Of a stretch of DNA of 64,000 nt, positions 1 through 64,000 are shown piece after piece. Source of the DNA: Desulfonema magnum (lineage in GTDB: Bacteria > Desulfobacterota > Desulfobacteria > Desulfobacterales > 4be13). How positions within the stretch are numbered: position 1 is the first letter of the stretch; each line of letters opens with the position of its first letter. The stretch is from assembly GCF_017377395.1 (NCBI RefSeq), contig NZ_CP061800.1, positions 4,237,633 to 4,301,632 on the forward strand. Direction: 5' to 3'. The notes below the pieces were generated by a model that saw only the letters and a list, made by a program, of their open reading frames with translations, ran no database searches and was not told the DNA's origin. Position numbers and translations under genes: made by a program.

Positions 1-709
1 AAATCAGCCCCATGTATTCATAAAAAGCGTTTTGCGATTTATACAATTCATTTGCATTTGGAAAAAATGAACTGAACGTCACCTCATCTTTTTTAACCAG
101 ATGATGAACGGAAGCGGGAACAGGGTTCATGCCCTGTTTTTTAAATAAAGCCACGGACCGGGGCATATGCGAAGCAGAAGTGACCAGGGCAAATGGTTTC
201 TCATGAACGATTATTTTTACGTTTTTTGCTTCATCTTTTGTGTCTTTGGATCTGTTTTCAATAATGATATCATTTTCATCAACTCCGAGAGATTTTGCGA
301 CATTTGCCATAAGCATTGAAACGTCCTTACCTGTAAAAACAAGCCTGGTCCCCGGATTTTTATGGTATATCCGAATTCCCTCTGTCAGACGAACCAGGCT
401 GGGACTGGTGAGCTGGCTGGCCAGGGGAATTTGGGGATTAAGCACATGGCCGCCCCCGAGGACAACGACAAATCTTACAGAAGTTTTCATGTCATAAGGG
501 GAATATTTTTTTTCAAGCGGTCCGAGGAGTGTATGGGATACAATCCTGCAACTCAGTAAATAAAGAACACATATTCCAATAACTATGAAAATTTTCCCAT
601 GCTTCTGTTTTGTCGTGAAGCAAAGGAAATACATCCCCAGTAACAACATCGTGAGACAAATGGGAATCGGTAAAAAAAACGGCGCAACTGCCTTTTTAAA
701 AAAAAACAT
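1..709 (-). CDS. ElyC/YdcF-like DUF218 envelope protein (3' end off the window)
   Basis: Reading the minus strand from an ATG at 709 gives an open frame of about 236 codons that runs off the left edge. GGAGAG lies just upstream of the ATG. The first 60 or so residues hold two hydrophobic stretches, as expected for a membrane anchor. They are followed by a VVVLGGGHVLNP motif, and then TRLVFTGK and VTSASHMPRS, the glycine-rich start and the SxHMxR motif typical of the DUF218 (SanA/YdcF/ElyC) family. ElyC in E. coli affects envelope and peptidoglycan precursor metabolism; that role is carried over from the family only. The C-terminus is missing. Family assignment is solid, exact function unknown. 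Confidence 0.85.
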   Translation of the reverse strand, partial: MFFFKKAVAPFFLPIPICLTMLLLGMYFLCFTTKQKHGKIFIVIGICVLYLLSCRIVSHTLLGPLEKKYSPYDMKTSVRFVVVLGGGHVLNPQIPLASQLTSPSLVRLTEGIRIYHKNPGTRLVFTGKDVSMLMANVAKSLGVDENDIIIENRSKDTKDEAKNVKIIVHEKPFALVTSASHMPRSVALFKKQGMNPVPASVHHLVKKDEVTFSSFFPNANELYKSQNAFYEYMGLI

Positions 710-1373
710 TTTTTCTCTCCCCGGGCGGTGAATTGCCAGGTTGTTTTCAAATATTCCAATGGGACGAACTTGCTCTCAGCAGCGATGAAAAAAGCCGGGT
801 TTCCCCGCAGTTTGAGGAAAAAAGAGCTATAAAAAATTTTTGTTCAGGTACTTAGGAATGAATCTTCAACAGGGTAAGGGAACTCGAAATAAATAAAATA
901 CCCGATACAAAAAATGCAGGGTGGGTTCCGCTTCGCTCCACCCACCCTACATTTCTACATTTCCGGGTATTTTATTTTTGGGGAAATCCCTAAGTAACCG
1001 AACATAAATTTTCAGGTGTAAATCTGGCATAAATCCTGCGAGGTTTTCGAAATTCCGCAGGTCTTCGGATACAGGCTCAGGGTACATTTTTGGCTCAGTG
1101 CATTTTTGGATCGGGTTTCCGTTTTTTGTCCCTGATCCCTGAGCCTGTCGAAGGGAGCGGGAACAAAAAACGGAAAGATGGGAACAAAACCGGGTAAAAA
1201 ATAGTGGCAAAAAGTGACATTTTCAGACGGCTTAATCCAAGTCATACCTGGCCAAAGTCACTCGATGATCAGGTTTTCCGAAGCCGATTTCGACAAAAGT
1301 CTGTCATTCCTGCTTTCGCAGGAATGAGAAAAAAGAACCTGATGATCGCGTAATCAGAACCAGGCCGTCTAAA
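710..1373. other. Intergenic region with palindromic elements
   Basis: No credible gene. It holds three imperfect palindromes: one at 886–979 (listed separately); a GACCTGCGAGG-type hairpin at about 1034–1063; and a larger one at about 1224–1376 containing the perfect arms CATTCCTGC/GCAGGAATG. The TGA stop codon of the neighbouring endonuclease gene lies at the edge of this last palindrome. Short open frames here are not supported by ribosome binding sites or family resemblance. Confidence 0.6.
886..979. repeat. Palindromic MITE-like element
   Basis: The outer arms (AAATAAAATACCCG on the left, CGGGTATTTTATTT on the right) are inverted copies. A second stem, AGGGTGGGT/ACCCACCCT at 918–948, closes on a TCCGCTTCGCTCC loop. 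The gcttcgctc word in the loop is also part of the arrays at 49.8 and 57.6 kb. No coding capacity. Confidence 0.6.
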
Positions 1374-2159
1374 TCAGAACGCAAACCCTTTTTTCTGGCA
1401 CGGTTTTTTGACAAACGAATTAATGTTGCCCTGAAGACTTTCTATCTTTTTACACCGTTCGCATTCCCACTCATCCACCGGATCTTCCTTATCCCACATC
1501 TGAAACTCCCGTTTTTCAGCCTCGGACATGATGTTTCGTCCCGGATAAACCTCATTCATATAAAAGTATGTCCTGGCGATATCCCCTCTGACATGCGGAG
1601 AAGGCTCTGCTGTTTTTTTTGAGACCTCAAAGTCACAGTTTCCGAATTCTCTTTTCTCACCCGGAATAATTCGGTAGGGATAATTCAGCCGTCGCTGATT
1701 GATCAGGCCGATTGCCGGGGCAAGATTATACATGTCGGATTCCATCAGCCGATAGAGTTTTGACACACGCCTGGCATTTTCCCTTCCCCCGAGTACTTTG
1801 CATTTTATTGAAAATAATTTCCGTATAAAGGAAGGAATCCGGCATTTCAACGGCGTGTATTTTTTCCAGGAGTCGAATGTCCGCCCGAACTGAGACGCGG
1901 GTACGATATGTTCCCATTCTATACGCCTGGCTCTTTCTCCTTCGCCTGTTTTGCATCGGACTTTCTTATTTTTGGTAAAATTACACCCGCAATAAAACGT
2001 GACCCTGTGATTGTTATAAACCTGATTAAGCAACAAGTTCTTTGCCTTTATGAAGCTTTCATTTTTTGTATTTCCTTTTTCCGGAATGCTTTCCGTGCCG
2101 CCACAGCCTGATATAATCAGCGTGGCAGCAATGATAACAAAATAAATTAACCTGAACAT
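1374..2159 (-). CDS. Endonuclease I family lipoprotein nuclease
   Basis: A 261-residue protein. The ATG at 2159 is preceded by AAAGGA, and translation begins with a short hydrophobic lipoprotein signal ending in LIISGC, so cysteine 16–17 is the likely lipidated residue. A longer frame upstream only reads through the end of the neighbouring gene and is rejected. The core motifs VTFYCGCNF, RIEWEHIVPAS and MYNLAPAIGLINQRR match the endonuclease I (EndA/Dns/NucM) fold, with the WEH histidine as the catalytic residue and the later Asn as a metal ligand. Family members are periplasmic or secreted nonspecific DNases. It lies 52 bp downstream of the MscS-like gene and is probably co-transcribed with it. 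Role inferred: extracytoplasmic DNA degradation or nutrient scavenging. Confidence 0.88.
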   Translation of the reverse strand: MFRLIYFVIIAATLIISGCGGTESIPEKGNTKNESFIKAKNLLLNQVYNNHRVTFYCGCNFTKNKKVRCKTGEGERARRIEWEHIVPASQFGRTFDSWKKYTPLKCRIPSFIRKLFSIKCKVLGGRENARRVSKLYRLMESDMYNLAPAIGLINQRRLNYPYRIIPGEKREFGNCDFEVSKKTAEPSPHVRGDIARTYFYMNEVYPGRNIMSEAEKREFQMWDKEDPVDEWECERCKKIESLQGNINSFVKKPCQKKGFAF

Positions 2160-2211
2160 AAAACAAATCCTTTCAGTTCCATAATACAGGGCTACTTTAG
2201 CCCCTGGCCCC

Positions 2212-3918
2212 TCACCCCTCGCCCGGACCTTCCGCATTGTGGAGGGTAATCTGTGTAAAAGGTATTTCCCAGCCGTAAGCGTTACAGGCGTCAACAGCGA
2301 AAGATTGTATATTTCGGTTAAGCCTTTGATAAAATTCAGCCACCCTTCCGGAAAAATCAGCGATGATTTCAAAATCCAAAGAAGAGGCAGCGGCTGATTT
2401 GAAATCAACTCTGAGACTGATAAGGTCATCTCCGTACCCCGCGTCCCTAAGTTTTTCCTCCACAAATTTACCTAACATCTCAGGCACTTCACTGGTACAT
2501 ATGGCCTGATGTCTGTAGTCAATCCCGAAAGTGACTTTCAGACGGAATTTTTCAGAAATATTATGCGGACTTAAACTCAGAAAATCTCCTGTAAGATAAG
2601 TTTTGTAACTTTCGCCTCGAAGACAAAGCCGAACCATATCATGGCTCTGACTGATCACCTGACCTCGTGTTTCATCAGCCAAAATCACCCAGTCGTTTTC
2701 TTTACAGGGAAACCACGGATCATTTTTTTGATAAGGGTATGAATTTAATGTTGTGAGTTCCCTCAGCGAAAGCTTGATTTTGTTTTTTAACACCGGGTTT
2801 TCCAATTCAGTGTAAAGATTTAAAGAATTCACCTTCCAGGGAACTCCCTGATAGATCAGACGCTCATTCTCCCTCACAGAACCCAGGTTTAACAAAAGTT
2901 TGATTTCTTCCCAAAAACGTGAAAAATTCTCTTTGGCAGTCCATACAAAACCCAAAATAAAAAAAACAGCAAGTGTCAGAAGAACCCAGTCTCCGTAAGT
3001 ATAAAGCACAGCCAGAAATGCGAATACGGACCCGGCGCCGGTCAGAAGGTGATAAAAGACATCACATAACCGAACATAGAACGGACGTTCTTCTGCCTTA
3101 TGGATGGGGCTGAATTTGTAAATTCCCCGATGAATCAGACGAAGTATCAGAAAAACAGATAAAAATGACACTAAGGCGAAAAAAAGATTCTTTCCACGGC
3201 TTTTAAAAAAAAGCTTTAAAATTGTCTGAGCAGATTCCCAAAAAGGCTTTCTCGCCTTAGCCAGTTCTTCCAGTTGCAACCTGGCCACAGCCAGCTGATT
3301 AGAAAACTGCTGTTCTTTGTCTGTCCAGCTTTTTTTCAGATGTTTCAACTGTTTTCTGAGCTTTTTGCTTTCGACCTGAGTCATGAGCGTTTCAATATTT
3401 TTAACCGCTTTTTTTATAATGGGAAGCCTGGTCTCGTAATACGTCATATCTCTGCGAAGTTTTTCAGTCTGCCGAGGTCCGGCCGTCATTCCCTTAATCT
3501 CCTGAACCACCGGCCGTAAAAGCTCTGAAACTTCTTCCTCCCATTTGAACTCTTTCTGAGGCTTTTCTTCAAAAACAGATACATCAATACTGGTTGCAAT
3601 TTTATTAAAATTTTGCTCGAGAATGTCCAGCTCGTCAGTGAAGTTGCTGATTTCTTCTCGGATTCTGAGTTTTTCTTCTTTTGTTTTGGCAGACCTGAGT
3701 TCTCTTTCTTTACTTTTGATGTCCTTGTTGAACTCATTGATGTCCTGAAGAATCATATCAAGCGTCTCAATGTGTCTGTTTTCTTTTATTTCCTCTTCGT
3801 TAACCTCATCAGGTTGTTCCGGTTCTGTTTCCTGAGCCAACACAAATTCGTTGAAAAACGGTGAAAGACAGATAAAACAGCCGATGATTCCAATCAATAT
3901 TATCTTTGATTTCAGCAT
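2212..3918 (-). CDS. MscS-like mechanosensitive channel family protein with coiled-coil N-terminus
   Basis: A 568-residue protein. The ATG at 3918 is preferred over a TTG six bases upstream because GGA lies about 9 nt before the ATG. A signal peptide (hydrophobic residues 5–28, ending VLAQ) is followed by a long charged coiled-coil region (about residues 40–235) in the periplasm, then three hydrophobic segments (about 245–335), then a soluble domain. The soluble part, with segments such as ENDWVILADETRGQVIS and FGIDYRHQ, resembles the beta and alpha/beta cytoplasmic domains of MscS-family channels. The usual glycine/alanine-rich TM3 pore helix is poorly conserved, so this may be a divergent or regulatory member. 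It is the first gene of a two-gene unit with the nuclease. Confidence 0.72.
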   Translation of the reverse strand: MLKSKIILIGIIGCFICLSPFFNEFVLAQETEPEQPDEVNEEEIKENRHIETLDMILQDINEFNKDIKSKERELRSAKTKEEKLRIREEISNFTDELDILEQNFNKIATSIDVSVFEEKPQKEFKWEEEVSELLRPVVQEIKGMTAGPRQTEKLRRDMTYYETRLPIIKKAVKNIETLMTQVESKKLRKQLKHLKKSWTDKEQQFSNQLAVARLQLEELAKARKPFWESAQTILKLFFKSRGKNLFFALVSFLSVFLILRLIHRGIYKFSPIHKAEERPFYVRLCDVFYHLLTGAGSVFAFLAVLYTYGDWVLLTLAVFFILGFVWTAKENFSRFWEEIKLLLNLGSVRENERLIYQGVPWKVNSLNLYTELENPVLKNKIKLSLRELTTLNSYPYQKNDPWFPCKENDWVILADETRGQVISQSHDMVRLCLRGESYKTYLTGDFLSLSPHNISEKFRLKVTFGIDYRHQAICTSEVPEMLGKFVEEKLRDAGYGDDLISLRVDFKSAAASSLDFEIIADFSGRVAEFYQRLNRNIQSFAVDACNAYGWEIPFTQITLHNAEGPGEG

Positions 3919-4225
3919 ATTCAAAATTCCGGAATGTTGTCAGTTGATAAGTTTCAGTTGTGAATTGTCACAAGACAGAAAAAACTTCGGCCACCTCATT
4001 CCCACGCTTTGGGCGGGAATACAGCGCGGACGCTTCTGCCAAACTGCAAGTTTGGCACTCCGGATAATCTTTTTCTTAAAGCCTGTACCAGTTATCCGAG
4101 ACACGAACCACGGGAATGAGGATACTGAATTTTCCATCTGCTGATTGTCAATTATCAGTTGTCAGAATTCACTTTGTCAGACATTGTCTAGCTGACCACG
4201 AATTGCTGAAAACTGACAGCTTTTA
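3919..4225. other. Intergenic region with a palindrome and a short perfect hairpin
   Basis: No gene. Inverted arms CCTCATTCCC (3994–4003) and GGGAATGAGG (4112–4121) bracket a perfect short hairpin around TGCCAAACTGCAAGTTTGGCA, so this looks like another small palindromic element. The rest is AT-rich sequence with degenerate TTGTCAG words. Confidence 0.5.
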
Positions 4226-4346
4226 TACTACATGATCAGATAAAATCTGACGGGTGATTCGAATGCCGGACCTGCGAGGTTTTGAAAAGTTCGCAGGTCT
4301 TTGGCGGGCGGTCCGACCCGTCATAATTATCTCGGTAAGGTACTAC
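4226..4346. repeat. MITE-like palindromic element, family TACTAC, copy 1
   Basis: Begins TACTACATGATCAGATAAAA and ends with an imperfect inverted copy (…CTCGGTAAGGTACTAC). The centre is the GACCTGCGAGG hairpin (4269–4299). It shares its terminal TACTAC with the next copy, so the two elements abut head to tail. A third copy is at 50840–50953. Confidence 0.72.
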
Positions 4347-4450
4347 ATGACCAAATAAAATCTGACGGGAGATTCGAATGTCAGACCTAGCGAGGTTTTA
4401 AAAACCTCGCAGGTCTTTCACTCGTCGAATTCATTGCGATCAGGTACTAC
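4341..4450. repeat. MITE-like palindromic element, family TACTAC, copy 2
   Basis: The left end (TACTACATGACCAAATAAAA) is nearly identical to copy 1. The central hairpin GACCTAGCGAGG… spans 4384–4415, and the right end is GATCAGGTACTAC. The terminal GTAGTA, read on the minus strand, provides the TAG stop codon of the aquaporin gene, so the element appears to have inserted at or replaced the 3' end of that gene. Confidence 0.72.
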
Positions 4451-5130
4451 TTTTCTAACACCTTTGAACGAAATAAAACTCCTGCCAAAGCTCCTCCTAT
4501 GCTTGGCACAATCAGAAATAACCAGACCTGGGCAATTGCCTTTGTTCCGGCAAACAAAGCAGGTCCTAAGCTTCTGGCAGGATTCACAGATACACCTGTT
4601 ATCTGAATGCCAAAAATATGAATGACGACCAGTGTAATACCGATAGCAAGCCCTGCGATCTGGGAAGGCGCGCCTTCCTGAGTTGAACCTAAGATAACCA
4701 CACAAAATAAAAATGTTGCAATAAGCTCAAAAAGGATGGCTGAACTTAAACCATAAGCCCCCAGATATCCTTGCCCCCAGCCATTTTGTCCCAGACCACC
4801 GGAGCCGATATCATAACCGGCTAACTGACCTTTGACAAGCATTGCCAGAATGCCTGCTGCAACGATGGCCCCTGCACATTGTGAAAGAATATAACCGACC
4901 AGGTCTTTTGCATTCATTCTGTCAGCAATAAAAACAGCCAGACTGACCGCAGGATTAATATGACAGCCGGAAATCGGGCCGATTCCATAGGCCATGCCAA
5001 TCAGTGCAAACCCGAAAGCAAAGGCAATGCCGAGCACACCGACCTGAGCGCCGGCTACCACGGCTGTTCCGCAGCCAAAAAAAACCAATGTAAACGTTCC
5101 GATAAATTCTGCCACATACTTCTTCATCAT
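4447..5130 (-). CDS. aqpZ: Aquaporin Z-type water channel
   Basis: A 227-residue MIP-family protein starting at an ATG preceded by AAGGAGATAAA. Six hydrophobic helices are evident. The first NPA motif is SGCHINPAVS (Asn 59) and the second is SVNPARS (about residue 183). A histidine in the helix before the second NPA (VVIHIFG) and the Arg after it match the narrow aromatic/arginine filter of water-selective AqpZ, not of glycerol facilitators. It sits in the inner membrane and allows passive water flux in osmotic adaptation. The last codons and the TAG stop lie on the terminal repeat of a palindromic element (4341–4450), so the extreme C-terminus may have been altered, though the length is normal for AqpZ. 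Confidence 0.93.
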   Translation of the reverse strand: MMKKYVAEFIGTFTLVFFGCGTAVVAGAQVGVLGIAFAFGFALIGMAYGIGPISGCHINPAVSLAVFIADRMNAKDLVGYILSQCAGAIVAAGILAMLVKGQLAGYDIGSGGLGQNGWGQGYLGAYGLSSAILFELIATFLFCVVILGSTQEGAPSQIAGLAIGITLVVIHIFGIQITGVSVNPARSLGPALFAGTKAIAQVWLFLIVPSIGGALAGVLFRSKVLEK

Positions 5131-5468
5131 TTTATCTCCTTCTTAACATGTTAAAAAAAATACATATCCGTCCGAACCACCCTTACGGAGAGAAGTGACA
5201 TGAAACTCCGGTGATATGAGACCTGCGAGGTTTTGAAAACCTCGCAGGTCTTCGACGGTCTCCTTACAAAATTTCTGAAACTCATATTATGTTTTTCATA
5301 CAATGTCAAATTCCAAATGATGAATTCGCATGACAATTAGGTAAAAAATATTAAACGATTTTGGTGAAATTGCCGGAACAGTTTTTTTCCCTGTTTCTGA
5401 TTCCCATCCCTTCTGTTCCTGATATTTTGTTGTTGATATTTTTTCGACTGACCTTTAAACTTTCACTC
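5131..5468. other. Region upstream of aqpZ with a perfect hairpin
   Basis: No gene. It contains the aqpZ ribosome binding site, the perfect GACCTGCGAGGTTTT palindrome at 5220–5250 and AT-rich sequence up to the left end of the insertion sequence. The aqpZ promoter must lie here, but no clear consensus is visible. Confidence 0.5.
5220..5250. repeat. Perfect 31-bp hairpin of the GACCTGCGAGG family
   Basis: Two 15-nt arms (GACCTGCGAGGTTTT and its exact complement) flank a single G. Related hairpins lie at 1034–1063, 4269–4299, 4384–4415 and 50876–50906; the last three are the centres of TACTAC-ended elements. This copy has no visible TACTAC ends and so looks like a solo hairpin or an eroded element. 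Confidence 0.75.
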
Positions 5469-6860
5469 ACATTTTAAGGAATGAGCATGAAATAATATGC
5501 CCATTTTGATTTTTATATGTTAAAAAATTGCGTAATCCTGTAAAGTGTATTTCAAAATCACTTTATCAAAAGGAGATTATTATGCAACCCTATTCCTTAG
5601 AAGTAGAAGAAATCATGCGGCGATACTATGAGAGTCTGAATGAAAAAGACCGCCGGCGATATGCCGGTATTGAAGCTTTGAAATTGGGACATGGCGGACA
5701 AAATTATATTGCCAAAGTCTTGGGTTGCAGCAGGCGGACTGTGCGCAAAGGAGCGATCGAAGTAAGCGGCCTGCCCGGACACATCGTAGCAAAACAAATT
5801 GGAAAATCTCCTGCTGAATCTTCTGAAATACGTAAAAAAGGTGGCGGACGCAAACAGTATCTGACTGAGCACCCTGAAATAGACGAGCAGTTTTTGAATG
5901 TGGTGCGTGAGCATACAGCAGGAGATCCGATGGATGAAAAGGTACGATGGACAAATCTGAGGGAGTGGGAAATCGCGGAGGCTCTGGAAAAAAAATACGG
6001 AGTAAAAGTGAGTCGTAACATTGTCCGTCAATTGCTCAAAAAGCATGACTATCGGTTGCGTAAAGCTCAGAAACGCAAACCTATGAAAAAAAACGTACCA
6101 GATCGCGACGCTCAGTTTGACAATATTTTGAAACTCAGATCAGAATACCGGAAGGCCGGTAATCCCGTTATCAGCATGGATACCAAGAAAAAAGAATATC
6201 TTGGAAATTTTTACAGGAAAGGCCGACTATATACGCTGGAGGAATTGCAAGTTTTCGATCATGATTTTACAAGTTTTGCCGAAGGTGTCATAATTCCGCA
6301 TTGTTTTTATGACCTGCGACTCAATATCGGGTATGTTCAGGTGGGAACAAGTCATGATACCAGTGAATTTGCCTGTGACAGTTTCCGTCATTGGTGGTAT
6401 GGTTACGGTTGCCGAATATATCCAAATGCCACGTCAGTTTTGATATTGTGCGATGGTGGCGGCAGCAACAGTTCCCGACATTACCTTTTCAAACAAGATT
6501 TACAAATTCTGGCGGATGAAATCGGGATTGAAATCCGAATCGCTCATTACCCGCCCTATTGTTCCAAATTTAATCCGATCGAACATCGCCTGTTTCCTCA
6601 TATTACTCGTGCGTGTCAGGGAGTAATCTTTTCAAGTTTGGAGGTGGTGACTGATCTGATAGCCAAAACACATACCAAAAAAGGTTTAAAAGTCTTTGTC
6701 CATGTTATTGATAAAGTCTATGAAACCGGTCGAAAAGTTGCTGAAACTTTTAAATCAGAAATGCGAATTGTATTCGACAAAATTTTACCCAAATGGAATT
6801 ATCGTGCAATTCCAATAAATTAAAATGGGAAAGTTATTTAATACCGATTCCTAAAAATGT
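5469..6860 (+). mobile_element. ISAzo13-type insertion sequence with visible terminal inverted repeats
   Basis: The left end at about 5469 (CATTTTAAGGAATGAGCATG…CCCATTTT) and the reverse complement of the right end at about 6860 (CATTTTTAGGAATCGGTATT…CCCATTTT) match over roughly 38 bp with mismatches. They enclose a single transposase gene, about 1.39 kb in all. The transposase stop codon lies inside the right repeat. A target-site duplication could not be recognised by eye. The element appears intact. Confidence 0.75.
5582..6823 (+). CDS. ISAzo13-family transposase
   Basis: A 413-residue protein. The ATG at 5582 is chosen because AAAGGAGAT lies seven bases upstream; an earlier in-frame TTG has no such site. 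The N-terminal third is a helix-turn-helix region (YIAKVLGCSRRTVRKG). The catalytic DDE triad is visible as SMDTKKKE, LCDGGGSNSS and FNPIEHRLF. The MDTKKKE and GNFYRKGR words are characteristic of the ISAzo13 (Rhodopirellula-type) DDE family. It catalyses cut-and-paste or copy-type transposition of the surrounding element. No frameshift or internal stop is seen, so it could be active. Confidence 0.9.
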   Translation: MQPYSLEVEEIMRRYYESLNEKDRRRYAGIEALKLGHGGQNYIAKVLGCSRRTVRKGAIEVSGLPGHIVAKQIGKSPAESSEIRKKGGGRKQYLTEHPEIDEQFLNVVREHTAGDPMDEKVRWTNLREWEIAEALEKKYGVKVSRNIVRQLLKKHDYRLRKAQKRKPMKKNVPDRDAQFDNILKLRSEYRKAGNPVISMDTKKKEYLGNFYRKGRLYTLEELQVFDHDFTSFAEGVIIPHCFYDLRLNIGYVQVGTSHDTSEFACDSFRHWWYGYGCRIYPNATSVLILCDGGGSNSSRHYLFKQDLQILADEIGIEIRIAHYPPYCSKFNPIEHRLFPHITRACQGVIFSSLEVVTDLIAKTHTKKGLKVFVHVIDKVYETGRKVAETFKSEMRIVFDKILPKWNYRAIPIN

Positions 6861-6954
6861 ATGTCGGTTCTCCGAAGGCATAAATGACAGAAAAAGCTGC
6901 ACTGATCTTTTAAACAAGGAACAATTATGTTCATATCCATTGACCTTTCTGAAA

Positions 6955-8283
6955 TCACGCTAAAGCCTTATCCAACGTGTGATTATTGGGAATAATACTC
7001 TGAAAATGCTCTTTGAAAATTTTTCGGACGTCAACGAACTTCGGGCAGAGTCTGACTAACTTGTTAATGGTCACATTTCGGAAGCGTCGGAGCTTCCTCA
7101 GATTCTGCTTCATCATATTGACGACGAGGTATGCGATGACTTTGACGCCGACGCAGGCATGAGCCCCCTTCCGATCTCGGAGATGCATTGCTCCCAGTTC
7201 GAGAGTGTCTTTGAGGAGCTTCCAGAATTCTTCGATGCGATGATGGAAGGCGAAGGCATGCAGTGCCTCGCTGCTACGCAGAGGTCGTCCTGCTATAATA
7301 AGGTAGCTGACCGCCCGTTTCCCCTTCGGAATATAGAAGACGAGAATAACCTCGCCGAAGGTTTCGCTTACTGCTTCGGTTCGATACACCGGCTGTCCGT
7401 CTGTTCCCCATCCGGGAGTAAGACGATCTTTGAAATTTTTCCGCCACTGGCCGGCCTTCCGGATTTCTCCGTCAATTTCAAAGACGTAGTTGTCCTTGCC
7501 GCGGAAAATTCCGGTAAGAGTCAGTAAGAGTGCGGGATCGGACGATTCGGCATCTTCGTTCGCAAGGCCGGTGTCTGTAGCTGACGCATCCGATTCGGAC
7601 GAGGCTTCTTCCGAACATTCACCGCGGCAGAATGCCGCGATATCCTGAGAAAAATATGCCGCATCACCTGTAGTTCCGAGGCGGCTGATGTCAATGCCCG
7701 CGGCTTCGAATTTTGCTTCGGCGGCTTTCAGCATCTCCTCATATATCTCAGGCTTGGTTTTAAGCCCCCTGCCCTGTTTGGAGACTATCCGCACGTCGAG
7801 AGGGAGAATAATGTCGCCGATTACCAGAATCAGAGCGATCACGTTCTGCCCGTTCGCCACGCGTTTAAGCTGGCCGCTCCACCATTTCCATACATAGCCG
7901 AGTTCCGTGGCAATACGGGCAATCACGGAGTCATCGACTGCCATAATCAGTCCGTCCCGGCTTTTTGTGGCATCGCTCATGGTGAGCCTCTCCCGCAGGA
8001 GAGGAACAGCGATGCTGTAAAGGTGATTCTGCAGGAACTTACGCCAGCAGTAAACACTGACGTTTTTAACACGGTCATAGGTGGCGGTTTTCGGGAGTCC
8101 GAGCACCTGCATAACCTGGTAAACATTGTCCGCTCCGAGAAATACCGCCATGCTGATGAGAAGAAGGGTTTCCATATCCTCATCAGGCATCCGGCGGAAA
8201 TACGGGCGGAGTATTTTTCCGAACTCCTCGGCGGCACGAAGCATTTCTTCGGTAAAATGTTCCTCAGCGGTTTTCGTTGTCAT
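6955..8283 (-). CDS. IS4-superfamily transposase
   Basis: A 442-residue DDE transposase whose start at 8283 is preceded by GGAGGTTC. Candidate catalytic acids are IMAVDDSVIA (first Asp), GTTGDAAYFS (second Asp) and the RIEEFWKLLKD block, which is the R…E…K signature of the IS4/IS701 group. A low-complexity acidic insert rich in Ser/Glu/Asp (about residues 222–250) precedes the C-terminal part. Clear terminal inverted repeats were not found on either side, so element boundaries are unknown. It lies 94 bp from the right end of the ISAzo13 element, so two mobile elements are stacked just upstream of the sensor kinase gene. Confidence 0.82.
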   Translation of the reverse strand: MTTKTAEEHFTEEMLRAAEEFGKILRPYFRRMPDEDMETLLLISMAVFLGADNVYQVMQVLGLPKTATYDRVKNVSVYCWRKFLQNHLYSIAVPLLRERLTMSDATKSRDGLIMAVDDSVIARIATELGYVWKWWSGQLKRVANGQNVIALILVIGDIILPLDVRIVSKQGRGLKTKPEIYEEMLKAAEAKFEAAGIDISRLGTTGDAAYFSQDIAAFCRGECSEEASSESDASATDTGLANEDAESSDPALLLTLTGIFRGKDNYVFEIDGEIRKAGQWRKNFKDRLTPGWGTDGQPVYRTEAVSETFGEVILVFYIPKGKRAVSYLIIAGRPLRSSEALHAFAFHHRIEEFWKLLKDTLELGAMHLRDRKGAHACVGVKVIAYLVVNMMKQNLRKLRRFRNVTINKLVRLCPKFVDVRKIFKEHFQSIIPNNHTLDKALA

Positions 8284-8549
8284 AATAAGAACCTCCTTAT
8301 AATATCGGCACCCGGAATCAGGGCGGTCAGAGGCTCGGACATATATTTCCGAACCGTATATTTGTACAGTATATCACGAAGTCCGTCGTATGCCAAGAAA
8401 AATTTTAAATCCGAGTGTCTGACTACAGATTCGCATTCTTAAAATATAAGCTGGTTTCAAACGCATTTTCATGAGATTAATTTATGTAAACTCAATATAA
8501 ACAGCATGTTAATTTCAATACTGGAAAGGTCAAATCCATAAAAATAAAA

Positions 8550-11500
8550 ATGTGTTTTGTCGTTGCACTATTGATTTCTCTAATGATGTTTGCCGTCATT
8601 TTTATTAACAAAAAAAATTTTGAAACGGAACTGAGAAGCATCCACGGCAAACTGGCTCAGAACGCACTTCAGTCTGCAATGTATATAATCAAAAATAAAT
8701 ACGATGAAGTTACGGATTCGGGCGTGTTATCAATAACAGATGAGCTTGAAGGCATTTTTTCCAGTTTGAAATTTGCTGAAACCGGGCATATTTTTATACT
8801 CGACAGCAAAGGAAACATGCTGATTCACCTGAAACCTGCCAGGAAAAATCTTTCTGTGATGACAAAGACCGCCGCTTCCGAATCTCTTATACAACAACTG
8901 GCAGCCGCAGCCATATCCCCTGAAAAACCTGTTGAAGATTTATCTTTTTTCCCGCAAAAACATGAACATACGCAAATCATGTATGTGGCTTATTTCAAAA
9001 CCGCAGACTGGTATGTGGCTGTTTCCATACCTGATGATGCCATATCCGTTCCGATAAGACATCTCATTATAAAGGAGATGCTTGTCATCTTAATGATTTT
9101 ATTTGCAGGAACTGTTATTGCTATCTCTTTAAGCGAAAAAATAACAAACCCCCTTTTGAAATTGGCTCGTTATGCCGCGGAACTCCCCAAAAAAAATTTC
9201 AGACCAGAAGATACCCGGACCCTGCTCAGTCTCAAATCCGATAACACCAATAATGAAATCGGGCAGTTCATTGAATCTTTTATATTCTTGGAAGATGCTT
9301 TCAGAAAATCCCATGAAGAACTGGGGCGGCGTGTTAAAGAAGGGTCCTCAGAACTGAATGATACAAATGCGCTTTTTGAAAAACTATTTTCCAGCACTCA
9401 TGTTCTGTTGGCGTATATGGATACTGAGTTTAATTTTCTAAAGGTAAATCATGCTTATGCCTCGGCTGATGAGCGTGAGCCGGAATTTTTTATTGGCAAG
9501 AATCATTTTGATCTTTACCCAAATAAAGAAAACAAAGCCATTTTCCGTGAGGTGGTCAGAACAGGGAATCCTTATTTTGCTTATGCAAAACCATTTGAGT
9601 ATCATTATAATCCGGAACAAGGAGAATCTTACTGGGATTGGAGCATAGAACCGATTAAAGAGCCGGAAGGCACGATAAGCGGACTTGTCCTGTCTCTGAT
9701 TAATGTGACCAACCGGATCAGAGCCGAGGCCGCACTGAAAGAAAGTGAAGAGCGTTTTCGCTCAATTTTTGAACAGACTGCTGTGGGAATATTGCTTGCT
9801 GATGGGGGTCGGAATATTCTTAATTGCAATATTGCCGCAAAAAAGATGCTGGGATATGCCAAAGAGGAATTAATTGGGAAAAATGTTAATGAGATCAGTT
9901 ATCCTGATGATGATATCGTAAATATGAAACTCCTTAAAAAAATGTCAGAAGACAAACGTGACAGTTTTCAAATGGAAAAAAGATATATTCGTAAAAACGG
10001 AACAATTATGTGGGGACATCTGACCCTTTCTTATATTGTTCGGGACCAAAGCGGAAACCCGGGGTTTTATGTGGCAATGGTGGAAGATATCAGCGAAAAT
10101 AAGCGACTGGAAAAGGAACTGCGTTTGTTCAAAGCCATTGTCGAATCCTCACAGGAGGCCATTGCCATCAGTGATCCTCATGGGCAGTTCGTATATGTCA
10201 ACCCGGCCCATGAAAAACTTTTCGGGTATTCTCTGGAACAAGCCAGGCAGATGAACTACCAGGATTACTATCCTCCGGAATCAGTAGAACTGCTTAACCA
10301 TGTTGTGGCACCTGCTTTGGCTCAGGGTAAGAGTTGGGAAGGAATAACAGATGCCTTTGACGCGGATGGCCGCCGATTTCCCCTGTGGGAGCGTGCGGAC
10401 ACGGTCCGTGATCCCGAGGGAAATATGCAGTTCGCTTTTGCTTTCATGCATGACGATACCAAACGCATAGACATGGAAAACGCATTACGAAAAAGTGAAG
10501 AACGCTACAGAACACGTATTGAAAGCATACCTCATCCCATTTTGGAAGCAAATGCTTCCGGTATCATAACCTTTGCAAATTCAGCGTATCACAACATGTC
10601 AGGTTACGATAAAGGAGAACTGAATGGAAAACCGGCCTGGGAACTGACTGCGCCTGAGTCCGAGCAAACGCATTTCAAAGATTATATCGAAATGCTGGTG
10701 AAAGAACAGCCCGAACCAACCCCCTGGTTCGGAAAAATTTTGGCAAAGGACAAAAAATTTACAGATGTTCGCACGGACTGGAATTATAAGCGGGATGAGC
10801 AGGGACAGGTGACAGGATTTGTCGCGGTTGTTAAGGATATTATGGAAGAAAATCGGGCAAAGGGCCTGCTGCGTATCCAACGGGATCTCGGCATCGCACT
10901 GATTTCCACAGCCAGTTTAAGAGAGACATTGAACCAGATAATGGATGCGCTCCTGAAGATCGGTGAGATTGATTGCGGCGGCATCTATCTTGTTGACAGT
11001 ATTACCGGAAGCCTGGACCTGATAATACACAAGGGCTTATCTCCTGATTTTGTGATGAAGGTTTCTCATTATGATGCGGACTCACCCCATGCCCGAGTGA
11101 TCAGGGAAAGAAAGAGCATCTACAGAAATGAACCCAAAGTGTTTATCTCTGAAGAAAAAGAATTACAACGTGAAGGCTTGCGCTGTCTGGCAATTATTCC
11201 GGTTCAATATGAGGAGGATGTTGTTGCAGTGCTGAATCTCTCTTCCCACATTTCCGACGAAATTATCCCGAGTGATCGCAATGCCATTGAAACCATCGCT
11301 TCTCAGATAGGGTCTGTTATTGCCCGTGTAAAAATGGAAGAGGCGCTGAGGGAGAGCGAAGAGAAGTTCCGAAGGCACTTCAGAGATATGCCCGTACCTG
11401 CTTTTATCTGGCAAAAACAAAGTGATGATTATGTGTTAATTGATTATAACAACGCAGCCAATGACCTCACTTTGGGCGAAATCAGTAATTTTCTGGGCGC

Positions 11501-12677
11501 AAAAGGGCGAGATATTCATTCTCAGGATTTGCAAATTATGCGGGATATGGACACCTGTTTTCAAGAAAAGAAGATCATCCAAAGACAGAATTACTTTAAG
11601 TCTCCTTCCACTGGCGAATGGAAATTTTTTAATGCCAGTTATGTATTTATTCCTCCGGATATGGTCATACGGCATACTGTTGACCTGACCGAACACAAGC
11701 AAACAGAAGATGAACTGAACCATGCCCTTTCCGAACTCCGGACCATTTTCGATACCATACCAGGTATGATAATTGTAATTGATAAAGAATATAACCTGTT
11801 AAACATGAGTCGTACATTTTTCAAGCGATATGGGATTCCGGAACACGAGAATATTATCGGACGGAAATGCTATGAAGTGAAAGAAGAAAGAACCTCTGTT
11901 TGTCCAGGATGTCTTGTCGCTCAGGTTTTTAAAAGCGGCAATCCGAAAACCCGTATGTCATCACCTAAACAAGAAAAACGCATAGGAAAGGCGTGGAAAA
12001 GTTATGTCGCACCGCTCAAAAATGGTTCTGATAAAATCATCGGGGCCGTCAAAATTGTAATGGATACCACGGATATCAGAGACATGGCAAATAAACTGAA
12101 AAAAGCCAAAGAGGCCGCAGAATGCGCCAACCAGGCAAAGAGCGAATTTCTTACCAATATGAGTCACGAACTTCGCACCCCGCTCAACGGCATCCTGGGA
12201 TATACCCAGATTTTCAAGCGTGATAGCAGCCTCACAGAGAAGCAGCTTGAAGGCATTGAGGTCATACATAACTGCGGAGAACATCTGCTTACAATGATTA
12301 ATGAGATTTTGGATCTGTCCAAAATTGAAGCCCGGAAGCTGGAACTGGTAACTGCTGATTTTCGTTTCCCGTCATTTCTGAAAACCATCGCCGAAGTTAT
12401 CGGAATTCGGGCACAGGAAAAAGAGATTGCTTTTGAGTATAAAATCACTTCTGATCTTCCCCGGGGTGTTCACGGTGATGAAAAACGCTTACGGCAAATT
12501 CTCCTGAATCTGCTCGGCAATGCCGTCAAATTTACCGAAAAAGGAAAGGTTGTTTTTACTGTGGGGACAGAGGCCGGACGCGAGGGTGCGGGGGCAAATA
12601 CCGGAATCCGTTTTCATGTGGAAGATACAGGTATCGGGATCCCGGATGAAAAATTGAAAGAAATCTTTCCCGGATGA
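8550..12677 (+). CDS. Multi-PAS/GAF hybrid sensor histidine kinase, N-terminal part (frame broken at 3' end)
   Basis: A 1,375-residue membrane sensor. TM1 is residues 1–20, an extracytoplasmic Cache-like domain about 30–165 (TGHIFILDSKGNML), TM2 about 173–193, then HAMP. Four PAS domains follow (about 265–770), a GAF domain (about 775–930), two more PAS domains (about 935–1175), HisKA with NMSHELRTPL (His about 1206) and the start of the HATPase (LLNLLGNAVKF, DTGIGIPDEKL). The frame then stops because a 28-bp segment is duplicated in tandem. Deleting one copy restores a continuous frame into the downstream 291-codon ORF, which holds the rest of the ATPase and a receiver. The ATG at 8550 lacks a well-placed Shine–Dalgarno sequence and the protein begins directly in TM1, so the true start may be slightly upstream or may have been disturbed. 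Confidence 0.82.
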   Translation: MCFVVALLISLMMFAVIFINKKNFETELRSIHGKLAQNALQSAMYIIKNKYDEVTDSGVLSITDELEGIFSSLKFAETGHIFILDSKGNMLIHLKPARKNLSVMTKTAASESLIQQLAAAAISPEKPVEDLSFFPQKHEHTQIMYVAYFKTADWYVAVSIPDDAISVPIRHLIIKEMLVILMILFAGTVIAISLSEKITNPLLKLARYAAELPKKNFRPEDTRTLLSLKSDNTNNEIGQFIESFIFLEDAFRKSHEELGRRVKEGSSELNDTNALFEKLFSSTHVLLAYMDTEFNFLKVNHAYASADEREPEFFIGKNHFDLYPNKENKAIFREVVRTGNPYFAYAKPFEYHYNPEQGESYWDWSIEPIKEPEGTISGLVLSLINVTNRIRAEAALKESEERFRSIFEQTAVGILLADGGRNILNCNIAAKKMLGYAKEELIGKNVNEISYPDDDIVNMKLLKKMSEDKRDSFQMEKRYIRKNGTIMWGHLTLSYIVRDQSGNPGFYVAMVEDISENKRLEKELRLFKAIVESSQEAIAISDPHGQFVYVNPAHEKLFGYSLEQARQMNYQDYYPPESVELLNHVVAPALAQGKSWEGITDAFDADGRRFPLWERADTVRDPEGNMQFAFAFMHDDTKRIDMENALRKSEERYRTRIESIPHPILEANASGIITFANSAYHNMSGYDKGELNGKPAWELTAPESEQTHFKDYIEMLVKEQPEPTPWFGKILAKDKKFTDVRTDWNYKRDEQGQVTGFVAVVKDIMEENRAKGLLRIQRDLGIALISTASLRETLNQIMDALLKIGEIDCGGIYLVDSITGSLDLIIHKGLSPDFVMKVSHYDADSPHARVIRERKSIYRNEPKVFISEEKELQREGLRCLAIIPVQYEEDVVAVLNLSSHISDEIIPSDRNAIETIASQIGSVIARVKMEEALRESEEKFRRHFRDMPVPAFIWQKQSDDYVLIDYNNAANDLTLGEISNFLGAKGRDIHSQDLQIMRDMDTCFQEKKIIQRQNYFKSPSTGEWKFFNASYVFIPPDMVIRHTVDLTEHKQTEDELNHALSELRTIFDTIPGMIIVIDKEYNLLNMSRTFFKRYGIPEHENIIGRKCYEVKEERTSVCPGCLVAQVFKSGNPKTRMSSPKQEKRIGKAWKSYVAPLKNGSDKIIGAVKIVMDTTDIRDMANKLKKAKEAAECANQAKSEFLTNMSHELRTPLNGILGYTQIFKRDSSLTEKQLEGIEVIHNCGEHLLTMINEILDLSKIEARKLELVTADFRFPSFLKTIAEVIGIRAQEKEIAFEYKITSDLPRGVHGDEKRLRQILLNLLGNAVKFTEKGKVVFTVGTEAGREGAGANTGIRFHVEDTGIGIPDEKLKEIFPG

Positions 12678-12696
12678 AAAATTGAAAGAAATCTTT
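12641..12696 (+). repeat. 28-bp perfect tandem duplication that breaks the kinase gene
   Basis: The unit beginning CCCGGATGAAAAATTG is present twice back to back (12641–12668 and 12669–12696). As 28 is not divisible by three, the second copy shifts the frame and gives a TGA at 12675–12677. With one copy the protein would read DEKLKEIFLPFHQLGD, the normal ATPase G-box region of a histidine kinase. Confidence 0.93.
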
Positions 12697-13557
12697 CTGC
12701 CTTTTCATCAACTCGGAGACAGGCTGACTCGGAGTAAGGGAACCGGTCTGGGCCTTGGAATCAGTCAGAAGCTTGTACATGCCATGGGCAGTGAATTGTA
12801 TGTAAAAAGCAAAAAAGGACAGGGCAGTGTTTTCTGGTTTACCCTGGATTTACCTGAAACTGTTCAAAACAGTGAGCTATTGGAAAAAACTAAAAATATC
12901 ACTGGTTATGTTCCTTCTGACAAGGCGGTTTATAAGATTCTGATCGCAGATGACGCGGAAAAAAATCGCTTGGTCTTAAAAGATATGCTGTTCCCCTTAG
13001 GTTTTGAAATTGCAGAAGCAACTGACGGACGCGATGCCCTGGATAAGCTGTCAGAATTTAAGCCGGACATGATTCTGATGGATCTGATAATGCCAGTGAT
13101 GGACGGTTTTGAGGCCATAAGACAAATCAGGCAGATACCTGACTTCAGAAAGGTCATTATCATAGCTGTGTCGGCAGTTGCGGACCTTCCGGCAAGGACG
13201 AAGCGCGCAGAAATAGGATGTGATGATTTTATTGAAAAGCCTGTCAATGTTGAAAAGCTTCTGAAAAAAATAAAGCTTTACCTGAATCTGAACTGGGTTT
13301 ATGAAGATGAAACCGGCCCCCGGGAGATCAGCATTCGGCCTGAAACCGAACCTGTGATTCCGCCTCCGAAGGAAAATATCGCCAGGCTTCTCAATGCGGC
13401 CATGATGGGTGATATAGACAGTGTTCGGAAACAGGCCAAAGCGATTCAGGCCTCGGATCCGAAATTTATTCCGTTTGGAAAAAAGATTGACGAGTTTGGA
13501 AAGCAATTTCAGTTAAAAAAAATTAAGAAATTTATTAAACAATATATGGAAGATTAA
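12682..13557 (+). CDS. C-terminal part of the split hybrid kinase: end of HATPase plus receiver domain
   Basis: The 291-codon frame, opened at a TTG without a convincing ribosome binding site, begins with IFLPFHQLGDRLTRSKG and GTGLGLGIS (G2 box), the second half of the ATPase domain interrupted upstream. A full receiver domain follows at about residues 88–205: IADD acidic pocket, ILMDLIMPVMDG phospho-acceptor Asp, later Ser/Ala and Lys (FIEKPVN). The last 75 residues are helical and might act as an HPt-like or linker segment, without a recognisable phospho-histidine. It was almost certainly one protein with the upstream kinase. Whether it is made separately, by frameshifting or only after loss of the duplication cannot be told from the sequence. 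Confidence 0.8.
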   Translation: MKEIFLPFHQLGDRLTRSKGTGLGLGISQKLVHAMGSELYVKSKKGQGSVFWFTLDLPETVQNSELLEKTKNITGYVPSDKAVYKILIADDAEKNRLVLKDMLFPLGFEIAEATDGRDALDKLSEFKPDMILMDLIMPVMDGFEAIRQIRQIPDFRKVIIIAVSAVADLPARTKRAEIGCDDFIEKPVNVEKLLKKIKLYLNLNWVYEDETGPREISIRPETEPVIPPPKENIARLLNAAMMGDIDSVRKQAKAIQASDPKFIPFGKKIDEFGKQFQLKKIKKFIKQYMED

Positions 13558-13623
13558 AAAATGCTCATTCCCGAGTTCGGGACGGACAGGGGAGAAACCC
13601 GGGTTTTTCCGGCCGGGGAGAGA

Positions 13624-15590
13624 CTGATTATAACGGAGTCAGGGCAGGCCGGTCAGACCCTGTAAGGCCGGTATGTTTGTAGCAGTTCCGGAGTGCGAAA
13701 AAGCATTTTTCGCAGGCGCAAAAATATAATTTTTGCACTCCGGAGCCGCTTAGAGCGGTATATTTGTAGCAGCAGCTCCGGAGTGCGAAAAAGCATTTTT
13801 CGCAGGCGCAAAAATATAATTTTTGCACTCCGGAGCCGCTTAGAGCGGTATATTTGTAGCAGCAGTTCCGGAGTGCGAAAAAGCATTTTTCGCAGGCGCA
13901 AAAATATAATTTTTGCACTCCGGAGCCGCTTAGAGCGGTATATTTGTAGCAGCAGTTCCGGAGTGCGAAAAAGCATTTTTCGCAGGCGCAAAAATATAAT
14001 TTTTGCACTCCGGAGCCGCTTAGAGCGGTATATTTGTAGCAGCAGTTCCGGAGTGCGAAAAAGCATTTTTCGCAGGCGCAAAAATATAATTTTTGCACTC
14101 CGGAGCCGCTTAGAGCGGTATATTTGTAGCAGCAGTTCCGGAGTGCGAAAAAGCATTTTTCGCAGGCGCAAAAATATAATTTTTGCACTCCGGAGCCGCT
14201 TAGAGCGGTATATTTGTAGCAGCAGTTCCGGAGTGCGAAAAAGCATTTTTCGCAGGCGCAAAAATATAATTTTTGCACTCCGGAGCCGCTTAGAGCGGTA
14301 TATTTGTAGCAGCAGTTCCGGAGTGCGAAAAAGCATTTTTCGCAGGCGCAAAAATATAATTTTTGCACTCCGGAGCCGCTTAGAGCGGTATATTTGTAGC
14401 AGCAGTTCCGGAGTGCGAAAAAGCATTTTTCGCAGGCGCAAAAATATAATTTTTGCACTCCGGAGCCGCTTAGAGCGGTATATTTGTAGCAGCAGTTCCG
14501 GAGTGCGAAAAAGCATTTTTCGCAGGCGCAAAAATATAATTTTTGCACTCCGGAGCCGCTTAGAGCGGTATATTTGTAGCAGCAGTTCCGGAGTGCGAAA
14601 AAGCATTTTTCGCAGGCGCAAAAATATAATTTTTGCACTCCGGAGCCGCTTAGAGCGGTATATTTGTAGCAGCAGTTCCGGAGTGCGAAAAAGCATTTTT
14701 CGCAGGCGCAAAAATATAATTTTTGCACTCCGGAGCCGCTTAGAGCGGTATATTTGTAGCAGCAGTTCCGGAGTGCGAAAAAGCATTTTTCGCAGGCGCA
14801 AAAATATAATTTTTTGCACTCCGGAGCCGCTTAGAGCGGTATATTTGTAGCAGCAGTTCCGGAGTGCGAAAAAGCATTTTTCGCAGGCGCAAAAATATAA
14901 TTTTTGCACTCCGGAGCCGCTTAGAGCGGTATATTTGTAGCAGCAGTTCCGGAGTGCGAAAAAGCATTTTTCGCAGGCGCAAAAATATAATTTTTGCACT
15001 CCGGAGCCGCTTAGAGCGGTATATTTGTAGCAGCAGTTCCGGAGTGCGAAAAAGCATTTTTCGCAGGCGCAAAAATATAATTTTTGCACTCCGGAGCCGC
15101 TTAAAGCGGTATATTTGTAGCAGCAGTTCCGGAGTGCGAAAAAGCATTTTTCGCAGGCGCAAAAATATAATTTTTGCACTCCGGAGCCGCTTAGAGCGGT
15201 ATATTTGTAGTAGCAGCAAGAGCGGTATATTTGTAGTAGCAGTTCCGGAGTGCGAAAAAGCATTTTTCGCAGGCGCAAAAATATAATTTTTGCACTCCGG
15301 AGCCGCTTAGAGCGGTATATTTGTAGCAGCAGTTCCGGAGTGCGAAAAAGCATTTTTCGCAGGCGCAAAAATATAATTTTTGCACTCCGGAGCCGCTTAG
15401 AGCGGTATATTTGTAGCAGCAGTTCCGGAGTGCGAAAAAGCATTTTTCGCAGGCGCAAAAATATAATTTTTGCACTCCGGATACGCTTGGAACTGCCTAA
15501 GTCAGCAGCATTGCCCGCCAGGCATGATGAATGGCAAAGATATCGTCCCCATGTGGCGTTACCGGCCTCCCCCGGATCCGTTATCGTCAG
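13624..15590. repeat. MITE-like element, family GATTATAACGGA, copy 1, carrying an amplified internal array
   Basis: The left end (CTGATTATAACGGAGTCAGG, 13624 on) and the reverse complement of the right end (CTGACGATAACGGATCCGGG, ending 15590) are imperfect inverted repeats. Left and right flanks inside the ends resemble those of the single-hairpin copy at 59585–59924: CCCTGTAAGG…GGTATGTTTGTAG on the left, and the words TAAGTCAG, GGCATGATGAATG and GGCCTCCCC on the right. The middle is a tandem array of about twenty 90-bp units. Confidence 0.8.
13684..15481. repeat. Tandem array of ~20 copies of a 90-bp hairpin unit
   Basis: The unit repeats exactly every 90 bp; GCACTCCGGAGCCGC recurs around 13741, 13831, 13921 and onward. 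Each unit has 10-nt arms TCCGGAGTGC/GCACTCCGGA around an A/T-rich interior with a smaller GAAAAAGC/ATTTTTCGC stem, joined by a GCCGCTTAGAGCGG linker that is itself palindromic. Copies are almost identical; exceptions are one extra T near 14813, one G-to-A near 15105 and a short partial duplication at about 15205–15240. As 90 is divisible by three, long open frames appear on both strands, but they are by-products of the repeat. Confidence 0.95.
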
Positions 15591-15619
15591 AAAAAATATG
15601 ATAAATGAGGTATTAGCCA

Positions 15620-17740
15620 ATGAAAGAAATATATAAAGAAACATATCTCCAGGAGGCTGAGGAACACTTAGCCAGTATTGAAGAAGCCATATTGGATATC
15701 GAGGATAATCCTGATGATAAAGAGAGCATTAATCGCCTTTTTCGTGCAATTCACACCATCAAAGGATCCGGTGCCATGTTCGGATTTGATGATATCGCCG
15801 GCTTTGCCCATCACCTGGAAACTGTTCTTGAAAAAGTTCGTAAAGGGATTCTGCCCGTAACCAGCCAGCTTATTGATTTGGTTCTTGCCTCACGGGATCA
15901 GATAAAGATTATGCTGGATGCCACCCACGGAGGAGCCGAAGCAGATATTGAACTCAGCGGCAAGATAATTGGCGCTCTGGAATACCTGCTGTCGGAAGCG
16001 GAAAATGTCGGCGATTCTGACCTGAAAAGCGTCTCTTCTCTAAAAAACAGCAAAAAAGATGAAATGACCTGTCGCATCAGATTTCACCCCAAACCTGATA
16101 TTTTCGAATCCGGCACGGAGCCTGCTCTGCTTTTGGAAGAGCTTCGGAACTTCGGAGAATATAATATTGTGGCGCATACACATAAGATTCCACAGCTAAA
16201 AGATATTAATCCTGAATTATGCTACATCCATTGGAATATCATTCTGACCACTTGTAAAGAACTTGATATGATTAAGGATGTATTTATTTTTGTTGAGGAC
16301 AGGTGTGACTTGAAAATTGATCTTATTGACACGCAATTCACCACAAACAATGTGGAAAGTCATAAAAGGGTCGGTGAGATTCTTATTGACCGGGGGGATC
16401 TGTCGTCTGATGAACTCATAAAGGCATTGAATATCCAGAAACGGGTCGGCGAGATACTGATAGAGAACAGGGCCATTGATCAGGACGCAGTTGATGCGGC
16501 GCTGATTGAACAGGAGCATGTCAGACAAATCAGAAAAAAACGCCGCGAAGCTGTCTCATCTTCGAGTATCAGAGTGGCCGCGGATAAGCTTGACAATCTT
16601 ATAAACCTTGTGGGAGAACTGGTGATCACCCAGGCGCGTCTGACCCAGGTCTCTTCTGACATAGATAATATCGAATTGGCAAATCCTGTGGAAGAAATAG
16701 AGCGGCTGACGGTTGAGCTCCGAGACTGTGCGCTCAACATGCGTATGGTCCCTATCGGAACCACTTTTGGCAAATTCAGACGCCTGGTACGCGACCTGTC
16801 CGCGGAACTTGGAAAAGAGATCAACCTGGTCACTGAAGGGGGGGAGACTGAGCTGGATAAAACCGTTATCGAACGTCTCAGCGATCCCCTTGTTCATCTG
16901 ATCCGAAACAGTATTGATCACGGTATCCGATCACCGAAAGAGCGGGAACACTTTGGAAAGCCCCGGACCGGAAACATTTACCTGACAGCAGCTCACCGGG
17001 GTGCCAAAGTGTTCATCACCATCAGAGACGACGGCATGGGGATAGACCCGGAAATTGTCCGGGCAAACGCGGTGGAAAGCGGCCTGATTTCAAAGAATGC
17101 GGAGCTTTCACAGGAAGAGATATTTTCACTGATCTTTGCCCCTGGTTTTTCCACTGCCAGCCAGGTGACAGATGTATCCGGCCGGGGCGTGGGATTAGAT
17201 GTCGTGAAACGGAAGATAGATTCTCTGGGAGGAACCATTCAGATCAGCAGCGAAAAAAAACGGGGAACTACCATCAGTTTGTCTATGCCTCTGACATTGG
17301 CCATTATAGAGGGCTTGCTGGTAGAGGTGGACGGAACCAGTTTTATTCTGCCCCTCTCTCTTATTAATGAATGTACAGAACTGACAGACACTCATATTGA
17401 AAAAGCCCGCGGCAGAAATGTGATTTCAGTGAGAGGAAAATTGCTTCCTTTTCTCCGTCTGCGTGAGACATTTGCCATCTCCGGAACAAAACCCCGCATA
17501 GAACAGGTTGTCATCACAGAAGTTGAAAATTTTCGGGTGGGGATTGTTGTGGATGAAATCATTGGCAATCTCCAGACGGTCATTAAACCGCTTGACAAGG
17601 TGTACCGTGAAGCCAAAGGCGTTTCCGGCGCAACAATTATGGGAGACGGAAGGGTGGCCCTTATCCTGGATGTTCCGGGATTAATCCGCTATACGGAGAA
17701 AGAAGAGGAAAAGAATATCAGGAACGCATATGAGAGGTGA
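15620..17740 (+). CDS. cheA: CheA-type chemotaxis histidine kinase
   Basis: A 706-residue protein. The HPt domain at the N-terminus has FRAIHTIKGSGAMFG (phospho-His 45). A middle region (about 140–300) includes a duplicated RVGEIL(I) motif and takes the place of the usual CheY-binding domain. A dimerisation segment follows, then the HATPase with the N box LIRNSIDHG (about 427), IRDDGMGI and GRGVGLDVV, and finally a C-terminal CheW-like domain (about 555–695) for receptor coupling. CheA autophosphorylates and passes phosphate to CheY/CheB-type receivers. The start at 15620 has a weak GAGGTA upstream. No cheW, cheY or receptor gene is adjacent, so it may serve a dispersed or non-flagellar chemosensory pathway. 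It begins 29 bp after the end of the repeat-bearing element. Confidence 0.93.
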   Translation: MKEIYKETYLQEAEEHLASIEEAILDIEDNPDDKESINRLFRAIHTIKGSGAMFGFDDIAGFAHHLETVLEKVRKGILPVTSQLIDLVLASRDQIKIMLDATHGGAEADIELSGKIIGALEYLLSEAENVGDSDLKSVSSLKNSKKDEMTCRIRFHPKPDIFESGTEPALLLEELRNFGEYNIVAHTHKIPQLKDINPELCYIHWNIILTTCKELDMIKDVFIFVEDRCDLKIDLIDTQFTTNNVESHKRVGEILIDRGDLSSDELIKALNIQKRVGEILIENRAIDQDAVDAALIEQEHVRQIRKKRREAVSSSSIRVAADKLDNLINLVGELVITQARLTQVSSDIDNIELANPVEEIERLTVELRDCALNMRMVPIGTTFGKFRRLVRDLSAELGKEINLVTEGGETELDKTVIERLSDPLVHLIRNSIDHGIRSPKEREHFGKPRTGNIYLTAAHRGAKVFITIRDDGMGIDPEIVRANAVESGLISKNAELSQEEIFSLIFAPGFSTASQVTDVSGRGVGLDVVKRKIDSLGGTIQISSEKKRGTTISLSMPLTLAIIEGLLVEVDGTSFILPLSLINECTELTDTHIEKARGRNVISVRGKLLPFLRLRETFAISGTKPRIEQVVITEVENFRVGIVVDEIIGNLQTVIKPLDKVYREAKGVSGATIMGDGRVALILDVPGLIRYTEKEEEKNIRNAYER

Positions 17741-17808
17741 AACTGTCTGATTTTGAACCACAGATTTACACGGATTATACGGATTTCTCAGATTGAAAAA
17801 ATCCATTA

Positions 17809-18196
17809 GGCGGGCAAGTTGGTTCGTAGTTCCGCCTTTAGGCGGGCAAGTTGGTTCGTAGTTCCGCCTTTAGGCGGGCAAGTTGGTTCGTAGTTCCGCC
17901 TTTAGGCGGGCAAGTTGGTTCGTAGTTCCGCCTTTAGGCGGGCAAGTTGGTTCGTAGTTCCGCCTTTAGGCGGGCAAGTTGGTTCGTAGTTCCGCCTTTA
18001 GGCGGGCAAGTTGGTTCGTAGTTCCGCCTTTAGGCGGGCAAGTTGGTTCGTAGTTCCGCCTTTAGGCGGGCAAGTTGGTTCGTAGTTCCGCCTTTAGGCG
18101 GGCAAGTTGGTTCGTAGTTCCGCCTTTAGGCGGGCAAGTTGGTTCGTAGTTCCGCCTTTAGGCGGGCCGGCACCGCCTAAAGGCGGAACTACGAAC
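17809..18196. repeat. Tandem array of eleven 32-bp hairpin units plus an inverted terminal copy
   Basis: The unit GGCGGGCAAGTTGGTTCGTA + GTTCCGCCTTTA recurs every 32 bp from 17809 to 18160. Consecutive units form the palindrome CCGCCTTTAGGCGG. The array ends with GGCGGGCCGGCACCGCC followed by an inverted unit (AAAGGCGGAACTACGAAC). It lies between the convergent cheA and diguanylate cyclase genes, where a hairpin series could block read-through; that role is inferred. Confidence 0.93.
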
Positions 18197-18215
18197 TTTG
18201 CAAAAGCTTCAATGC

Positions 18216-19082
18216 TTATGTAGCGACAACAACCTTGTTACGCCCCATCTGCTTACCCCGGTAAAGGGCCCTGTCAGCAGTTTCTACCAAATCAGACTCA
18301 TCATCCCTCATGGAGGCCACCCCGAAGCTGGCGGTGATATGTCCCACTTGCGGAAAATGATGTCTTTCGATTCTCTGACGAAGGCTTTCAGCTAATATAT
18401 TAGCCCCTTTCATATCTGTTTCCGGAAGCAGAATTGCCATTTCCTCTCCTCCCCATCGTGCAGGCAGATCAGCATCCCGGGTATCTTCCCGTAAGAACCT
18501 TGCGACCTCCTGGAGAACCATATCACCGGCTTTATGCCCAAAGGTATCGTTGACTTTCTTAAAGTGGTCCAGGTCAATGAGAATCAGTGAAAACGAGTGA
18601 TTGTACCGCCTGAATTTCGCTTTTTCCTGTTGTAGAAAGGCATCAAAGACTCGCCGGTTGTAAAGCCGGGTGAGTGAATCAAAGGTGGCATCCAGCTTTT
18701 CTTTCATCAGACGGACTCCCCTTCGGACACGCGCCAGCAGTATCGTGGGATTAAACGGTTTCGCCACATAATCATCCGCGCCGATATCCAGCCCCGCGAC
18801 CTCATCTTCCGCACTGTTTTTCGCGGTAAGCATAATCACATAAATGAAATTATATTTATAATTACTCTTAAGTCGCCGACACACTTCCAGACCGTCCATC
18901 TTGGGCATCATCAGGTCCAGCAGAATCAAATCTGGAAGCCACTCGAAAACCTTTTGAATCGCGGCCTCTCCGTCCTCTGCCATAGTCACGGCGTATTCTT
19001 CTTTGGAGAGAATCCGCCGCAGAACATTACAGATATTCTTGCTGTCATCCACAACCAAAATTTTGGGCTTGTTTTTCATCAT
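18216..19082 (-). CDS. Response regulator diguanylate cyclase (REC–GGDEF)
   Basis: A 288-residue protein starting at ATG 19082 with GAGGAG upstream. The receiver domain is residues 7–120: VVDDS acidic pocket, Asp 56 in LILLDLMMP, MLTAKN and AKPFNP. The GGDEF domain is about 135–288 (FDSLTRLYNRR, DLDHFKKVNDT, WGGEEM active site). The GGEEM form is compatible with catalysis, and RDAD five residues before it is an intact inhibitory c-di-GMP site. It should convert two GTP to cyclic-di-GMP when phosphorylated. It is the third gene of a minus-strand series after the giant protein gene and a histidine kinase, its probable phospho-donor. That partnership is inferred from position. Confidence 0.93.
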   Translation of the reverse strand: MMKNKPKILVVDDSKNICNVLRRILSKEEYAVTMAEDGEAAIQKVFEWLPDLILLDLMMPKMDGLEVCRRLKSNYKYNFIYVIMLTAKNSAEDEVAGLDIGADDYVAKPFNPTILLARVRRGVRLMKEKLDATFDSLTRLYNRRVFDAFLQQEKAKFRRYNHSFSLILIDLDHFKKVNDTFGHKAGDMVLQEVARFLREDTRDADLPARWGGEEMAILLPETDMKGANILAESLRQRIERHHFPQVGHITASFGVASMRDDESDLVETADRALYRGKQMGRNKVVVAT

Positions 19083-19303
19083 GATTCTCTGTCTCCTCAC
19101 TCCTTAACGATTAAAGATTTTTTTGAAACAAGAATTCGGAGGCTATGGCCGCCGTCCCATCTGAGTCCGAGAGCAAGTTATCCCACCCCTCACTCACTGG
19201 CTGTAATTCGGGGAAAAACACCCAAAACAGTTCAATACATTGTTTTCGTAAAAGGAGAACCAGAGGAATGTCTGAGTATGTCCAAAAATGAGACCCTCTC
19301 ATC

Positions 19304-21067
19304 TTATCCCTCCTTGGCTAAAGGAATCATAAATTTGAAGACGGTCCCTTCATTCAATTTGCTTTCCACTGAGATTTCACCGCCATGCAATTCAACAAGG
19401 CGTCTGGTTATGGCCAGTCCCAGACCGGTCCCCGAGGCATTACGTGTTGAAGAACTGTCAACCTGTCGAAAAACATCGAAAATATGCGGCAGGTCTTCGT
19501 CACACATCCCGCAGCCTGTGTCTCGGACGTTAAAACACGCCATGTTTTGGTATGGAAACGCCCGGACAGTAATACTGCCTTTATCCGTAAATTTGACCGC
19601 GTTGCCAAGCAAATTGAGAAGTATCTGCTTCATTCGCACCGGATCAGCTTTGATTCTCATATTTTCAGTTTGTGTTTCAATAACAAGTCCTTTTTGGCTG
19701 GCCAGCGGTTTTATGGTTGCAGCGGCTTCTTCTATGATCAGCGGAACAGAGAGGTTTTCCGAATTTAGCTGCATCTTATCTGCCTCGATTTTGGAGATAT
19801 CCAGAAGATCATTAATGAGTGTGAGCAAATGCTGGCCGTCTTCTTCAATATCCCGGGCGATTTCAGCAATCTCTTCAGACTCCGGCATATTCTTAGAATC
19901 CGTCAGCAGCGGCGTATTTCCCAATATTACTGTGAGAGGGGTTCGTAATTCATGGCTGATGACATTGATAAACTCGGATTTGATGCGGTTGGACGCCTCA
20001 GCCGCCTCCTTGGCCGCGATGAGCGACATTTCCGCGTCTTTTCGGTTTGTAATATCGGTCAGCACACCGACAAACATCCGCTTGTTACCAATGGACATTT
20101 CATTGACAGCAAGCTCCAGAGGAAAAGATGATCCGTCTTTGCGCCTTCCTTCAATCTCACGACCAATACCAATAACCTTTTTTTCGCCTGTTCGCAAATA
20201 GTTCTGAATGTACTTGTCATGATTGCTGTGATATGGTTCAGGCATCAGGATGCTGATATTATGGTCAATAACCTCCTCGGCCGAATAGCCGAAAATTCTT
20301 TCCGCAGCCGGGTTAAAATCTTGTATAATTCCTTTCTCATCAATGGTGACGATGCCGCTGGCAAGCATCACCAGAATGGTACGATTTTTTATTTCGCTTT
20401 CTCGCAGTGATTCCTCGGCCCTTAATCGCTTCTGATCCCATCGGAATGCCTGGGTGATATTGCCGCAAGTGGTAAGAAAAGGCTGTAAAAATCGAATAAG
20501 ATTCTCATCATAGCCCCCGGGACGGTTCGCAATACCGACAATGCCAACAAATTCTTTGCCTGAAAAAAAAGGAAGCCCTAAAAATGAGTTCAGAGACGGA
20601 TGTCCCCCGGGCCGTCCTCCGGATCGGGGATCATTGTCAGGATCGTTTGATATGACCGGTCTGGCTGTGGTCAGCACGGCCCCGAAGAGTGTTTTCAGAT
20701 TGCGAAACTCCAGATCGGCAGGCACATTTTCTTTGTAAAATCTTCTGGTCTCCTCGTTCTCGGAAATATTGCTAATAGCGTGCATCTTGAGATAAACCGA
20801 ATCCGCAGGATCATACAACACTTCGCCAATAAATCCATATTCACTGTCAGTAATAAAAAGAAGATTCTCAAGAAGTTTGCCAAAAAGTTCAGAAGGTTTT
20901 GTATTGGTAATAAATTCGCACTGGGCTTTTGTTATGGCCTGAAGAAGCCTGTTGGTCAATTCCGGCGACCTTTCGCACGCTTCGGCGCAGTCCTCCTCAT
21001 ACTCGATATATGGTTCTTTATCTGATTTGGGGACGGTGAAATTACCGTCAGTAATTTGGCCGCTCAT
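19304..21067 (-). CDS. GAF–PAS sensor histidine kinase
   Basis: A 587-residue soluble kinase. The ATG at 21067 is supported by AAGGAG eight bases upstream; the longer frame upstream has no such site. Order of domains: GAF (about 45–200, with FLGLPFFSGKEFVGIVGIAN), PAS (about 210–330, with GIVTIDEKGIIQDFNPAAE), HisKA (ISHELRTPLT, His about 372) and HATPase (LLNLLGNAVKFTDKG, RDTGCGM, GTGLGLAITRR). No transmembrane segment and no receiver, so it should be a cytoplasmic sensor that phosphorylates a separate regulator, most simply the REC–GGDEF protein encoded 221 bp downstream. The gene starts 74 bp after the end of the giant gene on the same strand, suggesting co-transcription or at least co-regulation. 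Confidence 0.9.
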   Translation of the reverse strand: MSGQITDGNFTVPKSDKEPYIEYEEDCAEACERSPELTNRLLQAITKAQCEFITNTKPSELFGKLLENLLFITDSEYGFIGEVLYDPADSVYLKMHAISNISENEETRRFYKENVPADLEFRNLKTLFGAVLTTARPVISNDPDNDPRSGGRPGGHPSLNSFLGLPFFSGKEFVGIVGIANRPGGYDENLIRFLQPFLTTCGNITQAFRWDQKRLRAEESLRESEIKNRTILVMLASGIVTIDEKGIIQDFNPAAERIFGYSAEEVIDHNISILMPEPYHSNHDKYIQNYLRTGEKKVIGIGREIEGRRKDGSSFPLELAVNEMSIGNKRMFVGVLTDITNRKDAEMSLIAAKEAAEASNRIKSEFINVISHELRTPLTVILGNTPLLTDSKNMPESEEIAEIARDIEEDGQHLLTLINDLLDISKIEADKMQLNSENLSVPLIIEEAAATIKPLASQKGLVIETQTENMRIKADPVRMKQILLNLLGNAVKFTDKGSITVRAFPYQNMACFNVRDTGCGMCDEDLPHIFDVFRQVDSSSTRNASGTGLGLAITRRLVELHGGEISVESKLNEGTVFKFMIPLAKEG

Positions 21068-21141
21068 ATTCAGGTTTCTCCTTGTTCCCCTCTTCGCAGT
21101 TCTTTCTCTCAAAGGAACAAAAAGGGGAAAAAGGGTTCTTC

Positions 21142-44018
<22,877 letters not shown>

Positions 44019-44355
44019 GTGGTTCTAATCATATCGGAAAAATATCTTTGTCAGCAATGCTACAAAGATGCCGTCCCTACGGGACTTGAAAAAAACACGG
44101 GGGCATATCTCTGCTACAAAGATGCCGTCCCTACAGGACTTGGAGAAACACGGAGGAATATCTCCGCAAAAACGCCGTGCATAGGTGTGGGAGGGGACTC
44201 TGCGGAACTCGGAAACACTTGCTACTCGTTTTCAGGCGGTATTTATGCGAATCATCGGCTGTACAGTGACACATGAGGCAGAGCCTGGGAACAAGATTTT
44301 CCTCGTTTTTGAGAATGCGAGTTGGTGGATATCCGGTGACAATACATCAGATAAG
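44019..44355. repeat. Two direct copies of a CCGTCCCTACGGG repeat
   Basis: GCTACAAAGATGCCGTCCCT occurs at 44059 and 44113, each followed by ACGGGACTT or ACAGGACTT. Inverted copies (AGTCCCGTAGGAACGGC, AGTCCTGTGGGGACGGC) lie at about 45300–45375 beyond the reductase gene, and direct copies again near 45545 and 45600. The repeat core is itself palindromic (GTCCCTACGGGAC). The reductase gene is therefore flanked by oppositely oriented copies. Confidence 0.65.
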
Positions 44356-44411
44356 AAATCACAAGTCACAAATCACAAATTACAAATCACAAATCACAAA
44401 TCACAAATCAC
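44356..44411 (+). repeat. Heptanucleotide tandem repeat (AAATCAC)x8 directly before a ribosome binding site
   Basis: Eight 7-bp units, six exactly AAATCAC and two with a single change (AAGTCAC, AAATTAC), end directly against AGGAG, the Shine–Dalgarno sequence of the reductase gene at 44423. Copy-number slippage would change the spacing between promoter or leader elements and the ribosome binding site without touching the coding frame. Confidence 0.9.
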
Positions 44412-44422
44412 AGGAGATATTT

Positions 44423-45259
44423 ATGAAAAAAATTCTTGGTATTATCGCTTCTCCCCGAAACCTTGGGAACAGCGAAATGATGGTTAAAGAGATAAGCAGC
44501 CACATTCCCCTTGCCCATGAACTGAACCTGCTGAGACTTTCCGATTTTAACATCCGGCACTGCACAGGATGTTATCAATGCCTGTTCAAAAAGGAAGGAT
44601 GTGTCTTAGATGATGATCTTCATATCATACAGAATGCAATTCTGGATGCTGATGCGCTCATTGTGGCTGCCCCTGCCTACTTCCTTGGCGCAAATGCCGC
44701 TCTGAAACTCCTTTTGGACAGGGGGCTCAGTTTCCTGAACCATGTTGAAAAATTATGGGGCAAACCTGCTGTGGGAATCGCTGTGGCAGGTATTGAAGGC
44801 AAAGAGGGCAGCACACTTTTAGGAATAGAAAGCTTTCTGAAACTGACAATGACAGAAGTGAAAAAAACTGCAATCGCTTATGGTGCGCTCCCGGGAGAAG
44901 TATTTTTTAATGAACAAAACAAAAAAACGGCCGCGGAATTAGGCGAATCGCTTTTTGCCCCCGCACCTGAGAAAAAAGCGTATGCCTGTCCTTTATGTGG
45001 CGGAGATACGTTCCGTTTTCTCGGAGATAACAAAGTAAAATGTATGTTGTGCAGCAATTCCGGGACAATGCGCATGGAATCAGGCTCGCCTGTGTTTGAA
45101 ATAAACAAAGGTGAACATGAACTGTTTTTAACCAAAGAGGAAACCATACAACACGGTGAATGGCTCCAAAAAATGAAAGGGCGGTTTAAAGAGCAGAAGA
45201 GCAGATTAAAAGAGATAAGCATGGCGTATAAAGAAGGGGGAAACTGGATTAAGCCCTGA
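44423..45259 (+). CDS. Flavodoxin-like NAD(P)H-dependent FMN reductase with C-terminal zinc ribbon
   Basis: A 278-residue protein; the ATG at 44423 has AGGAGATATTT upstream, and longer upstream frames run through simple repeats and are rejected. The N-terminal 170 residues are a flavodoxin-like fold of the iron–sulfur flavoprotein/NADPH-dependent FMN reductase type (IIASPRNLGNSEMMV, CTGCYQCLFKKEGCVLDDD, VAAPAYFLGANAALKLLLDR). The CxxCxxxxxxC cluster after the first strands is typical of ISF-type proteins. A zinc ribbon follows (CPLCGG…CMLCS, about residues 194–217), then a charged helical tail. It is expected to bind FMN and shuttle electrons or reduce quinone- or metal-type substrates in the cytoplasm; substrate unknown. 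Confidence 0.82.
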   Translation: MKKILGIIASPRNLGNSEMMVKEISSHIPLAHELNLLRLSDFNIRHCTGCYQCLFKKEGCVLDDDLHIIQNAILDADALIVAAPAYFLGANAALKLLLDRGLSFLNHVEKLWGKPAVGIAVAGIEGKEGSTLLGIESFLKLTMTEVKKTAIAYGALPGEVFFNEQNKKTAAELGESLFAPAPEKKAYACPLCGGDTFRFLGDNKVKCMLCSNSGTMRMESGSPVFEINKGEHELFLTKEETIQHGEWLQKMKGRFKEQKSRLKEISMAYKEGGNWIKP

Positions 45260-45655
45260 AAGGATCGCTAAGAAGCATAAGAGAAGTCCGTCCCTCTACT
45301 GAGTCCCGTAGGAACGGCATTTTTGTAGTAATGATATGCTCCGTGTTTCTGAGTCCTGTGGGGACGGCATTTTTTATGGTAATGATCTGTGTACAGGACA
45401 ACAAAAGAAACCCGGCTTTTTCCGGCACGAGGAAATCATTCTGTCCGAGAAAAAAGCCGGGTTTCTTCCCCTGTTCAACTTTTTCTCCTGTACACAGGGC
45501 AATGAAATTCCCCGTATTTTTGAGTCCTGTTTTACAGCCCGGATATGCCGTCCCTACGGGATTCAGGAGAGGGGCGGACTCTCTTATGCTATAAATATGC
45601 GGTCCCTACGGGACTTTTCATTTTCGACCACGCTATTTTAAAGAGGATACATATC
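45260..45655. other. Intergenic region of nested palindromes
   Basis: No gene. It contains inverted CCGTCCCTACGGG repeats (about 45300–45375), then a large palindrome (about 45385–45500) with arms CTGTGTACAGG/CCTGTACACAG and an inner stem GAAACCCGGCTTTT/AAAAGCCGGGTTTC, then direct repeat copies near 45545 and 45600. The J-domain gene's start signal lies at the right edge. Confidence 0.6.
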
Positions 45656-46462
45656 ATGGAAAAGGATTATTACCAGATTTTAGGGGTGGGGCAGAATGCT
45701 GAGACAAAGGAAATAAAAGAAGCCTATCGTCAAATGGCTTTTAAATACCATCCGGATCGAAATACGGAAAATCCGGACGCGGCTGAAAAAATGAAAGCCG
45801 TGAACGAAGCTTATGCAGTGCTTTCTGACCCGTCAAAAAAAAGAGAATATGATTCACTCAGACAGCAGTTCGGTAATTCCGCCTACAATCAGTTCAGAAA
45901 AACCTATTCTGATCAGGATATTTTCAGTGGTTCGGATATTAATCAAATTTTCGAGGAAATGGCAAAAGCCTTTGGTCTCCGAGGGTTTGATGATATTTTT
46001 AAGGAATTTTACGGCCAGGGATATCGGACAACCTTTGAATTTAAAAGTACGGGCCTTTTCAGCGGCGATTTTATCTTTTCCGGGAATTTTGGTAAAAAAG
46101 AAAACAAATCTGCGGAACAACCTCCCAAAATCAGCTACCTTAACAAGCTTTCCCGATTTGTTATAGAAAAAGTTACTGGTGTCGAACTTCCTGAGAACGG
46201 GGCCGATCTGACCGATATGATTCTCTTATCCCCTCAGCAGGCTCAGGAAGGAGGGCCTTACGCATACTTTCATAAGAAAAAGTCCAAAAAGCTGGTGGTG
46301 AAAATCCCCCCGGGTATCAGGGAAGGGCAACATATCCGCCTCTCCGGAATGGGAGAAGATGGGAAAGGCGGAGGAAATCCGGGAGATTTGTATCTGAAAG
46401 TTCAGATCAGAAAGCCTTTTATTCAGAAAGTACAGGATTTCATCTTTGGGCCTCACAAATAA
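45656..46462 (+). CDS. J-domain co-chaperone (DnaJ-like, zinc finger absent)
   Basis: A 268-residue protein; the ATG at 45656 follows AGAGGAT, and upstream in-frame codons fall in repeat DNA. Residues 4–68 form a complete J domain with the HPD tripeptide at 32–34 (YHPDRN). A phenylalanine/glycine-containing middle (about 75–165) follows, and residues 215–268 match the last beta-sandwich of DnaJ/CbpA C-terminal domains (VVKIPPGIREGQHIRLSGMG, GGNPGDLYLKVQI). The four-cysteine zinc finger and the first C-terminal subdomain are missing, so it is a CbpA-like or shortened variant. It should stimulate DnaK ATPase activity, with an unknown client. No dnaK or grpE is nearby. Confidence 0.87.
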   Translation: MEKDYYQILGVGQNAETKEIKEAYRQMAFKYHPDRNTENPDAAEKMKAVNEAYAVLSDPSKKREYDSLRQQFGNSAYNQFRKTYSDQDIFSGSDINQIFEEMAKAFGLRGFDDIFKEFYGQGYRTTFEFKSTGLFSGDFIFSGNFGKKENKSAEQPPKISYLNKLSRFVIEKVTGVELPENGADLTDMILLSPQQAQEGGPYAYFHKKKSKKLVVKIPPGIREGQHIRLSGMGEDGKGGGNPGDLYLKVQIRKPFIQKVQDFIFGPHK

Positions 46463-46859
46463 CAAAGTGTCAGACGTTTCGATGTCAGAGATAGAGCTGA
46501 CGAATTATTTTTATAGCTAGTTTTATTATGTAAAATATTATAAAATATGGTTATAAGAGACCAATATCACAGATTAAAATATTTGTGCAATCCTCCCGAG
46601 CGTGCGAATTTAAGATTCGGACGCTTTTATTTTGCCTAAATAATTTGAACAATAAAAACAGAATTTTAATAATTAAAAACCGATTCCGAACTAAAAATTC
46701 GACATTATTTTTCGCTTTTAATGAGACAGCAAAGTGTAAGATATTACGATATAAGGGTGTAACAGTATTATTATAAATCATCAGATTTTTATGCCCTGTG
46801 AAGCTGCGGAATCTGACAGGTCATATTACTTCTAACTTATTTTTCAGGAGGAAATACGA
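46463..46859. other. AT-rich intergenic region
   Basis: No gene, repeat array or convincing terminator seen. It contains the leader and ribosome binding site (AGGAGGAAATACGA) of the following gene. Confidence 0.5.
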
Positions 46860-49526
46860 ATGACTGACAAAAAAGATAAATTATTACAAGGCGTATTCAA
46901 TAAATCTTTGCCTTATCTGTTTCTTATTTTTTGGCGCGTGTGGCTTGTAATCCTATTCGCGGCAGGGGTTACAGGGGGCATATCTGCTTCACCTGCCTAT
47001 GCGTTGCTTATTGAAAATGTCTCGCCTTCGCCAAATACCCTTAAAGTGAGTACCAGTGCCAACATTGTTGTGAGCTTTAACAAAGATATTTCACCCGCGA
47101 CAGTTGACGGCAAATTGTTTATAAACGGTTCAGTTTCCGGCTCACACCAGACCACTGCCAAACCCTCAGGCAAAAAGGTTACTTTCGATCCTGTTACCAA
47201 TTTTGTTATTGGTGAAATGGTGACAGTGACATTGACAACAGGTATAAAAAGCACGGCCGGTGATTCCCCGGAATCCGCCAAGACATGGCAATTTTTCACG
47301 ACTGGCTCCCAAAATACAAATCCCTATTTTTTTGACAGCAGTCAAAGCCTGAATTCATCCGGTGGCGTGGCTTTCGGAGATGTTGACAATGACGAAGATA
47401 TCGACGTTGTGCTTGCAAATACCGGAACGACCAGGGTATGGTTAAATAATAATGAGGGAATATTTGCTGACAGCGGCCAGAATTTGGACGCAGGCGCTGA
47501 CGTCGTTCTCGGAGATGTTGACGGTGACGGTGATCTCGATGCCGTGCTTGCAGCGAGTCCGAACACAAAAATATGGCTGAATAATGAAGGAATATTCACA
47601 GACAGCGAGCAGACCCTGGGGCCGGGCATCCGTGTGGTTCTCGGAGATATTGACGGCGACGGCGATCCCGATGCTGTCATTGCAAATTCGAGTGAAGACA
47701 GCACGGTGTGGAAAAACAACGGAGGAAGCTTTACTGACAGCGGGCAGACACTGGCTTCGGTCAGTGACATAGCCCTGGGTGATGTGGATGATGACGGTGA
47801 TCTTGATGCGGTGGTTGTAAATTCAGCCGGAGGCAGCACAGTCTGGATGAATCAGGGCGGAATATTTAGCGAGAGCGATGAAAACCTCGGTTCAGGCTCG
47901 GGAGTGGCTCTCGGCGATTTTGACGGGGACGGCGATCCTGATATTTTTGTGGCAAACAGCAGTGTCAGCAAAGTATGGTTAAATGACGGAGGAACCTTTG
48001 CAGACTCTGATCAGAGCCTGGGGTCATGCACTGATGTGGCACTGGGAGACCTTGACGGAGACGGATATCTTGATGCCGTGTCAGCGGGAAGTTCCGCCAC
48101 CGTTTGGATAAACAATGGGGAAGGAATTTTTACCAAAATTGAAAACAGCAAAAGACCAAGCGAATCAGGCTCCGGGGCGGCAGTGGGAGATATTAGCGGT
48201 GACGGTCTTCTCGATATTATCCTAGCGAATTCGAGTTCTGCCAGAGTGTGGCTGAACAACACGCCTCCGAAAATTAAAGAAGGTGGAAACACCACAGAAG
48301 CCATGGAGGAAAACGGTCCTCCGATTATTGTGACGCTTAACGCCAGTGATTCTGATGGCAGCGCGCTGAGTTGGCAGATTATCACCTCTCCCCGGCATGG
48401 TACGGTCAGCGGGGGCGGTGCAGGTTCATCTGTTTCCGTGACCTATGACTCGGATACGGATTACACGGGAAATGATACGTTTGTGGTTCAGGTCAGTGAC
48501 GGTCTTGACACCGCTGAAATTACTGTTACGGTGAATATCGGAACCATTCCGCCCGTGATTGAGCCGGATGAGGACTCTGTCAGCGTTGTGATGGATGAAG
48601 ACAGTTTTCCCCAGGAATTCAGCCTGGAACTGAGAGCCAGCACACCCAGAAAGCCCGGGGACATGATGACTTGGAGTATTATCACAGTTCCCAGACATGG
48701 AACAGCCAGCATCATTGGTGGCAATACCGACAATCCTGTGAGTTTTGATTACAAGCCGGACGAAAATTTTGATAAAACAGACAGCTTTGTGGTTCAGGTT
48801 ACAAATTCCAAGGGCGAAACCGACACGATCACTGTTTATGCTGATATTACGTCTTATAATGACTCGCCTAAGATTACCGGGCAGAAGATTCTGAAAACTG
48901 AGGAGAAAAGACCCCTGTCCATCGAATTGTATGATCTGATGGTAACGGATCCGGACAGCTTTTTTCCAGGCGATTTTACCCTGACGGTTCAGGACGGGGA
49001 AAATTATACCCGTTCAGGCAACACCATAACCCCTGTTGACGGCTTTGTTGACGATATTCTCTATGTGCCGGTGATCGTCAATGACAGCAAACTTGACAGC
49101 AATGTATTTGATCTCGAAGTTGATGTTCGTCCCTTTGGCGAACTCACGGCCGAGGAAAATGGAGATATAGATGGTAACGATAAAATTGAGATCAAAGATG
49201 CACTCCTGGCACTTTGGATTATGACGGAAACAGATCCAAATGACCCTGCCCTTGATCCTGATCTGAATTTGGATGCTGATATCAACGGAGATGGCAGAAT
49301 CGGCTTAGAGGAGATCATCTTTATTTTAAATTCGCTTCGTCCCGGAGACATTAATGGGAGCGGACGAGTTGATGTGAAAGATGCTGTCCTGGCGCTTCAG
49401 ATCCTGACAGGAACGGCCCCGGGTGATGTTTCTGTCAATCTGAACGCGGATGTCAACGGAGATGACAAGATCAGCATACAAGACGTTATTTTTATATTAA
49501 AATTAATAGGGATGTCAGATTCATGA
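46860..49526 (+). CDS. Secreted FG-GAP/VCBS repeat protein with Ig-like domains and dockerin-like C-terminus
   Basis: An 888-residue exported protein. The signal sequence is unusually long (positive start, hydrophobic 19–37, cleavage probably after SPAYA near 48). A Big_5/SbsA-type Ig-like domain covers about 50–150 (VSPSPNTLKVSTSANIVVSF). Seven VCBS/FG-GAP repeats follow (about 155–470), each carrying a GDVDGDGDLDAV-type calcium loop and a TxVWLNN strand, so a partial or full beta-propeller is expected. Two or three cadherin-like Ig domains follow (ITSPRHGTVSGG, DTFVVQVSDG). The last 125 residues contain paired EF-hand/dockerin I-like repeats (DIDGNDKIEIKDALLAL, DINGSGRVDVKDAVLAL). Likely a calcium-dependent surface or matrix protein. 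The dockerin may bind a cohesin partner, but none is encoded here. Confidence 0.88.
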   Translation: MTDKKDKLLQGVFNKSLPYLFLIFWRVWLVILFAAGVTGGISASPAYALLIENVSPSPNTLKVSTSANIVVSFNKDISPATVDGKLFINGSVSGSHQTTAKPSGKKVTFDPVTNFVIGEMVTVTLTTGIKSTAGDSPESAKTWQFFTTGSQNTNPYFFDSSQSLNSSGGVAFGDVDNDEDIDVVLANTGTTRVWLNNNEGIFADSGQNLDAGADVVLGDVDGDGDLDAVLAASPNTKIWLNNEGIFTDSEQTLGPGIRVVLGDIDGDGDPDAVIANSSEDSTVWKNNGGSFTDSGQTLASVSDIALGDVDDDGDLDAVVVNSAGGSTVWMNQGGIFSESDENLGSGSGVALGDFDGDGDPDIFVANSSVSKVWLNDGGTFADSDQSLGSCTDVALGDLDGDGYLDAVSAGSSATVWINNGEGIFTKIENSKRPSESGSGAAVGDISGDGLLDIILANSSSARVWLNNTPPKIKEGGNTTEAMEENGPPIIVTLNASDSDGSALSWQIITSPRHGTVSGGGAGSSVSVTYDSDTDYTGNDTFVVQVSDGLDTAEITVTVNIGTIPPVIEPDEDSVSVVMDEDSFPQEFSLELRASTPRKPGDMMTWSIITVPRHGTASIIGGNTDNPVSFDYKPDENFDKTDSFVVQVTNSKGETDTITVYADITSYNDSPKITGQKILKTEEKRPLSIELYDLMVTDPDSFFPGDFTLTVQDGENYTRSGNTITPVDGFVDDILYVPVIVNDSKLDSNVFDLEVDVRPFGELTAEENGDIDGNDKIEIKDALLALWIMTETDPNDPALDPDLNLDADINGDGRIGLEEIIFILNSLRPGDINGSGRVDVKDAVLALQILTGTAPGDVSVNLNADVNGDDKISIQDVIFILKLIGMSDS

Positions 49527-49549
49527 ACATCCGTTGTCACAGCTTTCTA

Positions 49550-49830
49550 ATTATAACGGATTTGGGGGAGAACATAACTTTCTGAAATTATCAGATCAGA
49601 ACATGCTGTTCTCTCCGAATGTCATTCCGGGAAAAACTGGTGCGTTGTTCGATTTGCAATGCCACGAAGGCACAAAAACACGAAGTCTCACAAAGGCTCT
49701 CTGTGTCTCCCTGTCTTTGCGGCGGCATTCTCTTTCCGGTTAAAAAAAAAGCCGCACACGGTCCGGCTTTCTGAGAATGTCACGGTTTTCCCCGGAATGG
49801 TGTGGCCTCCCCTGAATCCATTATAATCAG
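49550..49830. repeat. MITE-like element, family GATTATAACGGA, copy 2
   Basis: Left end ATTATAACGGATTTGGGGGA at 49550, right end inverted (TCCCCTGAATCCATTATAAT) to about 49830. The interior differs from the other two copies and has its own nested arms (CATTCCGGGAAAAACTG against CACGGTTTTCCCCGGAATG) and an AAAGCCG/CGGCTTT hairpin. It starts 23 bp after the stop of the FG-GAP gene and ends 15 bp before the 54-bp repeat array. Confidence 0.75.
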
Positions 49831-49844
49831 CAGTTTTTTTTTCA

Positions 49845-50449
49845 AGCCCACGAATTTTTTCCGGAGTGCAAAAATAGAGCGAAGCGGTTTTTTGCATAAG
49901 CCCACGAATTTTTTCCGGAGTGCAAAAATAGAGCGAAGCGGTTTTTTGCATAAGCTCACGAATTTTTTCCGGAGTGCAAAAATAGAGCGAAGCGGTTTTT
50001 TGCATAAGCTCACGAATTTTTTCCGGAGTGCAAAAACAGAGCGAAGCGGTTTTTTGCATAAGCTCACGAATTTTTTCCGGAGTGCAAAAACAAAGCGAAG
50101 CGGTTTTTTGCATAAGCTCACGAATTTTTTCCGGAGTGCAAAAACAGAGCGAAGCGGTTTTTTGCATAAGCCCACGAATTTTTTCCGGAGTGCAAAAAAC
50201 AGAGCGAAGCGGTTTTTTGCATAAGATCACGAATTTTTTCCGGAGTGCAAAAAACAGAGCGAAGCGGTTTTTTGCATAAGCCCACGAATTTTTTCCGGAG
50301 TGCAAAAAACAGAGCGAAGCGGTTTTTTGCATAAGCCCACGAATTTTTTCCGGAGTGCAAAAATAGAGCGAAGCGGTTTTTTGCATAAGCCCACGAATTT
50401 TTTCCGGAGTGCAAAAACAGAGCGAAGCGGTTTTTTGCATAAGCTCACA
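49845..50449. repeat. Tandem array of ~11 copies of a 54–55-bp unit
   Basis: CCGGAGTGCAAAAA recurs at 49861, 49915, 49969, 50023 and so on, every 54 bp; three or so units have an extra A and are 55 bp. Each unit holds TTTTCCGGAGTGCAAAAA, then TAGAGCGAAGCGG or CAGAGCGAAGCGG, then TTTTTTGCATAAG, so TGCAAAAA…TTTTTTGCA forms a hairpin closed over a GAGCGAAGCGG loop. The same core, in both orientations, builds the array at 57.6–58.5 kb, and its TCCGGAGTGC half is shared with the 90-bp array at 13.7 kb. Confidence 0.93.
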
Positions 50450-51232
50450 GGCAAAAAATCAGACCAAAATTTTTTGGGAGAATGCCCAAAAACGCTTCGT
50501 TCTGTTTTTGCTCTTTTTTTTGTCCCAAAAATTTTTTAATATGCTGATAGTTCGAAATAATTTGCAAAATTATTCCCCAGGCAAAAAACCGTGAACTGCT
50601 TTTCAGATTCTGTGAAGAATGCTTGATTTTAAATAATTTTATGTTGTTTGAGGAGATGACTTTGAACCTGTCAGAAGCGTTGAATGTGACCCGGACAGCA
50701 CATGGCTCACCTGTCTGAATCTTGACTAACAGATTAAAAAGATTATTATGATTCTTTCATTATGTAATCGGTCCCTGAATCAGATGAATCAGGGCTCGGA
50801 TGACTGATGTCAGGGAAGCGATCCCCGGATAAAAGCGAAACTACTACACAACCAAATAAATTCTGAGGGGTAAGTACCGCCGAGGTTTTGGAAACCTCGG
50901 AGGTCTGATGTCCTGTTTATCCGTCAGAATTAATTTGGTCGGGTAACTACTACAACAACTTGGAAATCCGTCTCCCTCCGGCGCTTAATAAATTAAGGGG
51001 GTTATCCCCGGAACAGGGGGGGACGAACTTGTAAGTTGCTGTACTACGCTAAAGCGCATCACGATGGATTGAAGTGGGTTATGAGAAGATATGGAATAAT
51101 GAAATATATTGAAGCTTGCATGAGTAAGGAGAATAAACACCGGATAAAAGAATTTTGAGAAATTGTCTTGACAATGTGGATTAAAGTAATTAAATTTCAT
51201 CTTCTGAGTATAATCTCATAAAAGGAGAATTC
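50450..51232. other. Intergenic region with palindromes
   Basis: No credible gene. CCAAAATTTTTTGGGAGAAT at about 50463 and a CCCAAAAATTTTTT block at about 50523 form a loose palindrome around CAAAAACG…CGTT…TTTTTG. A TACTAC-family element lies at 50840–50953. The final 40 bp carry the strong AAAAGGAGAATTC ribosome binding site of the DUF134 gene. Confidence 0.5.
50840..50953. repeat. MITE-like palindromic element, family TACTAC, copy 3
   Basis: The left end ACTACTACACAACCAAATAA and the right end (…AATTTGGTCGGGTAACTACTAC) are imperfect inverted repeats. The central hairpin CCGAGGTTTTGGAAACCTCGG at 50880 on corresponds to the GACCTGCGAGG hairpin of copies 1 and 2 at 4.2–4.5 kb. Confidence 0.72.
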
Positions 51233-51664
51233 ATGGTAAGACCCAAAAAAAATCGTATTGTCGCGTTCAATCCGGAGATCAGTTATTTCAAGCCAAGAGG
51301 TATCCCGATGGTTGAACTGGAAGAAGTTCACCTTACTGTTGATGAGCGTGAAGCCATACGCCTTTCTGATCTTCTTGGCATGCCCTATGAAGAAGCAGGC
51401 CGTGAAATGGGAATATCCAGAGCCACTTTCGGACGGATTATCCAACATGCACGAAAAATTGTCGCGGATGCCCTGATCAACGGAAAGGCCATTAATATCG
51501 AAGGTGGAAATTATACCATTGCTGATGAAATGCGAATATTCATATGTGAAAAATGCAATCACAAATGGGTAGAAGCCTGGGGAACCGGAAGACCTCAGAA
51601 ATGCCCTTCATGTAATCATGAATATTTTCAGCGTGTTCCGGAAAAAAAAACAGCTCAGACATAA
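51233..51664 (+). CDS. DUF134 family DNA-binding protein
   Basis: A 143-residue protein with AAAAGGAG before its ATG. The first 95 residues match DUF134 (RPKKNRIV, GIPMVELEEVHLTVDEREAIRLSDLLG), ending in a sigma-70 region-4-like helix-turn-helix (YEEAGREMGISRATFGRIIQ). Four cysteines near the C-terminus (CEKC…CPSC, about 104–125) form a probable zinc ribbon or metal-sensing site. DUF134 genes are commonly found beside NifX-like and Mrp ATPase genes in sulfate-reducing bacteria, as here, so it probably regulates that pair in response to metal or Fe–S status. That is inference. Confidence 0.88.
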   Translation: MVRPKKNRIVAFNPEISYFKPRGIPMVELEEVHLTVDEREAIRLSDLLGMPYEEAGREMGISRATFGRIIQHARKIVADALINGKAINIEGGNYTIADEMRIFICEKCNHKWVEAWGTGRPQKCPSCNHEYFQRVPEKKTAQT

Positions 51665-51894
51665 GGTTTTAGTTAAAAAATTTTTGGGGTGTTGTTGAAT
51701 TTTGCGGTTAAATATGTCCGCACGGCAACATATCCAAAACATTAGAACGGAGTTCTGTCCCGCTGTGAAGAAGAACGCTTTCCTGAATTTTACCTGAAAA
51801 TCCAGGAATAATACAGATCAGACTGTCCAAGCCAAGTTTTTTTCAAGGAACTGGTTTCTCAAAAAATTATTAAAAAAATTAAGGAGATAAAATT

Positions 51895-52257
51895 ATGAAA
51901 ATTGGGATTACATCAACAGGCAAAGATTTGTCATCTGAACTGGACCCGCGATTTGGAAGAGCCAGCTATTTCCTTATCGTTGACCCTGAGACAATGGCTT
52001 TTGAGGTGATTGAAAACACACAGAATCTCAACCTTCCGCAAGGAGCGGGGATACAGGCAGGCAAAACCATTGTTGATAATCATGTGGATGTGCTGATTAC
52101 AGGCAACTGCGGTCCCAAAGCGTTTATGGTATTGGAGAGCGCCGGTGTAAAAATCATAACCGGTGCAAAAGGCCGGGCTGAAGATGTTCTTTCATTATAT
52201 AAAAAAGGCCAGTTAGAATCTGCCCGGGGAGCCAATGTGGAAGGACATTGGGTGTAG
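51895..52257 (+). CDS. NifX/NafY-type dinitrogenase iron–molybdenum cofactor family protein
   Basis: A 120-residue protein; the ATG is preceded by AAGGAGATAAAA. It is a stand-alone Nitro_FeMo-Co domain (ITSTGKDLSSELDPRFGRASYF, GAGIQAGKTIVDNHVDVLITG, GPKAFMVLESAGVKI). Relatives bind iron–molybdenum or Mo–Cu clusters (NifX, NifB C-terminus, the orange protein). No nif structural gene is seen, so a nitrogenase role is not implied; Fe–S or Mo-cluster handling together with the Mrp ATPase 96 bp downstream is more likely. A string of heptamers begins directly after its stop codon. Confidence 0.88.
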   Translation: MKIGITSTGKDLSSELDPRFGRASYFLIVDPETMAFEVIENTQNLNLPQGAGIQAGKTIVDNHVDVLITGNCGPKAFMVLESAGVKIITGAKGRAEDVLSLYKKGQLESARGANVEGHWV

Positions 52258-52313
52258 AAATTGAGAATTGAAAATTGAGAATTGAAAATTGAGAATTGAA
52301 AAATGAGAATTGA
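52258..52313 (+). repeat. Heptanucleotide tandem repeat (AAATTGA/GAATTGA), eight units
   Basis: Beginning on the base after the NifX-like stop codon, eight 7-bp units alternate between AAATTGA and GAATTGA (one is AAAATGA). The last units form one arm of the hairpin at 52299–52336. Confidence 0.9.
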
Positions 52314-52336
52314 AAGTTTTTTCAATTCTCATTTTT
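52299..52336 (+). terminator. Hairpin with T-run between the NifX-like and Mrp genes
   Basis: AAAAATGAGAATTGAAA and its exact complement TTTCAATTCTCATTTTT are separated by four bases and end in five Ts. The stem is A/T-rich, so termination may be partial. It sits just before the Mrp ribosome binding site (AAGGGGG) and could attenuate expression of that gene. Confidence 0.55.
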
Positions 52337-52353
52337 AAATATAAGGGGGTATT

Positions 52354-53199
52354 ATGGTAGAATTACAACAAGGGGGAACCTGTGATGCAGCCAAACAAAA
52401 AAAAATAGCTGATCAGGATGCTGCTGTAAAAGGTTCTTTGGAAAAAATTAAAAATAAATTCATTGTAATGAGCGGCAAAGGCGGGGTGGGAAAAACAAGC
52501 GTATCTGTTAATGTTGCCATTGCCTTGGCAAAAAAAGGGCATAAAGTGGGAATCATGGATGTTGATATTCATGGGCCTGATGTGCCAAGAATGCTGGGTA
52601 TCCAGGGAATGCTCGGACTGAACGGAGACAGGAAACTTGTCCCTATGAAGTATTCGGAAAACCTGGGAGCAGTTTCAATTGAATCTCTCAGCGCAAGCAA
52701 AGATGACGCGATTATATGGCGAGGTCCCGTCAAGCATGGCGTGATCAAACAATTTATCGGGGATGTGGAATGGGGTCAGCTTGATTATCTGATTATTGAC
52801 GCCCCTCCCGGCACAGGAGATGAGCCCCTTACCGTTGCCCAGGTCATTCCCGATGCAAAGGCAATTATTGTCACGACTCCCCAGGAAGTGGCCCTCGGAG
52901 ATGTCAGGAAATCCATTAATTTCTGTAAAACTGTAAATATGGATATTTTCGGACTGATAGAGAATATGAGCGGTTTTTCCTGCCCTCACTGCGGCAAAGA
53001 TATTAGGCTGTTCGGATCAGGCGGGGGAGAAAAAACAGCCTTGTCAGCAGGCGTGGTATTTTTGGGCAGAATTCCTTTTGATCCCAATGTGGTTGCATGC
53101 GGAGACTCCGGAACTTCTTTTCAGGAAACTTATACAGATTCACCGGTGACAAAAGCTTTTGCTCATACTGCGCAAAAAATGTCCGAACTCCTGTCATAA
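52354..53199 (+). CDS. Mrp/NBP35-type P-loop ATPase, Fe–S cluster carrier
   Basis: A 281-residue protein; the ATG follows AAGGGGGTATT. The deviant Walker A MSGKGGVGKTSVSVNVA is at residues 35–51, Walker B/switch DVDIHGPD is at about 69, DAPPGTGDEPLT at about 150 and the metal-binding CPHCG at about 210. An N-terminal 33-residue extension contains a single cysteine (GGTCDAAKQ). Mrp/ApbC/NBP35 proteins dimerise, hold a labile 4Fe–4S cluster and deliver it with ATP use. Its position after the NifX-like gene and DUF134 gene supports a small metal-cluster assembly unit, as in other sulfate reducers. Confidence 0.92.
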   Translation: MVELQQGGTCDAAKQKKIADQDAAVKGSLEKIKNKFIVMSGKGGVGKTSVSVNVAIALAKKGHKVGIMDVDIHGPDVPRMLGIQGMLGLNGDRKLVPMKYSENLGAVSIESLSASKDDAIIWRGPVKHGVIKQFIGDVEWGQLDYLIIDAPPGTGDEPLTVAQVIPDAKAIIVTTPQEVALGDVRKSINFCKTVNMDIFGLIENMSGFSCPHCGKDIRLFGSGGGEKTALSAGVVFLGRIPFDPNVVACGDSGTSFQETYTDSPVTKAFAHTAQKMSELLS

Positions 53200-53278
53200 C
53201 ATGATTTTACAATGCCTTTGCCAAACAGAAAAGAGACTGCTACGGTTTTGTAAAAATTTGTAATATGGACTTTAATTC

Positions 53279-53467
53279 GTAGGGTGGGGTTCTGCCTGGG
53301 GTGATGAAAATGTTTCCAAGGCTCTGAAAAAGCTGATCCCGTTTTTGTTCCCCGCATTTTTTAACTGCCTGATTTTTAAGTCATAAAAAATTTGCGGAAT
53401 AAAAATGGGATCGCAATTGTCAGCCCGGTTTGTGACATTTTCATCACCCCAGGTTCTACCCCACCAC
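53279..53467. repeat. Palindromic element with GTAGGGTGGGG ends
   Basis: The left end GTAGGGTGGGGTTCTGCCTG and the inverted right end (reverse complement GTGGTGGGGTAGAACCTGGG) continue inward as GGGGTGATGAAAATG. A second stem (GATCCCGTTTTTGTTCCCCGC against GCGGAATAAAAATGGGATC) lies inside. It is related at its ends to the element at 56855–57051, and both abut a copy of the GGCATGGCTCATTTGATAAG element. Confidence 0.65.
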
Positions 53468-53470
53468 AGC

Positions 53471-53879
53471 TATGGCATGACTCATTTGATAAGATAGAAA
53501 AAAGGGTGTGTCCCACCTTTTACACAAAACGGGTCGTCTCCCGCCTTCGGTCGGAATGAGGATGCCGCAGGCGGAATATCAGCTCATTATGCCGAAAATG
53601 CTGACAAAAAATGCTTTCCGTCCGGCACCTGCGAAATCCGGTCTCCCCCGGCGGACAGATATGTGACATCCGCCTGTGCAAAAGGCGGGATATCATTTAA
53701 AAGTCTGAATATATTTCCAATTGTCATTTCCGAGTCACAGCGTGATCCGAAGCGGCAAAATCTGAAATCCGCTCTCTGTGTAAAAGGTGGGACACACCCG
53801 CAAAAAATGAATGGCTTATTTCCAATAAACAAAGCTTTAAGAAAATTTTTTTGTATCTCTTTAATCGGGTCAAGCCATA
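53471..53879. repeat. MITE-like element (TATGGC…ATTTGATAAGATA) copy 1, interrupted
   Basis: Left 34 bp (53471–53503) and right 80 bp (53800–53879) together match the intact 102-bp copy at 56752–56853, including AATGAATGGCTTATTTCCAA and TTGTATCTCTTTAATC. They are separated by a 296-bp element at 53504–53799. This is a nested insertion with an uninterrupted reference copy 3 kb away. Confidence 0.82.
53504..53799. mobile_element. 296-bp non-coding element with 23-bp perfect terminal inverted repeats
   Basis: Both ends carry GGGTGTGTCCCACCTTTTAC + ACA in inverted orientation with no mismatch. Run-of-A sequence (AAAAAA) flanks both ends, matching the single AAAAAA of the empty site at 56752–56853, so a short target duplication of about 6–7 bp is likely. 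No transposase is encoded, so it is a MITE mobilised in trans. Confidence 0.8.
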
Positions 53880-54519
53880 GGTATAAAAAAACTCAAACGG
53901 GCATCAAAATTTTTCATATTAACTCTTAATTTTACTAAAGTATAACAGGTTTTTATTTCTACCTATTGTGTTATCAATAAGTTACAGATCATATTTTAGA
54001 CAGATTTACTTCAAGTTGCTGATAATATTTGTCTAAGGTTAGGTTTTAATTAAATCAGCCATGACATAATTCGGACATCTGAGAGAAATTTTTCGGTTTT
54101 CTGAGGGATTTCCATGATTACTTTTTGCGCTTATTTTCATATCATATATATCTTTAAATAAAAGATATTTTTATCAAAATCCGTATATTATAAGTAATAC
54201 ATAAGTAATTCGAAGTCCGCCGGACAAATAAAGACGGAGGAAAATCTCAGGATTTTCATCCGGGGCTGTTTCGATTTTAACTGTCCGTAAAATAAAATAA
54301 TATTAATATATCATTTAAAATAAGCAACTTGCACTAAAATTACCCGAAATATGGTTCATAACCAATTGAAAATATAACATGTAGAATTATAAAGCCGATA
54401 TACTTTAGTTGATTTTAGGGTTGCTTTATTAAAGCTCAACCCTAATTTTTAGATTTGATGATGTAACTACTCTCCGGGGTAGGGATTCTTTATTAATTTT
54501 TATAAATTTAGGAGGTTGT

Positions 54520-56268
54520 GTGAATTCTTTAGTTTTGGCTTTATTGGTCATGATAGGATACATAATTGCTTACCATACTTACGGAAAATTTATGGCACGC
54601 AAAATTTTCCAAATTAATCCCGATGCTATCTGTCCGAGTAAAGCACTCCAGGACAATCATGACTTTGTTCCCACTAAAAAGGAGATGCTTTTTGGTCATC
54701 ATTTTACTTCTATCGCCGGCCTCGGCCCTATTGTCGGACCTGCCATTGCAGTTATTTGGGGATGGATTCCTGCTATGATCTGGATATTTGTAGGTTCCAT
54801 TTTTTTCGGTGCCGTGCATGATTTTAGTTCCCTTATTATATCCATGAGGGCTGAGGGCAGATCAATTGGCGATGTAGCATCCGATATAGTTAATAAAAGG
54901 GTCAGAACTCTTTTTTTATTGATAATTTTTTTTGAGCTTTGGTTAGTGATAGCTGTTTTTGCCCTTATCATAGGTCTTCTTTTTAACATGTATCCGATAG
55001 CCGTAATTCCGGTATGGTTTGAAATTCCAATTGCTATTTATCTTGGTCATCTGTTTTATAAAAAGGGGGTAGATATTTTATGGCCGAGTATTGCTGCTGT
55101 ATTTGTAATGTATATAACCGTGGCAATTGGGGCTTATTTACCCATTGACCTCCAAGCTATATTTGGTATGAGTAAGCAGGCTTCGATTATATTCTGGATA
55201 CTTATGGTTCTTATTATTGATGCGTGGCTGGCTTCGAGTCTGCCTGTACAAACCCTGCTTCAACCCAGGGATTTTATAAACTCTCATCAACTTGTAATTG
55301 CCATGTTTCTGCTTGGTCTTGGTGTCGTTGTCGCTCATCCTGCGATTGTTGCCCCTGCTGTAAATGCTTCTCCTAAGGGCGCACCGGCACTATTGCCTTT
55401 TCTTTTTGTAGTACTGGCCTGTGGCGCTATTTCAGGATTCCACAGCGTTGTAAGTTCCGGAACTTCATCAAAACAATGTGATTCCGAAACAAACTCACTA
55501 TTTATTGGTTATGGCAGTATGCTTTGGGAAGGCTTTCTTGCTACTCTGGCAGTGATAGCTGTAGCTGCCGGAATTGGCCTTGGAATGCCGTGCGGCGGAG
55601 AAACTTTATTCGGAGCCGAAGCTTTTAACTGCCATTACATAGACTGGCAAGCTGCCCAGGGACTGGGTTCAAAGCTCGGAGCTTTTGTGCAGGGTTCGGC
55701 TAACATGATTGAAAGCTATGGTATACCTGCAAAAATAGCACTTTCCGTAATGGCTGTATTTATTGTTTCATTTGCAGCTACAACAGTTGATACTGCTACC
55801 CGTATTCAGCGTTATGTTATCGTTGAACTTGCAAATGCCTATAATTTCAAGCCATTAAAAAAACGACAGGCTGGAACTGCATTTGCGGTTATTTCAGCAG
55901 GAATTTTGGCTTTTTATGATGGCAGCGGTAAAGGAGCTTTAAAACTTTGGCCTCTTTTTGGATCCGTAAATCAGCTTCTTGCCGGTCTGGCTCTTCTTGT
56001 TGCAACAATTTATCTTGCAAAGCGCAGGGTGAAAATTGCTTATACCGGAATTCCAATGATTTTTATGATTTTCATAACAGGATGGGCCATGATTCTCAAT
56101 ATTCAAAAATTCTTCAGTTCATCTAACTGGCTTCTTTTCATAATTGGAGTTCTCGTATTTATATTAGAAATTTGGATGATTATAGAAAGTGTGATTGTTC
56201 TGAAAGATGTTTATGGAAAATCAGAGGAAGAAAAATTTGTAACAGCAACAAGTGGGATTGATAATTAA
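54520..56268 (+). CDS. cstA: CstA family carbon-starvation transporter
   Basis: A 582-residue polytopic membrane protein. The start is a GTG at 54520 with AGGAGG four bases upstream, giving MNSLVLALL. About 15 hydrophobic segments are visible. Family hallmarks are the N-terminal YHTYGKFMARKIF, PTKKEMLFGHHFTSIAG, GPAIAVIWGW, GAISGFHSVVSSGTSSKQ and TTVDTATRIQRYV. CstA proteins import peptides or pyruvate at low carbon supply. It is shorter than the roughly 700-residue E. coli protein and belongs to the shorter clade. The gene is noticeably AT-richer than its neighbours and is isolated between clusters of palindromic elements, consistent with horizontal acquisition, though that is not proven. 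Confidence 0.92.
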   Translation: MNSLVLALLVMIGYIIAYHTYGKFMARKIFQINPDAICPSKALQDNHDFVPTKKEMLFGHHFTSIAGLGPIVGPAIAVIWGWIPAMIWIFVGSIFFGAVHDFSSLIISMRAEGRSIGDVASDIVNKRVRTLFLLIIFFELWLVIAVFALIIGLLFNMYPIAVIPVWFEIPIAIYLGHLFYKKGVDILWPSIAAVFVMYITVAIGAYLPIDLQAIFGMSKQASIIFWILMVLIIDAWLASSLPVQTLLQPRDFINSHQLVIAMFLLGLGVVVAHPAIVAPAVNASPKGAPALLPFLFVVLACGAISGFHSVVSSGTSSKQCDSETNSLFIGYGSMLWEGFLATLAVIAVAAGIGLGMPCGGETLFGAEAFNCHYIDWQAAQGLGSKLGAFVQGSANMIESYGIPAKIALSVMAVFIVSFAATTVDTATRIQRYVIVELANAYNFKPLKKRQAGTAFAVISAGILAFYDGSGKGALKLWPLFGSVNQLLAGLALLVATIYLAKRRVKIAYTGIPMIFMIFITGWAMILNIQKFFSSSNWLLFIIGVLVFILEIWMIIESVIVLKDVYGKSEEEKFVTATSGIDN

Positions 56269-56751
56269 CCCTGCAACGCTATTTAATCAAAAACGACACC
56301 TTGGACCGTCTATCCTTAGAGCAGTAAGGATTTGCAAGGATATTTCGTTTTAACAATAGCTGAAGCAGGTTGGAAAAAATTGCTTCGAAATTCAGGAGCA
56401 ACTTGCTGAAAATACAAGCCCTGATTTTTAAATCGAAACATCAGCGCAAACACACGGCTATATGAGTTTTGCGACAAGAAGGTGTTGCTTTTGAATATTT
56501 ATAAATATTAGCTTGCTTTATAATGTATGGCATGCCAAACTATCTCAGAAATTCTTAAACAGAGGAGGAGTGCCATGCTACCCAACTACCTAAATTGAGC
56601 GATTCTCTGAGTTGAATGTAACTCTCATTCACTAATATCAATGAATCAGCAATTTTTACACAATCACCCAATGGGTGATAGCATGAAAATCGACAAAATC
56701 AAGCATATCAACGTATCAACAAATTTTGCTGAAAAGAATCGCTCAACTTAC

Positions 56752-56853
56752 GGCATGGCTCATTTGATAAGATACAAAAAATGAATGGCTTATTTCCAAT
56801 AAACAAAGCTTTAAGGAAATTTTCTTGTATCTCTTTAATCAGGTCAAGCCATA
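56752..56853. repeat. MITE-like element (GGCATGGCTCATTTGATAAG) copy 2, uninterrupted
   Basis: 102 bp with imperfect inverted ends (GGCATGGCTCATTTGATAAG and the inverted TATGGCTTGACCTGATTAAA), both running into GATACAA. It is the empty-site counterpart of 53471–53879. Confidence 0.75.
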
Positions 56854-56854
56854 A

Positions 56855-57051
56855 CTATGGTGGGGTAGAACCCCATATGCATCAGGCTAAGAATGCCGGA
56901 CGGGGTTTGCAACCCCGTCCGAAACGTTTGTTTTCGGGGGTCGGAAAATATTTCGGACGGGGTTGCAAACCCCGTCCGGCAGATCACGGATTAATAAAAA
57001 CAATGAGTTACGATCTTAGCCTGATGCATATGGGGTAGAACCCCACCCTAC
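56855..57051. repeat. Palindromic element with GTAGGGTGGGG ends and nested hairpins
   Basis: The left TATGGTGGGGTAGAACCCCA and the inverted right end (reverse complement GTAGGGTGGGGTTCTACCCC) continue as CATATGCATCAGGCTAAG in both arms. Inside lie two GC-rich hairpins, each a CGGACGGGG/CCCCGTCCG stem. No coding capacity. Confidence 0.75.
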
Positions 57052-57108
57052 GAATTGCGGATTCGAAGACAGTTCTTTTTTAGCCCGTAACCTTTATGTC
57101 TTATTTAA

Positions 57109-57633
57109 ATGATAAAGAAACAGCTTCAGATAACAACACTTTCCCTTGAAGAAACTCAGCTCCTGGGACAAAAAACAGGTGAACTGATCAATGGCGGGAC
57201 CGTTATCGCGCTCACCGGGGACCTTGGCAGCGGAAAGACTTCTTTTATTCAGGGATTGGCCAAAGGGCTCGGAGTTCCGAATGAATATTATGTCACAAGC
57301 CCTAGTTATACGCTGATAAATGAATATCCGGGCAGATGCCCGCTGTTTCATGCTGATCTTTACCGTCTTGAACACGTTGAGGATATTGAAGAAATCGGCC
57401 TTTATGAAATCCTTGACAGTGAGGAGGGTGTGGTTGCTATCGAATGGGCGGACAAGTTCAGGGAAATCTTACCCGATCATATTGCCATACATCTTGAGAT
57501 AGCAGATGATGAATCGCGAAAAATCTCTATTTCTGCGGACAGCCCTGAGAATATCACACTGACAGAACGTATTTCCGATATTTATAATCAGCAGATCGAA
57601 AAAATTTCGAGATCAAAAGGAGTGCAAAAATAG
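57109..57633 (+). CDS. tsaE: tRNA threonylcarbamoyladenosine biosynthesis ATPase TsaE
   Basis: A 174-residue P-loop ATPase: TLSLEETQLLG, Walker A ALTGDLGSGKTSF (about 34–46), TSPSYTLINEY and HADLYRLE, then EWADKF. It acts with TsaB and TsaD to transfer the threonylcarbamoyl group onto A37 of tRNAs decoding ANN codons. The Shine–Dalgarno sequence before the ATG is weak. The final ten or so residues and the TAG stop (57631) are read from the first unit of the repeat array (GGAGTGCAAAAATAG), so the original C-terminus seems to have been replaced. The family is usually about 150–160 residues, so the catalytic domain is complete. Confidence 0.93.
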   Translation: MIKKQLQITTLSLEETQLLGQKTGELINGGTVIALTGDLGSGKTSFIQGLAKGLGVPNEYYVTSPSYTLINEYPGRCPLFHADLYRLEHVEDIEEIGLYEILDSEEGVVAIEWADKFREILPDHIAIHLEIADDESRKISISADSPENITLTERISDIYNQQIEKISRSKGVQK

Positions 57634-58531
57634 AGCGAAGCGGTTTTTTGCATACGCCGCAAAAGGTTTCTGCAAAAAACCGCTTCGCTCTATTTTTGCA
57701 CTCCGGAAGGGTTTCTGCAAAAAACCGCTTCGCTCTATTTTTGCACTCCGGAAAAGGTTTTCGAGCTGCTGATAATGCGAAGCGGTTTTTTGCATACGCC
57801 GCAAAAGGTTTCTGCAAAAAACCGCTTCGCTCTATTTTTGCACTCCGGAAGGGTTTCTGCAAAAAACCGCTTCGCTCTATTTTTGCACTCCGGAAAAGGT
57901 TTTCGAGCTGCTGATAATGCGAAGCGGTTTTTTGCATACGCCGCAAAAGGTTTCTGCAAAAAACCGCTTCGCTCTATTTTTGCACTCCGGAAGGGTTTCT
58001 GCAAAAAACCGCTTCGCTCTATTTTTGCACTCCGGAAAAGCTTTTCGAGCTGCTGATAATGCGAAGCGGTTTTTTGCATACGCCGCAAAAGGTTTCTGCA
58101 AAAAACCGCTTCGCTCTATTTTTGCACTCCGGAAGGGTTTCTGCAAAAAACCGCTTCGCTCTATTTTTGCACTCCGGAAAAGGTTTTCGAGCTGCTGATA
58201 ATGCGAATCGGTTTTTTGCATACGCCGCAAAAGGTTTCTGCAAAAAACCGCTTCGCTCTATTTTTGCACTCCGGAAGGGTTTCTGCAAAAAACCGCTTCG
58301 CTCTATTTTTGCACTCCGGAAGGGTTTCTGCAAAAAACCGCTTCGCTCTATTTTTGCACTCCGGAAGGGTTTCTGCAAAAAACCGCTTCGCTCTATTTTT
58401 GCACTCCGGAAAAGGTTTTCGAGCTGATGATAATGCGAAGCGGTTTTTTGCATACGCTGCAAAAGGTTTCTGCAAAAAACCGCTTCGCTCTATTTTTGCA
58501 CTCCGGAAAAGCTTTTCGAGCTGCTGATAAT
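57619..58531. repeat. Higher-order tandem array: 142-bp units with nested 45-bp subunits
   Basis: CGAGCTGCTGATAATGCG marks the units at 57762, 57904, 58046, 58188, 58420 (here CTGATGAT) and 58517. Spacing is 142, 142, 142, 232 and 97 bp. The differences equal plus two and minus one copies of a 45-bp subunit (GGTTTCTGCAAAAAACCGCT…TTTTTGCACTCCGGAAG). Each 142-bp unit also has the inverted core, so TGCAAAAAACCGCTTCGC and its complement form a long hairpin of more than 30 bp at the left edge. It lies between the convergent tsaE and MEMO-like genes. Confidence 0.93.
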
Positions 58532-58582
58532 GTTCTGATCAGGAATATCAAACAGTTCCCGCCTTTCATGTTATGTTCTTCC

Positions 58583-58638
58583 TATCCCAAATCCCGAATC
58601 CTGAATCCTGAATCCCAAACCCCGAATCCCAAATCCCA
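58583..58638 (+). repeat. Heptanucleotide tandem repeat (AATCCCR), eight units
   Basis: Units TATCCCA, AATCCCG, AATCCTG (twice), AATCCCA, AACCCCG and AATCCCA (twice), period 7, end a few bases beyond the stop codon of the MEMO-like gene, which is on the opposite strand. Confidence 0.88.
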
Positions 58639-58643
58639 AATTT

Positions 58644-59495
58644 TCAAAACACGATTCCCACATACCCCACAAAGCTGTCTCCGGGATGTTTGTCATAGCT
58701 GCTGGCATAAGCAATGGATTCTGCCCGGTCCGCGCCCAGGTGTTTCGCAGTGGCAATGGCGGTTGCCGCGGCCCCGGCACAGCAGGCGTTCTGGCTTTTC
58801 AAGGCTTCGTTGATGACTCCCAAAGGATCCATAGCAAGCATTTTATCAATAATTCTGCGGTCATTTTCATTACGCACCCAGTCAATGGCTCCTGAACCTG
58901 TTCCTTTGGGCGTAAACCCATAATTAAGACCGTAATGAGTAAGGTCAGTGGAACCAATAACTTTCATTTGCAGACCCAGGCGGGTTGAAATCTCTGCAAC
59001 CGCCCTTCCGATTTCAAGGGAACTTGCCGCGGGAGGCACGCCTATGGGAATGATTCTCACATCTTCAAAAAAATATTTTATAAACGGAAGCTGAAGTTCA
59101 ATGGTATTGTCCTGGGTGAACCTCTGAGCGGTTTCAATTTTAAACGTAAATTTTTGGGTGAGTTCATCTGCCAGGGATTTTTCGATCTGAATCTCGCCGA
59201 ACGGGGTTTCCCATGCGCCTTCTGTCATAATATAACAAGGAGAGCCCGGCCCAAGGTGCATTCCGAAAACAACAATAACATCCGGTGGTTCTTCTTCTGC
59301 AAGACAATGAATGACGTTGCAGGCGATACTGCCTGAAAAATACCATCCGGCATGAGGTACAATTCCTCCGCTCAGCGTTCTGTCTGAAGTGAGTCTGACT
59401 TCACCTGCTTTAAGGAAATTATTAATTTCCTTTTCACATTCAGCCGCGTTCCCCGGGTACCAGGTTCCTGCAAAAACTGATCTTCTTGCATTCAT
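58644..59495 (-). CDS. amrB: AmmeMemoRadiSam system protein B (MEMO-like)
   Basis: A 283-residue protein; AAAGGAGGGATATCC precedes the ATG at 59495. It is a MEMO/LigB-type fold: FAGTWYPG at the N-terminus, GGIVPHAGWYFSG (metal-type His), VFGMHLGPG, TQDNTIELQLPF, IGSTDLTHYG and SYDKHPGDSFVGYVGI. Family members occur with AmmeMemoRadiSam proteins A and C; those partners are not in this window. The biochemical role remains uncertain, since the relation to class III extradiol dioxygenases suggests a metal centre but no confirmed bacterial substrate. Confidence 0.9.
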   Translation of the reverse strand: MNARRSVFAGTWYPGNAAECEKEINNFLKAGEVRLTSDRTLSGGIVPHAGWYFSGSIACNVIHCLAEEEPPDVIVVFGMHLGPGSPCYIMTEGAWETPFGEIQIEKSLADELTQKFTFKIETAQRFTQDNTIELQLPFIKYFFEDVRIIPIGVPPAASSLEIGRAVAEISTRLGLQMKVIGSTDLTHYGLNYGFTPKGTGSGAIDWVRNENDRRIIDKMLAMDPLGVINEALKSQNACCAGAAATAIATAKHLGADRAESIAYASSYDKHPGDSFVGYVGIVF

Positions 59496-59584
59496 GGATA
59501 TCCCTCCTTTTTTAAATGAGTTAAGACCTCTCAGGTTTTGAAGTTTCAGAAAAAAGAGATCGCCCGATATTACACAAATATACT

Positions 59585-59924
59585 GATTATAACGGATTTA
59601 GGGGAGGGCCGACCAAGCCCTGTAAGGGCGGCATATTTGTAGTAATTTAGGCAATTCCGAACGGATCCGGAGTGCAAAAATTTTATTTTTGCGCCTGCGA
59701 AAAAGCATTTTTCGCACTCCGGAGAAAATATCGGAAAACCCGCTTATGCTTAAGTCAGCCGTATTGCCCCCCCCTGCCAGGCCCCGTAAGGGCGGCATAT
59801 TTTCAGCAAACCTGCTGTTGCAAATATGCCGCCCTTACGGGGTCTGGTCGGCCCGGCATGATGAATGCTACAAATATGTCGCGTCCACGGGGCTTTAACA
59901 GCCTCCCCTAAATCCGTTATAATC
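59585..59924. repeat. MITE-like element, family GATTATAACGGA, copy 3, with a single central hairpin
   Basis: Perfect 23-bp terminal inverted repeats (GATTATAACGGATTTAGGGG + AGG). Inside are GCCCTGTAAGGGCGGCATATTTG-like arms and one copy of the TCCGGAGTGC hairpin (59666–59723). It is the unamplified form of the element at 13624–15590. Confidence 0.88.
59666..59723 (-). repeat. Single 58-bp TCCGGAGTGC hairpin, opposite orientation to the 13.7-kb array
   Basis: The reverse complement begins TCCGGAGTGCGAAAAATGCT and ends TTTTTGCACTCCGGA. It differs from the 58-bp hairpin of the 90-bp units at only a few inner bases. Confidence 0.88.
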
Positions 59925-60361
59925 AAAAAATAAAATAGAAACATATCCAGTGGCTTTATTCAATATTTTTTTGGGAAACTGGAGGTTTCTCGTGAGTATT
60001 TATATGAAAATTAATAAAGTTAAGAGTTCTTTCATGTTTCGTTGTAAGCGAACCGCTCATGACCGTTTATTTGAACTTCCCTTTACTGAGGATATTTTTC
60101 TTGCATATAAGCTGATATTATAGTAAAAATTTTCTGTGTTTTTTCATACAGGTGTCAGGTGTCAGGCGTTAACTATCAGAAAAAACACTGAAAATTTCAT
60201 ATTTTCTTGCCACCGAAAAACCATGGCTGTCTGAAAAAAAGCGTCAGGAGGGATGTAAAGAATTTATCAGGTTGTTGTAATTAGAAACAAAGGGCTAATC
60301 TGTATGTTGACTCTCCTTTTTTGAGTTTCAACTGATTTTTATTAAGAAAGGGTGATTTGCA
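59925..60361. other. Intergenic region upstream of a small membrane protein gene
   Basis: AT-rich, no gene. A GTGTCAGGTGTCAGGC short direct repeat lies near 60154. The promoter for the downstream gene should be here but is not obvious. Confidence 0.45.
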
Positions 60362-60670
60362 ATGAGAGATAAAATAATAAAATTTATCATAGTGATGCTT
60401 GTTTGCGGCAGTGTATATTTCCTGCTGACCAATCATATCATATTTTATACAGGCGGCGAAGAACTCCAGTGGGAAATATTGCCAAAAACAACCATCAGTT
60501 TTGAAGAGACATTCGTAAGTTTGGAAACAGGTGAGTACGGAGGTCTTAAAAGCATTCTGGAAAAAGGCACATTACAGGAAGACGGTCTCGGAGCTATTCT
60601 TGTGGAATGGGAGCTTATATCTGAGGACGGGTTGCGTCGTTTGGAAGAAGAAATCGCTGCTGAAGAATAA
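60362..60670 (+). CDS. Small single-pass membrane protein of unknown function
   Basis: A 102-residue protein with AGAAAGGG before the ATG. One transmembrane helix (residues 7–23) follows a short positive N-terminus, so the acidic remainder is probably extracytoplasmic. The soluble part (LQWEILPKTTISFEETFVS, LGAILVEWELISEDGL) has no family I recognise. A strong terminator 40 bp downstream makes it a monocistronic gene. Confidence 0.75.
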   Translation: MRDKIIKFIIVMLVCGSVYFLLTNHIIFYTGGEELQWEILPKTTISFEETFVSLETGEYGGLKSILEKGTLQEDGLGAILVEWELISEDGLRRLEEEIAAEE

Positions 60671-60709
60671 CTAAGTTTTTATTTTAATAATATCAGGAAA
60701 ATTTCATAC

Positions 60710-60749
60710 AAAGATTCTGTCTTTTAAAAAAGTCAGAATCTTTTTTTTT
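60710..60749 (+). terminator. Rho-independent terminator
   Basis: AAAGATTCTG and its exact complement CAGAATCTTT form a 10-bp stem around a short loop, followed by nine Ts on the plus strand. It ends the small membrane protein transcript and may also slow the opposing lnt transcript. Confidence 0.9.
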
Positions 60750-60755
60750 GGACAT

Positions 60756-62396
60756 TCACTTTAAAAATATTTTTCGCCTGCGGAGCCATTCGGATATTTT
60801 TGAAATTGGAAACTGAAAAACTGAAACAAGCAGAGTGATGACAAGGCAAATCATGGCAAACAGATCTCCGAAACAGGTATAAAATGTTTTTTGGTTCAGC
60901 ACCGGAACAGAACAAGTCATAACCGCATCTTCAAAAAGCGGGGTGGTGCTGATAACTCTGCCCGCAGGGTCGGCAAATCCGCTGATACCCGTGTTGGCTG
61001 ACCGTATTAAGGACCGCTTGTTTTCCACTGCTCTGAATATGGTCATGGAAAAATGCTGATACGGCGCGCTGGTGTTGCCATACCATGCGTCATTGGTAAT
61101 ATTGATCAGCAATCCCGCGTTATTCTTTGCCATCATCCGGGAAAGATTTGGGAAAATAATTTCATAGCAGATTTGCAGACCCAGGCTGTAATTATCAAAC
61201 GGAATTGTGTTACCCTCTTTTCCTTGTGTGAAATCACCGACATGCTCCACAATTTTACCCAGAAAAGGCAGCCACTTTTTTAATGGAACATATTCTCCGA
61301 ACGGAACCAGATGGGTCTTGTCATATTGCCCGGAAATCGTTCCGTCCGGGTTTATCAGATAAACGCTGTTATAGTATTCTGTGTGATTTTTGTGCATAAA
61401 GGACGGGCTTCCGATCAGGAAGCCTGCCCCGGTTTTTTGCATGCCTTTTAAAACCATTTCAGTCAGTTTGACATTATACAGAAAATAAAAAGGTGTGGCA
61501 GTTTCAGGCCATACCACAAGGTCAGGATTATCTTTTCTGGCAGAAAAAGACAAATCAATATATTTTTGTATGGTCTCCATTCGAAATTCAGGGTCCCATT
61601 TTTTTGCCTGATCAATATTTCCCTGGACAATTGTAACCCGTGCGGACGGAGCATCAGAGATCATTTCATCAACGGAACTTACACGATATTTTCCATAAGA
61701 CCAGACCACGCTGAAAACAAAGACAAATGTAAATGCTGATATGGCTGCAACACGTTTTGAAATTGTCATTCCCTGCCATTCTTTCCCTGTCAGACAAAGA
61801 AATATCAGAAAAATTGAGCTGTTGGATAAAATAATCAGAAAAGACACACCATATACGCCCAATATATCTGAAATCTGTATCAGATACAGATTGTTAAACT
61901 GGGAATATCCCATCAGTTCCCAAGGAAATCCTGAAAAAAGAAATGAGCGCACATATTCCAATGAGACCCATAAGACAGGGATCAAGGTAAAACCCGCAAC
62001 AGGTTTGGAAAACAGCCTGATGATCCCTGTTGAAAAAACAGCCACATAAAGGGCAAGATACGCGGAGAAAAGGAACAGTACAGGCACACTCACATATAAA
62101 GGAAGGCCTCCATATGTTTTCATTGTATAAGCAAGCCAGTAAGTAAGGGTGAGATAATGGACAAGTCCTGTGACAAAGCCAAGACGAAATCCGTCCTTTA
62201 AAGAGACATTCTTTAATGCCAGCAGTAACGGAACAATGGCAAACCAGGCAAACCCGGCAATGCCGGTCTTGGGAAAAGCGCCGGTCAGCAGCAAACCGCT
62301 TGACACAGCTAAAATGAAATTGAAAATTGAAAATTGAAAATTGAAAATTGGTTTTGAATGCCAAATGTCGGGCCTATGTCCTGATTTTATTTTCAT
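60756..62396 (-). CDS. lnt: Apolipoprotein N-acyltransferase
   Basis: About 546 residues from the ATG at 62396 (a TTG five codons upstream is the alternative; neither has a strong ribosome binding site). The N-terminal half has about six transmembrane helices. The nitrilase-like half carries the catalytic triad Glu in VVWPETATPF (about 295), Lys in YDKTHLVPFGEYVP (about 360) and Cys in LQICYEIIFP (about 408), and ends with a last membrane helix. It adds the third acyl chain to lipoproteins in the inner membrane, where the lipoprotein nuclease of this window would be a substrate. Residues about 17–27 (FNFQFSIFNF) are encoded by a heptanucleotide repeat, so the reading frame depends on its copy number. 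It starts 17 bp after the LOG-family gene. Confidence 0.9.
   Translation of the reverse strand: MKIKSGHRPDIWHSKPIFNFQFSIFNFILAVSSGLLLTGAFPKTGIAGFAWFAIVPLLLALKNVSLKDGFRLGFVTGLVHYLTLTYWLAYTMKTYGGLPLYVSVPVLFLFSAYLALYVAVFSTGIIRLFSKPVAGFTLIPVLWVSLEYVRSFLFSGFPWELMGYSQFNNLYLIQISDILGVYGVSFLIILSNSSIFLIFLCLTGKEWQGMTISKRVAAISAFTFVFVFSVVWSYGKYRVSSVDEMISDAPSARVTIVQGNIDQAKKWDPEFRMETIQKYIDLSFSARKDNPDLVVWPETATPFYFLYNVKLTEMVLKGMQKTGAGFLIGSPSFMHKNHTEYYNSVYLINPDGTISGQYDKTHLVPFGEYVPLKKWLPFLGKIVEHVGDFTQGKEGNTIPFDNYSLGLQICYEIIFPNLSRMMAKNNAGLLINITNDAWYGNTSAPYQHFSMTIFRAVENKRSLIRSANTGISGFADPAGRVISTTPLFEDAVMTCSVPVLNQKTFYTCFGDLFAMICLVITLLVSVFQFPISKISEWLRRRKIFLK
62318..62350 (-). repeat. Heptanucleotide repeat inside the 5' coding region of lnt
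   Basis: AATTGAA is repeated four times plus a partial unit (period 7) and is read on the minus strand as part of the lnt frame. The downstream membrane helices start directly after it, and no ATG lies between the repeat and the first helix. Confidence 0.85.
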
Positions 62397-62413
62397 GTTT
62401 GGAATGTCCAATT

Positions 62414-63055
62414 TTAAATTTTCACCGTCTTTTTTACGGCCCTTATAATTTCATCAGGCTCGTCAGCAACTTGTAAGATATTCATATCCTGAGGAGATAT
62501 CCGCTTTTCAGCGAGGGGGGCGGATTTAATCCACTCCATGAGCCCTGACCAATAATCAGAACCGACCAGGATGACCGGAAGCGGCTTTATGCAACGGATT
62601 TGAACAAATGCAACTGTTTCGAAAAGTTCATCCAGCGTTCCGAAGCCTCCCGGCATGATGATATAGGCCATTGCATATTTGATGAGCATCACTTTGCGGA
62701 TAAAGAAGTAGTTAAAATCAAATCTGACATTGGCATATGGATTGGGTTCCTGTTCGACAATATTCAGGCCCACGGAAGTTCCTCCGGCTTGGGCCGCGCC
62801 TTTGTTTGCTGCCTCCATGATACCGCCTCCGCCACCGGTAAGAACGGTAAATCCGTTTTTTACCAAAAGCCCGGCCAGTTTTTCAGTTTTTTTATAAACA
62901 GGATCATCGGGTTGGATTTGGGCAGACCCGAAAATACTCACGGCCGGCCCCAATTCATGAAGCCTTTCAAAGCCTTTCAAAAATTCCCTCATAATTTTGA
63001 AAAGTTGCCATGCTTCGCCTTTTTTAAAGGCATTAATTAAAAATTGTTTTTTCAT
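62414..63055 (-). CDS. LOG family (TIGR00730) nucleotide phosphoribohydrolase
   Basis: About 213 residues from the ATG at 63055; a GTG 15 bases earlier is possible, and neither start has an ideal ribosome binding site. A Rossmann-type fold with SIFGSAQIQP, VLTGGGGGIMEAANKGA, GLNIVEQEPN and the signature IIMPGGFGTLDELFE (about 128–142). Proteins of this family, once labelled lysine decarboxylases, hydrolyse nucleoside 5'-monophosphates (cytokinin-activating LOG in plants, PpnN-type in bacteria). It is the first gene of a likely two-gene unit with lnt. Confidence 0.88.
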   Translation of the reverse strand: MKKQFLINAFKKGEAWQLFKIMREFLKGFERLHELGPAVSIFGSAQIQPDDPVYKKTEKLAGLLVKNGFTVLTGGGGGIMEAANKGAAQAGGTSVGLNIVEQEPNPYANVRFDFNYFFIRKVMLIKYAMAYIIMPGGFGTLDELFETVAFVQIRCIKPLPVILVGSDYWSGLMEWIKSAPLAEKRISPQDMNILQVADEPDEIIRAVKKTVKI

Positions 63056-63687
63056 TCGCTCCCATATCACTTATCGTTTTTACATAAATAACTTACCGTA
63101 ATTATAAAACATATCCAAATATAAAAAATATCACCTATTTGCTGTCTTGTCAATGATTTCACATTGACATCTGTGATGTTTTTTGATAAAAGTTTTTATT
63201 TTAAAATGTGAACATTTCCATTATTCAACAATTCTGATTCTGATGACTTTTATATCTTACCAGCAATTCTGATTTGAGAAATAATCAATGCAAAAATTCA
63301 TGTAGCATAAGATATTATTGATCTTAATTTCAATATATTATGCTTTTATAGGTATTTGTTTACAATCAAAATCAGAATGCCAGTATGTTACGGTGTATTC
63401 CAAAACAGGATGTTGAACCGCCAGGAAGCGATTTTCACCTCTGTTGATTTTTCCCTTTATTTTATTTTAAATTTCTGCTGAAGTTATACTGGCGGGCAGT
63501 ATATTGGAGCATTTTAGATATCCCGGGAATGAATAACATTTGTTTTTGGTCATCAGATTTCTGTCAAAATAACCCTAAAAAAACTGATTATCAAATTTTA
63601 ACATTTATTTTTTAATTTTAAGGAGTGTTGAAAATACTGTCACAAAGCATTGAATACAGTTTTTCAGACAGACAAGTACCTCAAAAT
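63056..63687. other. Divergent AT-rich intergenic region
   Basis: No gene. Promoters for the LOG–lnt pair (minus) and for the HPr gene (plus) should lie here. An AAGGAG motif at 63620–63625 suggests that HPr translation could start slightly earlier than the ATG used here. Confidence 0.5.
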
Positions 63688-63972
63688 ATGGACCGTTCAT
63701 TTAAAGAATTTTCAAAAGATGTTGTTATCGTAAACGAATTGGGCCTTCATGCAAGATCAGCAGCCAGAATAGCGGAAATTGCGGGCAGTGCGAAATCAGA
63801 AGTACGAATCAGAAAAGGAGAGGAAGAGGTGGATGCGAAAAGCATTATTGACATGCTTACGCTCGGATGTGCAAAAAATTCAACGATAACAATAAAGATT
63901 GGCGATTATGACTCAGATATTAATATCCTGAACCGTATTGTCGAATTGGTTGAAAGCGGATTTGGAGAATAA
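63688..63972 (+). CDS. ptsH: HPr-type phosphocarrier protein
   Basis: 94 residues from the ATG at 63688, close to the usual HPr length. An in-frame GTG at 63625 would add 21 residues with no HPr resemblance, although AAGGAG is close to that codon. The phospho-His is in LGLHARSA (His 21), and the regulatory serine region is EVDAKSIIDML (Ser 52). It transfers phosphate from enzyme I to IIA proteins or serves regulatory roles in PTS-poor bacteria. The next gene begins six bases after the stop. Confidence 0.9.
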   Translation: MDRSFKEFSKDVVIVNELGLHARSAARIAEIAGSAKSEVRIRKGEEEVDAKSIIDMLTLGCAKNSTITIKIGDYDSDINILNRIVELVESGFGE

Positions 63973-63978
63973 AGGAAT

Positions 63979-64000
63979 ATGTCGGATACAGACCCCCGGG
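63979..64000 (+). CDS. Start of the next gene, probably PTS enzyme I (partial)
   Basis: AAAGGA four bases before an ATG opens a frame MSDTDPR that runs off the window, six bases after the HPr stop. The ptsI identity is inferred only from the usual ptsH–ptsI order. Confidence 0.4.

Follow-up and report, generated by a model that had tools for sequence, protein, structure and literature searches.

Tandem amplification, probably in place, of a REPIN nested in MITEs of Desulfonema magnum

The stretch of Desulfonema magnum DNA analysed here (the window, 64,000 nucleotides) corresponds to C1:4237633-4301632 of a genome that consists of a single contig of 8,027,777 bp. At 13624-15589 the window holds a feature that is probably a tandem array of REPINs within a short palindromic MITE, itself within a MITE of an IS256/Mutator-like transposon, amplified in place. 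Confidence in the REPIN and MITE anatomy is high, and confidence in the mechanism of array growth proposed below is moderate. The window array is one of dozens in the genome, which range from 3 to 35 units. The statistics given here come from one contiguous sample of 2 Mb (C1:2400001-4400000) and from pattern counts over the whole genome.

The composite element (13624-15589, no strand assigned) was delimited by matches to terminal inverted repeats (TIRs) and by alignments; it comprises the outer MITE, what remains of a second palindromic MITE, and the array of REPINs. It starts with CTGATTATAACGGAGTCAGGGCAGG at 13624 and finishes with CCTCCCCCGGATCCGTTATCGTCA at 15589; the left TIR, CTGATTATAACGGAGTCAGGGCAGGC (13624-13649, + strand), and the right TIR, GGCCTCCCCCGGATCCGTTATCGTCA (15564-15589, - strand), were identified from the sequence and from alignment to a simple copy of the same MITE. 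Inside the left end lies a decayed member of a different family of palindromic repeats, the CCCTGTAAGGGCGGCATATTTGTAG type (13656-13686, + strand), and the aligned simple copy has CCCTGTAAGGGCGGCATATTTGTAG at this place; the array linker is in part derived from this decayed palindrome. The array itself (13687-15481, + strand) consists of 20 units with a period of 90, each a 58-bp REPIN followed by a 32-bp linker, as given by TRF and by counting of the 20 REPIN cores (TCCGGAGTGCGAAAAAGCATTTTTCGCAGGCGCAAAAATATAATTTTTGCACTCCGGA), which are spaced at 90 (17 times), 91 (once), and 116 (once). TRF reports a 90-bp array at 13681-15216 with 17.1 copies and a 99% match, which runs on to 15488 past one irregular unit; TRF and unit comparison place a 26-bp internal duplication, AGAGCGGTATATTTGTAGTAGCAGCA, in that unit (15205-15242, + strand), and two of the 17 regular units differ from the consensus, by one base each. 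The first REPIN (13687-13744, + strand) is made up of the REP TCCGGAG-TGCGAAAAAgcaTTTTTCGCA, with GGAG directly 5' of the stem, a spacer, and the inverse REP. It is followed by the locus-specific linker GCCGCTTAGAGCGGTATATTTGTAGCAGCAGY (13745-13776, + strand), defined by the unit consensus and constant between units. Sequence comparison identifies the segment after the array (15484-15517, + strand) as the right arm of the nested second MITE, the TIR of which is CAATRCTGTTGACTTA...TAAGTCAACAGCATTG.

The amplified hairpin is thus a REPIN, with two REP-type palindromes whose GGAG heads face outward. The unit folds into an outer stem that encloses two hairpins (z = -6.6; none of 200 shuffles was equally stable), which is the clover form drawn for the REPINs of P. 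fluorescens SBW25 (PMC3116915). The array is flanked by open reading frames at 12682-13557 and 15620-17740. A coding repeat was considered and rejected, since the units sit between these two genes, both on the + strand; open frames that cross the array are a side effect of the period being a multiple of three. A CRISPR array was rejected as well, since the linkers are the same in every unit and there are no unique spacers. True CRISPR arrays are found elsewhere in the 2-Mb sample, with repeat GTTGACCAAAGACCCGGAAATGGAGGGGATTGAAAC at C1:4196672-4202318.

The simple copy of the array-bearing MITE lies at 59584-59927 (no strand assigned; alignment of both ends) and holds a single REPIN (59666-59723, - strand), in an orientation relative to the MITE opposite to that in the array copy. 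The flanks of the two copies align on both sides, first through the terminal repeat and then through the interior, so that the preliminary description was right to join them in one MITE family with homology beyond the repeat core, and to contrast one hairpin with about 20. It also located the array correctly, with the right end now set at 15589; its count of some 20 units stands, with the small correction that one of them carries the 26-bp internal duplication.

The preliminary description had also proposed searches for the terminal repeat and for a transposase matching the element ends, and both were productive. With up to 3 mismatches allowed, the terminal repeat TGATTATAACGGATTYRGGGGAGG is matched 506 times genome-wide and its reversed control 0 times, which excludes chance; a 1363-bp element with the same terminal repeats encodes an intact 419-aa IS256/Mutator-like transposase (NF033543 IS256, E = 7e-11, under its cut-off; PF00872, E = 3e-4, just under its cut-off), of which two more intact copies, 62-64% identical, and several decayed ones are present. 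In 51 short elements of the 2-Mb sample, the 8-mers one base outside the repeats are on average 67% identical (control, 32-42%) and reach at least 85% identity in 22, which amounts to a family-wide target-site duplication of about 8 bp; the sequence of the window copy has no such duplication at its borders. The shared ends, the transposase copy, and the family-wide duplications show that the outer element is a MITE of the usual kind, belonging to an IS256-like transposon. The hairpin was previously taken for the MITE's own core, a view that fails in the 2-Mb sample, where the GGAG-REP is present in 6 of 52 MITE copies and absent from 46. Elsewhere the REPIN lies at the centre of a palindromic element of about 133 bp with ends CAATRCTGTTGACTTA and TAAGTCAACAGCATTG, within yet another (third) palindromic element, or by itself in unique sequence. 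At C1:3021400-3022221 there is a 127-bp array of 6.5 copies, the unit of which includes a terminal repeat of a MITE and a CCCGTAGGGACGGCAT palindrome; MITE ends, too, are therefore amplified in tandem.

The genome contains 730 exact GGAG-REPs (reversed control, 0), and in an unbiased count over the 2 Mb GGAG is the top 4-base word 5' of perfect stems of at least 8 bp, enriched 21.8-fold. These repeats have the character of REPs and REPINs: a short palindrome in high copy number, intergenic in the case of the window array, with a conserved tetranucleotide at the foot, inverted pairs that fold as hairpins, and a RAYT flanked by inverse REPs. The head is GGAG and not GTAG or GTGG, the two heads used in search models for REPs (PMC6006769); the foot tetranucleotide has been worded as "most often GTAG" (PMC8266576). 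No GGAG head was found in the limited set of published REP literature searched, nor did a literature search of limited scope return a paper on the repeats of this organism. Among 116 relatives, 10 carry GGAG-REPs with the tested stem, and within the named genome collection such REPs are almost confined to Desulfobacterales; the RAYT is present in 5 of the 116, a set that coincides only in part with the 10, and most of the assemblies are fragmented.

Three of the eight Y1 transposase genes in the genome encode intact RAYTs, 64% identical, which score above the cut-off of NF047646, match TnpA_REP (PDB 4er8), and conserve the HUH, Tyr, and Asn residues; in RAYT A3 these are H65-Y66-H67, Y124, and N128 (NF047646, 101 bits against a cut-off of 80; PDB 4er8, E = 3e-15). 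All three are flanked by arrays of GGAG-tagged palindromes with differing stems. The RAYT at C1:7646214-7646756 has 8 + 5 head-to-tail copies on one side and 9 + 12 on the other; its open frame extends 5' into the REP array, to 479 codons, so that the array is open to read-through in one frame. A RAYT fragment is located 3' of an 18-copy array, and a related RAYT in another genus lies between GGAG-TGCAAAAG...CTTTTGCA palindromes. Arrays of a different palindrome, CCCCGTAGGGGCGGCATATTTGTAG, enclose two further Y1 loci, namely the 166-aa IS200-like Y1 genes at C1:3078534 and C1:3075442, which are about 3 kb apart and each bounded in this way.

In E. coli TnpA_REP the stretch contacting the GTAG head is WQ..EH..R (PMC6006769). 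In the alignment the RAYTs retain H-x-H, the catalytic Tyr, and Asn, but the stretch corresponding to this one reads WW-NYWDYCPR, with different residues at the contact positions; judged from the alignment, these altered residues may explain why the head is GGAG and not GTAG. The motifs NHYH, W[WN], and YLLxNP fit no row of Table 1 in PMC6006769. GGAG-headed REPs, together with a RAYT clade whose head-contact region is unlike that of E. coli TnpA_REP, constitute a natural test of head recognition.

In the 2-Mb sample there are 160 REPIN cores at 36 places, 25 of which are single. The REPIN arrays have 35, 31, 23, 20, 10, 8, 3, and 3 cores at periods of 77, 74, 92, 90, 73, 117, 113, and 139, respectively, where those of 23 and 10 cores each merge two neighbouring clusters; across loci the array periods are 66, 74, 77, 90, 92, 113, 118, and 139-144. 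The search for hairpin arrays that the preliminary description had proposed thus finds them at other loci, with up to 35 copies. The linker differs at every locus and is composed of local flank, from which it follows that each array grew in place. Since the same REPIN is found elsewhere with differing linkers, and other hairpin families behave alike, amplification is considered to be seeded by the hairpin. The units of noncoding arrays with at least 3 copies recur at 3 or more other places in 50 of 53 cases, whereas 163 of 500 segments drawn at random from intergenic DNA do so (odds ratio 34, P = 3e-19); the array units also form better folds than random intergenic DNA does (P = 9e-7). Two arrays have a unit with no other copy in the 2-Mb sample, one of them being an array of 32-bp units in the window (17806-18167). 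The arrays show no marked preference in position relative to neighbouring genes when compared with all gaps. The GC skew turns near 3.4 Mb in the sample, and single-REP arrays on the + and - strands are too few to judge a strand bias of the arms relative to replication.

In many arrays a single REP is repeated head to tail together with its outer flank. Two of these lie in the window: 11 single GGAG-REPs with a period of 54 (49844-50448, + strand), which directly adjoin a third MITE copy at about 49549-49829, and an array of inverse GGAG-REPs (57665-58508, - strand), which is capped on its inner side by one opposite REP (57619-57652). An opposite REP caps the tail (inner) side in 14 of 22 single-REP arrays and the head (outer) side in none of the 22 (P = 1e-4). 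Single-REP arrays are therefore one-armed REPINs, in which one arm was multiplied and the other, where kept, persists as a single cap. The array at 17806-18167 consists of 11 perfectly identical units, TTAGGCGGGCAAGTTGGTTCGTAGTTCCGCCT, of another palindrome family, AAAGGCGGAACTACGAAC; their 100% identity suggests that this array is very young.

Breakpoint microhomologies, which were read by eye and without a null comparison, range overall from 0 to 15 nt, and some breakpoints lie inside hairpins. At C1:4221019 a 9-nt direct repeat, GAAAAATTC, is present at both array ends; the homology is 13 nt at C1:2756248, 15 nt at C1:3419350, and 2 nt at C1:3669007, and there is none at C1:4324277. The unit at C1:2772283 starts inside the hairpin loop, and the array at C1:2509772 stops in the middle of a REPIN. 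Such varied breakpoints favour slippage of a nascent strand at the hairpin and would be unexpected from a site-specific cut alone. Variants are freely assorted among units in two sister arrays. Seven sites vary in the period-77 array, and nearly all combinations of them occur, even for sites 5 bp apart (four-gamete test); neighbouring units in it are no more similar than distant ones. In the period-92 array neighbouring units are similar (P = 0.006). The assortment points either to conversion of short tracts between units or to mixing by the assembler. The active homogenisation suggested in the preliminary description thus receives some support, with the caveat that both unit number and variant assortment depend on the assembly.

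In the proposed mechanism a single-strand transposase, the RAYT, would first disperse its REPIN. Once inserted, the whole REPIN or one of its arms, along with some bases of local flank, would be duplicated in place: a replication fork would stall at the hairpin, the nascent end would slip back to an upstream site through short homology, and the hairpin and flank would be recopied, possibly many times per event. Exchange or conversion between units would then spread and homogenise variants. Within this scheme we infer the polymerase step, the dispensability of the RAYT for array growth, and any function that the arrays may have in the cell.

A contribution of the RAYT to growth is possible, because RAYT-linked arrays are longer (median copies, 7.45 in RAYT-linked families and 4.9 in others; P = 0.03) and the one-arm unit ends near the REP foot. 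In its full form, where the RAYT cuts single-stranded DNA 5' and 3' of the REP and re-inserts or concatenates flank and REP beside the parent to build the array, this route is a minor possibility. RAYT genes are themselves bounded by arrays, one-arm units span the outer flank to just past the 3' foot of the REP, where TnpA_REP can cut (PMC8266576), and such a role has been proposed for BIMEs (PMC2817692); against it, 21 of the 53 arrays come from families not found beside any Y1 gene examined, breakpoints are variable and include hairpin loops and direct repeats of 9-15 nt, and every locus has its own linker. Amplification of REPINs arm by arm in a dedicated RAYT reaction, with reiterative copying of flank and REP up to the REPIN centre, is an unlikely variant; if true, the array, not the dispersed REPIN, would be a second replicating form of the element.

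As the sole route of growth, unequal crossing-over that depends on RecA, between direct repeats lying by chance on either side of a REPIN, would account for the shuffling of variants among units and for the similar neighbours in the period-92 array. It is improbable, as the first duplication requires repeats and most readable ends share only 0-15 nt, and as arrays are overwhelmingly of dispersed repeats, mostly of palindromic families, and not of random intergenic DNA. Inflation or homogenisation of a short array by the assembler would fit near-identical units and an assortment of variants independent of neighbours, a pattern that polishing could yield, but is very improbable for a single-contig genome with dozens of arrays that each have a distinct linker, recurrence of the same variants in several units, and partial units at array ends. 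The earlier view that the MITE amplifies its own central hairpin during transposition, which would fit a pair of MITE copies of which one holds 1 hairpin and the other 20, and the presence of an IS256-like transposase in the genome, can be set aside as most improbable, given the rarity of any GGAG-REP among MITE copies and the two longest arrays of the same REPIN (35 and 31 units), which have no MITE terminal repeat in the roughly 1 kb examined on each side.

Conversion of a palindrome into an array, previously thought undescribed, has precedents in tandem clusters or units reported for several systems (PMC3116915; PMC3733652; PMC2817692). P. fluorescens SBW25 has ordered tandem clusters of near-identical REPINs including flanks, the largest of 4 REPINs, for which a second mechanism of formation was inferred (PMC3116915); the arrays described here share the inverted REP doublet with its hairpin or clover fold, tandem repetition with flanks, and clusters beside RAYT genes, and differ in a GGAG rather than GTAG/GTGG-type head, in 20-35 units rather than 4, and in one-arm arrays with an inner cap. 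Tandem units are known for E. coli BIME-2, and a RAYT reaction has been proposed for BIME dynamics (PMC2817692); REP pairs in tandem and a RAYT flanked by them are common to both, whereas the REP sequence, the locus-specific linkers, and the many long arrays set D. magnum apart. In many genomes REPs are repeated along with stretches of flanking DNA that vary in length (PMC3733652), and these GTAG/CGTC palindromic repeats are likewise tagged short palindromes that form dimers with outward tags and clusters reiterating REP and flank; the GGAG tag is absent from the literature consulted for comparison, and the bacterial group is another. Eukaryotic MITEs reported to turn into satellites (reviews PMC9659126 and PMC6947457) offer a parallel for a tandem array arising inside a MITE, with the difference that what is amplified here is a REPIN, an element distinct from the MITE that contains it. 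What is new is the array length, the GGAG head, and the one-arm pattern; tandem REPIN clusters were already known.

For the origin of REP, BIME, and REPIN arrays, the RAYT and REPIN papers suggest either a reaction of the RAYT or some second mechanism that they do not specify, and the preliminary description correctly sensed that the matter is unsettled. Many arrays of D. magnum still show the parent REPIN and readable breakpoints, so that the alternatives can be tested by counting.

The window contains repeats of other kinds. Heptamers are repeated in tandem at 44356-44412 (AAATCAC), 52258-52315 (AATTGAG), 58584-58641 (ATCCCAA), and 62317-62350 (AAATTGA); heptanucleotide repeats resembling these occur in large sulfur bacteria. 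A 7417-codon open frame with internal repeats (21142-43395, - strand) corresponds to a giant repeat protein.
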